Assembly: GCF_004402595.1 (NCBI RefSeq)
Contig: NZ_SOFY01000077.1
Span: forward strand, 62,001 to 126,000
Reading direction: 5' to 3'
Source of the DNA: Cryobacterium shii
Lineage (GTDB): Bacteria > Actinomycetota > Actinomycetes > Actinomycetales > Microbacteriaceae
Length of the DNA stretch: 64,000 bases
Below, piece by piece: positions 1 through 64,000 of this stretch (the stretch's first letter is position 1; each line of letters begins with the position of its first letter). Under the pieces are notes generated by a model that saw only the letters and a program-made list of their open reading frames with translations, was not told where the DNA came from and made no database searches. The position numbers were made by a program, and so were the translations under genes.

Positions 1-85
1 GTTTGACGATGAGTTTTGGGGGTGTGGTCGGCACGGTGACGTGGTGGTCGTCAGCGGTGACGGCGGGGATCGTCGTGGTCGTCAC
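1..85 (-). CDS. possible N-terminal fragment of an IS-borne protein, cut by the window edge
   Basis: A GTG at 83-85 on the minus strand opens 28 codons without a stop, and the frame runs off the window. The peptide begins MTTTTIPAVTADDHHV and is rich in Thr, Val and His. It lies 46 bases downstream of the HTH gene at 132-725, the place where a transposase or integrase gene would be expected if that gene belongs to an IS. No Shine-Dalgarno sequence is visible, and the fragment is too short to assign. Confidence 0.3.
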   Translation of the reverse strand, partial: MTTTTIPAVTADDHHVTVPTTPPKLIVK

Positions 86-131
86 GATGACGGCGGTGTT
101 CGGGCACGCGAGAGCGCCCCAGCGCTGGATC

Positions 132-725
132 TCAGGTGCGCAAGGGTGGGGGCAGGAGCCGGCCTCGGGTGAACATGCCGATCAGCGTCCACACTGGCAG
201 CGGGGAATCCCAACGCTGCTGGCAGGCCAGCGCCGCGCCGGCGAGGAGATTCAGTGCGTCCCCGAGCGGAGTCGGCCAGACCAGGTCGCGGTTCAGGATG
301 TCAGGATCGGCACGGTACGCGTGCTGCACGCCCTGTTCCTGCAACCAGTCGGCGTGTGGTTCCCGCGCCCGCCGCAGCCAGCGGCGCACCGTGGAGACCG
401 GGCGGTCCAGCTGGGCCGCGATCGTGCGGTGCCCGTCGCCGCGGGCCTTCGCAGCCAGGGCCGTGCCGATCACCTGGGCCGTGTCTGCCCGGCGCAGAAC
501 CAGTCCGGCGGGCAGCAGCACGTGCGTGGCCGCGCAGGAGAAGCAGCGGGCACGGCGGGGTCGCACCGTGACCGGTGCCTCGCCGAGGCTGCGCACCCTG
601 CGGATGCGGCCATACCCGCGCGGGCGTAACGCCCCGGGACAACCGGGACAGCCCAGCTGCCCCGCGTCGAGCAGGGCCTCGGCCTGCTCCGGCGAGGCGA
701 CCACGATCATCGCGTCCGGCTCCAT
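132..725 (-). CDS. zinc-ribbon plus helix-turn-helix protein, DUF6431-like, IS-associated
   Basis: This 197-residue protein looks like the DUF6431 group, which in actinobacteria usually sits next to a DDE transposase. The first half has two Cys pairs (C26/C29 and C61/C64), consistent with a small zinc ribbon. Residues about 97-119 (GHRTIAAQLDRPVSTVRRWL) form a typical resolvase/transposase-type helix-turn-helix, so DNA binding is the likely role. Met6 (MIVVASPEQ) is an alternative start. The partner gene would lie left of the window. The neighbourhood, with a decayed nitroreductase fragment beyond 1038, suggests an old insertion zone. Function is inferred from motifs and context only. Confidence 0.65.
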   Translation of the reverse strand: MEPDAMIVVASPEQAEALLDAGQLGCPGCPGALRPRGYGRIRRVRSLGEAPVTVRPRRARCFSCAATHVLLPAGLVLRRADTAQVIGTALAAKARGDGHRTIAAQLDRPVSTVRRWLRRAREPHADWLQEQGVQHAYRADPDILNRDLVWPTPLGDALNLLAGAALACQQRWDSPLPVWTLIGMFTRGRLLPPPLRT

Positions 726-1037
726 TCTGCTGCCACAAGGTCATGCCAGCAACTCTTGACTACCACACCCGGCCGGGGAAGGGGCCACCTCGTGTTGACG
801 ATGTGGCGGCCGCCGTCACCGCGCCGACCAGCCCGGCCAGGCTCAACGCGACGACCCCGGCCCGAGCCTTCCTCCGAGACCATCGCTGCTCGTCACGATG
901 ACGCCGCCGACGTCGACAACCCCATCGTCACCCACCGCGACGCACAACCCCGGCCTCATCGTCACCCACGGAGACGTACAACACGTCGACCTGCCGCTGC
1001 GGCCGTGGTGGACGCCCTAGTCCGCCAAGGGAGTCGC
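726..1037. other. 312-base stretch without a supported gene
   Basis: Open frames exist on both strands, but none shows a recognisable domain, a ribosome binding site or the strong C/G third-position bias of the real genes. The stretch repeats short words such as ATCGTCACCCAC (near 923 and 959) and could be decayed IS or gene debris. Nothing further can be supported. Confidence 0.5.
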
Positions 1038-1253
1038 TCACGTCACCGGTTCGAAGACCTCCACGGCCGTCTCCGTCGGCCTACGACGGGCGTACCCGTC
1101 GAGGTCCTTGTCCAGCGACCGCCACCGGGCCCATAGCCGGTCCCGCTCCGCTCCCGTCGCGGCGTGGGCGACGACCTGCCGTTTCCCGTCGGCGAGCTGG
1201 ACCCGAGCCTTCGGATGCGCCTGGAGGTTCAGCCACCATGCGGGATAAGTGGC
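1038..1253 (-). pseudogene. C-terminal remnant of an F420-dependent nitroreductase/quinone reductase (DDN family)
   Basis: The minus strand encodes a 72-codon stretch ending in a normal stop at 1038-1040. From 1238 it reads WWLNLQAHPKARVQLADG, then a charged helix and the C-terminus TETAVEVFEPVT. This matches the second half of the deazaflavin-dependent nitroreductase family (the P-x-W-x-x-NL-x-A-x-P core and the ERD-LW---R region). A TAA at 1254-1256 closes the frame upstream and no matching N-terminal half was found, so about half of the usual 130-150 residues are missing. It is a decayed relic, not an active enzyme. Confidence 0.7.
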
Positions 1254-1412
1254 TTACGCCCCGGCCGTTTGGAACCTCCACGGCGGGACCCTTGTCCCCT
1301 CGCCGAGCACTCGTCCTTGTGAGACCATGCAGATGGCCGCCCTTGAGGCAACCCTCGGGGCGACTCTTCGGGCGTCGCCGCCCGTGGTGCCCAACGAGAG
1401 GATCAGATCCCC

Positions 1413-1856
1413 GTGACCACGACATCAACCAGGCAGTACCGAGATACCAAAGTCGATGTGAAACTCGTGCTCTGCGCTCTGTGGATCGCGATACTGTTCG
1501 TGTTCGCCTACGTGGATATCTTCGGGTTTCTCCGCGCTGATGTTCTCAACGCTGCGCTGGATGGCAAGGTGGCGACCACGGGATTCGCGATCAACCAGGT
1601 ATTCCTCATCTTCACCCTGATCTACATCCTGCTTCCGGCCCTGATGGTGGTCCTGTCACTCGTGCTCAAACCACGAGTCAACCGGACCGTCAACATCGTC
1701 GTTAGCGTCCTCTACATAATCACCATCATCGGTTCGACCATCGGCGAAACGTGGTTTTACTACTTCCTCGGTAGCTTCATCGAAGTGATACTCCTCGTCG
1801 CCATTGCCCTGACCGCCTGGAAGTGGCCGCCACCTGAGATCGCACCCCGACGCTAA
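1413..1856 (+). CDS. four-helix membrane protein, DUF6326-like
   Basis: A 147-residue hydrophobic protein starting at GTG 1413, preceded by GAGAGGA. Four membrane segments are visible (about residues 18-38, 55-78, 90-112 and 116-138), with a short basic/polar N-terminus and a proline-rich C-terminal tail. The FAYVDIFGFLRAD loop after the first helix resembles the DUF6326 family, whose function is unknown. It is not in an obvious operon. Start and reading frame are well supported by the hydropathy pattern; the family name is recognition, not proof. Confidence 0.7.
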   Translation: MTTTSTRQYRDTKVDVKLVLCALWIAILFVFAYVDIFGFLRADVLNAALDGKVATTGFAINQVFLIFTLIYILLPALMVVLSLVLKPRVNRTVNIVVSVLYIITIIGSTIGETWFYYFLGSFIEVILLVAIALTAWKWPPPEIAPRR

Positions 1857-1955
1857 GCCGCTTGACGCGGACTCTGGCACGCCCCAGATCGAGCCGGCCC
1901 CACTCGCGAAGCGCCTCATCGTGATTGTCGTTCCTCACGCCGTCGCACCAGTCGG

Positions 1956-1961
1956 TATGGT
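1956..1961 (+). promoter_or_regulatory. -10 box for a leaderless GNAT mRNA
   Basis: TATGGT ends 6 bases before ATG 1968 and no Shine-Dalgarno sequence intervenes. The transcript is expected to start at or next to the A of the start codon. No good -35 is seen. Confidence 0.5.
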
Positions 1962-1967
1962 CGGGGC

Positions 1968-2483
1968 ATGACTATCGAGCTGCTCGCCGTATCCGCCGAC
2001 GACTGGCGGGCCTGGCGGTCGGTGCGGATCGCGGCGCTGACCGACGCGCCCGGCGCCTTTGGCTCACGCCTGCAAGACTGGGCAGACGCGCCGGATGGCC
2101 GCTGGCGTGAACGCCTGTCGATCCCGGGATCGATCAATCTCCTGGCCGTCGACGTCGACGGGAGCGCTCCTGTCGGCATGGCCACTGGTACCCCGGCCAC
2201 GGACCGCGGCAGCCGCGCCGAGCTCATCTCAATGTGGGTCGACCCCGCCGTTCGCAGTCGTGGTGTCGCCACTGCGCTCATTACTGCGATCGCACGCTGG
2301 GCAGCGAGCACTGGCGCGGCGACGCTGGCCCTGTCCGTGAGGCCGAACAATGTCGAAGCCCGACGAGCCTACGAAAGAAACGGTTTTACCGTCTCCGACG
2401 AACTCGGCGATCTGCTCCCGGGTGGCCAGCGGGAGCTCGTCATGCTCCGCGATCTCAGCCCCGAGCGCACCGTGAGCGACTAA
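1968..2483 (+). CDS. GNAT family N-acetyltransferase
   Basis: A 171-residue single-domain acetyltransferase. The acetyl-CoA pyrophosphate-binding motif A is clear at residues 91-108 (VDPAVRSRGVATALITAI, with the R-x-x-G-V/I-A signature), and the C-terminal NVEARRAYERNGF is the usual motif B. The N-terminus contains the APGAFGS region common in acetyltransferases acting on small molecules or protein N-termini. The substrate cannot be told. It stands alone and is probably translated from a leaderless mRNA driven by TATGGT at 1956-1961. Confidence 0.85.
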   Translation: MTIELLAVSADDWRAWRSVRIAALTDAPGAFGSRLQDWADAPDGRWRERLSIPGSINLLAVDVDGSAPVGMATGTPATDRGSRAELISMWVDPAVRSRGVATALITAIARWAASTGAATLALSVRPNNVEARRAYERNGFTVSDELGDLLPGGQRELVMLRDLSPERTVSD

Positions 2484-2535
2484 CGGCAGCTGCCGAACAC
2501 GATTCGAGGTATCCGGAGACTGGATCTGCACGGGT

Positions 2536-2988
2536 TCACGAGAGGGTTGCGTTCGATGATCTCGGTTCAGGCGGTAGAGGAGCACGGTGGACGGGCCGTG
2601 CGAGGATCAGAACGCTAATGAGGGCAGTAGCGGCAATTGGTACCGCCAGGAAGTAGCTCAGTTGCGGGAAAAGTGTGTTTCCCGCGAAGAAGGTGAGGCC
2701 CCCAACCAGAGCCGCCGGGATGGCGACCAGAATGCAGGCCCATAGCGGGACGTGCATCAAGCGCGCCCAGCCCGCACCGACGAATAGGCCGATCGAGCCG
2801 CCAAGAATCAGCAGGTTGCCCGTCCGAGCTTCCGCGAGTTCCTCCCCGGTGGGTTCGAAGTGGAGCGTCATGTGTGCACCGCGACCCAACAGCACAGTGC
2901 AGGAAACGACGAGGGCCGACCACGGAATGAGGATCCCTGCCCAGGCCATGACTGAGCCCGCGTACCAGCGTCTGACCTGGATGTCCAT
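2536..2988 (-). CDS. four-helix membrane protein of unknown function
   Basis: A 150-residue protein with four predicted membrane segments (about residues 12-36, 58-78, 80-104 and 112-130) and a polar loop TLHFEPTGEEL after the first helix. No family was recognised. The start at 2988 is supported by a -10 box (TACCCT, 2995-3000) ending 6 bases upstream, as in several other genes here. It is divergent from the ABC exporter at 3223. The reading frame is supported by its hydrophobic pattern; function is unknown. Confidence 0.65.
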   Translation of the reverse strand: MDIQVRRWYAGSVMAWAGILIPWSALVVSCTVLLGRGAHMTLHFEPTGEELAEARTGNLLILGGSIGLFVGAGWARLMHVPLWACILVAIPAALVGGLTFFAGNTLFPQLSYFLAVPIAATALISVLILARPVHRAPLPPEPRSSNATLS

Positions 2989-2994
2989 GCGTTC

Positions 2995-3000
2995 AGGGTA
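2995..3000 (-). promoter_or_regulatory. -10 box for a leaderless membrane-protein mRNA
   Basis: On the minus strand TACCCT is followed by six bases and then the ATG at 2988. This matches the leaderless pattern seen at many genes of the window. Confidence 0.45.
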
Positions 3001-3222
3001 TCGACGACAGAGATATCCGTGCGTGTAATTTGGGCCGCATATTTCGAACCTTCAGCGGGGACCCACTGTCGGCGGGGTGCTTGTGGAGCACTCGGGGAAT
3101 TGCCATTACACGGGCGATGTGGGCCGGGGTTGGACGATCCGGACGATCCGGATAACTTCAGAGCGGAGGAAGTCTCATTTTATTCGTTCTGGGTGGGCAG
3201 GTTGCTAAGAAGGAGGCTCCTC

Positions 3223-5076
3223 GTGTTTATCCCCTTGTGGCGGTTCCGGCATTCCATGGCGCCGAGAGCCTGGGCGTTGACCGGGGGCGTCGGCCTCGTT
3301 ATTCTGGCCGCGGTCATGCAGGTGGCGTTGCCCTGGCCCTTGAAAGTAGTCGTGGACAACGTCCTCCAATCCTCGGGCAAGCCCCCGGAGAACGCCCTGC
3401 TGCGGGTCTTCGGCGCCGAAGGGATGGACCGCCTGCAACTGCTGACCGTCGCACTCGCGGGGCTGCTGGTGTTCACCCTGATCTACGCCGGCGCCAGCTA
3501 CCTCGGGTCACGGCTGTTGAATGGCGTCGGGGAGAGGATCACGGCCAGCATCCGGGTTGACGTGTTCGCCCACCTTCAGCGATTGTCGCTGTCTTTCCAC
3601 GACAAACAACGCCTGGGCGACCTGGTCACTCGAACGACGACGGACGTTGACTACCTGCGCACCATGATCATCTCGATGATGGCGGTGCTCGTGCCCAACG
3701 TCCTGATTCTGGGTTTCATCGCGACCATCTGTCTGGTCGTGGACCCTGCCTTCGCACTGATTGCGCTTGCCGTCGCGCCACTCCTGTTCGCCACGGTGCT
3801 GGTCTATCGGCCGCGAGTGAAGTCAGCCTCACGGGCGGCACGAAGCAAGGACAGCGATATCGCGTCAGCAATGACGGAGACCTTCTCCTCGGTGCGGGCA
3901 ATGCAGTCATCAACCAGCGAAGGGCGCCATGAGGCCGACTTCCGGGATCGGAATATCGCACGGATGAACGCGGGCCTGCGGCTGGTCAGACTCCAATCGG
4001 CGCTCTCACCACTGGTGGATGTCATCGTTGTCCTCGGAACAGTCCTCGTTCTCTGGGTGGGTGTGGGCCGGGTGCTGGACGGCACGATGACGCTGGGTTT
4101 GCTGCTGGTCTTCCTCGCCTATTTAAAGGCGCTCTACGATCCGATGAAGGAACTGGCCAAGCTGACCACGGTCATCAGCCGGGGTCAGGTGAGCGCAGAA
4201 CGGCTGCTCGAGATCCTCAGCACGGCCCCGGCAATTGTGGACCGCCCCGGCGCCAGGCCGGCCCCGCGGCTGAAAGGCGCGGTCGAGCTCAGGGAGGTGA
4301 GCTTCGGCTACGCCGGTTCCGAGATTCTGCACGCGATCAACCTTCGGGTTGAGCCCGGCCAGATGGTCGCGATCGCCGGGCCGACCGGCGCGGGAAAGTC
4401 AACGGTTGTCAGTCTGATTCCGCGCCTGTACGACGTCACCCACGGGTCCGTTCTGCTGGATGGCATCGACGTCCGGGACCTGCAGCTCGCGACGGTTCGG
4501 AAGCAGATCTCCATGGTTCTGCAGGACTCGATCCTGTTTCGAGGCACCATCTACGACAACATCGCCTACGGCGCGGACCACCCCACTCGCGAGCAGGTGC
4601 TCGCTGCCGCGGAGGTTGCCAACGTCGACGAATTCGTCCGAACGCTGCCGCTGGGCTACGACACCCCCGTGGCCGAGCGGGGGGTGAGCCTGTCCGGCGG
4701 CCAGCGCCAGCGCATCGCGATCGCCCGTGCGCTGGTTCGCGACACACCTATCGTGATCCTTGATGAGCCGACGTCGGGCTTGGACGCGATCTCCGAACAA
4801 TACGTCATGCGGGGCCTCGACCGGCTGATGATTGGCCGAAGCGTGATTGTGATCGCCCATCGGCTCTCCACTCTCCGTCGCGCGGACGTCATCCACGTTC
4901 TTGACCACGGTCGGATCGTCGAAACAGGCAGTCATCGTGAGCTGGTCGCCGCCAACGGCCTCTACAGTCGGCTCGACGGGATTCAGCACGCGCCTGACAT
5001 CCCTCGGCTGGTGAAGCCGTTGCCGACCGCGGTTGGTATGACACCGTTGTCAACTGAATTTGGAACAGGACCATGA
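3223..5076 (+). CDS. ABC exporter half-transporter (fused membrane and ATPase domains)
   Basis: A 617-residue half-transporter with about six membrane helices in the first 320 residues and a complete ATPase domain behind. Walker A GPTGAGKS is at about 386-393, the Q-loop follows, the signature LSGGQRQR is near 489, and Walker B ILDEPTSGLD and the H-loop AHRLS follow. All catalytic residues are present, so it can work as a homodimer. The frame is open back to 3019, but the start is set at GTG 3223 because AAGAAGGAGG lies 6 bases upstream and the earlier codons look non-coding. The cargo is unknown (lipid, peptide or drug). Its stop overlaps the next gene by 4 bases. Confidence 0.85.
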   Translation: MFIPLWRFRHSMAPRAWALTGGVGLVILAAVMQVALPWPLKVVVDNVLQSSGKPPENALLRVFGAEGMDRLQLLTVALAGLLVFTLIYAGASYLGSRLLNGVGERITASIRVDVFAHLQRLSLSFHDKQRLGDLVTRTTTDVDYLRTMIISMMAVLVPNVLILGFIATICLVVDPAFALIALAVAPLLFATVLVYRPRVKSASRAARSKDSDIASAMTETFSSVRAMQSSTSEGRHEADFRDRNIARMNAGLRLVRLQSALSPLVDVIVVLGTVLVLWVGVGRVLDGTMTLGLLLVFLAYLKALYDPMKELAKLTTVISRGQVSAERLLEILSTAPAIVDRPGARPAPRLKGAVELREVSFGYAGSEILHAINLRVEPGQMVAIAGPTGAGKSTVVSLIPRLYDVTHGSVLLDGIDVRDLQLATVRKQISMVLQDSILFRGTIYDNIAYGADHPTREQVLAAAEVANVDEFVRTLPLGYDTPVAERGVSLSGGQRQRIAIARALVRDTPIVILDEPTSGLDAISEQYVMRGLDRLMIGRSVIVIAHRLSTLRRADVIHVLDHGRIVETGSHRELVAANGLYSRLDGIQHAPDIPRLVKPLPTAVGMTPLSTEFGTGP

Positions 5077-6029
5077 GCGGCTCAGGCACGATGGATCGAA
5101 CGTGGACGAGGACCTCGGGCGCCCTTCCCTGGCGCATCGGCCCGGACGGCAATCTGGAGGTCCTCCTTGTGCACCGGCGCAGCCGCGACGACTGGTCGAT
5201 CGCCAAAGGCAAAGCGGAACCCGGCGAGTCCGATCAGGACTGTGCTCTCCGCGAAGTGCGTGAGGAAACCGGATTCGACTGCCGGCCGGGTGCGGAACTG
5301 CCCAATATCGTCTACCTTGATCGACGGCGGCGAGTCAAGACTGTCCGTTTCTGGGCCGCCACAGTCCAGGCCGGTGTCTTCACGGTCAACGACGAGGTGG
5401 ATGCCGCCCGCTGGCTCACCCTGCCGGTGGCCGTGCGCACGCTGACACAGGCGAGGGAACGATCCGTTGCCCTGGCCCTCGGCTTTATGCTGGCCGGGCA
5501 TCTGGGCATCTCGCCCGTTCCAGCCAAGGAGCGGATGCTGCTGCTTGTGCGGGGTGCCGCGGCGATGCCGCGAGAAACGTGGAGCCTGGCCGAGGAGGAC
5601 CGGCCCCTCGCGCCGGAGGGCAGGGCCATGGCGCTCTCGCTCCGGGCGCTTAGCGCGTTTTTTGAAATTGACCGGATTCTCTCCGCGCCCGCCGCGCGGT
5701 GCATCGAAACGGTTGAACCGCTTGCGCGCAGCGAAATTCTCCGAGTGGACGTCTCTCCCCATCTGTCCGACGGGCCGATCGACAGGGCAATGGAACTCAT
5801 TGAGGACGCCCGCGGCACCGGCACCGTTCTCTGCACGCATGAGGAGGTCGTTTCGGGGATCCTCACCGAGCTGGCCAGGCAGGACCACACGAGGGTGGAA
5901 CCGCACCCTGGCCGTCGGCGCGGCTCCGTGTGGGCTCTCATGGGCGACCACGCGCGCTACACGTCCGCGTACTACCTCCCGCTGCCGGAATTGAGCCGCA
6001 TCGGTGGTGAACTGAAGGTTCTGCGGTGA
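5073..6029 (+). CDS. MutT1-like protein: Nudix hydrolase fused to a histidine-phosphatase domain that lacks its nucleophile
   Basis: A 318-residue protein with the architecture of mycobacterial MutT1, which hydrolyses oxidised or diadenosine nucleotides. The Nudix box is intact in the first 75 residues (GKAEPGESDQDCALREV followed by REETGF). The second domain, from about residue 152, keeps the phosphoglycerate-mutase pattern (RPLAPEGRAMA, SAPAARCIET, CTHEEVV), but the expected Arg-His-Gly/Ala is Arg160-Gly161-Ala162, so the phospho-accepting histidine is missing. That domain is probably inactive or only binds ligand. The ATG overlaps the ABC exporter stop (ATGA), implying translational coupling, which is unusual company for MutT1. 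Confidence 0.8.
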   Translation: MSGSGTMDRTWTRTSGALPWRIGPDGNLEVLLVHRRSRDDWSIAKGKAEPGESDQDCALREVREETGFDCRPGAELPNIVYLDRRRRVKTVRFWAATVQAGVFTVNDEVDAARWLTLPVAVRTLTQARERSVALALGFMLAGHLGISPVPAKERMLLLVRGAAAMPRETWSLAEEDRPLAPEGRAMALSLRALSAFFEIDRILSAPAARCIETVEPLARSEILRVDVSPHLSDGPIDRAMELIEDARGTGTVLCTHEEVVSGILTELARQDHTRVEPHPGRRRGSVWALMGDHARYTSAYYLPLPELSRIGGELKVLR

Positions 6030-6090
6030 AACTCGGCACCGCCCGGCGATTGGTCGGGCCCAGTCCGCCTGATACCGATTAGATGGGGGG

Positions 6091-6519
6091 ATGGATTCGA
6101 AGTATCGGTTCTCAGCCGACGTTGCAGATATAGACCGTGACCAGGTGCACCGCTGGATCAGCGGCCAGTCTTACTGGGCTCCCGGGAGGTCACGTGCCAG
6201 GCAGGATGCAGCCATAGACGGCTCACGAAACTTCGGCGTCTACGACACTGAATCGAAGAGGCAAGTCGCCTACGCCCGGGTCATTACGGATGGAGTGACT
6301 TTTGCATGGCTCTGCGATGTGTTCGTCGACCCCGAGGTTCGCGGCCTCGGCATTGCCGGGGTCCTCATCGCGGGAGTCCTGGAAGTGTGCGAGCCGCTCG
6401 GTCTGCGGCGCATCGCTCTCTCGACCGATGATGCGCACGGCTTGTATTTCAAGTCCGGGTTCACCGCTTTGGGTATCCCCGAGACGTGGATGGAACGCAT
6501 CGGCAACTTGAGCGCTTAG
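6091..6519 (+). CDS. GNAT family N-acetyltransferase
   Basis: A 142-residue acetyltransferase with motif A at residues 79-95 (VDPEVRGLGIAGVLIAG) and the C-terminal LYFKSGFTAL segment. The pattern, an N-terminal DxxxVHxWISxxSYW and the D-V-F-V-D strand before motif A, is typical of a compact GNAT subfamily annotated only as acetyltransferase. The substrate is unknown. A run of six G just before the ATG may serve as a ribosome binding site. Confidence 0.85.
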   Translation: MDSKYRFSADVADIDRDQVHRWISGQSYWAPGRSRARQDAAIDGSRNFGVYDTESKRQVAYARVITDGVTFAWLCDVFVDPEVRGLGIAGVLIAGVLEVCEPLGLRRIALSTDDAHGLYFKSGFTALGIPETWMERIGNLSA

Positions 6520-6804
6520 TCATCGGCAGACCAGAAACGCCACGGCTTCGGGTTGAGAACTCACCGATGCCGGCCCGCCAGGTTGGGTGTTGCGAGGGAA
6601 CCAGGAACGCGTCAACTACTTCATAGTCCGACTGTCCTACCCGGCACGCCGCTGGACCCATCTGGTGGGCCAGCGACGCATTCCCCAGATCGTGCAGGAT
6701 CTTAACTTGCCCGCACGGTTACCTTTCCCGACCAATTGGCGTTGATGGTTACGCTCCCAAGGGTTTCTGTGGAGCCCTCGAAACGGCCATTGTGGCTAGA
6801 ACCA
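6520..6804. other. intergenic stretch, no supported gene
   Basis: Short frames exist on both strands but none is longer than about 67 codons, and none shows a recognisable motif or ribosome binding site. It probably forms part of the same decayed zone as the pseudogene at 6805 and the repeats at 7075 and 7329. Confidence 0.5.
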
Positions 6805-7022
6805 TCAGTCGGTGCGGCCTCGTTTGGACATCAGTAACTCCGCGGCCGGCACGTAGAACAGGACAGGCACCAGCCGGGCGACGCTTGTCAGCCACCCCGT
6901 CGGAGAGAGCGGTCCCTCCGCAGGCACTACCGCGAAGCCGCAGAGTAGGGATGTGATCGCACAAAGAACAGCAATCCAGCCTAACCACTCGGGAAAGGCC
7001 CGGCGGGTGAGTGGGAGGGCGG
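6805..7022 (-). pseudogene. C-terminal remnant of a small membrane protein
   Basis: The minus-strand frame ending at 6805 encodes two hydrophobic segments (EWLGWIAVLCAITSLLCG and LTSVARLVPVLFYVPAAE) and a short basic tail. It looks like the last two helices of a four-helix protein of the DUF4386/DUF4345 kind. Upstream, the same frame enters the 24-base tandem repeat at 7075-7122, where it encodes repetitive non-protein-like sequence. The gene therefore seems to have been cut, perhaps by an insertion whose end is the repeat. Confidence 0.4.
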
Positions 7023-7074
7023 CCGATCTCCCCGCAGTGCTCGGTGAGCCAGGGCGGTAGCTGTGCACGAAGCT

Positions 7075-7122
7075 ATGAGACTCAGCGTCCGCGAAGTGAT
7101 GAGATTTAGTGTCCACGATGTC
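7075..7122. repeat. two tandem 24-base units, IS-end-like
   Basis: Units 7075-7098 and 7099-7122 both start ATGAGA and match at 18 of 24 positions (shared core AG-GTCC-CGA-GT). Short tandem copies like this occur at the termini of some IS elements, where they bind transposase. No transposase gene lies beside them. Confidence 0.5.
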
Positions 7123-7328
7123 ACGAAATATCACACCAACTCGCCGGACTGCCGCTACCATCAAGCGCTACTCGCCACCTTCGCCATCGGCGCCTCTACT
7201 GGATCCCTGCGCGAATCTGACGCACCTAACGATCGAGTGATCGGTTTGGCTTCCAGCGGAAGTCGCGGGCCGATGGCGCGGCTACGCGCGGCCTGCAAAG
7301 CCGAAGTTGTTCCGATTTGATCGCGGTT

Positions 7329-7368
7329 GTCCGAACTAGGTGGCAAAAGTCCGAACTAGCGTGTCACA
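7329..7368. repeat. two direct repeats of an 11-base word (GTCCGAACTAG), 20-base period
   Basis: GTCCGAACTAG is present at 7329-7339 and again at 7349-7359, each followed by a G/C-T-G rich tail. It lies 20 bases from the 3' end of the tRNA-Arg gene. It could be an IS terminus or a recombination site; no partner copy was found in the window. Confidence 0.5.
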
Positions 7369-7378
7369 CGACACAATG

Positions 7379-7450
7379 TGCCCCCAGGCAGATTCGAACT
7401 GCCGCCCCTGCCTCCGGAGGGCAGTGCTCTATCCCCTGAGCTATGGGGGC
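7379..7450 (-). tRNA. tRNA-Arg, anticodon CCG
   Basis: The minus strand folds into a normal cloverleaf. The acceptor stem pairs GCCCCCA with TGGGGGC and the discriminator is A. The D arm contains AGGGGATA, the anticodon stem is CTGCC/GGCAG around the loop CTCCGGA (anticodon CCG), the variable loop has 4 bases, and the T arm is GGCAG-TTCGAAT-CTGCC. It reads the CGG arginine codon. The terminal CCA is not encoded. Its 3' end points toward the variable zone at 1-7378, a classic arrangement for integration downstream of a tRNA. Confidence 0.95.
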
Positions 7451-7591
7451 CAGGGAAAACACTAGGTTATCAGCATCTCGGAGCCCGATGTGCCGCATCG
7501 AGTTCCACGGATGCGTCCGAGCCCGCCCGGCATGCCGCCCGAACTCGACCGAAAGTGTCGAACTCGGCGGCGGTCGAGCCGGTCAAGCCGG

Positions 7592-8230
7592 TTACTGCAG
7601 GTTGGCCAGTGCCGCGGATACGACCTTCTCGGCGTCACCGGGCTCACCGAATACCGGCGAACTCAAGGTTACCCAGTAGGTCTCTGTGAAGACCTGCACC
7701 TCGCCCTTGCCGCCGGAGGTGCCGAAGTAGCCCTCCACGGCGGGCGGGGTGCCGTAGGTCGGCACGATCTGCCCGGCGGAGGCGGCCGTGTTCTTGAGCT
7801 GGTTCAGGAGCACGTCGTTCGGCTGAGCCACCGAGATCTCGATCATTTCGCCGCTGGTCTGGTTGAGCAGGCCGCAGGTGAGTCCGTCATACTCGACGGC
7901 CTTCTTAGCGAGAGCACCGCCCGGTTTGAAGTCGGGCGCCGTTCCGTAGTTCGGGTTGAACTCATACACATCGTCGAGCGTGAGCACCTGGTCGCAGGCG
8001 AGCGTGACCGGGGTGCCAGAGGGGGTCGGCGTCGGCGTCGGGGCAGCCGAAGGAGTCGAGGTCGCCGCCGCGGTCGCCGACGCCGTGGCTGTGGCTCCGG
8101 GGGTCTTCGCCGGCGCGGAATCTGAGGAGCAACCGGTCAGCGCCACCAGCGCGACCGTGCCGGCGGCGAGGAGCAGGCCGGCACGCAGGCGCCGCTCCTG
8201 ACGGAACGTGGGCGCAAGAAAGTCATTCAC
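7592..8230 (-). CDS. secreted lipoprotein of unknown function
   Basis: A 212-residue lipoprotein. A basic N-terminus and hydrophobic stretch end in the lipobox LTGC (Cys34). Next comes a flexible linker of Thr, Ala, Ser and Pro (about residues 36-72), and then a globular domain of about 140 residues with two cysteines (CDQVLTLDD and LTCGLLN) that may form a disulfide. No family was recognised. It is divergent from argS with a 70-base shared promoter region; on its own side TAAAGT lies 10 bases before the ATG. It is expected to be anchored on the outer face of the membrane. Confidence 0.8.
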   Translation of the reverse strand: MNDFLAPTFRQERRLRAGLLLAAGTVALVALTGCSSDSAPAKTPGATATASATAAATSTPSAAPTPTPTPSGTPVTLACDQVLTLDDVYEFNPNYGTAPDFKPGGALAKKAVEYDGLTCGLLNQTSGEMIEISVAQPNDVLLNQLKNTAASAGQIVPTYGTPPAVEGYFGTSGGKGEVQVFTETYWVTLSSPVFGEPGDAEKVVSAALANLQ

Positions 8231-8286
8231 GGGTTGACTTTACCAAGACGGATGCCCGCAACCCGGCCGGTCAGGACCGCGCCGGG

Positions 8287-8292
8287 TAAGAT
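8287..8292 (+). promoter_or_regulatory. -10 box for a leaderless argS operon mRNA
   Basis: TAAGAT ends 8 bases before the GTG start of argS, with no Shine-Dalgarno sequence between. No clear -35 is visible. Confidence 0.5.
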
Positions 8293-8300
8293 CGGTCTTT

Positions 8301-9977
8301 GTGACTCCCGCTGAGCTTTCCCAATCCCTGTTCGACCTCATCCTCCAGTTGAGCGAGCGTCGACGCGCGGCCGGAACCGAGGTGGCCGACCTCGGCCTGA
8401 CCGTGGCGGACGTCACCCTGGAACGGCCGAGGAACCGCGACCACGGCGACTGGGCCTCCAGCATCGCGATGAAGATCGCCAAACCCCTCGGCGCCAGCCC
8501 GCGTGAAATCGCCGCGGAACTCGCCGCCGGCCTCGAGCAGCTTCCCGACATCGCATCCGTCGACGTGGCCGGACCCGGCTTCATCAACATCCGTCTCGAG
8601 GCGGCCGCGGCCGGCGCCCTGGCCAGGACCATCGTCGAGGCCGGCCCCGCCTACGGCACCGGACACCTGTACGACGGCATCAGGATCAACCTCGAATTCG
8701 TCTCGGCGAACCCCACCGGCCCCATCCACATGGGCGGCGTGCGCTGGGCGGCCGTGGGCGACAGCCTGGCCCGCGTGCTGCAGGCCGAGGGCGCGGATGT
8801 CACGCGCGAGTACTACTTCAACGACCACGGCTCGCAGATCGACCGCTTCGCCCGCAGCGTCCTCGCCGGCTACCACGGCGAGGCCACCCCGGAAGACGGC
8901 TACGGCGGAGCGTACATCGGTGACATCGCCGACCAGGTGGTCGCGAAATACGAGGGCGACATCGCAGTGCTGGCCCGCGACGAGCAGCAGGAAGTCTTTC
9001 GCAGCGTCGGCGTCGACCTGATGTTCACCGAGATCAAGGAAAAGCTGCACGGCTTCGGCGTCGACTTCGACGTGTACTTCCACGAAGACTCCCTGCACGA
9101 GTCCGGCGCGGTCAACCGTGCGATCGAGCGGCTGCGTGAACAGGGCCATATCTTCGAAGAAGACGGGGCCATCTGGCTGCGCACGACCACCTTCGGAGAC
9201 GACCGCGACCGGGTCATCATCCGTTCGAACGGGGAGCCGGCCTACATCTCCGGTGACCTCGGCTACTACCTCGACAAGCGCGAACGCGGCTTCGACCAAA
9301 ACCTGATCATGCTCGGCGCCGACCACCACGGTTACGTCGGCCGCATGATGGCGATGGTCGAGGCGTTCGGTGACGTGCCCGGCGTCAACCTGCAGATCAT
9401 GATCGGCCAGATGGTCAACCTGCTGCGCAACGGCGAACCGGTGCGGATGAGCAAGCGGGCCGGCACCATCGTGACCCTCGACGACCTCGTCGACGCCGTC
9501 GGCGTGGACGCCGGGCGTTACTCCCTCGTGCGCTCCAGCAGCGACACCCAGCTCGACATCGACCTCGACCTGCTCGGAAAGCGCACCAACGAGAACCCGG
9601 TGTTCTACGTGCAGTACGCCCACGCCCGCACCTGCTCGGTGGCCCGCAACGCGGCCGCCGCCGGTGTGGAACGCACGGCGTTCGCGCCCGAGCTGCTCAC
9701 CCATGAGAGCGAGTCGGCCCTTCTCGGCGTGCTGCAGGAGTACCCGCGGGTCGTGGCCCAGGCCGCGGAACTGCGGGAACCACACCGCATCGCCCGGTAC
9801 ATCGAAGAGGTCGCCGGCTACTACCACCGCTGGTACGACAACTGCCGGGTCATCCCGCTCGGTGACGAGCCGATCACCGACCTGCACCGCACCCGGCTGT
9901 GGCTGAACGACGCCACCGGCCAGGTCATCCGCAACGGCCTCGGCCTCCTCGGCGTCGCCGCCCCGGAGCGCATGTAA
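8301..9977 (+). CDS. argS: arginyl-tRNA synthetase
   Basis: A 558-residue class I synthetase that charges tRNA-Arg. The N-terminal Add-1 domain is present. The HIGH signature appears as PTGPIHMGG (His143), with the usual Gly-for-His swap of actinobacterial ArgRS. The second signature is RMSKRAGT at about 382-389, and the C-terminal anticodon-binding helices end in the family-typical [13 protein letters not shown]. It starts with GTG. A gene for its tRNA substrate lies only 850 bases away. It begins the conserved argS-DUF2993-lysA-hom-thrC-thrB block. Confidence 0.96.
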
Positions 9978-9979
9978 CC

Positions 9980-10756
9980 GTGGACGCGAGTGCCAGGAGA
10001 ACACGGCGCCGAGGCCTCGGCGCCCAGATCGTGGTCGGTCTGAGCCTGCTCGGGCTGGTCGCGGCCTTCTTCTTCGTCGACGCCGGGATGCGCGGCTACG
10101 CCGAACGCCAGGTGAAGCAGGAGATCGCCTCGAACCTGCCGAAGACGGTGACCGGCGACGTGTCCGTGTCCATCGGCGGGCTGTCGGTGATCTGGCAGTA
10201 CCTGGCCGGCAGCTTCGACCGGGTCGACCTGAAGTCCTCGGCGCTGAGCGTGGACGGCGTGCCGGCATCCGTGCATGTGGTGGCGACGGATGTCCCGCTC
10301 GACCGCTCCCGCCCCGTGGGCGACGTGCGCGGCATCGTCGACCTCGGCCCGGCCGCCCTGAACACCCTGCTGAGTGACTCGCTGCTCAGCGGGGCGGCCG
10401 ACGCCGGCCTCGAACTCGGGCAGGACGAGGTCAGCTACACCGGCAGCATCGACCTGCTCGGCTTCCCGATCGACTACCGGGCCACGGCCAGCCCGACCGT
10501 GGACGCCGGCTCCGTCCTGCTCAGGCCCACCGGCGCCCGCATCACCTCCGGCGCCGGCGGCTTCGACGTCGGCGACCTGCTCTCCCAGGTGATGGGCGAG
10601 AAGCCGGTCCGGATCTGCGTGGCCTCGTACCTGCCCGACGGAGTCACCCTGTCCGGTGTCACGGTCACGCCGGAGCGGGCCCGACTCACCCTCCAGTCGA
10701 GCAGCCTGACCCTGAACCGCGCATCGCTCACGACCCTCGGCAGCTGCGCGGGCTGA
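9980..10756 (+). CDS. DUF2993 (LmeA-like) membrane-anchored lipid-binding protein
   Basis: A 258-residue protein starting at GTG 9980, two bases after the argS stop. A basic N-terminus is followed by one membrane anchor (about residues 16-36, GLSLLGLVAAFFFVDAG), then a periplasm-side domain with the DUF2993 pattern (VKQEIASNLP, SIDLLGFPIDYRATA, VRICVASYLPDGVTLSGV). LmeA of mycobacteria, from the same family, binds phospholipid and takes part in mannan/lipid maturation. The position behind argS is conserved in related actinobacteria. The in-frame extension upstream to 9899 lies wholly inside argS and is rejected. Confidence 0.85.
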   Translation: MDASARRTRRRGLGAQIVVGLSLLGLVAAFFFVDAGMRGYAERQVKQEIASNLPKTVTGDVSVSIGGLSVIWQYLAGSFDRVDLKSSALSVDGVPASVHVVATDVPLDRSRPVGDVRGIVDLGPAALNTLLSDSLLSGAADAGLELGQDEVSYTGSIDLLGFPIDYRATASPTVDAGSVLLRPTGARITSGAGGFDVGDLLSQVMGEKPVRICVASYLPDGVTLSGVTVTPERARLTLQSSSLTLNRASLTTLGSCAG

Positions 10757-10844
10757 AGTCCCCCATATTGAGGCCTGACAGTTCGGGCCGACCGCCGTAC
10801 CCTTGGTATACCCGCTGATCGCGTTCCTTGGTCGAGGAGGCATC

Positions 10845-11132
10845 ATGACCCTGCTTCGCATTCAACACCCCGTGCCCGACTACGACCGTTGGAAGCGCGC
10901 CTTCGACCTGGATCCCGCCGACCGCAAGGCATCCGGCGTCATCCGCTACACGATCCTGCGGTCCCGGACGGATCCGAAGTTCCTCATGATCGACCTCGAA
11001 TTCGCCACGCCGCTCGAAGCCGAGAAGCTGCTTCTGAAGATGCGCCGCCTCTGGAGCACCAGTGGGTCCAGCGTGATGAGCGACCCCGAGGCGTGGATCG
11101 TCGACATCGTCGAAAGCGTCGAACTCGGCTGA
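10845..11132 (+). CDS. small conserved protein, probably a ferredoxin-like (ABM-type) fold
   Basis: A 95-residue protein beginning MTLLRIQHPVPDYDRWKRAF. The start at ATG 10845 is fixed by GAGGAGG at 10834-10840. The pattern of a short strand, a helix containing D-x-D-x-W, a further strand (MIDLEFATPLEAEKLL) and a final strand (AWIVDIVESVEL) resembles dimeric alpha-beta barrel proteins of the antibiotic-biosynthesis-monooxygenase type. No catalytic residues can be named. It stands alone between the argS pair and lysA. Confidence 0.65.
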   Translation: MTLLRIQHPVPDYDRWKRAFDLDPADRKASGVIRYTILRSRTDPKFLMIDLEFATPLEAEKLLLKMRRLWSTSGSSVMSDPEAWIVDIVESVELG

Positions 11133-11178
11133 TCGCCACACGAAGACACGCGATTCGGCGCGGACCCGGGGCGTTCGC

Positions 11179-11184
11179 TAGAAT
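11179..11184 (+). promoter_or_regulatory. candidate -10 box of the lysA-hom-thrC-thrB operon
   Basis: TAGAAT lies about 120 bases before lysA. The leader behind it can pair GGTCCCT (11192-11198) with AGGGACC (11233-11239). No known riboswitch (for example the lysine L-box) was recognised in it. Confidence 0.35.
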
Positions 11185-11303
11185 CTTGGCAGGTCCCTCG
11201 CGTACAGACGCAGGCATCCTTTCACTGGCTTCAGGGACCAACCCGGGTTCGCTCGCCACTCAGTGAGACACCCACTCGACTCTTTCCCGTGAGGTTTTCA
11301 CCC

Positions 11304-12758
11304 GTGGCCACCAACCCGCTCGCCCCCGACTGGCTCGGCCTTCCCGACGACGCCAACGCGCTCGCCCGGGGCCTCTGGCCGGCCACCCTCCTGCGTGCCC
11401 CCGAGGGCGAACTCGTCATCGGCGGCGTTCCCGCCTCGGCCCTGGCCGCCGAATTCGGCACACCCCTGTATGTGGTCGACGAGACGGATGCCCGCGCTCG
11501 CGCGGCCACCCTGCGCGAGGCATTCGAGGCCGAGTTCGCCCGCATCGGCACGACCGTGCACATCTATTACGCCGGCAAGGCGTTCCTCTCCACCGAGGTC
11601 GCCCGCTGGATGCTGGCCGAGGGCCTCAACATCGACATCTGCAGCGGCGGGGAACTCGCGGTCGCCCTCGCCGCGGGAACGCCGCCGCACCGCCTCGGCT
11701 TCCACGGCAACAACAAGTCCCTGACCGAGATCGACGACGCCTGCCGCCTCGGAGTCGGCACCATCGTGATCGACAGCCCGGTGGAGATCTCCCGGGTCGC
11801 CGAGGCCGCCGCCCGGCACGGCGCCCGCCAGACCGTGCGCCTGCGGGTGAACAGCGGTGTGCACGCGCACACGCACGACTTCCTCGCCACCGCGCACGAA
11901 GACCAGAAGTTCGGGGTCGCGCTCGAAGACGCGCCCGCACTGGTGGCCCGTATCCGCGCCGAACCGAGCCTGCGCTTCCTGGGTCTGCACTGCCACATCG
12001 GCTCGCAGATCTTCGGCGCGGACGGCTTCGCGGAGTCCGCGTCCCGGCTCCTGGCCGTGCACGCCGACCTGCTGGCCGGCGGGCCCGTGCCCGAAATGAA
12101 CCTGGGCGGCGGCTTCGGCATCGCCTACACCTCCGCCGACACGCCCACCCCGATCCGCGAGCTCGCGGCCCGCCTGGCCGACATTGTCGCCGCGGAGTGC
12201 GCGGCCCGCGGCATCCCGGTGCCCGTGGTCGCGTTCGAACCGGGCCGCGCCATCATCGGCCCGGCCGGAGTCACCCTCTACGAGGTCGGCACCACCAAGG
12301 CCGTCAACCTGGGCGGCAACACGCGCCTGTACGTCAGCGTGGACGGCGGCATGAGCGACAACGCCCGCCCGGCCCTGTACGGCGCCGACTACACGGTGCG
12401 CCTGGCCAATCGTTCCTCGCAGACCGACCCCGTGCTGGTGCGCGTGGCCGGCAAGCACTGCGAGAGCGGTGACATCGTCGTCGACGCCGACTACCTCCCG
12501 GGTGACGTGGCCCCCGGCGACCTGGTGATGGTGGCCGCGACCGGCGCCTACTGCTGGTCGCTGTCGAACAACTACAACTTCGTCGGCCGGCCCGCCGTGG
12601 TCGCGGTGGCCGGCGGCATCCCACGGATGCTCGTGCGCGGCGAGACCGTCGCCGACCTGCTCGCCCGCGACACGGGGTTCTCACCGGCGGCCGACCCCGC
12701 CGACACCCGACCGAAGTCACCGAAGTCACCGAAGTCACCGAAGGAACCCGCCCGATGA
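11304..12758 (+). CDS. lysA: diaminopimelate decarboxylase
   Basis: A 484-residue PLP enzyme that performs the last step of lysine synthesis, meso-diaminopimelate to L-lysine. The PLP lysine is K92 in YYAGKAF. HCHIGSQ, GGGFGIAY, EPGRAI and the substrate Cys in CESGD are all present. GTG 11304 is chosen because TGAGG lies about 9 bases upstream and the protein then begins MATNPLAPDWLG, as expected; GTG 11289 is the alternative. The C-terminus ends in a proline-lysine-serine tail encoded by three copies of a 9-base unit (12710-12736). It overlaps hom by 4 bases. Confidence 0.95.
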   Translation: MATNPLAPDWLGLPDDANALARGLWPATLLRAPEGELVIGGVPASALAAEFGTPLYVVDETDARARAATLREAFEAEFARIGTTVHIYYAGKAFLSTEVARWMLAEGLNIDICSGGELAVALAAGTPPHRLGFHGNNKSLTEIDDACRLGVGTIVIDSPVEISRVAEAAARHGARQTVRLRVNSGVHAHTHDFLATAHEDQKFGVALEDAPALVARIRAEPSLRFLGLHCHIGSQIFGADGFAESASRLLAVHADLLAGGPVPEMNLGGGFGIAYTSADTPTPIRELAARLADIVAAECAARGIPVPVVAFEPGRAIIGPAGVTLYEVGTTKAVNLGGNTRLYVSVDGGMSDNARPALYGADYTVRLANRSSQTDPVLVRVAGKHCESGDIVVDADYLPGDVAPGDLVMVAATGAYCWSLSNNYNFVGRPAVVAVAGGIPRMLVRGETVADLLARDTGFSPAADPADTRPKSPKSPKSPKEPAR

Positions 12759-14092
12759 TCGAATACCGCAATCTGCGCGTCGCCCTCCTCGGTGGCGGTT
12801 CCGTCGGCGCCCAGGTGGCCCGGCTGCTGCTCGAGCACGGCGAGGAACTCGCCAACCGGGTGGGTGCGAGCCTGGAGTTGGTCGGCATCCTCGTGCGCGA
12901 CCTCGACGCCGAACGCACCGTCGACCTGCCGCGCGAGCTCTTCACCACCGACGCCGAGACCCTGATCCTCGGCGCCGACGTCGTGATCGAGTTGATGGGC
13001 GGCATCGAGCCGGCCCGCAGCTACATCCTGATGGCGATCAACTCGGGCGCGGATGTCGTCACCGCCAACAAGGCGCTGCTGGCCACGCACGGCCCCGAAC
13101 TCTTCGCTGCCGCCGCCCAGGTCGGCGCGCAGCTCAACTACGAAGCGGCCGTGGCCGGCGCCATCCCGATCGTTCGCCCGCTGCGCGACAGCCTCGGCGG
13201 CGACCAGGTCAACCGCATCCTCGGCATCGTCAACGGCACCACCAACTTCATCCTCGACCGGATGGACGTCGAGGGCGACACCCTCGAGGACGCCCTCCGC
13301 CTCGCCACCGAACTCGGCTACGCGGAGGCCGACCCGACCGCCGACATCGAGGGGTTCGACGCGGCGCAGAAGGCGGCCATCCTCGCCAGCCTCGCCTTCC
13401 ACACGACCGTTCCGCTGGAATCGGTGCACCGCGAGGGCATCACGGCGATCACCCCGGCGCAGATCGAATCGGCTCGGAAGGCCGGCTACGTCGTGAAGCT
13501 GCTCGCCATCTGCGAACGCCTGGTCGACCCGGAGACCGGACTGCCCGGCGTCTCCGCCCGGGTCTACCCGGCCATGGTGCACCGCAATCACCCGCTCGCC
13601 GCCGTGCACGGCGGCAACAACGCGGTCTTTGTCGAGGCGGAGGCCGCCGGCAGCCTCATGTTCTACGGCGCCGGCGCCGGGGGAGTGGAGACAGCCTCCG
13701 CCGTGCTCGGCGACCTGGTGTCCCTGGCCCGGCGGCACATCGCCGGCGGCCCGGGAGTGGCTACCTCCACCCACGCCGACCTGCCCGTGCTCGACATCGG
13801 CAGCATCGCCACCCGCTACGCGGTCACCCTGGAGGTCACGGACGAGCCCGGCGTCCTCGCCGCCCTGGCCAGCGTGTTCAGCAACCACGGTGTGTCGCTG
13901 GCCCTGGTCGAGCAGTCCATGACGCAGGCCACACCGCGCACCGCGAATCACGCGGCCGTCCCGTCCACGGCTACCCTAGTGATCGGAACGCACGAGGCCA
14001 GGGAGTTGGCACTGGCCGCCACCGTGCGCGATCTCGCGGCCCACAAATTCGTCACCAATGTCGCATCCGTTTTGAGAGTTGAAGGAGTCTGA
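12755..14092 (+). CDS. hom: homoserine dehydrogenase
   Basis: A 445-residue NAD(P)-dependent enzyme reducing aspartate semialdehyde to homoserine, the branch point toward threonine and methionine. The Rossmann motif VALLGGGSVGAQVARLL is at the N-terminus, followed by TANKALLA, the catalytic-domain motif GIVNGTTNFILDRM and DPTADIEGFDAAQKAAIL. A C-terminal ACT domain (from about 350, VTLEVTDEPGVLAALASVF) suggests feedback control by threonine. The ATG overlaps the lysA stop and the gene overlaps thrC by one base, so the set is one operon. Confidence 0.96.
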   Translation: MIEYRNLRVALLGGGSVGAQVARLLLEHGEELANRVGASLELVGILVRDLDAERTVDLPRELFTTDAETLILGADVVIELMGGIEPARSYILMAINSGADVVTANKALLATHGPELFAAAAQVGAQLNYEAAVAGAIPIVRPLRDSLGGDQVNRILGIVNGTTNFILDRMDVEGDTLEDALRLATELGYAEADPTADIEGFDAAQKAAILASLAFHTTVPLESVHREGITAITPAQIESARKAGYVVKLLAICERLVDPETGLPGVSARVYPAMVHRNHPLAAVHGGNNAVFVEAEAAGSLMFYGAGAGGVETASAVLGDLVSLARRHIAGGPGVATSTHADLPVLDIGSIATRYAVTLEVTDEPGVLAALASVFSNHGVSLALVEQSMTQATPRTANHAAVPSTATLVIGTHEARELALAATVRDLAAHKFVTNVASVLRVEGV

Positions 14093-15213
14093 TGTCCAGC
14101 GAACGAGAGTCCCTGCCGAACACCGCCGTGAAGACGGCTTCACGGCAGTGGCGCGGCGTGCTGCGCGAATACGCCGACCGCCTGAACATCACGGATGCAA
14201 CGCCGATCATCACGCTCGGCGAGGGTGGCACCCCGCTCATTCCCGCTCCCGCGCTCTCCGCCCGCACGGGTGCGAAGGTCTGGGTCAAGTACGAGGGCAT
14301 GAACCCGACCGGTTCCTTCAAGGACCGCGGCATGACCATGGCCATTTCCAAGGCCGTGGAGGATGGCGCCAAGGCCGTCATCTGCGCCTCCACCGGCAAC
14401 ACCTCCGCCTCGGCCGCCGCCTACGCGGCCTACGCCGGCATCCAGGCCGTCGTGCTCGTCCCCGAGGGCAAGATCGCCATGGGCAAGCTCAGCCAGGCCA
14501 TCGCGCACAACGCGCAGCTGCTGCAGGTGCAGGGCAACTTCGACGACTGTCTCGACATCGCCCGCGACCTGTCCGCGAACTACCCCGTGCACCTGGTCAA
14601 CTCGGTCAACCCCGACCGCATCGAGGGCCAGAAGACGGCGGCCTTCGAGGTCGTCGAGGTGCTGGAAGACGCCCCGGACATCCACATCGTCCCCGTCGGC
14701 AACGCCGGCAACTACACCGCGTACACGCGCGGCTACACCGAGGAACTCGAGCGCGGCGCCACCACGAAGCTGCCCCGGATGTTCGGATTCCAGGCTTCCG
14801 GCAGCGCCCCGATCGTGCTCGGCCACCGCGTCGACCACCCGGAGACCATCGCCAGCGCCATCCGCATCGGCAACCCCGCATCCTGGGACCTGGCCCTGGC
14901 CGCCCGCACCCTGACCGACGGGTACTTCGGCGCGATCAGCGACGAGAAGATCCTCGAGGCCTACCGCATCCTCTCCGCCGAGGTCGGCATCTTCGTCGAG
15001 CCCGCCTCCGCGATCAGCGTCGCCGGCCTGCTCGAGCGGGCCGAGGCCGGACTCATCCCCGCCGGCTCGACCGTGGTGCTCACCGTCACCGGCCACGGCC
15101 TCAAGGACCCGCAGTGGGCCCTGCGCACGGCGGATGGCTCCGACGTGAAGCCGACCATCGTGCCGGTCGACACCGCCGAAATCGCGAGCGTCCTCGGGCT
15201 GGTTCAGAAATGA
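14092..15213 (+). CDS. thrC: threonine synthase
   Basis: A 373-residue PLP enzyme converting O-phosphohomoserine to threonine. The PLP lysine is K77 in NPTGSFKDRGMTMA, the phosphate-binding loop is STGNTSASAAAYAAY, and the glycine-rich cofactor contact is GNAGNYTAY. The length matches the short actinobacterial type. The start shares its A with the hom stop (TGATG), and GAAGGAG lies just upstream. Confidence 0.96.
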   Translation: MSSERESLPNTAVKTASRQWRGVLREYADRLNITDATPIITLGEGGTPLIPAPALSARTGAKVWVKYEGMNPTGSFKDRGMTMAISKAVEDGAKAVICASTGNTSASAAAYAAYAGIQAVVLVPEGKIAMGKLSQAIAHNAQLLQVQGNFDDCLDIARDLSANYPVHLVNSVNPDRIEGQKTAAFEVVEVLEDAPDIHIVPVGNAGNYTAYTRGYTEELERGATTKLPRMFGFQASGSAPIVLGHRVDHPETIASAIRIGNPASWDLALAARTLTDGYFGAISDEKILEAYRILSAEVGIFVEPASAISVAGLLERAEAGLIPAGSTVVLTVTGHGLKDPQWALRTADGSDVKPTIVPVDTAEIASVLGLVQK

Positions 15214-16163
15214 CCATCGCCGAGGCCGTCTCCGGCCGGTCGGCGCTGGCCGGTCGCTCCGTCACGGTGCAGGTCCCGGCCACCACGGCTAACCTCGGCC
15301 CGGGTTTCGACACCCTCGGCCTGGCCCTGGCGCACTACGACCACCTCGATGTCAGCGTTCGGGACGAACCCGGCGTCTTCGTCGAGGTGCAGGGCGTGGG
15401 CGCGGGAGAGGTGCCGACCGACGAGACCAACCTCGTCGTGCGCGCCATCATCCACACCTTCGCCGCCTACGGCCAGGAGCTTCCGGGCCTGAACCTGGTC
15501 GCGCACAACGTCATCCCGCACGGGCGGGGCATGGGCTCCTCGGGCGCCGCCATCGTGTCGGGCATCATGGCCGCCAAGGGCCTGCTCGAGGGCATCGTCG
15601 ATATCGACGCGGAGGCGCTGCTCGCCCTCGCCACTGAGATGGAAGGCCACCCGGACAACGTCGCGCCGGCGCTCTTCGGCGGTCTCACCATCGCCTGGAT
15701 GGCCCCGGAGGGACCGCGGCACAAAAAGCTGATGGTGCACCGCGGCGTCAAGCCGCTCGTTTTCGTGCCCGAGCACGCCATGTCCACCGCGCTGGCGCGC
15801 AGCCTGCAGCCGGAAACGGTGCCGCACGAGGACGCCGTCTTCAACGTGTCCCGGTCGGCCCTGCTGATCGCCGCGCTGATCCAGAGCCCGGAACTGCTGC
15901 TGGCAGCCACCGAGGACAAGCTCCACCAGAGCTACCGCGCCGCCGCGATGCCCGAGACCAGCCGTCTGATCACGCTGCTGCGCGACCACGGCTTCGCCGC
16001 CGTCGTCTCCGGCGCCGGTCCGTCGATCCTCGTTCTGGCCAGCGACCCGGGCCAGCGTCTCGTGGCCGCGGATCTGGTCGCCGCCGAGTCGGAGACGCCG
16101 TGGCAGGCTCTCATGCTCGCCGTCGACTCCCTGGGCGCGACGGTCACCCGCACCGACGCCTAA
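15210..16163 (+). CDS. thrB: homoserine kinase
   Basis: A 317-residue GHMP kinase that phosphorylates homoserine and feeds thrC. The N-terminal motif VPATTANLGPGFDTLGLAL, the ATP loop PHGRGMGSSGAAIVSG and the C-terminal SGAGPSILVLAS are all present. ATG 15210 overlaps the thrC stop by 4 bases. The same frame is open much further upstream, but that part overlaps thrC and encodes an unnatural Arg/His/Pro-rich peptide. It is the last gene of the operon and is followed by copy A of the 77-bp palindrome. Confidence 0.95.
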   Translation: MTIAEAVSGRSALAGRSVTVQVPATTANLGPGFDTLGLALAHYDHLDVSVRDEPGVFVEVQGVGAGEVPTDETNLVVRAIIHTFAAYGQELPGLNLVAHNVIPHGRGMGSSGAAIVSGIMAAKGLLEGIVDIDAEALLALATEMEGHPDNVAPALFGGLTIAWMAPEGPRHKKLMVHRGVKPLVFVPEHAMSTALARSLQPETVPHEDAVFNVSRSALLIAALIQSPELLLAATEDKLHQSYRAAAMPETSRLITLLRDHGFAAVVSGAGPSILVLASDPGQRLVAADLVAAESETPWQALMLAVDSLGATVTRTDA

Positions 16164-16220
16164 AGCCCCGCGCCTCCGTCCCGCACCCCACGTCCAACCT
16201 TCGTCCGAGCGCCTTGAACC

Positions 16221-16297
16221 AATTCGACGGAGATGTTGCTCTAGATAGGCGATTTTCGGGGTTTTGACTCTGATTTGGGCAAAATCTCCGTCGAATT
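16221..16297. repeat. 77-bp palindromic repeat, copy A
   Basis: The left arm at 16221-16239 and the right arm at 16279-16297 are inverted copies (18 of 19 bases pair) around a 39-base core. Flanks extend the symmetry (GAACC on the left, CGTTC on the right; 16216-16302). It lies 58 bases after thrB and well upstream of the rho promoter. Three further copies with the same arms and exact spacing lie at 44167, 58392 and 61825. Confidence 0.9.
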
Positions 16298-16400
16298 CGT
16301 TCCGGGCGGGGAGGCTCGCGGGAGCAGGGGGTGCGGGACGGGGTAGGAGACGCCGGGACACGCCGGAGCTCCGCGTGTCCGCGCGATCTGTCGGTTCTGC

Positions 16401-16406
16401 TAGAGT
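16401..16406 (+). promoter_or_regulatory. candidate -10 box for rho, with a long leader
   Basis: TAGAGT lies about 208 bases before the rho start codon, which is preceded by its own Shine-Dalgarno sequence. A leader of about 200 bases would fit the autogenous attenuation known for rho in other bacteria. No -35 or terminator was identified. Confidence 0.35.
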
Positions 16407-16613
16407 CAAGGGGTACCCGATGGACACGCTTAACGCGCGAGTCCCTTCTCCGGTGCATTCCCTGTAACTCACTGCTATCGCATCATCTATGCGTAGCTGT
16501 GTGTGTTCACTTCAATCCACATCATTTTGGGATTGGACCACCCGCAGCGCGTGAGACGCTGCAACAGCTTCCCTGGTACGCACGTATGTCGCCAGGGGAA
16601 AGGACAATTTTTC

Positions 16614-19172
16614 GTGACTGACGTCAACCTTCGTACCCTCGGTACGGATTCCTCGCGCCTCTCCACCCTTCGCGTTGCCGAGCTTCAGGCTCTGGCGCTC
16701 GAACTGGGCATCCCGGGCGCTTCCAAACTCCGTAAGGGAGAGCTCGTGGACGCTATCACTGCGGAACAGGCTCGGAACACCCCCGCGGCTGAGTTCGCCC
16801 CGGACGCCCCAGTGATCTCCGGTCCCCCGGTTTCCTCCGACTCCGCCGGTGCCGCGGGCGATTTCGCCGCGCCGGCCGCCGACGCTGCCGTTGCCACGGC
16901 ACCGCGCAAGCGGGTCTCCCGCCGCGCCACCACCGCGACCGCGGCACCAGCCGTGGCGCACGTCAACGCTGACGGTGACCTGGGCATCGGCATCATCGTC
17001 GCGGACTCCACCACCAAGCGCCGCACCACGGCCCCCACCACGTATGCCGGCCCCTCCGCCGACTCGGTGACGACCGAGCCGACCACCCCGGCCGCCGAAA
17101 AGCCCGTTCGCCAGGCCCGCAAGCGCGCCACCTCCGTCACGGTCAAGGCCGCCGCTGCCGCCGAGGCCGCCACGGAGACCGGCGCCGCCGAATCCGCCGC
17201 ACCTGAGACCGCAGCAGTGGCGACCGGCACGGTGGAGACCGCGGCCTTCCAGCCTGAGGCCGCCGTCGAGGCAGCCCCGGAGACTGCGGCTGAAGCACCC
17301 GCCGAAGCCGAAACGGCGACCGGCTCCGGCCGTTCGCGTCGCAGCAGCTCGCGCGGCGGAGCCCGTAACGGGACCGCCCGCAACGCCATCGACGCCCGCA
17401 GCAGCATCGACGCCCGCAACACCGCCGATGAGCTCGCCGCCGAGGCTCCGAACGTCATCGAGCAAACCACGCCTGCCGAGCCGGCCGAGGTCGAAAAGGC
17501 CGAGGCGACCGAGCAGGTCGAAGAGACCGAGCAGGCCGAACAGCCCCGTCAGGGACGCAACCGCAACCGCAGCCGCGGCGGCGACCGCAACCAGGGCGCC
17601 GACCGCAGCCAGGGTGGCGCCGAGCGCGGCGAGGACACCGGACGCCAGCAGAACCAGCGTCAGGCCGGCAACCGCCAGCAGAACCAGGACAATCAGGCCG
17701 ACCGCGGCCAGGAACGTCAGGCGCAGGGCCAGGACCGTCAGGGACAGGACCGTCAGGACCGACAGGGTCAGGGTCAGGGACAGGACCGTCAGGGTCAGGA
17801 CCGTCAGGACCGTCAGGGCCAGGACCGTCAGGGTCAGGACCGTCAGGGCCAGGACCGTCAGGGCCAGGACCGTCAGGGTCAGGACCGCAACGTCGGCCAG
17901 GACCGCAACGGCCCGGACGACGACCTGAACAGCCGCAGCAACCGCAACCGTTTCCGTGACCGCAAGCGTCGCGGCGTGACCACGGGCGACGACTTCGAGC
18001 CGGAGCTGAACGACGACGATGTGCTGATCCCGGTCGCGGGCATCCTCGACGTGCTCGATAACTACGCCTTCGTGCGCACCTCCGGCTACCTGCCGGGGGC
18101 CAGCGACGTCTACGTGTCGCTCGGCCAGGTCAAGAAGTACAACCTGCGCAAGGGTGACGCCGTTGTCGGTGCCATCCGCCAGCCGCACGAGGGTGACCAG
18201 AGCGGCCGCCAGAAGTACAACGCGATCGTCAAGGTCGACTCCATCAACGGCCTGACCGTCGAGGAAGCCGCCAACCGGGTTGAGTTCCAGAAGCTCACCC
18301 CGCTCTACCCGCAGGAGCGCCTGCGGCTCGAGACCGAGCCGGGGAAGCTCACGCAGCGCATCATCGATCTCGTCGCCCCGATCGGAAAGGGCCAGCGCGG
18401 CCTGATCGTCGCACCGCCCAAGGCCGGCAAGACCATCGTCATGCAGCAGATCGCCAACGCCATCGCCACGAACAACCCCGAGGTCCACCTCATGGTCGTT
18501 CTCGTCGACGAGCGTCCCGAAGAGGTCACCGACATGCAGCGCACGGTGAAGGGTGAGGTCATCGCCTCCACCTTCGACCGCCCCGCGGAGGACCACACCA
18601 CGGTCGCCGAGCTCGCCATCGAGCGCGCCAAGCGCCTGGTCGAACTGGGCCACGACGTCGTCGTGCTGCTCGACTCGATCACCCGCCTCGGCCGTGCGTA
18701 CAACCTCACCGCGCCGCCCTCGGGCCGCATCCTCTCCGGCGGTGTCGACGCCTCCGCGCTGTACCCGCCCAAGCGCTTCTTCGGCGCCGCGCGCAACATC
18801 GAGAACGGTGGCTCGCTCACCATCCTCGCCTCCGCTCTGGTCGAGACCGGGTCCAAGATGGACGAGGTCATCTTCGAGGAGTTCAAGGGCACCGGCAACA
18901 TGGAGCTCCGCCTGTCGCGCCAGCTGGCTGACAAGCGCATCTTCCCAGCGGTGGATGTCAACGCATCCGGCACCCGTCGTGAAGAAATGCTGATGAGCAC
19001 GGATGAAGTCAAGATCACCTGGAAGCTGCGCCGCGCCCTCGCCGGGCTCGAGCAGCAGCAGGCGCTCGAGGTCATCCTCGGTCGCCTCAAGGAGACCACG
19101 TCCAACGTCGAGTTCCTGATGCAGGTTCAGAAGTCGATGCCGACCCTCGGCGGGTCAGACAAGGATCACTGA
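16614..19172 (+). CDS. rho: transcription termination factor Rho with a large disordered insert
   Basis: An 852-residue hexameric RNA helicase/ATPase. After an N-terminal Rho helical domain ([17 protein letters not shown]), about 380 residues are low complexity: first Ala/Glu/Thr rich, then Arg/Asn/Gln/Asp rich, ending in many QDRQG units (about residues 373-424). The RNA-binding cold-shock domain, Walker A APPKAGKT (about 603-610), Walker [11 protein letters not shown] (about 681-690) and the Q/R loops follow intact. GTG 16614 is chosen from AGGGGAAAGGA upstream; the 37 codons before it are not protein-like. Such inserts are known in actinobacterial Rho and bind RNA. Its stop overlaps prfA by one base. 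Confidence 0.95.
17729..17887 (+). repeat. coding tandem repeats (15-base unit for QDRQG) inside rho
   Basis: The unit CAGGACCGTCAGGGC/T is repeated in tandem with occasional 6-12 base variants, giving runs of Gln-Asp-Arg-Gln-Gly. All variants keep the frame. Copy number is likely to vary between strains through slippage. Confidence 0.9.
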
Positions 19173-20251
19173 TGTTCGAGTCTGTTCTGACTCTGCTGGC
19201 TGAGCACGACGAGCTGCAGTCTCAGCTGGCCGATCCGGAGCTGCACGCGAACCCAGCCCGCTCGAAGAAGGTCAACCGCCGCTACGCCGAGCTCAGCCGC
19301 ATCATCGCGGCGTGGAACGAGTGGAAAGAGATCGGCGACAACCTCGAGGCAGCCCGCGAGCTCGCCGCCGAGGACGCCGACTTCGCCGCGGAGATCCCCG
19401 GGTTGACGGAACAGCTGGAAGCCGCAGCCGAAAAGCTGCGGCGTCTGCTGATCCCGCGCGACCCGCTCGATGCCCGTGACGTGATCATGGAGATCAAGAT
19501 GGGGGAGGGCGGCGCGGAATCCGCACTGTTCGCCGCCGACCTGCTCCGGATGTACCTGCACTATGCGGAATCGAAGCGCTGGAAAACCGAGATCATCGAG
19601 CAGACCACGAGCGATCTCGGCGGGATCAAGGACATCCAGCTCGCCATCAAGGGCAACTCGAGCGACCCCGCAGAGGGCGTCTGGGCGCACCTGAAGTACG
19701 AGGGCGGCGTGCACCGAGTTCAGCGGGTGCCCGCCACGGAGTCCCAGGGACGCATCCACACCTCCGCCGCCGGCGTGCTCGTCTTCCCCGAGGTCGACGA
19801 GCCCGAAGAGGTCGAGATCAACGCGAACGACCTCAAGATCGACGTGTACCGGTCGAGCGGCCCCGGCGGCCAGTCGGTCAACACGACCGACTCCGCCGTG
19901 CGCATCACGCACCTTCCGACCGGCATCGTCGTGGCCATGCAGAACGAGAAGAGCCAGCTGCAGAACAAGGAAGCCGGCATGCGCGTTCTGCGTGCCCGCG
20001 TTCTCGCCCGGCAGCAGGAAGAGATCGACGCGGCAGCCAGCCTCGTGCGCAAGGGGCAGATCCGCACCATGGACCGGTCCGAGCGCATCCGCACGTACAA
20101 CTTCCCCGAGAACCGCATCGCGGACCACCGCACGGGCTACAAGGCCTACAACCTGGACACCGTGATGAACGGCGCCCTGGAGGCCGTGATCGATTCCTGC
20201 ATCACCGCCGACGAGGCCACTCGCCTGGCCGAGATCGGCGACCACGACTAG
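19172..20251 (+). CDS. prfA: peptide chain release factor 1
   Basis: A 359-residue class I release factor recognising UAA/UAG. The catalytic GGQ is at about 229-232 in [15 protein letters not shown]. Its glutamine is the target of PrmC, encoded 2.4 kb downstream. The RF1 codon-recognition loop follows the usual order, and the length is standard. The ATG shares its A with the rho stop, so translation is probably coupled. Confidence 0.96.
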
Positions 20252-20363
20252 ATCTCAGAATGATTCGCACGAGATCAGAGGCTTTCTGTGGCCCCGTCCC
20301 TCCTAGGCTGGAGGGGCAGGCCGGGGAGCTTTCGCATTCTGCCGGCCCAAACCGAGGGCGAGG

Positions 20364-21011
20364 ATGCCGATGGAATCCCTGACGAGTCACACCGACTACG
20401 GCGCGGTGGGCCTGAACAAGTCCGGGGTCGACCCCGACCCGATGATCGAGTTCGCCGCGTGGCTGGCGGCCGCCGAGCAGGCGGGGCTCTACGAGCCGAA
20501 CGCCATGGTGGTCGGCACCGTCGACCCGGACGGCCGGCCGAGCAGTCGCACGGTGCTGCTCAAGGGCCTCGACGGGAGCGGATTCGAATTCGTCAGCAAC
20601 TACGGTTCCCACAAGGGCCGGGCGCTGGCCGCCAATCCGGGCGTCTCGCTGTTGTTCCCCTGGTTCGCGATGCAGCGCCAGGTGATCGTCTACGGCACGG
20701 CCCACCCCACGGATGCCGCCACTAGCGACGCCTACTTCGCGCGCCGACCGCGGGCCGCCCGCATTGCCGCTGTGGCCAGCGACCAGTCGCAGCCGATCGC
20801 GAGCCGTGCCCTGCTCGAGGAACAGGTGCGCCGGGTGGAAGCGCGCTACCCGGGCGACACGGACATTCCCCGGCCGGACGACTGGGGCGGCTACCGGGTG
20901 ACGCCGCACGCGATCGAGTTCTGGCAGGGGCGAACGTCGCGGCTGCACGACCGCCTGCGCTTCACGGCCGCCGCCGCGGGCGGCTGGACCCTGGAGCGGC
21001 TGCAGCCCTAG
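20364..21011 (+). CDS. pdxH: pyridoxamine 5'-phosphate oxidase
   Basis: A 215-residue FMN enzyme that oxidises pyridoxamine/pyridoxine phosphate to PLP. Motifs are SSRTVLLKGLDGSGFEF (FMN phosphate contact), SNYGSHKGRALAANP, the WFAMQRQVIVYG strand and the C-terminal IEFWQGRTSRLHDRLRF with the final RLQP, all diagnostic for PdxH. Met3 is an equally good start. It lies 112 bases after prfA and is convergent with cysE, 8 bases apart. PLP made here is the cofactor of the neighbouring CysK and of LysA and ThrC. Confidence 0.93.
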   Translation: MPMESLTSHTDYGAVGLNKSGVDPDPMIEFAAWLAAAEQAGLYEPNAMVVGTVDPDGRPSSRTVLLKGLDGSGFEFVSNYGSHKGRALAANPGVSLLFPWFAMQRQVIVYGTAHPTDAATSDAYFARRPRAARIAAVASDQSQPIASRALLEEQVRRVEARYPGDTDIPRPDDWGGYRVTPHAIEFWQGRTSRLHDRLRFTAAAAGGWTLERLQP

Positions 21012-21019
21012 CGGCAGCG

Positions 21020-21598
21020 TCAGTCGTCGGTGAGCGGCAGTCCCCTCGCGCTCTCGATCGTGTCGGGCCTGGCCGGCTGCACGGTCGCCGGAATTCCGAG
21101 GAGCACGGACTTCGCCGGGGCATCCCGCGTCACCACAGCGTTGGCGCCGACGGTGCTCCAGGCGCCGAGCGTGATCGGGCCGAGGATCTTGGCCCCGGCG
21201 CCGACCGTCACGCCGTCGTGCAGGGTCGGATGCCGCTTCTCGCCACGGGCCACCCCGTGACGGGATTTTCCACCGAGCGTGACGCCGTGGTAAAGCATGA
21301 CGTCGTCGCCGATCTCCGACGTTTCACCGATCACCACTCCCATGCCGTGGTCGATGAACAGCCGTCGCCCGATCCGGGCGCCCGGGTGGATTTCGATCCC
21401 GGTCAGGAACCGGGTGAACTGGGACAGCAGCCGGGCCGGCAGCCACAGCCCGGCCGTCCAGAGCCGGTGCGCGACCCGATAGGACCAGACCGCGTGCAGG
21501 CCGCTGTACGCGAGGAACACCTCGATGTTGCTGCGGGCCGCGGGGTCGTGGGCGCGCGCCATCAGCACGTCTTCCCGGATGCTCGACAAGACTCCCAT
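21020..21598 (-). CDS. cysE: serine O-acetyltransferase
   Basis: A 192-residue short-type (EpsC-like) enzyme that makes O-acetylserine from serine and acetyl-CoA. An N-terminal helical part is followed by hexapeptide repeats forming a left-handed beta helix ([20 protein letters not shown], then [14 protein letters not shown]), with the conserved His residues in FIDHGMG and LYHGVTLGG. It lies 27 bases downstream of cysK in the same orientation, so the two form a cysteine synthesis operon. Confidence 0.94.
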
Positions 21599-21625
21599 CG
21601 GCTGCTTCCGCCGCCCTCTTCTCGC

Positions 21626-22564
21626 CTAGTCCAGCAGGTCTTCGTAGAGAACGGTCGAGATATACCGCTCGCCGAAGCTCGGCAGGATTGCCACGATGGT
21701 CTTGCCAGAGTTCTCGGGCCGCTTGGCCTGCTCGAGGGCCGCCCAGACCGCGGACCCGCCGGAGATGCCGGAGAGGATGCCTTCGTCGGTCGCGAGGGCA
21801 CGCGCCGTGGCCAGCGAGTCGGCCAGGGTGACGTCGGTCACCTCGTCGTACACGGTGGTGTCGAGGACCTTCGGCACGAAGTTGGCACCGATGCCCTGGA
21901 TCTTGTGCGGCCCCGGCTTGCCGCCGGTGAGGATGGGGGAGTCGATCGGTTCGACCCCGACGACCCGAACGGAGGGTTTGCGCTCCTTGAGCAGCTGACC
22001 GGTGCCCGTGATGGTGCCGCCGGTGCCGATGCCCGCCACCAGGATGTCCACGGCGCCTTCGGTGTCGTCCCAAATCTCCACGCCCGTGGTCGCGCGGTGG
22101 ATGGCCGGGTTGGCGGGGTTGTCGAACTGACGGGCGAGGATCGCCCCCGGCGTGCCGGCGGCGATCTCTTCCGCCTTCGTGACGGCGCCGCGCATGCCTT
22201 CTCCACCGGGCGTGAGCACGATTTCCGCGCCGTAGGCACGAAGCAGCACGCGGCGCTCCTTGCTCATGGTCTCCGGCATCGCCAGGATCACCCGGTAACC
22301 GCGGGCCGCCCCCACCATGGCCAGGGCGATGCCGGTGTTGCCGCTGGTACCCTCGACGATGGTGCCGCCCGGGGCCAGTTCGCCCGACGCCTCGGCGGCG
22401 TCGACGATCGCGATGCCGATCCGGTCCTTCACACTGCCCGAGGGGTTGTAGAACTCCAGCTTCACCAGCACGGTCGCGTCCAGGCCGGCGGTGAGCCGGT
22501 TCAGTCTGACCAGAGGGGTCCCGCCGACGGCAGCGGTGATATCGGAGTGAATCTTTGCGGGCAT
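21626..22564 (-). CDS. cysK: cysteine synthase (O-acetylserine sulfhydrylase)
   Basis: A 312-residue PLP enzyme that joins sulfide to O-acetylserine. The PLP lysine is K46 in [11 protein letters not shown], the substrate loop is [13 protein letters not shown], the phosphate loop is [12 protein letters not shown], and the C-terminal [12 protein letters not shown] is present. The start codon is preceded by GAAAGG. It heads the cysK-cysE operon and is divergent from prmC. Confidence 0.95.
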
Positions 22565-22602
22565 CGGTGAGCGCCTTTCGATCGGTTTTCAGGACCTCGC
22601 CC

Positions 22603-22608
22603 AGCCTA
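22603..22608 (-). promoter_or_regulatory. candidate -10 box of cysK-cysE
   Basis: On the minus strand TAGGCT lies 38 bases before the cysK ATG, leaving a leader of about 30 bases that contains the Shine-Dalgarno sequence. No riboswitch fits in this short space. Confidence 0.4.
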
Positions 22609-22637
22609 GGGCCACGGCATTGGGCGAGCGAGTGCAT

Positions 22638-22643
22638 TACATT
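22638..22643 (+). promoter_or_regulatory. -10 box for a leaderless prmC mRNA
   Basis: TACATT ends 7 bases before GTG 22651. This supports that GTG over the upstream ATG of the same frame. Confidence 0.5.
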
Positions 22644-22650
22644 CCAAAGA

Positions 22651-23541
22651 GTGACAACTCCGCCAAGCGACCATTCCATTCCCGCCGCCGTCGACGAAAT
22701 GCGCGACCTGGCCATCCGTTCACTCTCCGCGGCCGGGATTTCCGACGCCGAGGTGGACGCCGATCTACTGATCGGCCACGTCCTCTCCCAGAGCCGGGGG
22801 CAGGTGCAGGCCGCCGGCATCCTGCGCACCAGCCTCAGCGAGACGGATGCCGCGGCCATCCTGGAACTCGTTCACCGCCGCTCTCTGCGCGAGCCGTTGC
22901 AGCACATCACCGGCCGTGCCCCGTTCCGCTCCCTCGAACTGAACGTGGGACCCGGAGTGTTCGTGCCTCGGCCCGAGACCGAACAGGTGGCGCAATTCGC
23001 CATCGACGCCCTCCGTTCCCTGCCCGACCCGGAACCGATCGGCGTGGACCTGGGCACCGGCAGCGGCGCGATCGCGCTGGCCATGGCGGTCGAGGTGCCC
23101 CACGCCCGCGTCTGGGCGGTGGAGAACTCTCCGGATGCGTTCCCGTGGACCACCCGCAACTTCACCGAGGTCGGTGCCGACAACGCCACCCTCGTGTTCG
23201 GCGACCTGACCGACGCGCTGGCCGAACTCGACGGAACCGTCGCCGTGGTCATCTCGAACCCGCCGTACATCCCCGCGGACGCCATCCCGCGCGACCCGGA
23301 GGTGCGCCTCTTCGACCCGGCCCGCGCGCTGTTCGGCGGCCGGGACGGCCTCGACGTCGTGCGACACGTGTCCCGCACGGCCCTGCGCCTGCTGCGCCCG
23401 GGCGGGGTGCTGGTGATCGAGCACGGCGAGTTGCAGGGCGCCGAAATCCGGGCCCTCCTGGCCGCCGACGGCTGGCGTGCCCCCGCCACCCACCGCGACT
23501 ACACCACCCGCGACCGCGCGACCACCGCCCTGCGACCCTGA
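22651..23541 (+). CDS. prmC: peptide chain release factor N5-glutamine methyltransferase
   Basis: A 296-residue SAM-dependent enzyme that methylates the GGQ glutamine of release factors. An N-terminal helical domain recognises the factor. The Rossmann domain has VDLGTGSGAIALAM (SAM loop) and the catalytic NPPYIP at about 202-207, and RPETEQ and GRDGLDV are typical. The frame is open back to 22555, but that part overlaps the cysK promoter, and the -10 box fits GTG 22651. In related genomes prmC usually follows prfA directly. Confidence 0.94.
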   Translation: MTTPPSDHSIPAAVDEMRDLAIRSLSAAGISDAEVDADLLIGHVLSQSRGQVQAAGILRTSLSETDAAAILELVHRRSLREPLQHITGRAPFRSLELNVGPGVFVPRPETEQVAQFAIDALRSLPDPEPIGVDLGTGSGAIALAMAVEVPHARVWAVENSPDAFPWTTRNFTEVGADNATLVFGDLTDALAELDGTVAVVISNPPYIPADAIPRDPEVRLFDPARALFGGRDGLDVVRHVSRTALRLLRPGGVLVIEHGELQGAEIRALLAADGWRAPATHRDYTTRDRATTALRP

Positions 23542-23584
23542 GGTCGACGAGGCGGGCTGCCAGCCTCCCGGGAGGTGGCTGCAC

Positions 23585-23590
23585 TAGAAT
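23585..23590 (+). promoter_or_regulatory. -10 box for a leaderless sua5 mRNA
   Basis: TAGAAT ends 8 bases before ATG 23599. It also argues against the upstream in-frame GTG at 23575, which would lie before the transcription start. Confidence 0.45.
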
Positions 23591-23598
23591 CGGTCGAA

Positions 23599-24399
23599 AT
23601 GACACGCATCTATGACTGCTCGGTTGACTCGGAATACGCAGCCGGCATGAGACTCGCACGATCGGCCATCGGCCGTGGTGCGCTCGTCGTCATCCCCACC
23701 GACACCGTCTACGGGCTCGCCGCCGACGCCTTCAGCCCGGAGGCCGTGCAACGGCTCCTCGACGCCAAAGGGCGGGACCGCACCTCGCCGCCGCCCGTGC
23801 TCATCCCCGGCATCCCCACCCTCGACGCCCTCGCGCAGGACGTCCCTCCGCCCGTACGTGAGCTCGTCGCCGCGTTCTGGCCCGGCGGCCTGACCGTCGT
23901 GCTCACCGCCCAGCCGTCTCTGGTCTGGGACCTGGGCGAGACTCGCGGCACGGTTGCACTGCGGATGCCGAGCAACCGGGTCGCCCTCGACCTCCTGGCC
24001 GAGACGGGACCCCTGGCCGTGTCATCCGCCAACATGAGCGGCCTTCCCGCCGCCATCGACGCGATCGGCGCCGAAGACATGCTCGGCATCAATGTCGCCG
24101 TCTATCTTGACGGGGGAGTCGCGGGCCTCGACTACGAGCCGATCGGCGACCGCGCCGGAGACACCTCGTCGACAATCGTGGATGCCACCGGCTACGGCTC
24201 CAACGGAGGCAAGGTGGTCATCGTGCGCAACGGCGTGATCTCGCGGGCGGCGATCGAAGCCGTGATCGGGGACGCCCTTGCCCCGGTCGGGTTCGCGCCC
24301 CCCGCCGCTGCTTCGGAGCCCGCCGCCGAGCCCGCCGCCGAAGCGTCCACGGCGCCCGCCGGCGACACCGCACCCGACCCGGCCGCAGACGCGGGCTAA
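23599..24399 (+). CDS. L-threonylcarbamoyladenylate synthase (Sua5/YwlC/YrdC)
   Basis: A 266-residue protein making the activated intermediate for the t6A modification of ANN-reading tRNAs, from threonine, bicarbonate and ATP. YrdC motifs are present: GALVVIPTDTVYGLAADAF, KGRDRTSPPPVLI, FWPGGLTVVL, RMPSNRVALDLL and the SSANMSG loop. The last 35 residues are an Ala/Pro/Glu-rich tail without fold. Behind it, 3 bases separate it from the membrane transferase at 24403, so they are probably cotranscribed. Confidence 0.93.
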   Translation: MTRIYDCSVDSEYAAGMRLARSAIGRGALVVIPTDTVYGLAADAFSPEAVQRLLDAKGRDRTSPPPVLIPGIPTLDALAQDVPPPVRELVAAFWPGGLTVVLTAQPSLVWDLGETRGTVALRMPSNRVALDLLAETGPLAVSSANMSGLPAAIDAIGAEDMLGINVAVYLDGGVAGLDYEPIGDRAGDTSSTIVDATGYGSNGGKVVIVRNGVISRAAIEAVIGDALAPVGFAPPAAASEPAAEPAAEASTAPAGDTAPDPAADAG

Positions 24400-24402
24400 T
24401 CG

Positions 24403-25626
24403 ATGACCGTCTTCGTTCTGCTGGCCCTCGTCTCGGCCTTGATCACCTTCGGGTTCTCGATCCTCGTGCTCAAACTGAGCCACCGCTACAAGCTGTACCC
24501 GAAGATCCGCGAACGCGATGTGCACACCCGGCCCACGCCCCGCCTCGGCGGCATCGCCATCTTCCTCGGCATCGTCGGCGCCTTCGGGGTGTCCTACCTG
24601 ATCGCCGCCGCATTCGCCCCGCTCCGGCTCATTTTCAGCGACCCGCAGCAGATCCTCGCCATCCTCGGAGCCGCCCTGCTGATCGTCCTGCTCGGCGTGG
24701 CCGATGACCTCTGGGACCTCGACTGGATGACCAAGCTGGCCGGCCAGTTCATCGCGGCCGGGCTCGTCGCCTGGCAGGGCGTGCAGGTCCTGTCGCTGCC
24801 GATCGGCGGGCTGACCGTCGGGTCGTCCTGGATGTCCATCCTGATCACCGTGATCGTGATTGTGATCGTGATGAACATGATCAACTTCATCGACGGGCTC
24901 GACGGCCTGGTCGCGGGGGTCGCCCTGATCGCGAACGGCGTGTTCTTCGTCTACAGCTACCTGCTCGTGCGGGACACGTCTCCGAGCAACTACTTCAACC
25001 TGGCCTCCCTGATCGCCGCTATCCTGGTGGGGGCCTGCGTCGGGTTCCTGCCGCTCAACTGGCGTCCGGCGAAACTATTCATGGGCGACGCCGGCGCGCT
25101 GCTGGTGGGCCTGCTGATGGCCACCTCCGCGATCGCGATCACCGGTCAGGTCGACCCCACCGCAGTCAACCGGTCCCAGCTGTTCCCCGCCTTCATCCCG
25201 ATCATCCTGCCGGTCGCGATCCTGATCATCCCGCTGCTCGACTTCGGCCTGGCCGTGTTCCGGCGGGTTCGGGCCGGGAAATCGCCCTTCAGTGCCGACC
25301 GCAAACACCTCCACCACCGGCTCCTCGACATGGGGCATTCCCACCTGCATGCCGTGCTCATCTTCTACGGCTGGACGGCGGCCGCATCCGTCGGCTGCCT
25401 GCTCTACTTCGTACTGCCCGTGTACTTCGGCCTGCCCACCTGGTACGCCACGATCTTCCTGATCTTCGCACTGCTGGTCTGCACCCTTGTCACGCTGGCT
25501 CCGCTCAGCCGGCGCAAGGCCGTGGAGGCCGCCAGTCAGCTTGCGAGCCCGGCCACCCAACCAGTCGAGACCGCCCGATTCGACCCTCTCGATGAGGCGG
25601 CGACGACGGCCGAGGAGAACGTATGA
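24403..25626 (+). CDS. undecaprenyl-phosphate N-acetylhexosamine-1-phosphate transferase (WecA/TagO family)
   Basis: A 407-residue integral membrane enzyme with about eleven helices, loading a sugar phosphate onto undecaprenyl phosphate to start an envelope polymer such as a teichoic acid or rhamnan. Motifs are DVHTRPTPRLGG, the Asp-rich LLGVADDLWDLDW, NMINFIDGLDGLVAG, FMGDAGALLVG and the His motif HLHHRLLDMGHSH, all diagnostic for the MraY/WecA superfamily and the GlcNAc-specific branch. The cytoplasmic C-terminal tail is acidic. It overlaps the next gene by 4 bases. Confidence 0.93.
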   Translation: MTVFVLLALVSALITFGFSILVLKLSHRYKLYPKIRERDVHTRPTPRLGGIAIFLGIVGAFGVSYLIAAAFAPLRLIFSDPQQILAILGAALLIVLLGVADDLWDLDWMTKLAGQFIAAGLVAWQGVQVLSLPIGGLTVGSSWMSILITVIVIVIVMNMINFIDGLDGLVAGVALIANGVFFVYSYLLVRDTSPSNYFNLASLIAAILVGACVGFLPLNWRPAKLFMGDAGALLVGLLMATSAIAITGQVDPTAVNRSQLFPAFIPIILPVAILIIPLLDFGLAVFRRVRAGKSPFSADRKHLHHRLLDMGHSHLHAVLIFYGWTAAASVGCLLYFVLPVYFGLPTWYATIFLIFALLVCTLVTLAPLSRRKAVEAASQLASPATQPVETARFDPLDEAATTAEENV

Positions 25627-26096
25627 GCACCATGGCACCCCGTCCGGCCCAGCCCACTTCGATTCCAGTGTTCCGCCGCATCCTCGTCTACGGCAGCGTC
25701 CTCGCCGCCGGCATCGCCGTCGTCGGGGCCGTGGTCGGCGGTCTGGCCGCGGGGGCCGAGGGCGTCGTGAGCGCCCTGATCGGAACCCTGCTGTCGGTGG
25801 TCTTCATGGGGATCACGGCCGGCAGCATCCTGGTCGCCAATCGTTTCGCCGGCACCGCCGCGGCCATCGGCGCGTTCTTCGGAATCGTGATGGGAGGCTG
25901 GCTGGTCAAGTTCGTCGTCTTCCTGGTGCTGATGGTGCTGCTCAAAGACCAGCCCTGGATCCAGCCGGTCGTGCTGTTCCTCAGCATCATCGCCGGAGTC
26001 GTCGGTTCGCTCCTGGTCGATGTTTTCGTGCTGATGAAGAGCCGAATGACGTACGCCAGCGACATCACCCTGCCGACGGCGGCACACGACGACTGA
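25623..26096 (+). CDS. AtpI-like four-helix membrane protein ahead of the ATP synthase operon
   Basis: A 157-residue protein with four membrane helices (about residues 20-44, 50-74, 82-106 and 115-138), filling the place where atpI lies in ATP synthase operons. Family members help c-ring assembly or ion supply. Sequence is poorly conserved and no catalytic motif is expected. It starts within the stop region of the WecA/TagO gene (ATGA) and is 173 bases before atpB. Confidence 0.75.
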   Translation: MSTMAPRPAQPTSIPVFRRILVYGSVLAAGIAVVGAVVGGLAAGAEGVVSALIGTLLSVVFMGITAGSILVANRFAGTAAAIGAFFGIVMGGWLVKFVVFLVLMVLLKDQPWIQPVVLFLSIIAGVVGSLLVDVFVLMKSRMTYASDITLPTAAHDD

Positions 26097-26134
26097 GCGC
26101 GGGCTCTCGATTCGGTCTCCCGGCCTTTTCTTGC

Positions 26135-26140
26135 TAGGGT
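26135..26140 (+). promoter_or_regulatory. candidate -10 box of the atp operon
   Basis: TAGGGT lies about 105-130 bases before atpB in the only sizeable gap between the AtpI-like gene and the operon. There is no convincing -35, so confidence is low. Confidence 0.3.
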
Positions 26141-26269
26141 AATGACCGATTCGTCCCGTGTTGTTTCTGCCTTCTTGCAGAACAATCCGGCCACACATTC
26201 GTCATCGCGAGAGCAGAGCTTCTTGCCCCGAAACAGGAGAAAGCGCTGCTAGAAACCGCCGTAAACCTG

Positions 26270-27342
<1,073 letters not shown>

Positions 27343-27371
27343 TCCTCTTTTCTCTCTAGTCAGGAGGCACG

Positions 27372-27920
27372 ATGTTTAACGCAGTGATTGCAGCTGCTGC
27401 TGAGAAGGCGGAAAATCCGCTTCTCCCCGCGGTCTACGACATAGTCTGGTCCTCGCTCATTTTCGTGGTCATTCTGTTCTTCTTCTGGAAGCTCGTGCTT
27501 CCGAGGATGCAGAAGCTTCTCGACGACCGCGCAGAGGCCATCGAGGGCAACATCGCGAAAGCGGACGATGCCCAGCGCAAGGCCGAAGCTGCTCTCGAGC
27601 AGTACACGGCCCAGCTTGCTGACGCTCGCGCCGAGGCCGGCCAGATTCGCGAGCACGCTCGCATCGACGGCCAGAAGATCATCAACGAGCACAAGGAACA
27701 GGCCCTGGCCGAAGCCGCTCGCGTGACCACCAGCGCCAAGGCTCAGATTGAAGCAGAACGTCAGGCGGCAGTCGTGTCCCTTCGTTCCGAAGTGGGCACC
27801 CTGGCCATCGACCTCGCATCCGGTGTCATCGGCGAAAGCCTGACCGACGACGCGAAGGCCACCGCCATCGTCGACCGTTTCCTGGCCGACCTTGAGGCCT
27901 CGGAGAAAGCAGCTAAGTAA
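27372..27920 (+). CDS. atpF: ATP synthase Fo subunit b
   Basis: A 182-residue stator subunit: one N-terminal membrane helix (about 28-48) followed by a long charged coiled coil (KLLDDRAEAIEGNIAKADDA and onward) that reaches F1. It is preceded by AGGAGG and overlaps atpH by one base (TAATG). Confidence 0.94.
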   Translation: MFNAVIAAAAEKAENPLLPAVYDIVWSSLIFVVILFFFWKLVLPRMQKLLDDRAEAIEGNIAKADDAQRKAEAALEQYTAQLADARAEAGQIREHARIDGQKIINEHKEQALAEAARVTTSAKAQIEAERQAAVVSLRSEVGTLAIDLASGVIGESLTDDAKATAIVDRFLADLEASEKAAK

Positions 27921-28714
27921 TGGGAAGCGCCACCAGAGAAGCTTTGGCCTCGTCGCGGGCGGCACTGGCTGCCCAGGGCAGCACGGCCGATCTGGCGACG
28001 GGCGAGAGCCTGTTGAACGCCGGTCGCGTGATCGGTGACTCCTCGCAGCTCCTGTCCGCTCTGGTCGACCCGGCAGCGGATGCCGCGGCGAAGGCGGCGC
28101 TCGTTCGCGCCGTGTTCGCCTCGGCCCTGACCCCCACGGCACTGGAGCTTCTCCAGTCCGTCGCTGCGACTCGCTGGTCGAGTCACAGCGACCTGCTGGC
28201 CGGGGTCGAGGACCTCGGGTTGCGTTCGATCGCATCCTCGACCGACGACGGGATCGTCGAGGCCGAGCTGTTCGCCTTCGGCAGCGCCGTCTCGTCCAAC
28301 GCGGAGCTCGAACTCGCTCTGGCCAGCAAGTTGGGAAAGGCGAGCGCCAAAGTCGGCCTCGTCAACTCCCTGCTGGGCGGCAAGGTCACCGAACAGACGC
28401 TGTCGATCGTGCGGCACCTCGTGCAGCAGCCTCGCGGCCGCCGCATCGGCGAGTTGCTGCGCTACGCGGCATCCGTCGTCGCCGACCAGTCAGGGGCCTC
28501 GATCGCCACGATCACGTCCGCCGCAACGCTCGCGCCCGAACAGGTGGAGCGCCTCCGCACGAGCCTCACCGCTCGTTACGGTCGTCGGCTCACGCTCAAC
28601 CAGGTCGTCAACCCGGCTCTGGTCGGGGGAGTCCATGTTCAAATCGGTGACGACGTCATCGATGGCAGCATCGCCACCCGCCTGAAAGACCTCCGAAGCA
28701 AGCTCGCTGGCTGA
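27920..28714 (+). CDS. atpH: ATP synthase F1 subunit delta
   Basis: A 264-residue delta subunit joining the b stalk to the top of F1. It is longer than the roughly 180 residues of E. coli delta, as usual in this order. The C-terminal signature RYGRRLTLNQVVNPALVGG and VQIGDDVIDGSIATRL is clear. It overlaps atpF by one base. Confidence 0.92.
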   Translation: MGSATREALASSRAALAAQGSTADLATGESLLNAGRVIGDSSQLLSALVDPAADAAAKAALVRAVFASALTPTALELLQSVAATRWSSHSDLLAGVEDLGLRSIASSTDDGIVEAELFAFGSAVSSNAELELALASKLGKASAKVGLVNSLLGGKVTEQTLSIVRHLVQQPRGRRIGELLRYAASVVADQSGASIATITSAATLAPEQVERLRTSLTARYGRRLTLNQVVNPALVGGVHVQIGDDVIDGSIATRLKDLRSKLAG

Positions 28715-28740
28715 GCGTTCAGCCAGTAACACACACACCT

Positions 28741-28758
28741 CGGGACGGCAGCGTCCCG
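28741..28758 (+). other. small hairpin between atpH and atpA
   Basis: CGGGACG pairs with CGTCCCG around a 4-base loop. A second short stem (CTGTAC/GTACAG, 28772-28788) follows directly, ending 2 bases before the ribosome binding site of atpA. There is no T-tract, so an mRNA processing or stability element is more likely than a terminator. Confidence 0.5.
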
Positions 28759-28801
28759 TGCACGACAGAACCTGTACATCCGGTACAGAAAAGGGAAGAT
28801 G

Positions 28802-30439
28802 ATGGCAGAACTAACGATCAGCCCCGATGAGATCCGCGACGCTCTCCAGGACTTCGTCAAGTCCTACGAGCCGAACAAGACCGCAACGACCGAGGTTGGC
28901 TACGTCACCACGGCCGGCGACGGGATCGCACACGTCGAAGGCCTTCCCAGCGTGATGGCGAACGAGCTCATCAAATTCGCTGACGGCACCCTGGGCCTGG
29001 CCCAGAACCTCGACGAAGACGAGATTGGCGTCGTCGTGCTCGGCGAGTTCACCGGCATCGTCGAGGGCATGGAGGTGCACCGCACTGGTGAGGTTCTCTC
29101 CGTACCCGTCGGCGACGGCTACCTCGGCCGTGTCGTCGATCCGCTCGGTGCTCCCATCGACGGCCTCGGCGAGATCAAGACCGAGGGCCGTCGTGCCCTC
29201 GAACTCCAGGCTCCCGGCGTCATGCACCGCAAGTCGGTTCACGAGCCGATGCAGACCGGCATCAAGGCGATCGACGCCATGATCCCGATCGGGCGCGGAC
29301 AGCGTCAGCTGATCATCGGTGACCGCCAGACCGGCAAAACGGCCATCGCGATCGACACGATCATCAACCAGAAGGCCAACTGGGCTTCGGGCGACGTCAA
29401 CAAGCAAGTTCGTTGCATCTACGTCGCCATCGGCCAGAAGGGTTCCACGATCGCCGCCGTCAAGGGCGCGCTCGAGGACGCCGGCGTGATGGAGTACACG
29501 ACCATCGTCGCGTCCCCGGCCTCCGACCCCGCCGGCTTCAAGTACCTCGCCCCGTACACCGGTTCGGCCATCGGCCAGCACTGGATGTACGCCGGCAAGC
29601 ACGTCCTCATCATCTTCGACGACCTGTCCAAGCAGGCCGAGGCCTACCGTGCGGTCTCGCTGCTGCTGCGTCGCCCGCCGGGGCGCGAGGCATACCCGGG
29701 CGACGTGTTCTACCTGCACTCCCGTCTGCTCGAGCGTTGCGCGAAGCTCTCCGACGAACTCGGCGCCGGATCGATGACCGGTCTTCCGATCATCGAGACC
29801 AAGGCCAACGACGTCTCCGCGTACATCCCGACCAACGTGATCTCGATCACCGACGGCCAGATCTTCCTGCAGTCCGACCTGTTCAACGCCAACCAGCGTC
29901 CCGCAGTCGACGTGGGCATCTCGGTCTCGCGAGTCGGCGGTGACGCTCAGGTCAAGTCGATCAAGAAGGTCTCCGGAACTCTCAAGCTCGAACTGGCCCA
30001 GTACCGCTCGCTCGAGGCCTTCGCGATGTTCGCGTCCGACCTCGACGCGACCAGCCGTCGCCAGCTGGCCCGTGGCGCCCGTCTGACCGAACTGCTCAAG
30101 CAGCCCCAGTACTCGCCGTACCCGGTCGAAGATCAGGTCGTCTCGATCTGGGCCGGCACGAACGGCAAGTTCGACGAGGTTCCGGTCGAGGACGTTCTGC
30201 GTTTCGAGCGCGGGCTGCTCGACCACCTGGGTCGCACCACCGAGGTCCTCAAGACGCTGCGCGAGACGAACATCCTCGATGACGCCACCGTCGCGACGCT
30301 CGAACTCGAGGTCGACAAGTTCAAGCAGGGCTTCCAGACCGGCGAGGGCAAGCCACTCGCCTCGGTCGGCAAGGAAGAATTCACGGCCATCGCCGTCGAA
30401 GACGTGAATCAGGAAAAGATCGTCAAGCACCGACGCTAA
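28802..30439 (+). CDS. atpA: ATP synthase F1 subunit alpha
   Basis: A 545-residue F1 subunit. Walker A GDRQTGKT is at 173-180, the nucleotide-contact YVAIGQKGS is present, and the alpha hallmark [15 protein letters not shown] leads into the C-terminal helical domain. A second ATG at 28799 directly precedes the chosen one. Met 28802 leaves better spacing from AAGGGAAG and gives the usual [15 protein letters not shown]. Confidence 0.96.
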
Positions 30440-30463
30440 GCGCCCCGGTCGCGTTCCCCACCG

Positions 30464-30492
30464 GGTCTGAACGAACAAAACTCGTTCGGACC
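30464..30492 (+). other. hairpin between atpA and atpG
   Basis: GGTCTGAACGA (30464-30474) pairs with TCGTTCGGACC (30482-30492) with one G-U pair, around a 7-base A-rich loop. It sits in the 124-base gap, the widest inside the operon. There is no T-run, so an RNA processing or stability element is the best guess. Confidence 0.5.
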
Positions 30493-30563
30493 AGGGGGAG
30501 CGCGGCCAGGCTCGCACGGCCACCGCACCACCCCACCCACTGACAAGGAAGCACAGGAGACAC

Positions 30564-32949
<2,386 letters not shown>

Positions 32950-32951
32950 TC

Positions 32952-33218
32952 ATGGCCGGGACCCCGCTCACGGTCAGTGTCGTCGCGGCCGACCACGAGG
33001 TCTGGTCCGGCGAGGCCAGCATGGTGGTCGCCCGCACCGTGGAGGGCCAGATCGGTATCCTTCCCGGGCACGAGCCCATGCTGGCGATCCTTGCCAGTGG
33101 CGAGGTTCGGGTGACCCTGAGCGGCGGTGAGAAAGTCGTCGCCGAGGCGGCGGACGGCTTCCTGTCGGTCGCCAACAACGTGGTCACGATCGTCGCACGC
33201 AAGGCAGAGCTCGTTTAG
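32952..33218 (+). CDS. atpC: ATP synthase F1 subunit epsilon, short form
   Basis: An 88-residue protein with only the N-terminal beta-sandwich (VSVVAADHEVWSGEASMVVA, GQIGILPGHEPMLAIL). It ends in VARKAELV, where the sandwich ends. The two C-terminal helices that block ATP hydrolysis in most bacteria are absent; family members usually have about 130 residues. It starts 2 bases after the atpD stop. Short epsilons occur in related actinobacteria, so this is a lineage feature, not a frameshift. Confidence 0.92.
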   Translation: MAGTPLTVSVVAADHEVWSGEASMVVARTVEGQIGILPGHEPMLAILASGEVRVTLSGGEKVVAEAADGFLSVANNVVTIVARKAELV

Positions 33219-33223
33219 TTCGC

Positions 33224-33994
33224 TTGCTGATCCTGCTGCCGCCGTCCGAGACAAAACGTCTCGGTGGCATCGAAGTACCGCTTGACCTGCAGTCCCTCCA
33301 GTACCCGTCGCTTGCATCCAAGCGGCGGGTACTTGTGCGTTCGCTCCGCTCGCTCGCCCGGCATCCGGATGAGATGATGGCGGCCTTGAAGCTGGGCCGC
33401 ACCCAGTCCGCCGAGGTCGGACGGAATCTGGCGCTGTCATCGTCACCGACCATGCCGGTGCTGGACCGCTACACCGGGGTGCTTTACGACGCCCTCGACG
33501 CCGGCACCCTGTCGCCGGCCGACCGCGACTGGGCCCGGCACCACGTGCTGGTGCACTCCGCACTGTTCGGGCCGGTCGGCGCGCTGGACCTCATTCCGGC
33601 CTACCGCCTCTCGTGCAGCTCGAAGCTGCCCGAGATCGCCCTGAAGAAGCACTGGGCGGAGTCAATCGCGCGTGTGCTGGCCGAGTCTGAGGGGCTCCTG
33701 CTCGACTTCCGCTCCGCGGGCTATGTCGCGCTCGGGCCCGCGCCGGTGCGTCCCGGCTCCGTCTATCTCCGCGTCCTCGCCGAGACTGCGGACGGCCGCA
33801 CGCGCGCCCTGAACCACTTCAACAAGCAGGCGAAGGGCCGCTTCACCCGGGCCCTCGTGCAGCACGGCGAGTCCTTCACGACGCTCGACGCGTTGCTCGG
33901 GTGGGCGGCCGGGGCGGGCTTTGTTCTGCGCCCCGGATCGGTCGGGGAACTCGACCTGGTCGTCGACCAGTCGATTGCCGCCGCCACGGTCTGA
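33224..33994 (+). CDS. YaaA family peroxide stress/DNA-binding protein (DUF328)
   Basis: A 256-residue protein with the family markers: LILLPPSETKR at the N-terminus, YTGVLYDALDAGTL, VHSALFGPVGALDLIPAYRLS, LLDFRSAGYVALGP and FNKQAKGRFTRALV. E. coli YaaA lowers free iron under peroxide stress and binds DNA. It begins at a TTG 5 bases after the atpC stop, so it may be translated from the end of the atp mRNA. Confidence 0.88.
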   Translation: MLILLPPSETKRLGGIEVPLDLQSLQYPSLASKRRVLVRSLRSLARHPDEMMAALKLGRTQSAEVGRNLALSSSPTMPVLDRYTGVLYDALDAGTLSPADRDWARHHVLVHSALFGPVGALDLIPAYRLSCSSKLPEIALKKHWAESIARVLAESEGLLLDFRSAGYVALGPAPVRPGSVYLRVLAETADGRTRALNHFNKQAKGRFTRALVQHGESFTTLDALLGWAAGAGFVLRPGSVGELDLVVDQSIAAATV

Positions 33995-34024
33995 AAGCGG
34001 CCCCACCGACGGGCATTCCGGCCC

Positions 34025-34030
34025 TAGGCT
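34025..34030 (+). promoter_or_regulatory. -10 box for a leaderless mdh mRNA
   Basis: TAGGCT ends exactly 6 bases before GTG 34037 and touches the alternative GTG 34031. Transcription would start at the second GTG, which decides the start. Confidence 0.5.
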
Positions 34031-34036
34031 GTGACC

Positions 34037-35023
34037 GTGCCCACACCACCTATGAACGTCACCGTCACCGGCGCCGGCGGCCAAATCGGCTACACCCTGG
34101 TCTTTCGGATTGCGTCAGGCGCCCTGCTCGGCCCGACCACACCGATCAACCTCACCCTGCTCGAGATCCCCGGGGGACGCGCCGCCGCGGAGGGCACAGC
34201 CCTCGAGCTGCAGGACTGCGCGTTCCCGCTGCTGCGGTCGGTCACCGTCACGGAAGACCCTGTCCGCGCCTTCGACGGGGTCAGCATCGCGCTGCTGGTC
34301 GGTTCCCGGCCCCGGGCCGTCGGCATGGAGCGGGTGGCTCTGCTCGAGAGCAACGGTCGCATCTTCGGGCCGCAGGGGCTCGCGCTCAACGAGGGCGCGG
34401 CATCCGATGTGCGCGTCCTGGTCGTGGGCAACCCCGTGAACACCAATGCCCTCGTTGCCAGCGCTTTCGCTCCGGACATTCCGGCGGAACGCTTCACGGC
34501 CATGACCCGGCTGGACCACAACCGCGGGCTCGGCCAGTTGGCCGCCCGGCTGGGCGTGCCCGTTCCCGAGATCGACGGACTCACCGTGTGGGGGAACCAC
34601 TCCGCCAGCCAGTACCCGGATGTCTCCCACGCGACCGCGGGCGGGCGCCCGGTGTCCGGCCTCGTGGACGAGGCGTGGCTGACCGGGGAGTTCATTCCCC
34701 GGGTCGCCAACCGCGGTTACGAGATCATCCAGGCACGCGGCGCGTCGTCCGCGGCGTCCGCGGCCAGTGCGGCCATCGACCACGTCTACGACTGGGTCAA
34801 CGGGACCGGCGACCGATGGACCTCCGCGGGCGTCGTGTCGGACGGCTCCTACGGCGTGCCGGAGGGTCTGGTCTGTTCATTCCCGGTGCGCGGCGTGGAC
34901 GGGCGATACGAGATCGTGCCGAACCTCTCGATCGACGCCTTCTCGCGCGCCCGGATCGACAACTCGGTCGCCGAGCTGCTTGAAGAGCGCGCCGCGGTTC
35001 TGTCTCTCGGCCTGCTGCCCTGA
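34037..35023 (+). CDS. mdh: malate dehydrogenase
   Basis: A 328-residue NAD-dependent enzyme of the TCA cycle. The NAD loop is [16 protein letters not shown]. The catalytic set is [14 protein letters not shown] (Asp/Arg) and [13 protein letters not shown] (His). The length and the long actinobacterial N-terminus fit the cytosolic-type MDH group. GTG 34037 is preferred over GTG 34031 because of the -10 box at 34025. Confidence 0.95.
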
Positions 35024-35075
35024 CCTCCGGTCGGACCTCCAGCCGATCCTCTGGTCGGCGCCTCCAGCCGGTCCT

Positions 35076-35663
35076 CTAGTCGGCGGAGGCGCGGTGGCAG
35101 CCCTGCACGTGATCGTCGACGAGGCCCGCGGACTGCATCAGCGCGTACATCGTGGTGGGGCCGACGAACCGGTAACCGCGGGCGCGCAGCTCGCGGCTGA
35201 GCGCCGTCGATTCCGGGGTGATGGCCGGGATCTCGCTGAGCGTTACCAGCCGGGAGCTGCGGCCTGGCGGTGCGAAGCTCCAGATCAGCGCGGCCAGGCT
35301 GTGACCGAGGTCCCGGGTGACCCGGGCGTTGCCGATGGTCGCCTCGATCTTCCCGCGGTGGCGGATGATGCTGGGATCGGCCACGAGACGGGCGACGTCT
35401 GATTCGTCCATGACGGCGACCCGGTCCACCTCGAAGCCGTGAAACGCGGCCCGGAAGGCGGGGCGTCGCCGCAGGATCGTGATCCACGACAAGCCCGCCT
35501 GGAAGCCCTCGAGGCACAGCTTCTCGAACAGCGCCCGGTCGTCCCGAAGCGGACGTCCCCACTCTTCATCGTGGTATCGCCGGTATTCGGCGTCGTCGCC
35601 CACCCAGCCGCAGCGGGCGAGCCCGTCCGCGCCCACCCGGAGCGAACCGGTCGCGTCGGTCAC
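35076..35663 (-). CDS. tag: DNA-3-methyladenine glycosylase I
   Basis: A 195-residue base-excision enzyme removing 3-methyladenine. The N-terminal RCGWVGDDAEYRRYHDEEWG with the zinc ligand Cys18 is diagnostic, as are LCLEGFQAGLSWITIL and the C-terminal GPTTMYALMQSAGLVDDH, with H and C of the HVQGCH end completing the zinc site. It overlaps ogt by 4 bases: two alkylation-repair enzymes in one operon. Confidence 0.95.
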   Translation of the reverse strand: MTDATGSLRVGADGLARCGWVGDDAEYRRYHDEEWGRPLRDDRALFEKLCLEGFQAGLSWITILRRRPAFRAAFHGFEVDRVAVMDESDVARLVADPSIIRHRGKIEATIGNARVTRDLGHSLAALIWSFAPPGRSSRLVTLSEIPAITPESTALSRELRARGYRFVGPTTMYALMQSAGLVDDHVQGCHRASAD

Positions 35664-36160
35664 GACCGGTGCTCGATGCCTTCGTGATCGAGCAGCCAGA
35701 CCTTGGTGGGGATGCCGCTGCCTCCGCTGTACCCGGTGATGCGCCCGTCAGCGGCCAACACCCGGTGACAACCGACCAGGATGGGCACGGGATTCGCACC
35801 GATGGCGCCGCCGACGGCCCGACCTGAGCCCGGCTTTTCCAGCGACCTCGCCACTTCTCCGTACGAGGTGACGTCGCCGAAGCCCAGTGCGGCCAGGCGC
35901 GCCCAGACATCCTTCTGGAACGCAGTGCCCTGCCGCGGCCGGACGGGCACGTCGAAGCTGGTGCGGGTTCCGGCGAAGTACTCCGTCAGCTCCCGGGCGG
36001 CCTGGGCGAGCAGGGGGGAGGGGGCCTCTGCCGACGCCTCCAGGGGCAGATGCCCGTCGCGCTCGATCGAGAGCGACAGGATGCTCTCACCGTCGCTGGT
36101 CAGTTCCAGCCGCCCAATGGGGCTGGGCAGCCGGATCAAAGACGTTTCGATGCTGATCAT
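35660..36160 (-). CDS. ogt: methylated-DNA-[protein]-cysteine S-methyltransferase with GCHR instead of PCHR
   Basis: A 166-residue suicide repair protein that takes the methyl group from O6-methylguanine onto Cys131. The C-terminal domain is typical (GTAFQKDVWARLAALGFG, TSYGEVARSL, RAVGGAIGANPVPILV). The active-site motif is GCHRVLA, where nearly all family members have PCHRV. The start at 36160 is set by the -10 box TACAGT at 36167-36172; the same frame is open to 36400, but that part is not protein-like. Confidence 0.93.
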   Translation of the reverse strand: MISIETSLIRLPSPIGRLELTSDGESILSLSIERDGHLPLEASAEAPSPLLAQAARELTEYFAGTRTSFDVPVRPRQGTAFQKDVWARLAALGFGDVTSYGEVARSLEKPGSGRAVGGAIGANPVPILVGCHRVLAADGRITGYSGGSGIPTKVWLLDHEGIEHRS

Positions 36161-36166
36161 GACTCG

Positions 36167-36172
36167 ACTGTA
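36167..36172 (-). promoter_or_regulatory. -10 box for a leaderless ogt-tag mRNA
   Basis: On the minus strand TACAGT is followed by six bases and the ogt ATG at 36160. Confidence 0.5.
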
Positions 36173-36284
36173 GTCGGCGCCGCAGCGGGACTCTGGCGGC
36201 TTTCGGACCTGAGGGGAACTGGCACCGTCGCCCACTGGGGAGGAGGCTTCGGCCATGGCCACCCGACCGGACCAGGCCCCCGGC

Positions 36285-37451
36285 TCAGGCCAGCGGTAGG
36301 TGCGGGTAGTCGGCGGAGCGGTTCTGGAAGGCCAGGATGCTGGGATTCTGGATGACCCCGTTCCTGATCTCGATCGCCCGGCGCAGGGTCTCGTCGGCAC
36401 CCCAGGCGTTCTCGCCCCTCAGCACGTCCTCGAGGTAGGGGAGGAGTGCCGCACTGATCTCCCAGGTGGCGGAGTCCCACAGATAGGAGGGACTGTGGTC
36501 GACCGCGTAGTACGTGACGTTGTCGCCGACGGTGAAGACCGGGTTGGCGAACGTGGTCGGCCGGGCCCAGGCGAACCCCATGCCGGCATCGCACGACACG
36601 TCGACGACGAGGGTTCCCGGGGCGAGCAGCGCGAGGTCCGCATCCCGCAGGAAGGTGAGCGGCTGGTTGGGGTCCTGCAGCACGCAGTTCACGATCACGT
36701 CGTGGCCGGCCAGGAAGTCGGGCAGCGGCATCCGTTTGCCCTCGACCAGAACGGAGTCGACCGAACCGGCGGCGACACCACCGGAGTCGCCGGCGCCATC
36801 CTCGCGCACGAGCGGCACGATCCGGGCGGCGTCGAACACCGACCCCGGCGCGATGGCGCGCGGGGTGACCAGGCTGACGTCGGTGACTCCGTGGGCCCCC
36901 AGGGCCGTCACGGCTCCGCGGGCGGTGGACCCGGATCCGATCACGGCCGCGCGCAGCGGGCGGCCGTACACGCCGGTCGAGCCAACGAGCGACAGGGCGT
37001 GCACCACCGAGGCGTAACCGGCGAGCTCGTTGTTCTTCTGCAGGATGTGCCGTTTGAAGTCGCCGTCCGCGGTCCACTCGTTCATCGCCTCGAAGGCGAT
37101 CAGGGTGAGTTTCTTGTCGATGGCGAGCTGGGTGAGGGCCGGGTCCTGCACGCAGTGCGGCCAGCCCCAGAGGATCTGCCCCTCCCGCAGCTGGCCGATA
37201 TCCGCGAGCAGCGGCTTGGCCAGCAGGATGACGTCACACTCCGCGATCAGCTGCTCGCGGGGGAGCAGGCCGCCCACCAGCGGCGCGAGCCGTTCGTCGG
37301 GCATGCCGAACTGTTCCCCGTAGCCCTGCTCCAGATAGATGCGGCCGCGCACGTCGGCATCAATCTGGTCGAGGTGAAGCGGATGCAGCGGAAGGCGACG
37401 TTCGTCCACCTTGCCGGAACGGGACATGACGCCAATGGAGAGCCGGTTCAT
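36285..37451 (-). CDS. alanine dehydrogenase/transhydrogenase-family protein, N5-(carboxyethyl)ornithine synthase-like
   Basis: A 388-residue two-domain protein. The N-terminal half resembles the AlaDH/PNT substrate domain (LPLHPLHLDQI, RIYLEQGYGEQFGM), and the second half has a Rossmann fold (RAAVIGSGSTARGAVTALGA) and a substrate-site VVDVSCDAGMGFAWARPTTF. This subgroup includes N5-(carboxyethyl)ornithine synthase, which condenses amino acids with pyruvate. The real substrate is unknown. GAAAGG lies before the ATG. It is divergent from the aldo/keto reductase, with a 12-bp palindrome between. Confidence 0.75.
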   Translation of the reverse strand: MNRLSIGVMSRSGKVDERRLPLHPLHLDQIDADVRGRIYLEQGYGEQFGMPDERLAPLVGGLLPREQLIAECDVILLAKPLLADIGQLREGQILWGWPHCVQDPALTQLAIDKKLTLIAFEAMNEWTADGDFKRHILQKNNELAGYASVVHALSLVGSTGVYGRPLRAAVIGSGSTARGAVTALGAHGVTDVSLVTPRAIAPGSVFDAARIVPLVREDGAGDSGGVAAGSVDSVLVEGKRMPLPDFLAGHDVIVNCVLQDPNQPLTFLRDADLALLAPGTLVVDVSCDAGMGFAWARPTTFANPVFTVGDNVTYYAVDHSPSYLWDSATWEISAALLPYLEDVLRGENAWGADETLRRAIEIRNGVIQNPSILAFQNRSADYPHLPLA

Positions 37452-37481
37452 CTGATGCCTTTCGGGTCACGACCTGTTTAG

Positions 37482-37493
37482 CACAGCGCTGTG
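37482..37493. promoter_or_regulatory. perfect 12-bp palindrome, operator candidate
   Basis: CACAGCGCTGTG lies in the 58-base gap between two divergent genes and 4 bases upstream of the -10 box of the aldo/keto reductase. A regulator bound here could control both genes. No cognate regulator is encoded nearby. Confidence 0.4.
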
Positions 37494-37497
37494 AGCC

Positions 37498-37503
37498 TAA
37501 TGT
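37498..37503 (+). promoter_or_regulatory. -10 box for a leaderless aldo/keto reductase mRNA
   Basis: TAATGT ends 6 bases before ATG 37510. Confidence 0.5.
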
Positions 37504-37509
37504 GGGGGC

Positions 37510-38472
37510 ATGGCGCAGATCGACTACCGCAGGCTGGGCGATTCGGGACTGATGGTCTCCACGATCGGCCTCGGCTGCAACAATTTCGGTCGTGCGGGCA
37601 CGGCCACCCAAAGCCAGGCGGGCACCTCCGCCGTCATCGATACGGCGGTCGACGCCGGGATCACCGTGTTCGACACGGCGGACATCTACGGCGCGGAACG
37701 GGGCCTCAGCGAAACCCTGATGGGCCACGCTCTGCAGGGCAAGCGGGACCGGATCGTGCTGGCGTCCAAGTTCGGCATGGACATGAACGGCCGGAACGGG
37801 CCGGACTGGGATGCGCGCGGCTCGCGCCGGTACATCCGCCTGGCCGTCGAGGCCTCGCTCCGGCGGCTGCAGACCGACTGGATCGACCTGTACCAGCTGC
37901 ACACGCCCGACCCGAACACGCCGATCGAGGAGACGCTGCAGACGCTGGACGACCTGATCCGGGAGGGCAAGGTGCGCTACATCGGCCACTCCAACCTGGC
38001 CGGCTGGCAGATCGCGGAGGCCGAGTTCACGGCTCGGCTGCACGGGCATCCGCGGTTCATCTCCGCGCAGAACGAGTACAGCCTGCTCGTGCGCGACGCG
38101 GAGGAGGAGGTGCTGCCGGCCGTCAACGCCTACGGCCTGGGGTTCCTGCCGTTCTTCCCGCTCTACAACGGCCTGTTCACGGGCAAGTTCTCGCGTGCCG
38201 GGGGCCCGGCCGACAGTCGGATCATGATGTTCAGACCCCATCTGGCCGAGACGGCCCCCTGGGACGTGATCGAGAAGTACGAGGCGTTCTGCGACGAACA
38301 CGGCGTGACCATGCTCGCGGCCACGTTCGCCTGGCTCCTGGCCCAGCCGGGGCTCACCAGCGTCATCGCCGGCGCCACGCGGCCGGAGCAGGTCGTGCAG
38401 AACACCCTCGAAGCGAACGAGTGGCAGCCGACGCCCGAGGACGTCGCCTGGATCTCCGACCTGTTCGCGTGA
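37510..38472 (+). CDS. aldo/keto reductase
   Basis: A 320-residue NADPH-dependent reductase with a TIM barrel. The catalytic residues are recognisable: Asp and Tyr in FDTADIYGAERGLSE, Lys in VLASKFGMDMN, and the His motif in YIGHSNLAG. The C-terminal cofactor site is TSVIAGATRPEQVVQN. It belongs to the large group related to AKR11-13; the substrate is unknown. Confidence 0.9.
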   Translation: MAQIDYRRLGDSGLMVSTIGLGCNNFGRAGTATQSQAGTSAVIDTAVDAGITVFDTADIYGAERGLSETLMGHALQGKRDRIVLASKFGMDMNGRNGPDWDARGSRRYIRLAVEASLRRLQTDWIDLYQLHTPDPNTPIEETLQTLDDLIREGKVRYIGHSNLAGWQIAEAEFTARLHGHPRFISAQNEYSLLVRDAEEEVLPAVNAYGLGFLPFFPLYNGLFTGKFSRAGGPADSRIMMFRPHLAETAPWDVIEKYEAFCDEHGVTMLAATFAWLLAQPGLTSVIAGATRPEQVVQNTLEANEWQPTPEDVAWISDLFA

Positions 38473-38529
38473 GTTCACGCGGGGCCGGCCGCCGCGGATG
38501 GGCCCAGGGGGGCCGGCTTCCGCACGGGT

Positions 38530-38535
38530 TAGGCT
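38530..38535 (+). promoter_or_regulatory. -10 box upstream of the acyltransferase, 114-base leader
   Basis: TAGGCT ends 6 bases before an in-frame ATG at 38542, which looks like another leaderless start. But the 38 codons from there have only about half C/G third positions, and a GAGG-led GTG follows at 38656. A leader is therefore preferred. Confidence 0.4.
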
Positions 38536-38655
38536 TACGGGATGCTCGGCGGGAGTAGCCGGTCGCCCGGGGCGAATCATCCTCCGGCAGGTGGCTATCG
38601 TCGCTTGAGTGTTCGAGCGCACGCTCACCCTCGTGCCGACAGTGAGGCTCCACCC

Positions 38656-39825
38656 GTGACGATGCAGACCACCCGGCGGCCGCGCGTGAAGCGCCCCGCC
38701 GCCCAGCTCAACACCGTGCAACTGGCCCGAGGGTTCGCGGCGCTCGCCGTGGTGGCCTACCATCCGCAGTCGACCGAGGTGAAGTACTTCTCGGGCACGA
38801 ACATCCTGCCGGAATTCCTCGGCCGAGGGCTGTCCGGCGTCGACCTCTTCTTCGTGATCAGCGGTTTCGTCATGGTCCTGACCACCCGCGGCAAGCACGG
38901 AACGCCCCGCCAGGTAGGCAAATTCGTGTGGAACCGGTTCTTCCGCATCTACCCCACCTACTGGGTCTACAGCCTGGCGCTGCTGCCCGTGCTGCCCGTG
39001 CTGTTCCTGGCCCCCGCGTTCATCAACTCGTCCCAGGGCGGTCAGATCGACATTCTCTCGTCCTTCCTGCTGCTGCCGACCGAGATCCTGCCGCTGCTCC
39101 TCGTGGCTTGGACGCTGACGATCGAGGTGTGGTTCTACGTCGTGTTCGCGGTGGTCCTGTTCCTGCCGGAGCGGATGCTGGTGCCCGCCCTCGCGGTCTG
39201 GTTCGCCCTGCTGGTGATCGTGAACTGGGCCGGCCCCATCTCGGCGAACCCGTACCTCGAACTCCCGACCAACGCCATGGCCATCGAGTTCATCCTCGGC
39301 GGGGTCGCCGCGCTGCTGTTCCGGCACGTCAACCGGGTCGTCGCCGCCGTGCTGGCCGTCACCGGCATCGTCGTGCTGCTCTCCTTCGGCGCCACCACTC
39401 CTGCGGACCTCTACGCGGGTCCCGGCCTCGACCGCCCACTCACCCTCGGCGTCGGGTTCGCCCTGCTGCTCCTGGCGGCAACGGCCCTCGAGCACCGTCG
39501 CGGAATCGGCGCCCTGTCCCGGCTCACGGTTCTCGGCGACATGTTTTACTCCGTCTACCTCTGCCACGTGCTCGTCCTCGCTGTGACGGGTCGCGTCTGG
39601 CTGACCATCGCCGGCTCGTTCGCCGCCAACCCGATCATGGTCGCCGGCTGGTGGGTCGTCACCCTCGCGGCCGTGCTCACGGTGGGCTACCTGAGCTACC
39701 GCCTGATCGAGCGCCCGGTGATGACCGTGGCGCATCGCTGGCGGGCAGCCGTGTTCCACGAGAAGGACACCGGAAGCCCGGCGGGCGCCACATCCCTCCT
39801 TGTGAGTGAGCGCTCACTCAGTTAG
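38656..39825 (+). CDS. membrane acyltransferase 3 family protein (OafA/YrhL-like)
   Basis: A 389-residue enzyme with about ten membrane helices that moves acyl groups onto envelope sugars or lipids. The catalytic His is in the first helix region (LARGFAALAVVAYHP). The family motifs GVDLFFVISGFVMVLT, RFFRIYPTYW and SVYLCHVLVL are clear. The start at GTG 38656 rests on GAGG 8 bases upstream. The last codons (SERSLS) overlap the TetR operator at 39803-39820. Confidence 0.88.
   Translation: MTMQTTRRPRVKRPAAQLNTVQLARGFAALAVVAYHPQSTEVKYFSGTNILPEFLGRGLSGVDLFFVISGFVMVLTTRGKHGTPRQVGKFVWNRFFRIYPTYWVYSLALLPVLPVLFLAPAFINSSQGGQIDILSSFLLLPTEILPLLLVAWTLTIEVWFYVVFAVVLFLPERMLVPALAVWFALLVIVNWAGPISANPYLELPTNAMAIEFILGGVAALLFRHVNRVVAAVLAVTGIVVLLSFGATTPADLYAGPGLDRPLTLGVGFALLLLAATALEHRRGIGALSRLTVLGDMFYSVYLCHVLVLAVTGRVWLTIAGSFAANPIMVAGWWVVTLAAVLTVGYLSYRLIERPVMTVAHRWRAAVFHEKDTGSPAGATSLLVSERSLS
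39800..39805 (+). promoter_or_regulatory. -35 box of tetR
   Basis: TTGTGA (4 of 6 with TTGACA) lies exactly 17 bases from the -10 box TAGTCT at 39823-39828. Together they make the best sigma-70-type promoter in the window. Confidence 0.5.
39803..39820. promoter_or_regulatory. TetR-family operator, perfect 18-bp palindrome
   Basis: TGAGTGAGCGCTCACTCA is a perfect palindrome of the kind bound by many TetR repressors. It fills the spacer between the -35 and -10 boxes and lies 14 bases before tetR, so bound repressor would block RNA polymerase. It overlaps the 3' end of the acyltransferase gene. Confidence 0.8.
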
Positions 39826-39828
39826 TCT
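39823..39828 (+). promoter_or_regulatory. -10 box for a leaderless tetR-exporter mRNA
   Basis: TAGTCT ends 6 bases before the tetR ATG at 39835. Confidence 0.55.
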
Positions 39829-39834
39829 GAACGG

Positions 39835-40425
39835 ATGACGCGGAAGCCGGCCCGAGCCAGGTCGCTGTCGGTCGAGGACCGGCAGTCGATGATCATCGAC
39901 GCCGTCACCCCGCTGCTGATCGAACACGGCCAGGGCGTCACGACCCGGCAGATCGCCGAGTGCGCCGGCATCGCCGAGGGCACCATCTTCCGGGCTTTCG
40001 ACAGCAAGGACGAACTGATCCGGGCCGTCGTGGCCCGGCAACTCGATCCGGAGCCGCTCCGGGTGCAGCTGGCCGCGGTGGACCTCGCCCTCCCGCTCGA
40101 GGAACGGGTGGGCGCCATCGTGGGGCTCCTCCGTGCGCGCTTCGCCCGGGTCTTCACGATCCTGAACATGGCCGGATCGATGGGCAGGCCCCACACCCAT
40201 GAGGCCGCGCACGAGTTCACCGAGATGCTCGCCCACCTGCTCGCCCCGGACTTCGCGCGCCTGAGCGTGCCGCCGATCCGGGCGGCGCAGATCATCCGGA
40301 TGGTCGCGCTCGCGGCATCCGTGCCCCAGATCCGGTCCGGTGCCGCCTTCGACGACGACGAGCTGACCGCCCTCATCCTCTACGGCATTGCCGGTGCACC
40401 CGCCCGGCCGATCGCCACCCCCTAG
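39835..40425 (+). CDS. TetR-family transcriptional repressor
   Basis: A 196-residue repressor. The N-terminal helix-turn-helix (QSMIIDAVTPLLIEHGQGVT, TRQIAECAGIAEGTIFRAF) is typical TetR, and the C-terminal ligand and dimer domain is unassigned. It heads an operon with the two ABC exporter genes, 8 bases before the first, and most likely represses its own promoter through the palindrome at 39803. A transported compound is the expected inducer. Confidence 0.92.
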   Translation: MTRKPARARSLSVEDRQSMIIDAVTPLLIEHGQGVTTRQIAECAGIAEGTIFRAFDSKDELIRAVVARQLDPEPLRVQLAAVDLALPLEERVGAIVGLLRARFARVFTILNMAGSMGRPHTHEAAHEFTEMLAHLLAPDFARLSVPPIRAAQIIRMVALAASVPQIRSGAAFDDDELTALILYGIAGAPARPIATP

Positions 40426-40433
40426 GAGAACCG

Positions 40434-42167
40434 ATGTTGTGGAAATTGCTTGTGAAGTACCTGCGGCCCTACTGGCGGCTGCTGGCGGCCGTCGTGTTCT
40501 TCCAGCTCGTTCAGTCGATCGCGTCGCTCTATCTGCCCACCCTCAATGCCGACATCATCGACGAGGGCGTGGCCAAGGGCGACACCGGGTACATCCTGCA
40601 GACCGGCGGCCTGATGCTGGCGATCACGCTCCTGCAGATCCTCGCGGCAATCACGGCGGTCTACTTCGGGGCCAAGGCGGCCATGGCGCTGGGGCGTGAC
40701 CTGCGCGGTGCCGTCTTCACCCGGGTCGGTGAATTCTCCGAGCAGGAGGTCACCCGGTTCGGAGCGCCCTCGCTGATAACCCGGTCGACCAATGACGTGC
40801 AACAGGTTCAGATGCTCGTCCTGATGACCTCCACCCTGATGGTGTCCGCGCCGATCCTCTCGATCGGCGGCGTGATCATGGCCATCCGGCAGGACGTCCA
40901 GCTGTCCTGGCTGATCGCCGTCAGCGTGCCCGTGCTCCTGATCGGGGTCGGGCTGATCATCGTGCGGATGGTTCCGCTGTTCCGGCTGATGCAGACCAGG
41001 ATCGACACCGTCAACCGGGTGCTGCGGGAGCAGCTCACGGGCATCCGGGTGATCCGGGCCTTCGTTCGCGAGGACGTCGAGTCGGCACGCTTCGGCCGGG
41101 CCAACGAAGACGTCACGGACACTGCCCTCCGCGCCGGCCGACTGATGGCCCTGATGTTCCCCGTCGTCATGCTCGTGCTCAACGTCTCGAGTGTCGCAGT
41201 GATCTGGTTCGGCGCGTTCCGGATCCAGGACGGATCCATGCAGGTGGGCACCCTGATCGCATTCCTCAGCTACCTGATGCAGATCCTGATGGCCGTGATG
41301 ATGGCCACGTTCATGGCCGTGATGATCCCCCGAGCGACCGTCTCCGCGGACCGGATCGGCGAGGTGCTCGACACCCCGTCGAGCGTGCGACCGCCAGCGC
41401 ACCCGGTCAATGAGACCGTCGGGCAGGGCGAACTCGAGCTGCTGGACGTCGGTTTCGCCTACCCGGGCGCCGAGCAGCCGGTGCTGCGCAACGTGAGTTT
41501 CCTCGTGCACTCCGGGGAGACGACGGCCATCATCGGCAGCACGGGCTCGGGCAAGACCACCCTGGTGAATCTGCTGCCCCGGCTCTTCGACGCCACCAGC
41601 GGCAAGGTACTCGTGGACGGCGTGGACGTGCGCGAACTCAAACCGGACCTGCTGTGGGGGCACATCGGCCTCGTGCCGCAGAAACCGTACCTGTTCTCCG
41701 GCACCGTGCGCAGCAACCTGCTCTACGGCAAACCGGATGCGACGGAGGAGGAACTCTGGCGGGCGCTGACGATCGCGCAGGCGAAAGACTTCGTGCAGGA
41801 GATGGAGGACGGCCTCGACGCCCCGATCTCACAGGGCGGAACGAACGTGTCCGGCGGCCAGCGGCAGCGCCTCGCAATCGCGCGGGCCCTGGTCAAACGG
41901 CCGGAACTGTACATCTTCGACGACTCGTTCTCCTCGCTCGACCTGGCGACGGATGCGCGCCTGCGGGCGGCGCTGCGCACGGGCGCCGACGGCGCCACGA
42001 TGGTGATCGTCGCCCAGCGGGTGTCGACGATCATCGACGCGGACCAGATCCTCGTGCTGGAGGGCGGCCGCATCGTCGGCCGCGGAACCCACGAGCAACT
42101 GCTCGAATCGAACCAGACCTACCAGGAAATCGTGTCATCGCAGCTCACCGCGGAGGAAGCAGCATGA
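40434..42167 (+). CDS. ABC exporter subunit A, with a degenerate Walker B
   Basis: A 577-residue half-transporter: six membrane helices, then an ATPase domain with Walker A GSTGSGKT and canonical signature VSGGQRQR. Walker B reads YIFDDSFSSLD, so the catalytic Glu is replaced by Asp. This is the pattern of the inactive-site half of heterodimeric exporters such as TM287/288. Its partner is the next gene (4-base overlap). A multidrug or lipid efflux role under TetR control is likely. Confidence 0.9.
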   Translation: MLWKLLVKYLRPYWRLLAAVVFFQLVQSIASLYLPTLNADIIDEGVAKGDTGYILQTGGLMLAITLLQILAAITAVYFGAKAAMALGRDLRGAVFTRVGEFSEQEVTRFGAPSLITRSTNDVQQVQMLVLMTSTLMVSAPILSIGGVIMAIRQDVQLSWLIAVSVPVLLIGVGLIIVRMVPLFRLMQTRIDTVNRVLREQLTGIRVIRAFVREDVESARFGRANEDVTDTALRAGRLMALMFPVVMLVLNVSSVAVIWFGAFRIQDGSMQVGTLIAFLSYLMQILMAVMMATFMAVMIPRATVSADRIGEVLDTPSSVRPPAHPVNETVGQGELELLDVGFAYPGAEQPVLRNVSFLVHSGETTAIIGSTGSGKTTLVNLLPRLFDATSGKVLVDGVDVRELKPDLLWGHIGLVPQKPYLFSGTVRSNLLYGKPDATEEELWRALTIAQAKDFVQEMEDGLDAPISQGGTNVSGGQRQRLAIARALVKRPELYIFDDSFSSLDLATDARLRAALRTGADGATMVIVAQRVSTIIDADQILVLEGGRIVGRGTHEQLLESNQTYQEIVSSQLTAEEAA

Positions 42168-44140
42168 GCGAATCAACCGCGGCGAAGACCCCGCCCCGTC
42201 CGCCCATGCGCGGCCCGGGACACGGCGGCGGCCCGTTCGGCGGGATGAACGTTCCAGCCGAGAAGGCGATGAACTTCGGCCCGTCGGCCAGGCGGCTGCT
42301 GGGCAAGTTGCGCCCCGAACGGCTGTGGCTCATGCTGGTGCTGTTCCTCGCGATCGCAAGTGTCACCTTCTCGGTGATCGGCCCGAGGCTGCTCGGCGAG
42401 GGCACGAACCTCATCTTCGCCGGCGTCGTCTCCAAGGGCCTGCCCGCCGGTGTGAGCCAGGCTGACGTGATCAACCAGCTGCGCGCATCCGGTGAAACGG
42501 GCAAAGCCGACCTGCTCAGCGGGATGACCCTGACTCCGGGCCTGGGGATCGACTTCGCGATGCTGTCCACCGTGCTGCTCTGGGCGATGGTGCTGTACGT
42601 GCTGTCCTCCGTCTTCAGCTACGTACAGGCGTACGTGCTGAACGGGGTCGTGCAGCGCACGGTGTTCCGCCTGCGCAGCGAGATCGAGGCGAAGATCAAC
42701 CGGCTGCCGCTGCGGTACTACGACACCGTGCAGCGCGGCGAACTGCTCAGCCGGGTCACCAATGACGTGGACAACGTCTCGCAGAGCCTGCAGCAGTCGC
42801 TGAGCCAGGCGGTCACCTCACTGCTCACGGTCGTCGGCGTGATCGTGATGATGTTCCTGCTCTCGCCCCTGCTGGCCGTGATCGCCCTGGTCACCGTGCC
42901 GTTGACGCTGGTCACCACCGTGCTGATCGCGAAGCGCTCGCAGAAACTCTTCGTCGACCAGTGGACGCACACCGGCGAACTGAACGGTCAGATCGAGGAG
43001 ACCTTCACCGGGCACGCCCTGGTCAAGGTGTTCGGTCGTCAGAAGGAGGTCGAAGAACGTTTCCGGGCCAAGAACGACGAACTGTACCAGGCCAGCTTCG
43101 GCGCCCAGTTCGTCAGCGGCCTGATCATGCCCGCGATGACGTTCATCGGCAACCTGGTCTACGTGGCCATCGCCGTCGCCGGCGGCCTCCAGGTGGCGTC
43201 CGGCGCGATGCAGCTCGGCGACGTGCAGGCGTTCATCCAGTACTCCCGGCAGTTCACCCAGCCGCTCGCCCAGCTCGGATCGATGGCGAACCTCCTGCAG
43301 TCCGGGGTCGCCTCCGCCGAGCGGGTGTTCGCCCTCCTCGACGCGGAGGAGCAGAGCCCGGACCCGGAGCCGGCGACGAGCCCCGAGGTCGTGCACGGAC
43401 GGTTGACCTTCGAGGACGTCTCCTTCCGATACACCCCCGACAAACCGCTGATCGAGAACCTCAGCCTGGTGGCCGAGCCCGGCCAGACCGTCGCCATCGT
43501 GGGTCCGACCGGGGCCGGAAAGACCACTCTGGTCAACCTGATGATGCGCTTCTACGAGCTCGACGCCGGCCGGATCACGCTCGACGGTGTGGACGTCAGC
43601 GGGATGACCCGGGACGACCTGCGAGGCCGGATGGGCATGGTGCTGCAGGACACCTGGCTTTTCGGCGGCACCATCCGCGACAACATCGCCTACGGCCGAC
43701 CGGATGCCTCGGAGGAGGAGATCCTCGCGGCGGCGCGCGCCACCTACGTGGACCGGTTCGTGCACACGCTGCCGGACGGTTACGACACGGTCCTCGACGA
43801 CGAGGGCGGCAACGTCAGCGCCGGCGAGAAGCAGCTGCTCACCATCGCCCGCGCCTTCCTCGCGAAGCCGAGCGTGCTGATCCTCGACGAGGCGACCAGC
43901 TCCGTCGACACCCGCACCGAGGTGCTCGTGCAGAAGGCGATGAGCGCCCTGCGCGCCGACCGCACCAGCTTCGTGATCGCGCACCGCCTCTCCACGATTC
44001 GGGACGCCGACCTGATCCTGGTGATGGAGGCCGGCCGGATCGTCGAACTGGGCACGCACGATGAGCTCCTCGCCGCCGGCGGCGCCTACCACGCCCTCTA
44101 CAACGCGCAGTTCGCCGCGGCGGTGACCGACGAGGCCTAG
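42164..44140 (+). CDS. ABC exporter subunit B, with a degenerate signature motif
   Basis: A 658-residue half-transporter with a Gly/Pro-rich cytoplasmic N-terminus of about 45 residues and an extra loop between the first two helices. The ATPase domain has Walker A GPTGAGKT and an intact Walker B VLILDEATSSVD, but the signature is VSAGEKQLL instead of LSGGQ. Together with subunit A this gives one working and one degenerate ATP site. GGAGGAAG precedes ATG 42164; the longer frame upstream overlaps subunit A. Confidence 0.9.
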   Translation: MSESTAAKTPPRPPMRGPGHGGGPFGGMNVPAEKAMNFGPSARRLLGKLRPERLWLMLVLFLAIASVTFSVIGPRLLGEGTNLIFAGVVSKGLPAGVSQADVINQLRASGETGKADLLSGMTLTPGLGIDFAMLSTVLLWAMVLYVLSSVFSYVQAYVLNGVVQRTVFRLRSEIEAKINRLPLRYYDTVQRGELLSRVTNDVDNVSQSLQQSLSQAVTSLLTVVGVIVMMFLLSPLLAVIALVTVPLTLVTTVLIAKRSQKLFVDQWTHTGELNGQIEETFTGHALVKVFGRQKEVEERFRAKNDELYQASFGAQFVSGLIMPAMTFIGNLVYVAIAVAGGLQVASGAMQLGDVQAFIQYSRQFTQPLAQLGSMANLLQSGVASAERVFALLDAEEQSPDPEPATSPEVVHGRLTFEDVSFRYTPDKPLIENLSLVAEPGQTVAIVGPTGAGKTTLVNLMMRFYELDAGRITLDGVDVSGMTRDDLRGRMGMVLQDTWLFGGTIRDNIAYGRPDASEEEILAAARATYVDRFVHTLPDGYDTVLDDEGGNVSAGEKQLLTIARAFLAKPSVLILDEATSSVDTRTEVLVQKAMSALRADRTSFVIAHRLSTIRDADLILVMEAGRIVELGTHDELLAAGGAYHALYNAQFAAAVTDEA

Positions 44141-44166
44141 CCCCCGTCTCCGGTCGGCCCCGAACC

Positions 44167-44243
44167 AATTCGACGGAGATTTTGCTGCAAATCGGCCGTT
44201 CCGGCGGGTTTGAGGCCGTTTCGGGCAAAATCTCCGTCGAATT
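44167..44243. repeat. 77-bp palindromic repeat, copy B
   Basis: The arms 44167-44185 and 44225-44243 are perfectly complementary over 19 bases around a 39-base core. The copy lies 26 bases after the ABC exporter stop. Confidence 0.9.
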
Positions 44244-44365
44244 CGACAGGGGCGCGGGGCTACCGCGGACACCGCCTGGGCCACAGACGGGCGGCCGGCG
44301 ACGGGTGGCCGGCGGCGGCGGCGGACCAGCCGGACCGTCCGGCGGGTACTGTGGTGTCGCGGTCC

Positions 44366-44385
44366 GGAACGGAACGGAACGGAAC
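44366..44385 (+). repeat. pentanucleotide microsatellite (GGAAC)x4
   Basis: Four exact GGAAC units lie 65 bases before the DUF202 start, in a 300-base gap that also holds repeat copy B and otherwise shows only GC-rich sequence. A change of unit number could shift promoter spacing. Confidence 0.7.
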
Positions 44386-44449
44386 GGGCACCGGTGCGCG
44401 CCGAGACGGGGTCAGTCCGCACCGCGGTGCATTTTCGAGAGGACACGTC

Positions 44450-44803
44450 GTGACACGGTTTCCCAGCTCGGTCTACCGGCACGGTCAGGAGCCTGACCCC
44501 CGGTTCAGCCTGGCGAACGAGCGCACCTTCCTCGCCTGGATCCGCACCGCGCTCGCCCTGATCGCCGCCGGGGTGGCGCTGGAGGCGCTGCCGCTGCCCA
44601 TCCGCGCCGACTTCCGTCTCTCGGCGTCGGGCCTCTTCGTCGCCCTCGGGCTCATCGCCCCGGCGCACGCGTGGATCAGCTGGATGCGCATCGAACGGTC
44701 GATGCGCCAGAACCGGCCGCTGCCAGCGCCGGCACTGTCCGGCATCCTTGCGGCCGGAGTGGTGGTGGCCGGCCTGCTGATCGCGGCCGGAATGTTCCTG
44801 TGA
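44450..44803 (+). CDS. DUF202 (YidH-like) membrane protein
   Basis: A 117-residue protein with the DUF202 signature at the N-terminus (PRFSLANERTFLAWIRTALALI) and three membrane helices. The function is unknown in all bacteria. GTG 44450 is chosen from GAGAGGA just upstream. It overlaps a second DUF202 gene by 4 bases. Confidence 0.85.
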   Translation: MTRFPSSVYRHGQEPDPRFSLANERTFLAWIRTALALIAAGVALEALPLPIRADFRLSASGLFVALGLIAPAHAWISWMRIERSMRQNRPLPAPALSGILAAGVVVAGLLIAAGMFL

Positions 44804-45135
44804 CCTCGGAGCGGCCCTTCGACCCGGGGCTGCAGCCCGAGCGAACCCTGCTCGCCTGGCAGCGCACGGTGCTTTCGCTCACCGCCTTCGTCGCCGTCGG
44901 AGTGCGCCTGACCGCACCGGACCGGGGAGCCGTCGCCGTGGCCACCGGCCTGGTCGGGCTGGCCCTGGCGATCGCGGCCTACCTCGGCGTGAGTGTGCGC
45001 TATCGCCGCGCCCACGCCGCGCTCACGCGGTCCGCGTCCCTGCCGCCCAGCGGTGCGTGGCCGTTGCCCGCCCTGGCCGGCTCGACGGTCATGCTGGGAC
45101 TCCTCGCCGTGCTCTATCTCGCAGCCGGCCCGTGA
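44800..45135 (+). CDS. second DUF202 membrane protein
   Basis: A 111-residue protein with GLQPERTLLAWQRTVLSL, the other DUF202 subtype, and three helices. It starts at GTG within the stop of the first (GTGA). Paired DUF202 proteins of the two subtypes are common in actinobacteria and may form a hetero-oligomer. Confidence 0.85.
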   Translation: MTSERPFDPGLQPERTLLAWQRTVLSLTAFVAVGVRLTAPDRGAVAVATGLVGLALAIAAYLGVSVRYRRAHAALTRSASLPPSGAWPLPALAGSTVMLGLLAVLYLAAGP

Positions 45136-45174
45136 CACCGCTTCAGTCTTGATCCAACCCAGCCCCGAAACGAC

Positions 45175-45561
45175 TCAGGCCTTGAGCTGGGCCTCCAGCT
45201 CGCGGGCGCAGTCGATGCAGAGTTCCGCGGCGGGTCTGGCGTCCAGCCGGGCGCGCCCGATAGGTTCGCCCCGGCGGGTGCAGAACCCGTAGCTGCCGTT
45301 CGCAATCCGCACGAGCGCCCGGTCGATTTCGGCTGATTTGACCTCCAGGTCGCTGTGCACGCCGGAGATGCGGGACCATTCCATCGTCAGGGTGGGGCCC
45401 TCGGGGTCGTGTTCGTCGTCGGCCGTGCCCCGGGCCTCGATCACCCCGTCGAGCGTGGTGACGATGCGACCGAGGGCGATGTCGAGGTCGTGGCGCTGAG
45501 CACGGAGGAGCTTCTCGAAATGTCGCAGGTCGGCTGCAGACAGCTTCGTCTGGGTGCGCAT
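45175..45561 (-). CDS. DksA/TraR-type zinc-finger protein with one cysteine lost
   Basis: A 128-residue protein: an N-terminal helical hairpin with acidic residues near the tip, then the DksA-like C-terminus (YGFCTRRGEPIGRARLDARP, LCIDCARELE). The usual C-x-x-C is C94-T-R-R97, so only three of the four zinc ligands remain (C94, C115, C118). Family members bind RNA polymerase or act as general stress proteins. Met at 45561, after GAGAGGA, is preferred to the ATG at 45606. Confidence 0.82.
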   Translation of the reverse strand: MRTQTKLSAADLRHFEKLLRAQRHDLDIALGRIVTTLDGVIEARGTADDEHDPEGPTLTMEWSRISGVHSDLEVKSAEIDRALVRIANGSYGFCTRRGEPIGRARLDARPAAELCIDCARELEAQLKA

Positions 45562-45670
45562 GATGGACGTCCTCTCAGGCCGGGCACGGCCCAACGCCGG
45601 CACCATGGTTTTCGGTGTTGAGGATACGCCCGGGCAGCGCTTCTGTCGCGGTGCCCCGGGGCCCGGGTGA

Positions 45671-47284
45671 CTACCCGACCGTCACCGGGATCGAGTGCAG
45701 CCCGGTCGCCCCGTCGGGCAGCACATCGCGCACCGTAGAGGTCTGCACCTGCCCTGCGGCATCCGTCGCCCGCACGGTGAGCGTGTGCCGTCCGGAGGCG
45801 GCCGGCCACACCCAGGTCCACTGCCGCCAGGTGTCGGCGGAGATCGCGTCGGCGAGGGTCGCCGCGTTCCACCCGCCGTCGTCGACCCGCACATCGACGG
45901 CACGGATGCCCACATGCTGGGACCAGGCCACGCCGGCTACCGTGACGGGCCCCGCGGGCATCTGCACGTTCTGCCGGGGCACGTCGATCCGGGAGGACAG
46001 CTTGACCGGGCCGCGTTCGGTCCAGCCGCGGCTGGTCCAGTAGGCGGTCTCCTGGTCGAACCGGGTGACGTGCAGCTCGACGACCCATTTCGTGGCCGAG
46101 ACGTAGCCGTACAGCCCGGGCACGACCATCCGCACCGGGTAGCCGTGCTCGAGGGGGAGCGGCTCGCCGTTCATCCCGACCGCAAGGATCGCGTTGCGGT
46201 CGTCGATGAGCACCCCCAGCGGAGTGCTGGCCGTCCAGCCGTCTTCGCTGCGGGAGAGGACCATGTCGGCGTCCGCGCGCGGCTTGGCCCGCGCGAGAAG
46301 CTCGCGGATCGGGTAGCCCAGCCAGGTCGCGTTGCCGATCAGGTCTCCGCCGACGTCGTTCGACACGCAGGTGAGGGTCGTCGTGCTCTCCTCGAGGGGG
46401 AGGGCGAGCAGCTCGGCGAAGCTCAGCTCGACCTCGTTCTCGACCATGCCCGTGATCTTCAGGGTCCAGGCGCCGGGATCGATCCGGGGAACCTGGAGGG
46501 CCGTGTCGATGCGGTAGAAATCCGCGTTCGGGGTGATCAGCGGGGCGAGGCCGGGAATGTCCAGGGCTGCCCCGGCCGGCACGGGTGCCGCGGCCACGGC
46601 CGGCGTGGGGAGGGTGAAACGGGCGCGGGCGGCATCCGTGGCCCTGACCCCGGCCGAGATCATCTGGCCCCCGATCGCGGCGAGCAGTCCGAGGCCCGCA
46701 CCGGCGCCCGCATAGGCGAGGAAGCGCCGACGGTCGGGAGCGGATGCCGGCGCACCGGCCGGCATGCGGCGGAGCGTGACGATGAGCAGGGTGAGCACCA
46801 CCGCGGCGACGACCATGGCCACGACGGCGGGCATCGCGTCGAAGGGCGCCGCGTTCGCCCGGGTGAGCACCGCGGCGACGGCGAGGGTACCCGACGCCGC
46901 GACGATGACCCGTCCCGCAGGCGGCCGGAGGAATTCGAGAACCCCGGCCGCGGCGGCGAGGAGGACGGCGCCGAGCGCCACGCTGACGATCAGCACGACC
47001 TTGTCGCCCGTGCCGAACAGGGAGATGACGAGTTCCTTCAGCCACCCGGGCGCAAGGTCGACGACCACCGCTCCGACGGCCAGGATCGGGTTGCCGGCCG
47101 GGGCGAAGAGTCCGGCGGCCAGCTCGGCCGCCCCGAGGCCGGCCAGCGCGGCGGCCACGCCCGCGAGGGCGGGCCGCCACAGTCGCGACGTTCGCGAGGA
47201 TGCCCCGGGCGGCGTTTCGGGCGTCGGGGACGACAACGTCGACGGGGGCGGCACGGGGGACGGGGAGGCGTCGCGGCTGACCAT
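45671..47284 (-). CDS. membrane-anchored molybdopterin oxidoreductase (sulfite-oxidase family)
   Basis: A 537-residue protein with five or so N-terminal membrane helices in the first 230 residues and then an extracytoplasmic Mo-cofactor domain. The molybdenum ligand is C306 in TTLTCVSNDVGGDLIG; GYPVRMVVPGLYGYVSATKW and the C-terminal Ig-like dimerisation domain (VTVAGVAWSQHVGIRAVDVR) complete the fold. The substrate is unknown; YedY-like repair of oxidised proteins or sulfite oxidation are options. A leaderless -10 box lies before the start. Confidence 0.9.
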   Translation of the reverse strand: MVSRDASPSPVPPPSTLSSPTPETPPGASSRTSRLWRPALAGVAAALAGLGAAELAAGLFAPAGNPILAVGAVVVDLAPGWLKELVISLFGTGDKVVLIVSVALGAVLLAAAAGVLEFLRPPAGRVIVAASGTLAVAAVLTRANAAPFDAMPAVVAMVVAAVVLTLLIVTLRRMPAGAPASAPDRRRFLAYAGAGAGLGLLAAIGGQMISAGVRATDAARARFTLPTPAVAAAPVPAGAALDIPGLAPLITPNADFYRIDTALQVPRIDPGAWTLKITGMVENEVELSFAELLALPLEESTTTLTCVSNDVGGDLIGNATWLGYPIRELLARAKPRADADMVLSRSEDGWTASTPLGVLIDDRNAILAVGMNGEPLPLEHGYPVRMVVPGLYGYVSATKWVVELHVTRFDQETAYWTSRGWTERGPVKLSSRIDVPRQNVQMPAGPVTVAGVAWSQHVGIRAVDVRVDDGGWNAATLADAISADTWRQWTWVWPAASGRHTLTVRATDAAGQVQTSTVRDVLPDGATGLHSIPVTVG

Positions 47285-47290
47285 CAGCCC

Positions 47291-47296
47291 AGCTTA
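47291..47296 (-). promoter_or_regulatory. -10 box for a leaderless Mo-oxidoreductase mRNA
   Basis: On the minus strand TAAGCT is followed by six bases and the ATG at 47284. Confidence 0.5.
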
Positions 47297-47389
47297 GATA
47301 CGCGGGCTGGGAGTCGGTCCCGCACTTGATGCACCCCCCGAACGGGTTTATCGTCCCAGTGTCCTGATGCTCAATCGGAGGAGTCACCC

Positions 47390-47830
47390 ATGCTTGGTCC
47401 CATCGAAATACTGGTCATCGCGTTCCCCGGAAACAGGTTCACCGGTGAGATCCTCCCGGCACTGGCCGACCTCGTCGACACGGACACGATCAGCATCATC
47501 GACGGCGTGTTCGTGCGAAAAGACGAGGACGGCACAATCTCGTACTCGGAGTTCGAGGAACTCGGCGTGAACGAGGACGCGATGGCGCTGACCGACGTGA
47601 TCGAGATGATCAACGGCCTCGTCTCCGACGAGGACGTCGAAGAACTTGCGGCAGACCTGGAAAATGACAGTTCGGCCGCGATCCTCGTCTTCGAGCACAC
47701 CTGGTTCAAGCCGCTGCGCGACGCCATCGTCTCGTCCGGCGGGGTGCTCGTGGACACGGTCCGGATTCCGGGAGCCGTCGTCGACGAAGTGCTCGAGGCG
47801 CTCGCCGAAGCCGACGCCGACACGGACTGA
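47390..47830 (+). CDS. DUF6325 family protein
   Basis: A 146-residue acidic protein beginning MLGPIEILVIAFPGNRFTGE, with the ferredoxin-like pattern of the DUF6325 group (IIDGVFVRKDEDG, AILVFEHTWFKPL). Family members are small actinobacterial proteins of unknown function, often near SHOCT proteins and ion or stress genes. GGAGGAG precedes the ATG. It is followed 64 bases later by the SHOCT gene. Confidence 0.8.
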   Translation: MLGPIEILVIAFPGNRFTGEILPALADLVDTDTISIIDGVFVRKDEDGTISYSEFEELGVNEDAMALTDVIEMINGLVSDEDVEELAADLENDSSAAILVFEHTWFKPLRDAIVSSGGVLVDTVRIPGAVVDEVLEALAEADADTD

Positions 47831-47894
47831 TCGCCACACCTCCATCGGCCCTGCAGCTCAACCGGCTCCGCGGGCCACAGCGAAAGGAATCAGC

Positions 47895-48245
47895 ATGCCC
47901 AGACGAATCGGCCGTCCCGGCCTGATCGGCACGATGGCCCGCACAGCGGTGGTGGCCGGAACCGCGACGGCCGTCGCCGGCGGCGTGAACCGCAGGCAGC
48001 AGTCACGGGCCCAGGCCTCGGCCGACGAGCAGGCCGCCGCCGAGCAGCAGCAGTACGAGGCTCAGCAGTACGAAGCGCAGCAGGCGCGGCAAGCCGAGCA
48101 AGCCCAGCAGGCTCCGGAACCGGCAGCCGCGGCGGGAGGCGACGACCTCAGCGCGCAGATCGAGAAATTGGCCACACTCAAGACGGCCGGCGTCATCAGC
48201 GACGAAGAGTTCGCGGCGGCAAAGGCCAAGCTCCTCGGGATGTGA
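47895..48245 (+). CDS. SHOCT-domain protein
   Basis: A 116-residue protein. A Gly/Ala-rich hydrophobic N-terminus (GLIGTMARTAVVAGTATAVAGG) is followed by a Gln/Ala-rich linker of QYEAQQ-like units (about residues 45-80), and the C-terminal SHOCT motif LSAQIEKLATLKTAGVISDE continues to AAKAKLLGM. SHOCT is a short oligomerisation module. It is probably cotranscribed with the DUF6325 gene. Confidence 0.85.
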   Translation: MPRRIGRPGLIGTMARTAVVAGTATAVAGGVNRRQQSRAQASADEQAAAEQQQYEAQQYEAQQARQAEQAQQAPEPAAAAGGDDLSAQIEKLATLKTAGVISDEEFAAAKAKLLGM

Positions 48246-48270
48246 CCCGCCCCCCGTTCCGCCCCCGAAT

Positions 48271-48328
48271 GTGCCCGTTCCGGTCGAGAGTGCCCGCTAC
48301 AGCGGGCACTCTCGACCGGAACGGGCAC
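48271..48328. terminator. perfect 27-bp inverted repeat with a 4-base loop, likely bidirectional terminator
   Basis: The left arm 48271-48297 and right arm 48302-48328 are fully complementary around TACA. It lies 26 bases after the SHOCT gene and 56 bases after the convergent permease gene, the right place for a shared terminator. It has no T-tract, so it may act by blocking or by RNA end protection. Confidence 0.6.
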
Positions 48329-48383
48329 TGTGGCGGACAGCCTGGTCAGGGGAGCCTGGTCGGGCCAACGGGGGCGGGGCTGC

Positions 48384-48953
48384 CTAGCCGGTCTGGATCG
48401 TTGGCGGTGCGGTTGGCGGAACCGGTATCGGAGGGCGCTTCCTGGCCCGGCGCCCGGCTTTCCGCTCGGCCGCCTCCCGCGTCATCAGGGCCCGCGTCGC
48501 CGCCAGGTCGCCGAGCAGAGGGCGCCACCACCGTGACCGGGGATCGGAATCGACGAGGATCGTTCGCACGAGAAACGTGAGGGGGATGGCCAGCAGCGCA
48601 CCGATCGGCCCCATGATCACCGACCAGAACATCACGGAAACGAAGGTTATGGTCTGGCTGAGGGCGACGGCGTTGCTGACCAGTCGGGTCTGGATGGCGC
48701 CCTGCACGACCGCGTTCACGAGGGTGTAGACGACGATCACGGAGATCGCCGTGGACCAGCCGCCTTCGAGGAATCCGAAGACCACGGGCGGGACGATCGC
48801 GATCAGGTAGCCGACATTCGGGATGTAGCTGCACACAAACGACAGCAACCCCCAGAGGAAGGCGCCCGGAACGGCGAGGACCACCAGCGCGAGTGCGTTG
48901 AGGGTGCCCTGCACGAGCCCGAGCGCCGTGGTCGTGACCATGTAGCGGCGCAC
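48384..48953 (-). CDS. AI-2E family permease, N-terminally truncated
   Basis: A 189-residue protein matching only the C-terminal half of AI-2E/PerM-type transporters (about 330-380 residues). The core ALALVVLAVPGAFLWGLLSF, YIPNVGYLIAIVPPVVFG, TRLVSNAVALSQTI and GPIGALLAIPLTFLV is intact, followed by a basic tail. Upstream, only about 175 bases separate it from the next gene and no missing helices are encoded. GTG 48965 is an alternative start. It may be a remnant or a small half-transporter. Confidence 0.65.
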   Translation of the reverse strand: MRRYMVTTTALGLVQGTLNALALVVLAVPGAFLWGLLSFVCSYIPNVGYLIAIVPPVVFGFLEGGWSTAISVIVVYTLVNAVVQGAIQTRLVSNAVALSQTITFVSVMFWSVIMGPIGALLAIPLTFLVRTILVDSDPRSRWWRPLLGDLAATRALMTREAAERKAGRRARKRPPIPVPPTAPPTIQTG

Positions 48954-49129
48954 ATTCGACGCGTAGGCACGGAGCGCGTCGACCAGACTGGAGCGGGTCG
49001 GTTCGAGCCGCCCGGTACGGGAATTCTCTTTCGGTGCCAGCGCATATGAGTCCCCTCCGACGGGCCGATGCTTGCCCCGAATGTAGACCCAGGGGCCCTG
49101 CCCGGATAGCTCGAGGACAGACGGGGTCT

Positions 49130-50317
49130 CTACCGCGCCCTGGCGTCGTTCCCCGCGGACCGGTCCGCGAGGAAGCCCGGCGCGGCCTCGACGCCGTAGC
49201 CCGCGGACGACGTGCGCTTCGGCCGGTAGACCACGCGGGAGTGGTACACGAACCGAAGCACGAAACCGGCGGTGAGCAGCGCCGCCTGGGCCGCGACACT
49301 GGGGATGGACGTCACGCTGACGACCACCCAGAGCAGGTACGTGCGGAGCGTCGTCTCCGCCCCGTTGAAACCGAATGACTGCGCCAGTCGAGTCCAGACG
49401 TGTCGCCCCTCTTCCCGGAGGTCGTGGAAGACGAACCGTTCCTGCAGCAGGAAGTTCGTCACCATCGTGACCACGGCGGCGATGATCGCCGCCAGCAGGT
49501 ACCAGACGCCGAACGCCTGCAGCAGGGCCATGATCGCGAGGTTGCCCACCGCTCCGAGCGCGCCGATCAGCGCGAATCCGGACAGCCGGCCGAATCGGAG
49601 CGTCGCCAACTGAGTCACGAACCGCAAGCCCTGGCGGAAGTCGGCCTTCGACTCACCCGCGTGACGTTCCCCGAACACGAACGGCACCTCGACGACCGTG
49701 ACCGCATTGCGCGCCAGGATCTCGAGCAGGATCTTGAACCCGCGCGGCCGGAGCGAACCGAGATCCACCGACGACCGCCTGACGGCGAAGAACCCGGTCA
49801 TCGGGTCGGTGCAGTTGCGGAGCCGGGTCGGGAACATGGCCCGGGTGAGAACGGTCGCCGCCGAAGACACCAGCCGGCGGACAAACCCGCTCAGGCCCGC
49901 GGACGATCCGCCGCTGATATGGCGCGAGGCGACCACGACGTCGGCGACCTGGTCGACGCCCGACGCCAGCAGAACCGGGATGAGTTCCGGCGGATGCTGC
50001 AGGTCGCCGTCCATCACGACGCACCACTCGCCGACGGTCGCGGCCAGGCCGCCCAGAACAGCCCCGGAGAGTCCTCCGGCCGGGTGGTCCCGGTGGATGA
50101 GTCGCACCGGGATCTGCGCCCGGGCGGCCGCGCGCAGGATCGCGGCCGGAGTGTCGTCGGTCGAATCATCGACGAAGACGATTTCGGCCGTGCGTCCCTC
50201 CAAGGCGGTTTCGATCCGCCGGACGAGTTCCGGCACGTTCGGCGCCTCGTTGAAGGTCGGGACGATGACGGAGACATCCACGGTATTCCTCTTCCCATCG
50301 GGGTGGTCGGGAGTCAT
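49130..50317 (-). CDS. polyprenol-phosphate glycosyltransferase (GT2) fused to a GtrA-like membrane domain
   Basis: A 395-residue protein. Residues about 14-235 are a DPM1-type GT2 domain (VSVIVPTFNEAPNVPELVRR, EIVFVDDSTDDTP, the DxD-like VMDGDLQHPP). From about 245 there are four helices of the GtrA type (FALIGALGAVGNLAIMALLQ). Such fusions load a sugar onto polyprenyl phosphate and flip or present it outside. It overlaps the upstream GT gene by 4 bases. Confidence 0.9.
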   Translation of the reverse strand: MTPDHPDGKRNTVDVSVIVPTFNEAPNVPELVRRIETALEGRTAEIVFVDDSTDDTPAAILRAAARAQIPVRLIHRDHPAGGLSGAVLGGLAATVGEWCVVMDGDLQHPPELIPVLLASGVDQVADVVVASRHISGGSSAGLSGFVRRLVSSAATVLTRAMFPTRLRNCTDPMTGFFAVRRSSVDLGSLRPRGFKILLEILARNAVTVVEVPFVFGERHAGESKADFRQGLRFVTQLATLRFGRLSGFALIGALGAVGNLAIMALLQAFGVWYLLAAIIAAVVTMVTNFLLQERFVFHDLREEGRHVWTRLAQSFGFNGAETTLRTYLLWVVVSVTSIPSVAAQAALLTAGFVLRFVYHSRVVYRPKRTSSAGYGVEAAPGFLADRSAGNDARAR

Positions 50318-51831
50318 GATCGCCGGTCCAGTTCGTAGACGATCGTGCGGTGGGCCATCCGGGTGGAGACGACCTCGAACCCTTCACTCTCCAGCGCACC
50401 GAGGTCGCTGCCCCGGACGTTGTCGGGGCTGCCCGTGATTTCGACCAGCCACACCCGATCGGCGGGCGCGAGGCGGGCCGTGACGTCGGCGACCGGGTAG
50501 GTGGTGTCCCACAGTCGTCCTCTGGCCTGGTACGGCGTCTTGAGGGTGACGTCCCGCAGGCCCCGGAAATCGTCGGGGTAGAGGTGCAGCGCCAGCCGGG
50601 GGCGCTGGCGGGGGGCGGTCGTTTCGTCGAACACGACGGCATCACCGGGCCGCGCTTGCCGACCGAGGATCGCGGAGGCCTGGGCCAGGTCGCTGCCGGC
50701 GTCTTTGGCGTAGGGGCCGCGCTGGAGCACGTCGGTGGGGGCAGCCAGGACCAGCAGGAGCAGCAACAGGGCGATCCGAGCCGACCGGGGCCTGACAGCG
50801 TCGATGCCGGCGGCCAGGGACAGGGCGACCGCGGGCACACAGAAGGAGACGTAGCGGAGGTTGTAGGCGGGGGTCGCCGCGTTGAGCCCCAGCAGGGCCA
50901 GCGTCGGAAGGACCACCCAGAGCAGCGCGAGCAGAACAGGAGGCGGGTTGCCGGGGCTTCGCCGCCACGCCCCGATCGCGGCGACGGCGGCAACACCGAG
51001 CAACAGCCAGCCGGCAGCGGCGAGGAACGGGTTCCCGAACCACTGGGCGACCACGACCGACTGTGCCGTGGCGTACCCGCGATGGGCCAGGAAAGCGATT
51101 TGTTCTCGTTGGGCATACCCCAGCAGAACGATCGGAAGGGCCATTACGACGGCGACGCCGGCCGCCGGTGCCCACTCCTTCAGGTGGTCCCGGCCGGCCC
51201 GGGAGCTGAGGAGGAAAGCCCCGTGCACCCCCAGAAGCAGCCCGAGGTAGAGGAACACGTAGATTCCGACGGCCAGGCCGACCGCGTAACCGGCCCAGGC
51301 GAGACGGCGGGACACCACGGAGCCGAACCGGTGCCGGAGGAGGATCAGGAACAGGATCGTGACCCAGACCGCGATGGCGGTGGAGGAAGCGTACGAGCGA
51401 GCGTCAGCCCCGAGGTAGCTGGTGCGGGGCAGCACCGTGCAGATGACGGCGGCGACGATACCCGCGTTCCGGCTCAGCAGCATCCGCCCGAGGACGAACG
51501 TTCCGGCGACGACGAAGCCGACGGCGATCGCGCTGGGCAGTCGCACCGAGAGCTCCGAGGCGCCGAACACCTGAATCCAGAAGTGCAGGAAGAGGTAGTA
51601 GACGCCGTGCACCGCGTCGATGTTCTTCAGCATGTCGATCAGGGTGGGCAGCGAGCGCTCAGCCGACATCACACTCGCGGCTTCGTCGCCCCAGAAAGAG
51701 GGGATCCACGAGCCGGCAAACGACACGACGAAGCCGACTGCTCCGAGGCCCGCTGCCAGGCGCCACCGGTCTGAGCTCGGGCGCGCGGCCGGCTCGATCC
51801 CAGCGGAGGTCCGAGCGAGCGTTGAGGTCAT
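50314..51831 (-). CDS. GT-C type membrane glycosyltransferase (GT39/ArnT-like)
   Basis: A 505-residue protein with about eleven membrane helices. The acidic catalytic loop follows the first helix (WIPSFWGDEAASVMSAERSL), and YYLFLHFWIQVFGASELSVR is the family pattern. It would use the polyprenyl-phosphate sugar made by the downstream GT2-GtrA protein to glycosylate an envelope target. ATG 51831 is chosen because the 50 codons before it are not hydrophobic and overlap the regulatory gap. Confidence 0.88.
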   Translation of the reverse strand: MTSTLARTSAGIEPAARPSSDRWRLAAGLGAVGFVVSFAGSWIPSFWGDEAASVMSAERSLPTLIDMLKNIDAVHGVYYLFLHFWIQVFGASELSVRLPSAIAVGFVVAGTFVLGRMLLSRNAGIVAAVICTVLPRTSYLGADARSYASSTAIAVWVTILFLILLRHRFGSVVSRRLAWAGYAVGLAVGIYVFLYLGLLLGVHGAFLLSSRAGRDHLKEWAPAAGVAVVMALPIVLLGYAQREQIAFLAHRGYATAQSVVVAQWFGNPFLAAAGWLLLGVAAVAAIGAWRRSPGNPPPVLLALLWVVLPTLALLGLNAATPAYNLRYVSFCVPAVALSLAAGIDAVRPRSARIALLLLLLVLAAPTDVLQRGPYAKDAGSDLAQASAILGRQARPGDAVVFDETTAPRQRPRLALHLYPDDFRGLRDVTLKTPYQARGRLWDTTYPVADVTARLAPADRVWLVEITGSPDNVRGSDLGALESEGFEVVSTRMAHRTIVYELDRRS

Positions 51832-51983
51832 AGTGCAATGCTCGGCGGCGAAAATGACGATGTACCGGTAAATCAGGGGTTTTAAGTTGTAACTGTGTAC
51901 AGGAAGCGCCGGGTATGACCTCCGGGCGCGTTCCCCGGGCGATGAAGTAGTTTTGTGGACATGCGGGACGGGAGAATCCACCA
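51832..51983. promoter_or_regulatory. divergent promoter region between the glycosyltransferases and the two-component system
   Basis: This 152-base gap is richer in A/T than its surroundings around 51855-51900. A -10-like TAGTTT at 51948-51953 faces the response regulator, leaving a short leader with GGGAG before GTG 51984. The regulator may bind here and control both directions, but no clear repeat pair was found. Confidence 0.35.
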
Positions 51984-52661
51984 GTGAGATCGATCCTCAT
52001 CGTCGAAGACGATGCGCAGATGGGCCTCGCTCTCGAGCGCGGGATCCAGGCGGAGGGGTATGAGACCGTGCTCGTGGACAACGGTGTCGACGCGCTGATC
52101 AACCTGGCGAACAGAAAATTCGCCGCGGCCGTCGTCGACGTGATGCTGCCCCGGATGTCCGGCTTCGAGATCTGCCGGCACGTGCGCGAAACGGGCAACG
52201 CCATGCCCCTGCTTCTGCTCACCGCGCGTGATGCCGTCGATGACCGGGTGACCGGGCTCGATGCCGGCGCGGACGACTACCTGACCAAGCCGTTCAGCTT
52301 CGCCGAGCTGGCCGCGAGGATCCGGGCGCTGATCCGGCGAGACCCGGCGGAGCAGTGGATCAAGGTCACCGCGGGCGACGTGACGCTGGATTCCCAGTCC
52401 CGAAAAGGGCAGGCCGGCGGGCATCCGCTTTCGCTCAGCCCCAATGAGTTCATGTTGTTGCGAGGATTGATCACCCAGCTGGAGGTGCCGTTCACCCGGC
52501 AGGAGATTCTCGAGTCCGTCTGGGGGACGGCGACGCACATCGACGCCAACATCGTGGAACAGTACGTCAGCACGTTGCGCAAGAAGCTGTCGGCCCGAGG
52601 CAGCAACGTGTCCATCGTCACCGTGCGTGGTGTGGGTTACCTCGCGAAGGTCGACGAGTGA
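51984..52661 (+). CDS. OmpR-family response regulator
   Basis: A 225-residue regulator. The receiver domain has the acidic pocket (VEDD), phospho-acceptor D52 in VVDVMLPRMSG and the Lys in DDYLTKPFS. A C-terminal winged helix follows (LSLSPNEFMLLRGLITQLEV, HIDANIVEQYVSTLRKKL). It starts at GTG and overlaps the kinase by 4 bases. Confidence 0.93.
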   Translation: MRSILIVEDDAQMGLALERGIQAEGYETVLVDNGVDALINLANRKFAAAVVDVMLPRMSGFEICRHVRETGNAMPLLLLTARDAVDDRVTGLDAGADDYLTKPFSFAELAARIRALIRRDPAEQWIKVTAGDVTLDSQSRKGQAGGHPLSLSPNEFMLLRGLITQLEVPFTRQEILESVWGTATHIDANIVEQYVSTLRKKLSARGSNVSIVTVRGVGYLAKVDE

Positions 52662-54100
52662 CCTGGATCCGACGGCTGTCGATCCGCTGGAAGATCACCA
52701 TCGGCAGTGTCCTCGTCGCAGCCGTGCTGCTGACGGCGGCCTCGTTCATCTTCCGGTTGCAGATGGAGCAGGTGCAGATCAACTCCGACAAGAAGTTGCT
52801 CTACGACGCCAGCACCCCGTACCTGACGGACATCCAGTCGCATCCGGACCAGATCGACCCGCCGGCCGGGGAACAGCATGTGGCCGTTGTGAGTCCGGAC
52901 GGGGCGGTCGTCGTCAGTAATCTTCCGGACGCGCTGTCCGACGGGCTGGGCCGCCTCACCGAGCTGGCGGACGGCTCCCACATCGTCCACGAACCGCGCG
53001 CCGACTACCTGGTGGTCGTGCGCACGGTCCCCACAGCGGATGGTGCGTGGCACGTGGTGGCGACGCGCGACCTGCGATTGACGGCGATCGTGCTGGCGAA
53101 CGTGACGAAGGTGCTGATCATCGGCGCCGTGATGCTGCTCGCGGGGTTCGGACTGGCGTCGTGGCTCCTGACCACGGCGGCGTTGCGACCCGTCTCGCAG
53201 ATGCGGCGTCGTGCCGAAGAACTTCGCGCCAGCGGGTCTTCCGAACCCCTGCCGGTAGGTCCGGCCCAGGATGAACTAGCCGATCTCGCCATCACCCTGA
53301 ACGACTTCATCGCCAGTGTCCGCTCCACCGCCGCCAGGGAAAAGCAGATGGTCTCTGATGCCAGCCATGAACTGCGCACCCCGATCGCCCTGCTCAAGAT
53401 CCAGCTCGAGCTCGCCCACCTGAGCGAGGGCAACGCGACTGCCCTCACGGACGACCTGCGCCTGGCCGAAAACTCCGTGGATCGGCTGTCCGTGCTGGCG
53501 ACGAACCTGCTCACCCTGTCATCGCTCGACGCCGGGCAGATTGCGCAGTCCTCACCCTGGCGGGAACTCAGCGCCGAGTTCGCCGCCGCATCGGACCGGG
53601 CTCGGCTGCTGGCCCTGGACAAGTCCATCGCCGTGGAGTTCGACGTGGAGGACGCCTCGGACGACCTCGAATACCCGATCGCCGTGGCGCACTTCGCCCA
53701 GGTCGTCGACAATCTGATCAGCAACGCGCTGCGGGCAGCGCCGGAGTCGGGGGAGGTCCACGCGCGGCTGGTGCAGCACGGCACCGAACTTCGGCTGTCG
53801 GTCGAAGACACCGGGCCAGGGATGCCGGACGATTTCATCGGCATCGCGTTCGACCGCTTCACCCGCCCGGACGGGCAAAGAGGGGGCGCCCTCGGCGGCA
53901 GCGGCCTCGGGTTGGCCATCGTCCGGGCAATCGTCTCGAGCTCGAGGGGCGGAGTCCGGCTCGCCAACCGGCCGGGCGGCGGTTTCACGGCTACAGTGAC
54001 CATTCCGCAGTCCCCATCCGGCCAGCAGCCCCCGCCCTTTCTGCAGGCAGGGTCCACGGCCGCCGAGCCGACGGTTCCCGCGGAACACGGAGAGCGATGA
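52658..54100 (+). CDS. membrane sensor histidine kinase
   Basis: A 480-residue kinase: two membrane helices (about 14-35 and 154-176) around an extracellular sensor of about 120 residues, a HAMP segment, the phosphorylated H237 in SDASHELRTPIALLK, and an ATPase domain with N box (VDNLISNALRAAP), G1 (VEDTGPGMPDD) and G2 (GGSGLGLAIVRAI). The signal is unknown. It overlaps both neighbours by 4 bases. Confidence 0.93.
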   Translation: MTWIRRLSIRWKITIGSVLVAAVLLTAASFIFRLQMEQVQINSDKKLLYDASTPYLTDIQSHPDQIDPPAGEQHVAVVSPDGAVVVSNLPDALSDGLGRLTELADGSHIVHEPRADYLVVVRTVPTADGAWHVVATRDLRLTAIVLANVTKVLIIGAVMLLAGFGLASWLLTTAALRPVSQMRRRAEELRASGSSEPLPVGPAQDELADLAITLNDFIASVRSTAAREKQMVSDASHELRTPIALLKIQLELAHLSEGNATALTDDLRLAENSVDRLSVLATNLLTLSSLDAGQIAQSSPWRELSAEFAAASDRARLLALDKSIAVEFDVEDASDDLEYPIAVAHFAQVVDNLISNALRAAPESGEVHARLVQHGTELRLSVEDTGPGMPDDFIGIAFDRFTRPDGQRGGALGGSGLGLAIVRAIVSSSRGGVRLANRPGGGFTATVTIPQSPSGQQPPPFLQAGSTAAEPTVPAEHGER

Positions 54101-54600
54101 GCGCGCGTCAGCCCGGGCGCCTGCTGGACACCACCTTCCGCGTCAGCGTGATCCTGAAAGGCCTCGACGGGGTCCTGGAGATCGTCGGCGGCGTCCTGCT
54201 GCTGCTGGTGTCGCCCGCGCAGATCGGGGCGATCACCCGGTTCCTGACCCAGCACGAGCTCTCCGAAGACCCGCACGACCTGGTCGCTAACGGCCTGCGG
54301 CACCTCGCCGACGGAATCAGCGTGTCCGCCTCGATCTTCGCGGCGGTCTATCTGCTCCTCCACGGGCTGGTGAAAGTCGTGCTCGTCTGGGCGGTGCTCA
54401 GGGACAAACTGTGGGCGTATCCGTGGATGATCGGGTTCCTCCTGGTCTTCATCGTGTACCAGTGCTACCAGCTGGCGGTGGCCTTCTCCTGGGGCATCGT
54501 GGCCCTCACCGCGTTCGACCTCATCGTCGTCTACCTCACCTGGCGGGAGTACGGAATCCACCGGGCCCGGCGGGCCGACGCGGAGCGCAGTGCGGCCTGA
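54097..54600 (+). CDS. DUF2127 membrane protein
   Basis: A 167-residue protein with four helices and the DUF2127 pattern (FRVSVILKGLDGVLEIVGGV, DGISVSASIFAAVYLLLHGL, IVVYLTWREYG). Function is unknown. Its ATG overlaps the kinase stop, so it is the third gene of the two-component operon and may act as an accessory membrane component of the sensor. Confidence 0.85.
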   Translation: MSARQPGRLLDTTFRVSVILKGLDGVLEIVGGVLLLLVSPAQIGAITRFLTQHELSEDPHDLVANGLRHLADGISVSASIFAAVYLLLHGLVKVVLVWAVLRDKLWAYPWMIGFLLVFIVYQCYQLAVAFSWGIVALTAFDLIVVYLTWREYGIHRARRADAERSAA

Positions 54601-54663
54601 CCGCGACCGGCGGGCGCCCGGGCGCAGCGGACGCCCAGAGGAATAGGGCAGGATCGAAGGATC

Positions 54664-57183
54664 ATGGCTACCCTCACCGCCCTCCCGCACGTCACCGATC
54701 CCGACGTGCTCTTCGAGGCCTTCGAAACGTGGGCGGGGGAGCAGGAGCTGTCACTGTACCCGGCCCAGGAGGAAGCCCTGATCGAGATCGTGTCGGGGGC
54801 GAACCTGATCCTGAGCACCCCGACCGGGACCGGCAAATCGCTCGTCGCCGTCGGCGCACACTTCGCCGCGCTCTCGGCCGGCAAGCGCAGCTTCTACACC
54901 GCGCCGATCAAGGCCCTCGTCAGCGAGAAGTTCTTCGCGCTGGTCGAGATCTTCGGCGCCGAGAACGTGGGCATGATGACCGGCGACTCCTCGGTCAACT
55001 CGGATGCCCCGATCATCTGCTGCACGGCGGAGATCCTCGCCAACTTGGCGCTGCGAAACGGCGAGGACACCCCCGTCGACCAGGTCGTGATGGACGAATT
55101 CCACTTCTACGGCGACCCGGACCGCGGCTGGGCCTGGCAGGTGCCGCTGCTGCTGCTGCCGCGGGTGCAGTTCATCCTGATGTCGGCGACCCTCGGCGAC
55201 GTCACCTTCATCGCCGACGACCTCTCCCGGCGCACCGGCCGGCCCACCGCGGTCGTCACCGGGGTCGAACGGCCGGTGCCGCTGCACTACTACTACGAGA
55301 CCACGCCCGTGCACGAGACGGTCGAGGAGCTGCTCAAGACCGGGCAAGCGCCGGTCTACATCGTGCACTTCGCGCAGGCCGCCGCCCTCGAACGGGCGCA
55401 GGCGCTCAGCAGCGTCAAGGTCGCCACCAAGGAACAGAAGGAGGCGATCGCCGACCTGATCGGCGAGTTCCGCTTCACCACGAGCTTCGGCAAAACGCTG
55501 TCCCGGCTGATCCGGATGGGGATCGGCGTGCACCACGCCGGCATGCTGCCCAAGTACCGGCGCCTGGTCGAGCAGCTCGCCCAGCGCGGCCTGCTCCGGG
55601 TGATCTGCGGCACGGACACCCTGGGCGTGGGCATCAACGTGCCCATCCGCACGGTGCTGTTCACCGCGCTGACCAAGTACGACGGCGTCAAGATGCGCCA
55701 GCTCAACGCCCGCGAATTCCACCAGATCGCCGGACGCGCGGGCCGGGCCGGCTACGACACGGCCGGAACCGTGGTCATCCAGGCGCCCGACCATGAGACC
55801 GACAACCTCAAGGCGGTCGAAAAGGCCGGCGACGACCCGAAGAAGAAGCGCAAGATCATCCGCAAGAAGGCGCCCGTGGGATTCGTCTCCTGGGGTGAGC
55901 CGTCCTTCCAGCGGCTCGTTGCGGCCGAACCGGAAACCATGAACTCGAGCATGCAGATGACCGCGGCCATGCTGATCAACGTGATCGGCCGCGGCGGGGA
56001 CGCGTTCGCCCATGTCTACGACCTCATCTTCGACAACCACGAACCGTGGAAGCGTCAGCTCGCGCACGCCCGGCGCGCCCTGGGGATCTACAAGACCCTG
56101 CGGGCGGCGGGGATCGTGGAACAGAGCGCGGGCGGGGACATCCGTCTGACCGTCGACCTGCAGCCCAACTTCGCCCTCAACCAGCCCCTGTCGCCGTTCG
56201 CGCTCGCCGCCTTCGACCTGCTCGACGCCGACCCCGACGTGGCCGGCCCGGGCAGCGGCCACTACGCCCTCGACATGATCTCCATCCTCGAGGCCACCCT
56301 CGACGACCCGCGCCCGGTGCTGATGGGACAGCAGTTCGCGGCCCGCGGCGAGGCCGTGAACGCGATGAAGCGCGAGGGCGTCGAATACGACGAACGGATG
56401 GCGCTGCTCGAGGAGGTCACCTGGCCCAAGCCGCTCGAGGAGCTGCTGGACTACACCTTCGCCACCTACAAGGAATCCCAGCCCTGGATCGCCGACTTCG
56501 AGCTCAGCCCGAAGACCGTCGTGCGGGACATGTACGAGCGGGCGATGTCGTTCGGCGAGTTCGTGGCCTACTACAAGCTCGCCCGCAGCGAGGGCGTCGT
56601 GCTCCGCTACCTCTCGGACGCCTACCGGGCGGCCCGGCAGACCATCCCGGACGACGCCAAGACCGAGGACTTGCTCGACCTGATCGAGTGGCTGGGCGAA
56701 CTGGTGCGCCAGGTGGACTCGAGCCTGCTCGACGAGTGGGAGGAGCTCATCCACCCGGACCTGGCCGTGCACTCGGATGCCGCGCAGTCGGTGCTGCCGC
56801 CGGCGCCGCGCCGCCTGACCACCAACACCCGCGCGTTCCGCATCCTGGTGCGCAACGAACTGTTCCGGCGGGTGCAGCTGGCCGCGCTCGAGAACTACGA
56901 TGCGCTGGGCGAACTCGACCGGGAACACGGCTTCCACGCGGATGCCTGGGGCGACGCCATGGACGGCTACTACGCCGAGCATGACGAGCTGCTCACCGGG
57001 GCGAATGCGCGCAGTGCCGGCCTGTTGATCCTGGAGGAGGGTGCATCCGTCTGGACCGCCCGGCAGATCTTCGACGACCCGGCGGGGGACCACGACTGGG
57101 GCATCAGCGCCACGGTCGACCTGGCCGCATCGGACGAACTCGGCGCCGCCGTGCTGCGCGTGACCGGGGTGGACCGGCTCTAG
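54664..57183 (+). CDS. Ski2-like DEAD/DEAH-box helicase with a DUF3516 C-terminus
   Basis: An 839-residue superfamily 2 helicase. Motif I is STPTGTGKS (about 54-62), motif II DEFH (about 144-147), motif III SAT and motif VI QIAGRAGRAGYD. The C-terminal 400 residues are the actinobacterial DUF3516 region. Family members are RNA helicases related to Ski2/Mtr4; the exact substrate here is unknown. The run KKKRKIIRKKAP near 398 may contact RNA. Confidence 0.92.
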   Translation: MATLTALPHVTDPDVLFEAFETWAGEQELSLYPAQEEALIEIVSGANLILSTPTGTGKSLVAVGAHFAALSAGKRSFYTAPIKALVSEKFFALVEIFGAENVGMMTGDSSVNSDAPIICCTAEILANLALRNGEDTPVDQVVMDEFHFYGDPDRGWAWQVPLLLLPRVQFILMSATLGDVTFIADDLSRRTGRPTAVVTGVERPVPLHYYYETTPVHETVEELLKTGQAPVYIVHFAQAAALERAQALSSVKVATKEQKEAIADLIGEFRFTTSFGKTLSRLIRMGIGVHHAGMLPKYRRLVEQLAQRGLLRVICGTDTLGVGINVPIRTVLFTALTKYDGVKMRQLNAREFHQIAGRAGRAGYDTAGTVVIQAPDHETDNLKAVEKAGDDPKKKRKIIRKKAPVGFVSWGEPSFQRLVAAEPETMNSSMQMTAAMLINVIGRGGDAFAHVYDLIFDNHEPWKRQLAHARRALGIYKTLRAAGIVEQSAGGDIRLTVDLQPNFALNQPLSPFALAAFDLLDADPDVAGPGSGHYALDMISILEATLDDPRPVLMGQQFAARGEAVNAMKREGVEYDERMALLEEVTWPKPLEELLDYTFATYKESQPWIADFELSPKTVVRDMYERAMSFGEFVAYYKLARSEGVVLRYLSDAYRAARQTIPDDAKTEDLLDLIEWLGELVRQVDSSLLDEWEELIHPDLAVHSDAAQSVLPPAPRRLTTNTRAFRILVRNELFRRVQLAALENYDALGELDREHGFHADAWGDAMDGYYAEHDELLTGANARSAGLLILEEGASVWTARQIFDDPAGDHDWGISATVDLAASDELGAAVLRVTGVDRL

Positions 57184-57228
57184 GCGAGTCGGTGCCGGGG
57201 AGCCCGTGCCGGGGAGCCGTCCGCGGAG

Positions 57229-57234
57229 TACCGT
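57229..57234 (+). promoter_or_regulatory. -10 box for a leaderless Gfo/Idh/MocA mRNA
   Basis: TACCGT ends 7 bases before ATG 57242. The GGGGAA in between could alternatively be read as a ribosome binding site. Confidence 0.4.
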
Positions 57235-57241
57235 GGGGAAC

Positions 57242-58291
57242 ATGCCCCAGTTTCAGCCTGCAACGGCCCCCATCCGCACCGGCCTGATCGGTTTCGGCAC
57301 CTCCGGGCGCGTCTTCCATAGCCCGCTCCTCGCCGCGAACCCCGACTTCTCGCTGGACCTGATCGTGACGCGGGACCCGGCCCGGCTCAACGCCGCGGCG
57401 ACCCGATACCCTCAGGCGCGCCTGGTGCCGACCGTGGAAGACCTGTTCGCGGCCGCCGACGACCTGGACCTGGTCGTGATCGGCTCCCCGTCGGCCACCC
57501 ACGTCGAGCTCGCGAACGCCGCCCTCGACGCCGGCCTTGCCGTGGTCGTCGACAAGCCGTTCGCAGTGAAACCATGGGAGGGCCGTGACCTGATCGAGAA
57601 GGCCCGGCGACTCGGTTTGCTCCTCACCGTGTTCCAGAACCGGCGCTGGGACGGCGACTTCCTCACGCTGCGTGCGCTGCTCGCCGAGGGGGCGCTGGGT
57701 GAGGTGCGCCGGTTTGAGTCCCGGTTCGAGTGGTGGAAGCCGGAACAGACCAAGTCGTGGAAGGTCGGCGCGACCATCCAGCAGGGTGGCGGGGTACTCT
57801 TCGACCTCGGCGCACACCTGATCGACCAGGCCCTGCAGCTCTTCGGCCCGGTCGATGACGTCTACGCGGAGACCCTGACCCGGCGCCCGGGCGGCGCCGC
57901 CGATGACGACACCTTCGTCGCCCTCCATCACGGGTCTGGGGTGCGCTCACACCTGTGGATGAACGGCATCGCCGCGCAGGTCGGCCCACGCTTCCGCGTG
58001 CTCGGCTCCGAATCCGGGTACACCAAGTGGGGCCTCGACGGCCAGGAGACCGCCCTCGCGGCAGGCGCCAGCCCGACCGACCCGGACTTCGGGGTGGACC
58101 CGGAATCCGCCTGGGGCATGCTCGGCCGTGACGGCGCGCTGACCCGAGTGCCCACCGAGCGCGGCGCCTACGGGGCGTTCTACAGCGGACTGGCCGACGC
58201 CCTGCTGCGCGGGGGGCCGGTCCCGGTCGACCCGGAGGACGCGCTGCGCGTGATCAACGTGATCGAGCGCGTGAACCTGCTGACGCACTAG
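57242..58291 (+). CDS. Gfo/Idh/MocA family oxidoreductase
   Basis: A 349-residue NAD(P)-dependent oxidoreductase. The N-terminal Rossmann loop is GLIGFGTSGRVFHSPLL, the conserved VDKPFAV carries the catalytic Lys, and the C-terminal alpha/beta domain has GGVLFDLGAHLIDQAL with the catalytic Asp/His. It resembles YceM/YhhX-type sugar-related dehydrogenases. ATG 57242 is favoured over the frame opening at 57206. Confidence 0.9.
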   Translation: MPQFQPATAPIRTGLIGFGTSGRVFHSPLLAANPDFSLDLIVTRDPARLNAAATRYPQARLVPTVEDLFAAADDLDLVVIGSPSATHVELANAALDAGLAVVVDKPFAVKPWEGRDLIEKARRLGLLLTVFQNRRWDGDFLTLRALLAEGALGEVRRFESRFEWWKPEQTKSWKVGATIQQGGGVLFDLGAHLIDQALQLFGPVDDVYAETLTRRPGGAADDDTFVALHHGSGVRSHLWMNGIAAQVGPRFRVLGSESGYTKWGLDGQETALAAGASPTDPDFGVDPESAWGMLGRDGALTRVPTERGAYGAFYSGLADALLRGGPVPVDPEDALRVINVIERVNLLTH

Positions 58292-58391
58292 ACGGTTCCG
58301 CGGCTCGCGGTGCTGGTTCCCGCTGCCGGTCGGGCTCGCACCGCGGCTCCCGCCGCCGGTTCCCCGGCCGGGGTCCGCACGTCCCCTAACC

Positions 58392-58468
58392 AATTCGACG
58401 GAGATTTTGCCCGAAACGACCCCGAATGCCCTGATTTAGGGCATTTTCGGCAGAATCTCCGTCGAATT
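58392..58468. repeat. 77-bp palindromic repeat, copy C
   Basis: Arms 58392-58410 and 58450-58468 are complementary at 18 of 19 bases around a 39-base core. The core contains a further small stem, AATGCCCT/AGGGCATT. It lies between the convergent oxidoreductase and LysM genes, in a 268-base gap whose other parts are GC-rich and without a gene. Confidence 0.9.
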
Positions 58469-58559
58469 CGTTCAGCGGCCGGCGGCTGGTGGGCCGGACG
58501 AGGGGCGGCCGGCGGTGGGTGCGGCGGGCGGCGGGTGCGGCGGCCGGTGGGCGGCGCTG

Positions 58560-59045
58560 CTAGCGGGTGGTGGTCCAGTCCAGGTTGATGACATCGCGGA
58601 TGTAGATGTCCTCGCCGAGCCCCGACACCGACGGGTTCATCCGCAGCAGCTGCTGTACCGGCACGTCGAAACGCTGCGCGATCGCGAAGAAATCGTCTCC
58701 CTCGACCACGGTGTAGCTGAGCAGGTTGCCCGACCCGTCCCGGGTCGCCGCGCCCAGGGCGCCCGCCGTGGAGCCCAGGTCGTTTGCCGGGCCCTCGGGC
58801 AGCGGTTCGGCCGGGGCGGCCTCCGCATTGGGCGTGATGGTGGGCGCCGGTGCCGGCAGAGCAGGCGGGACCGGCACCGCAGCAGGAGTGGGGGTGGGTG
58901 TGGGCGTCGGCGTGGGCGTGACCGTCACGGTCGCCGTGACGACGGGTGCCGGCGCGGCGGCGCATCCGGCCAGGCCCAGCAGCGCAGCCGCCACTACCGT
59001 GATGCCGAGCCCACCGGCTGCCAGGCGACGCTGTGTGGAGCGCAT
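58560..59045 (-). CDS. LysM-domain lipoprotein
   Basis: A 161-residue lipoprotein: basic N-terminus, hydrophobic stretch and lipobox LAGC (Cys28), then a long Thr/Pro, Ala/Pro linker (about residues 30-80), and a C-terminal LysM-like domain (LLSYTVVEGDDFFAIAQRFD, VQQLLRMNPSV). It should attach to the membrane and bind peptidoglycan. The start at 59045 is set by GGGGGGAAA directly upstream. Confidence 0.87.
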   Translation of the reverse strand: MRSTQRRLAAGGLGITVVAAALLGLAGCAAAPAPVVTATVTVTPTPTPTPTPTPAAVPVPPALPAPAPTITPNAEAAPAEPLPEGPANDLGSTAGALGAATRDGSGNLLSYTVVEGDDFFAIAQRFDVPVQQLLRMNPSVSGLGEDIYIRDVINLDWTTTR

Positions 59046-59105
59046 TTTCCCCCCAAGGTGAGCGCCGCGCGTCCCCCGCACGGCAGTGTCAGTCTAGGCC
59101 GCGGT

Positions 59106-60476
59106 TCAGCATTCGATGACGTTGACCGCCAGGCCGCCCTCGCTGGTCTCCTTGTACTTGGTCATCATGTCCAGGCCGGTCTGGCGCATGGTTTCGATCA
59201 CGGTGTCCAGGGAGACGAGATGGGTGCCGTCCCCGTGCAAGGCCAGCCGGGCTGCCGACACCGCGGTGGAGGCCGCGATCGCGTTCCGTTCGATGCAGGG
59301 CACCTGCACGAGGCCGCCGACGGGGTCGCAGGTCAGGCCCAGGTGGTGCTCCATCGCGATCTCGGCGGCGTTCTCCACCTGTCGCGGTGTGCCGCCGAGC
59401 ACGGCGCAGAGGGCAGCGGATGCCATCGCGCAGGCCGATCCGACCTCGGCCTGGCAGCCGCCCTCCGCCCCGGAGATCGAGGCATTGGCCTTGACCAGCG
59501 AGCCGATCGCAACGGCGGTCAACAGGTAGCGACGGATGCCGGCGGCATCCGCCCCCGGTACGAACCTCAGGTAGTAGTGGCCGACCGCCGGGATGATGCC
59601 CGCGGCGCCGTTGGTCGGGGCCGTCACCACCCGCCCGCCGGAGGCGTTCTCCTCGTTGACGGCGAGGGCGAAAGCGTGCAGCCACTCGGTCGAGGTGTCG
59701 CGCTCCCGCTTCGGCAGCCGGTCATATTCTTCCAGCTGCATACGGACCGCGGCGGCCCGTCGCTTGACCTTGAGCCCGCCGGGGAGCGTGCCGGTGGCCA
59801 CGAGGCCGGCCTCCACGCAGACGTGCATCGCGTCCCAGATCGCGTCGAGGCCGGCCTCGAGTCCGTCGGCGCCGTGGATGGACTCCTCGTTGGCGCGGGC
59901 GACGTCGCAGATGCCGAATCCGTGCTCGTCGCACAGGGCCAGCAGCTCCGCGCTGGAGGAGAACTGCAGCGGCTGGGTCCGGGTCGTGCGGGGTCCCGCG
60001 GTGTCGCCGTCGCGGCGGATGAACCCGCCGCCGATCGAGTACCACGTCTCTTCGAACAGGGGCCGGGCATCCATGCCCCACGCCGTCAGGGTCAGCGCGT
60101 TCGGGTGGCCGGGCAGGCGGGTGCGCGGTTCGAAGGTGATGTCGTCCCGCGCCACCGGGATCTCGTGACCGTGCAGCACCAGGATGGCGTCGGCGGGCAG
60201 GCCGGACCAGGCGGTGCGCACCGCGGCCGGGTCGCAGGTCTCGGGCCGGAGCCCGGCCAGACCGGCCAGGACGGCGTCGGGCGTGCCGTGGCCGAGCCCG
60301 GTCGAACCCAGCGAGCCGAACAGCGCACAGCTGATCCGGGTGACGAGGGGCAGCGTGCCCGAGTCGAGGAGGTGGTCGGCGAAGGTGCGGGCGGCCCGCA
60401 TGGGGCCGACCGTGTGGGAACTGGAAGGGCCGATCCCGATGGAGAAGAGGTCGAGGGCCGACACGTACGCTGTCAT
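59106..60476 (-). CDS. sdaA: L-serine ammonia-lyase (iron-sulfur L-serine dehydratase)
   Basis: A 456-residue fused-type enzyme that deaminates L-serine to pyruvate. It has GIGPSSSHTVGPMRAARTF in the beta part. The 4Fe-4S ligands lie in the alpha part: GGCQAEVGSACAMASA and LTCDPVGGLVQVPCIERN. The length is normal. It competes with CysE for serine. The start is supported by TACGAT at 60483-60488, six bases upstream. Confidence 0.95.
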   Translation of the reverse strand: MTAYVSALDLFSIGIGPSSSHTVGPMRAARTFADHLLDSGTLPLVTRISCALFGSLGSTGLGHGTPDAVLAGLAGLRPETCDPAAVRTAWSGLPADAILVLHGHEIPVARDDITFEPRTRLPGHPNALTLTAWGMDARPLFEETWYSIGGGFIRRDGDTAGPRTTRTQPLQFSSSAELLALCDEHGFGICDVARANEESIHGADGLEAGLDAIWDAMHVCVEAGLVATGTLPGGLKVKRRAAAVRMQLEEYDRLPKRERDTSTEWLHAFALAVNEENASGGRVVTAPTNGAAGIIPAVGHYYLRFVPGADAAGIRRYLLTAVAIGSLVKANASISGAEGGCQAEVGSACAMASAALCAVLGGTPRQVENAAEIAMEHHLGLTCDPVGGLVQVPCIERNAIAASTAVSAARLALHGDGTHLVSLDTVIETMRQTGLDMMTKYKETSEGGLAVNVIEC

Positions 60477-60482
60477 CCGACC

Positions 60483-60488
60483 ATCGTA
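60483..60488 (-). promoter_or_regulatory. -10 box for a leaderless sdaA mRNA
   Basis: On the minus strand TACGAT is followed by six bases and ATG 60476. Confidence 0.5.
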
Positions 60489-60592
60489 ACCGCGCCCCGC
60501 TCCCGGACGGCGTCAGGTCGGCGGATGGTCGTGCGCGCCGTGATCTGCACCGACGCGGCTCGGTCGCCGCCCACCATCCCGTCCGCGTCGGG

Positions 60593-60598
60593 CAGGAT
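60593..60598 (+). promoter_or_regulatory. probable -10 box for a leaderless FAD-oxidase mRNA
   Basis: CAGGAT ends 6 bases before ATG 60605. It misses the first T of TANNNT but has the same position as the other leaderless -10 boxes. Confidence 0.35.
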
Positions 60599-60604
60599 GG
60601 GGGC

Positions 60605-61780
60605 ATGGACGAGAACGTGGAGACCGTCGTCATCGGCGGCGGGGCGATGGGGTCGGCGACGGCGTGGCAGCTGGTCCGGCGGGGGCGCCCGGTCACCCTG
60701 CTGGAACGCTTCGAGCCGGGGCACCTCAACGGGGCCTCGCACGGCGCCTCCCGCAACTTCAACACCGCCTATGCTGACCCGACCTATGTCGGCATGCTCG
60801 CCGAGGCGTTGCCGCTCTGGCGGGAGCTGGAAGAGGAGACGGGCAGTGCGCTGCTGGCCCAGGTCGGAGTCGTCAACCACGGCGCGAACCCGGCGTTCGA
60901 CCGGGTGGCGGAGGCGCTGACCGGCGCGGGGCTGGGGGCCGAGTTCCTGGTGCCGGAGGCCGCGGCCGAACGCTGGCCGGGCATCCGCTTCGATGGGCGG
61001 GTGCTGCACAATCCGGACGCCGGTCGATTGAACGCGGATGCCGCGGTGACCGCACTGCAGGCCGCGGCCGTCGCCGCCGGGGCTTCGGTCAGGCACGGCG
61101 TCCGGGTGCTGCGTCTGGACGTTCAGGGCGACGACCGGGTTCGCGTGACCCACGAGAACGGCAGCATCACGGCCCGGCGCGTGGTCGTCACGGTCGGGGC
61201 CTGGACCAGCGGCCTGCTCGCGGGCGTGCTTGCGACGCCCCGCCTCACGGTGACGCAGGAGCAGCCGGCGCACTTCGCCCTGCGCGACACCACGCCGGCC
61301 GCGCTGCACCGGGCAGGGACCGAGTGGCCCGGCTTCAACCATGCGCCCGACCGGTCGGACCCGCGCTACGCGTGGTGGTACTCACCGGTCTACGGCATGT
61401 ACACCCCGGGGCAGGGGGTCAAGGCCGGCTGGCACGGCGTGGGCCCGGGGACCGACCCGGATGCGCGCAGCTTCCGCCCGGAGCCGGTGCAGCTCGCCGC
61501 CCTGCAGCGGTACGTGCGCGAGTGGCTGCCCGGCGCCGACGCCGACGTGCTGGAGCCGGTGACCTGCACGTACACGACCACGGTCGACGAGGACTTCGTG
61601 CTCGACCGGGTGGGCCCAGTGATCGTCGGCGCTGGCTTCAGCGGACACGGCTTCAAGTTCACGCCGTCGGTCGGCCGGATCCTCGCCGACCTGGTCACGG
61701 GCGCCGCCCCCGCCCCGTCGCGCTTCGCCCTCAACCGCACGCCGAACGCGGGCCCCGGCGGCTGGCTCGCCCGCGCCTGA
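60605..61780 (+). CDS. FAD-dependent amine/amino-acid oxidase (sarcosine oxidase/DadA family)
   Basis: A 391-residue flavoenzyme. The FAD loop VVIGGGAMGSATAWQLVRRG is at the N-terminus, followed by the family motifs SHGASRNFNTAY, VVVTVGAWTS and, at the C-terminus, VIVGAGFSGHGFKFTPSVG. The pattern fits monomeric sarcosine or N-methyl-tryptophan oxidases; the substrate cannot be chosen. It is divergent from sdaA. Confidence 0.9.
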   Translation: MDENVETVVIGGGAMGSATAWQLVRRGRPVTLLERFEPGHLNGASHGASRNFNTAYADPTYVGMLAEALPLWRELEEETGSALLAQVGVVNHGANPAFDRVAEALTGAGLGAEFLVPEAAAERWPGIRFDGRVLHNPDAGRLNADAAVTALQAAAVAAGASVRHGVRVLRLDVQGDDRVRVTHENGSITARRVVVTVGAWTSGLLAGVLATPRLTVTQEQPAHFALRDTTPAALHRAGTEWPGFNHAPDRSDPRYAWWYSPVYGMYTPGQGVKAGWHGVGPGTDPDARSFRPEPVQLAALQRYVREWLPGADADVLEPVTCTYTTTVDEDFVLDRVGPVIVGAGFSGHGFKFTPSVGRILADLVTGAAPAPSRFALNRTPNAGPGGWLARA

Positions 61781-61824
61781 GCGGAGCCGCGCCTGAACGG
61801 ACCCGCGGTGTCCGGCGTCGACCC

Positions 61825-61901
61825 AATTCGACGGAGATTCGGCTCTAAAAACACGTTTCCGGCCTGTTTTGGGGCGATTTGGGCAGAATCTCCGTCGAAT
61901 T
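61825..61901. repeat. 77-bp palindromic repeat, copy D
   Basis: Arms 61825-61843 and 61883-61901 are complementary at 18 of 19 bases around a 39-base core. It lies between the convergent FAD oxidase and YeiH genes. Confidence 0.9.
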
Positions 61902-61946
61902 CGTTGGGGCGAAGGTGCGGGCAGGTGAGTCTCGGGCAGGACGGAT

Positions 61947-62046
61947 GCGCCCCGGGAAGGGCGGCTGCGCCCCGGGAAGGGCGGCTGCGCCCCGGTCAGG
62001 ACAGGTGCGCCACGGGAAGGGCGGCTGCGTCCCCGTCAGGAGAGCT
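61947..62046. repeat. 20-base tandem repeat, five units
   Basis: Five head-to-tail units with a 20-base period (consensus GCGCCCCGGGAAGGGCGGCT). The first two are identical and later ones diverged; a weaker unit may precede them. The array runs across the stop codon of the YeiH gene (62036-62038). Confidence 0.8.
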
Positions 62047-63037
62047 GCACCGCCGCCAGCGCGAGCGCCGCGATCAGGGTCCAGGAGAGTAGGCCGACGG
62101 TCAGGGCGCGGCCGCCCGTGCGGGCGAGCGAGCGCAGGTTCACGGCTGCTCCAAGCCCGAAGAGCGCGGCGGCGAGCAGATACGTCTGAACGGTGTCCGC
62201 GGCGACGAGCACGGCATCGGGCAGCGGCGCGACCGTGCGCACGAGCACCGCAACCAGGAACCCGGCCACGAACAGGGGCATGATCGGGGTGCGGCGGGTC
62301 GGGGCATCCGTCGCCGGGGCGCCCTGCTGCCGGAGTGCGTCGAGGCGGCGCTCCCGCAGGCCGACCACCGCGACGAGCGGGGCGAGCATGAGCACCCGGG
62401 TGAGTTTCACGACCACGGCCACGCCCAGCGCGGCCGTCCCGGCGACCTTGGCGGTGGCGACCACCTGCCCGACGTCGTGCACGCCGGCGCCGACCCAGTG
62501 CCCGAATTGCAGGTCGGTCAGGCCCAGCGGATGCCACAGCAGCGGCAGCACGGCAATGGCGAGCGTGCCGCAGAGGGTCACCAGCGCGATCGGGGTGGCG
62601 GTCTCCTCATCCTTCGCCCTGACGACCCCGCCCACCGCACCGATGGCGGAGGCGCCGCAGACGGAGAAGCCGGTCGCGATCAGGAGCGGCTGATGCCCGG
62701 TCAGGCCGATCCGGCGGCCGAGCCAGAGGGTGCCCAGGAATGTGAGCAGCACGATGGCCACGGTGCTGAGGATGGTCACCCAGCCGAGGCTCGCAATGTC
62801 CACGAGGCTGAGCTTGAGGCCGAGCAGCACGATGCCCAGGCGCATGAAGCGGCTCGCGGCCAGGGACAGGCCCGGGGCGAGGACCCCGGTCAGGGCCGGG
62901 CGGGCGACTGGGACGTTGCCGGCGACGATGCCGAGGACGACCGCGACCGTGAGGAGCGGCAGCGACGGGACCAGCGCGTGGACGGTGCCGGCGAGTACGG
63001 CGGTGGAGGCCGCGACGAGCACTCCCGGCAGCCACAT
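62036..63037 (-). CDS. YeiH/UPF0324 family membrane transporter (putative sulfate exporter family)
   Basis: A 333-residue protein with about ten membrane helices and the family signature LAPGLSLAASRFMRLGIVLL followed by GLKLSLVDI, plus FSVCGASAIGAVGGVVRAKD and GHWVGAGVHDVGQV. Members are annotated as putative sulfate exporters with thin evidence. The start at 63037 is supported by the -10 box TAAACT at 63045-63050; the in-frame extension to 63127 enters the terminator hairpin. Confidence 0.88.
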   Translation of the reverse strand: MWLPGVLVAASTAVLAGTVHALVPSLPLLTVAVVLGIVAGNVPVARPALTGVLAPGLSLAASRFMRLGIVLLGLKLSLVDIASLGWVTILSTVAIVLLTFLGTLWLGRRIGLTGHQPLLIATGFSVCGASAIGAVGGVVRAKDEETATPIALVTLCGTLAIAVLPLLWHPLGLTDLQFGHWVGAGVHDVGQVVATAKVAGTAALGVAVVVKLTRVLMLAPLVAVVGLRERRLDALRQQGAPATDAPTRRTPIMPLFVAGFLVAVLVRTVAPLPDAVLVAADTVQTYLLAAALFGLGAAVNLRSLARTGGRALTVGLLSWTLIAALALAAVQLS

Positions 63038-63044
63038 TGCGCCA

Positions 63045-63050
63045 AGTTTA
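63045..63050 (-). promoter_or_regulatory. -10 box for a leaderless YeiH mRNA
   Basis: On the minus strand TAAACT ends 7 bases before ATG 63037. Confidence 0.5.
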
Positions 63051-63074
63051 CGGGCGGCGGCCCGTGCGCTCGGC

Positions 63075-63135
63075 GCCGAACCGTGAGAAAAGCCCCTCTC
63101 CCGGGCGGGAAAAGGGGCTTTGCTCACGGTTCGGC
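63075..63135 (-). terminator. long hairpin, likely terminator of the desaturase gene
   Basis: GCCGAACCGTGAG (63075-63087) pairs with CTCACGGTTCGGC (63123-63135), and inside it AAAGCCCCT pairs with AGGGGCTTT. The stem is over 20 bp and lies 43 bases downstream of the desaturase stop and upstream of yeiH, separating the two transcripts. Confidence 0.7.
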
Positions 63136-63177
63136 GGGGCTTCGCGGCGGTCTCTGTGCTCGGGCTCCGCGGCAGGT

Positions 63178-64000
63178 CTAGCGGTGGTGGAACCGCGCGA
63201 CCATCGGGCAGTCGAACGGGTCACGGGCGCCGAGGCCGACCTTGTTCAGGTAGGCGATCACGATGCCGTACGACTCGAAGAGCGAGGTCTCCGTGTAGAG
63301 GATATTGTGCGACTGGCAGTATTCCTTGGTGATTTCCTGGGCCTTGCGCAGGTGCGGCCGGGCCATGTTCGGGAACAGGTGGTGCTCCACCTGGTAGTTG
63401 AGGCCGCCCATGAACGTGTCCATGAAGGTTCCGCCGCGGATGTTGCGGGAGGTCAGCACCTGGCGACGCAGGAAGTCGACCTTGCTCTCGTGTGGGAGCT
63501 GCGGCATGCCCTTGTGGTTGGGGGCGAAGGACGCTCCCATGTACACGCCGAAGACGGCCAGCTGCACTCCGATGAAGGCGAACGCCATGCCCAGCGGCAG
63601 GAAGTAGAAGATCACGGCGACGTACAGCAGGATGCGCGTGGTGAGCATGGTGATCTCGAGCCAGCGCTTGTCGACCTTCTTGCGGCCGAAGACCGTCTTG
63701 AAGCCCTGCACGTGCAGGTTGAAGCCCTCGGCCATCAGCAGCGGGAAGAACAGGTAGCCCTGCTTGCGGGTGACGAAGGAGCCGACCCAGCTCACCTTGG
63801 CGGCGTCTTCTTCACGGAAGACGATGAAGTCCGGTTCGATGTCCGGGTCCTTGCCGATGACGTTCGGGTTGGCGTGGTGACGGCTGTGCTTGTTCATCCA
63901 CCAGGCGTAGCTGATGCCGACGAACAGGTTCGCGAGGATGCGGCCGGCGGCATCGTTGGCCTTGCCGGACTGGAACACCTGCCGGTGCGAGGCCTCGTGG
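63178..64000 (-). CDS. membrane fatty-acid/acyl-CoA desaturase, N-terminus outside the window
   Basis: At least 273 residues of a di-iron desaturase. All three histidine boxes are visible: HEASH at the right edge, KHSRHHANPN, and QVEHHLFPNMARPHLRKAQE near the C-terminus. Hydrophobic pairs lie between them. The QVEHH form is typical of front-end or linoleoyl-CoA-type desaturases (DesA3-like), which need ferredoxin or a reductase. Cold adaptation of membrane lipids is a common role. About 80-100 N-terminal residues are missing. Confidence 0.92.
   Translation of the reverse strand, partial: HEASHRQVFQSGKANDAAGRILANLFVGISYAWWMNKHSRHHANPNVIGKDPDIEPDFIVFREEDAAKVSWVGSFVTRKQGYLFFPLLMAEGFNLHVQGFKTVFGRKKVDKRWLEITMLTTRILLYVAVIFYFLPLGMAFAFIGVQLAVFGVYMGASFAPNHKGMPQLPHESKVDFLRRQVLTSRNIRGGTFMDTFMGGLNYQVEHHLFPNMARPHLRKAQEITKEYCQSHNILYTETSLFESYGIVIAYLNKVGLGARDPFDCPMVARFHHR

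Follow-up and report, generated by a model that had tools for sequence, protein, structure and literature searches.

An inverted-arm repeat family of Cryobacterium keeps its length and A/T phase while the letters of its core vary

Short repeats dispersed through Cryobacterium genomes, each made of two inverted arms around a core, conserve their helical geometry, that is, their length and the phase of their A/T tracts, with the letters of the core left free. We consider it reasonably probable (about 0.6) that the copies are dispersed two-armed protein-binding sites with bent DNA between the arms, which multiplied in some lineages and were then maintained. What points to protein-bound, bent DNA is the combination of a fixed register, length changes by whole helical turns, phased A/T tracts, and free letters.

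The window, a stretch of 64,000 nucleotides from Cryobacterium shii, holds four copies, given here with an example of the outer flank.

16221-16297: copy 1; arms 16221-16239 and 16279-16297, core 16240-16278
44167-44243: copy 2; arms 44167-44185 and 44225-44243, core 44186-44224
58392-58468: copy 3; arms 58392-58410 and 58450-58468, core 58411-58449
61825-61901: copy 4; arms 61825-61843 and 61883-61901, core 61844-61882
16211-16220: example of the outer flank, with a consensus of approximately GCCCCtgAACS ahead of AATT, mirrored past the right arm and weaker than the arms

These coordinates, the 19-base arms, the exactly 39 bases between them, and the similarity of the flanks all agree with the first-pass annotation, and independent gene calling bore out its placement of all four copies behind gene ends, two of them between convergent genes. 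Copy 1 lies 57 bp past the stop of the plus-strand gene 15210-16163, with the next plus-strand gene called from 16614, and copy 2 lies 26 bp past the stop of the plus-strand gene 42206-44140; both are between codirectional genes. Copy 3 is flanked by the convergent genes 57233-58291 (plus) and 58560-58877 (minus), and copy 4 by the convergent genes 60605-61780 (plus) and 62036-63037 (minus). No additional full arm was found in the window when up to 5 substitutions were allowed. The window also contains a 20-base G+C-rich tandem repeat directly downstream of copy 4 (61919-62058) and short tandem repeats (17557-17968) within a large open reading frame (ORF) called at 16614-19172.

Searched for exact 14-base arms with a free gap of 30 to 50, the genome of the window (3,487,785 bases in 91 contigs) yielded 36 copies, the gap being 41 in 32 of them and 42 in 4. 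A fixed-length pattern with up to 3 mismatches found 117 copies, or 119 when one base per arm was free, and the reversed pattern, run under the same rule as a control, had 0 matches. With 36 exact-arm copies and 117 against 0, the family is real and far beyond chance. What was found is the opposite of only four copies related by simple descent and free in length, the outcome that the first-pass annotation had named as counting against its proposal. Where 452 kb of this genome was read without a length rule, there were 23 paired copies, with an inner spacing of 47 in 19, 48 in 2, 56 in one, and 57 in one. The same 452 kb had two partnerless arms at contig ends, apparently cut by the end of an insertion sequence (IS), and no other with 0 or 1 mismatch; eight more lone 13-mers with 2 mismatches were chance-like. 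Across the family the arms are nearly invariant and the cores are variable.

The two elements at contig ends (L054 ~8140-8296, at the end of C52, and L055 1-120, at the start of C56) are interrupted at one and the same point of the arm. The interrupting ends are IS-like (GGCTCTCCTG.../...CAGGAGAGCC), and the 8 bases flanking them are AAAATCTC and AGTATCTC. From these letters it appears as if an IS that duplicates 8 bp targets the arms of the element; this IS may be ISL3-like.

The genus (Cryobacterium including Glaciibacter) was represented by 57 genomes, and the family was present in 21 of them, with 119, 118, 118, 82, 66, 38, 31, 26, 22, 19, 16, 14, 14, 11, 8, 4, 4, 4, 2, 2, and 2 copies per carrier genome. 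Among 299 sampled genomes of the bacterial family, matches occurred in 1 of 85 genera, again Cryobacterium including Glaciibacter, and 15 genomes of other families in the order had no match. In a contig-database scan, all of the matches listed came from Cryobacterium or Glaciibacter superstes, and a viral contig database had 0 exact matches. A more permissive pattern, 16 fixed bases with 1 mismatch allowed, was run on 80 genomes for hidden copies in zero-copy congeners. It gave 14 matches in G338 and 15 in G337, the two positive controls, and 0 to 3 in the other 78 genomes. Nearly all matches in the 78 look unrelated, with a possible remnant copy in G001 (C15:27893). In C. algoritolerans (L212-L225), a subfamily is flanked on the outside by GTCG...CGAC, and its arms differ from the usual ones (for example, GGACATTTT), which suggests a changed binding specificity. 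The arm sequence was not matched in the main texts of the literature searched, and no such family was named among the titles and abstract openings listed; the palindromic-repeat passages of one Cryobacterium paper (PMC7381226) concern CRISPR.

Core profiles were built from 140 of the 147 fixed-length copies, after removal of cores at least 85% alike. A/T peaks stood at element positions ~15, 24, 34, 44, 54, and 63, with G/C valleys between them; the A/T fraction was 0.77 at the peaks and 0.19 in the valleys, with an intergenic mean of 0.34. The periodicity was 10.0 bp, with a power of 50.6 against 9.5 in shuffled cores (z 62). Normalized A/T power was 5.4 in the cores versus 1.05 in 1396 other intergenic 39-mers, and phase coherence was 0.96 over the 140 copies. 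Peak A/T was lower in some species sets, at 0.50 to 0.58 in G005, G006, and C. algoricola (n = 2 each). In a comparison of species sets that took in 15 copies from C. breve ERMR7:08 (which has 38) and every copy from C. algoricola (11) and C. algoritolerans (14), GTGGGAG replaced one A/T tract in C. breve ERMR7:08 and C. algoricola, where the peak was 0.64. The core consensus of these two is unlike the main one, while the arms, the length, and most of the phase are kept.

Once the copies are oriented, the core is polar (log-likelihood, -6197 versus -6498 ± 5 in 20 controls), with a consensus of roughly GCCCgAAtCGGGCCCnAAACgGGCCgAAAaCGgGCTTTTAgaGC. The base just outside AATT tracks this polarity, being identical on both sides in 85 of the 140 copies (G..G in 67 and C..C in 18) and complementary in 48. 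In a crude wedge model of curvature, the predicted bend was 38.7 degrees, compared with 19.4 for core-shuffled elements and 16.6 for other intergenic DNA; in this model, a 5-bp insertion in the core left the mean predicted bend unlowered (37.6 versus 38.7). A search of the literature for curved DNA at convergent genes had no matches.

Length, which we count as TTCGAC...GTCGAA, falls into classes. The main class is 73, with 119, 118, 16, 22, 14, and 26 copies at up to 3 mismatches in the genome of the window, C. sinapicolor (G012), G008, G005, G022, and G277, respectively. Exact 12-base arms gave 30 copies of other lengths in the same six genomes (74 in 22, 75 in one, 82 in one, 83 in four, and 84 in two) and none of length 76 to 81 or 85 to 103, counts that do not form one distribution with those of the main class, which follow the looser mismatch rule. 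A scan of the shorter lengths from 42 to 72 in these genomes found one copy each at 72, 69, 68, and 64. The long class (82 to 84) lies one helical turn above the main class and, by eye, most of its copies have an added A/T tract, with one or two weakly phased. Off-phase lengths (68, 69, and 75) exist in a few copies. A copy in Cryobacterium sp. M96 (L063 7597-7676) is 80 long by way of a 7-base insertion in one arm; this insertion includes GAGCC and is perhaps a scar of the putative arm-targeting IS.

Orthologous copies were sought with up to 2 mismatches in the arms and an inner gap of 43 to 60, all others being counted as absent. This yielded 45 distinct pairs between species, not all of them independent, with flanking genes ~80 to 94% identical. 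The arms of these pairs were 0.87 to 1.00 identical, and core identity averaged 0.61 over the 43 pairs of equal length, random pairs averaging 0.37. Length was kept in 43 of the 45 pairs over 653 core substitutions, pair counts biased by the fixed-length pattern with which most loci had been collected; the rate in nearby intergenic DNA, 286 gap openings to 1831 substitutions, predicts ~102 indels for these cores. With length left free in the genome of the window, 10 of 11 pairs (from 7 of its copies) had the same length, and the remaining pair differed by one base. Gapped alignment brought a gain of at least 3 in 4 of 31 pairs against 0.34 expected, as if one indel balanced another, and a position-specific substitution test on the 31 same-length pairs with core identity of at least 0.5 gave modest support for the keeping of phase (p 0.005 and 0.007, from pairs that are not independent). 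Copies, once present, are held in place, and the length classes and the orthologues both support the earlier view that a fixed length with a free sequence reflects constraint on length. Three orthologous pairs matched better with the core inverted (0.59 versus 0.33 in L012/L152, 0.46 versus 0.26, and 0.56 versus 0.49); these values are near noise (random-pair 95th percentile, 0.56), and we set core inversion aside.

It might be argued that these are ordinary decaying repeats related by descent, with the phasing as a relic of one ancestral core. The core does have a consensus and a polarity, orthologous cores do drift, and overall substitution classes resemble those of other intergenic DNA, A/T-to-G/C changes making up 257 of 368 substitutions in orthologous cores (31 of the 43 same-length pairs, those with core identity of at least 0.5) and 833 of 1222 elsewhere. 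However, clades with a different core consensus keep the arms, the length, and most of the phase, and length was kept in the face of the many indels expected, so that we give this explanation almost no credence.

The four window copies all fold strongly as DNA (-17.7 to -29.8 kcal/mol, z -6.3 to -9.8), they are located at gene ends, and arm positions 1 and 2 covary, which indicates that the outer edges of the two arms evolve together. All three observations would suit a hairpin element, either REPIN-like or an RNA terminator or stabilizer at 3' ends, whose arms and core would base-pair in RNA or in single-stranded DNA. Core pairing was also slightly, though not significantly, above that of an oriented shuffle (893 of 2660 versus 867 ± 20 expected, z 1.3, or z 1.7 with G-T pairs); against an unoriented shuffle it was lower (893 versus 993 ± 28, z -3.6), a deficit that is an effect of core polarity. 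RNA folding energies were alike when cores were swapped (-36.8 versus -36.5; 60 of 147 copies). We see no significant selection on the core to pair. The partial internal pairing reported at first pass is not significantly above what core composition gives, and the long RNA or DNA hairpin proposed there as the selected feature is not supported, as oriented copies have no significant core covariation and swapped cores fold equally well. No T-run terminator was found at the four window copies in a scan of loops of 3 to 8, and in Rfam the gathering score was reached in the window by one tRNA only. Folded alone, the 19-base arm stayed unstructured at 0 kcal/mol, and adding 10 flank bases brought it to -2.6 (z -0.67); GTAG was not seen in the arm by eye. 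A hairpin would predict neither the 10-bp phasing nor the length steps of +10, and the polarity of the core has no clear tie to transcription (37 to 28, 6 being left unoriented). We regard a hairpin element as improbable.

Gene 3' ends are favored, the median distance of copies to the gene 3' end being 56 bp. Of 146 placed copies (from 154, after omission of 7 at edges and 1 within a called ORF), 66 were between convergent, 71 between tandem, and 9 between divergent genes. In the genome of the window alone, the corresponding counts were 17, 16, and 0, against a background of 30, 101, and 50 among intergenic regions 80 bp or longer.

Of 28 congener stretches orthologous to the sites of the four window copies, 3 held a copy, all of them in C. 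sinapicolor (copies 1, 3, and 4; the one at the intergenic place of copy 1 is 73 long). The other 25, one of which is a contig break, had none. These were the places of copy 1 in G008, G005, G004, G006, G007, G002, and G022; of copy 2 in C. sinapicolor, G008, G005, G006, G007, and G022; of copy 3 in the eight other congeners read there; and of copy 4 in G005, G006, and G001, with the contig break in G008. The counterpart region of copy 2 in Cryobacterium sp. M96 does hold a copy. The edges of the empty places could not be aligned for target duplication, intergenic divergence hiding the exact boundaries.

Core identity within genomes exceeded that between genomes by 0.038 (permutation standard deviation, 0.003; eight genome sets, with pairs at least 0.9 alike dropped). 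The excess was located in the genome of the window and in C. breve ERMR7:08/C. algoricola, with little or none in C. sinapicolor, M96, the MAG, C. breve TMT4-23, and C. algoritolerans. As cores are more alike within than between genomes, copying within some lineages has happened. In four pairs the cores were 0.9 or more alike: three of these are local duplications within a single locus, and the fourth spans two C. sinapicolor contigs. Two identical-core copies lie 212 bp apart in L015 (~1498-1783; contig C59 of the genome of the window), a local duplication, and similar close pairs were seen in L106 and L155. The RAYT domain (PF01797, Y1_Tnp) was found neither in the genome of the window nor in 24 congeners; overall, this search matched 1 of 40 genomes, from another family, and 5 of 14 control genomes. 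The suggestion of a mobile REP- or MITE-like unit thus holds for multiplication within some genomes and not for a RAYT-driven REP.

It is possible that the element is a purely selfish MITE-like mini-transposon, in which a putative transposase would have to join the two ends, as a 77-bp unit allows only when bent and in phase, and the phasing would be selected for transposition alone, with no host role. The higher core similarity within than between genomes in two of the sets, a range of 0 to 119 copies across the genus, the 25 of 28 orthologous stretches without a copy, and the inverted ends would all be accounted for. Transposition alone, however, would not enforce the keeping of length in place despite many substitutions. 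In addition, no RAYT was found in the 25 genomes named above, no autonomous parent was seen in the minor part of the genome read, and target duplication is not demonstrable where empty places do not align precisely. We consider this explanation somewhat unlikely.

For the two-armed binding sites that we favor, we infer a protein, binding on the same face of the helix, and a loop or wrap. A putative protein, probably dimeric or acting as two subunits, would bind both inverted 19-bp arms and, with arm centers 58 bp apart, would hold both on one helix face. The 39-bp spacer, predicted to be intrinsically curved by an A/T tract at each helical turn, would then form a tight loop or wrap. If a bent spacer is clamped by a protein in this manner, its length should be locked or change by whole turns and its A/T phase should be kept, with the letters free. 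The family would have multiplied within some lineages and then been kept in place, mostly at gene 3' ends. As to the benefit, our guess is nucleoid anchoring or insulation between neighboring transcription units. Of the first reading of this DNA, the family, the length constraint, and the multiplication are supported, and the hairpin and the RAYT are not; the 10-bp A/T phasing, the one-turn length classes, and the polarity of the core had gone unseen.

More tentatively, at rather less than even odds, we would describe a geometric repeat class, with invariant arms in helical register, a curved and sequence-free spacer, and whole-turn lengths, that would serve at gene ends as architecture or insulation sites of a genus-specific protein. 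Repeats of the dispersed palindromic kind are usually put down to RNA hairpins or to the remains of transposons. The Cryobacterium family is constrained in helical register and A/T phase, not in pairing, with ~120 natural variants in one genome, and it offers a natural library for how proteins read DNA shape and spacing. It may also mark a new chromosome-organizing or mobile system in cold-adapted actinobacteria.

We place the element among dispersed paired-arm repeats. Like MITEs and ERIC-like small repeats, it is short and intergenic, with inverted ends and without genes. MITE cores are copies of a parent transposon; for the Cryobacterium element, no parent was found in the part of the genome read, and no target duplication at the empty places in congeners, whose edges do not align. 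The P1 plasmid parS site with IHF, as described in passages of PMC5016525, is alike in its working, protein-binding repeats flanking a sharp bend, and not in membership: parS is a single plasmid site with asymmetric boxes and a bend made by IHF, whereas the Cryobacterium element has >100 chromosomal copies and phased tracts. The CGTC-tagged REPs, in passages of PMC3733652, are likewise dispersed and palindromic, have no dedicated transposase, and often form inverted pairs, and the Cryobacterium arm contains CGTC; those REPs, however, are small stem-loops (stem 8 to 9, loop 4 to 5), whereas the 19-base arm does not fold. REPINs, or paired inverted REPs, share with the element dispersed, intergenic, inverted conserved ends, a less conserved spacer whose length matters, and populations within genomes, as set out in passages of Bertels and Rainey 2011 (PMC3116915) and of PMC8049555. 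By the former's account, REPIN spacers keep their hairpin capacity by compensatory changes and a RAYT gene is associated, neither of which was found for the Cryobacterium element. The element thus has the inverted ends and fixed spacer of a REPIN without its REP stem-loop arm, hairpin spacer, or RAYT, and it has A/T phasing and one-turn length steps, which REPIN spacers may or may not share. REPINs are the closest known kind, and there is a fair chance that the Cryobacterium element forms a class of its own.
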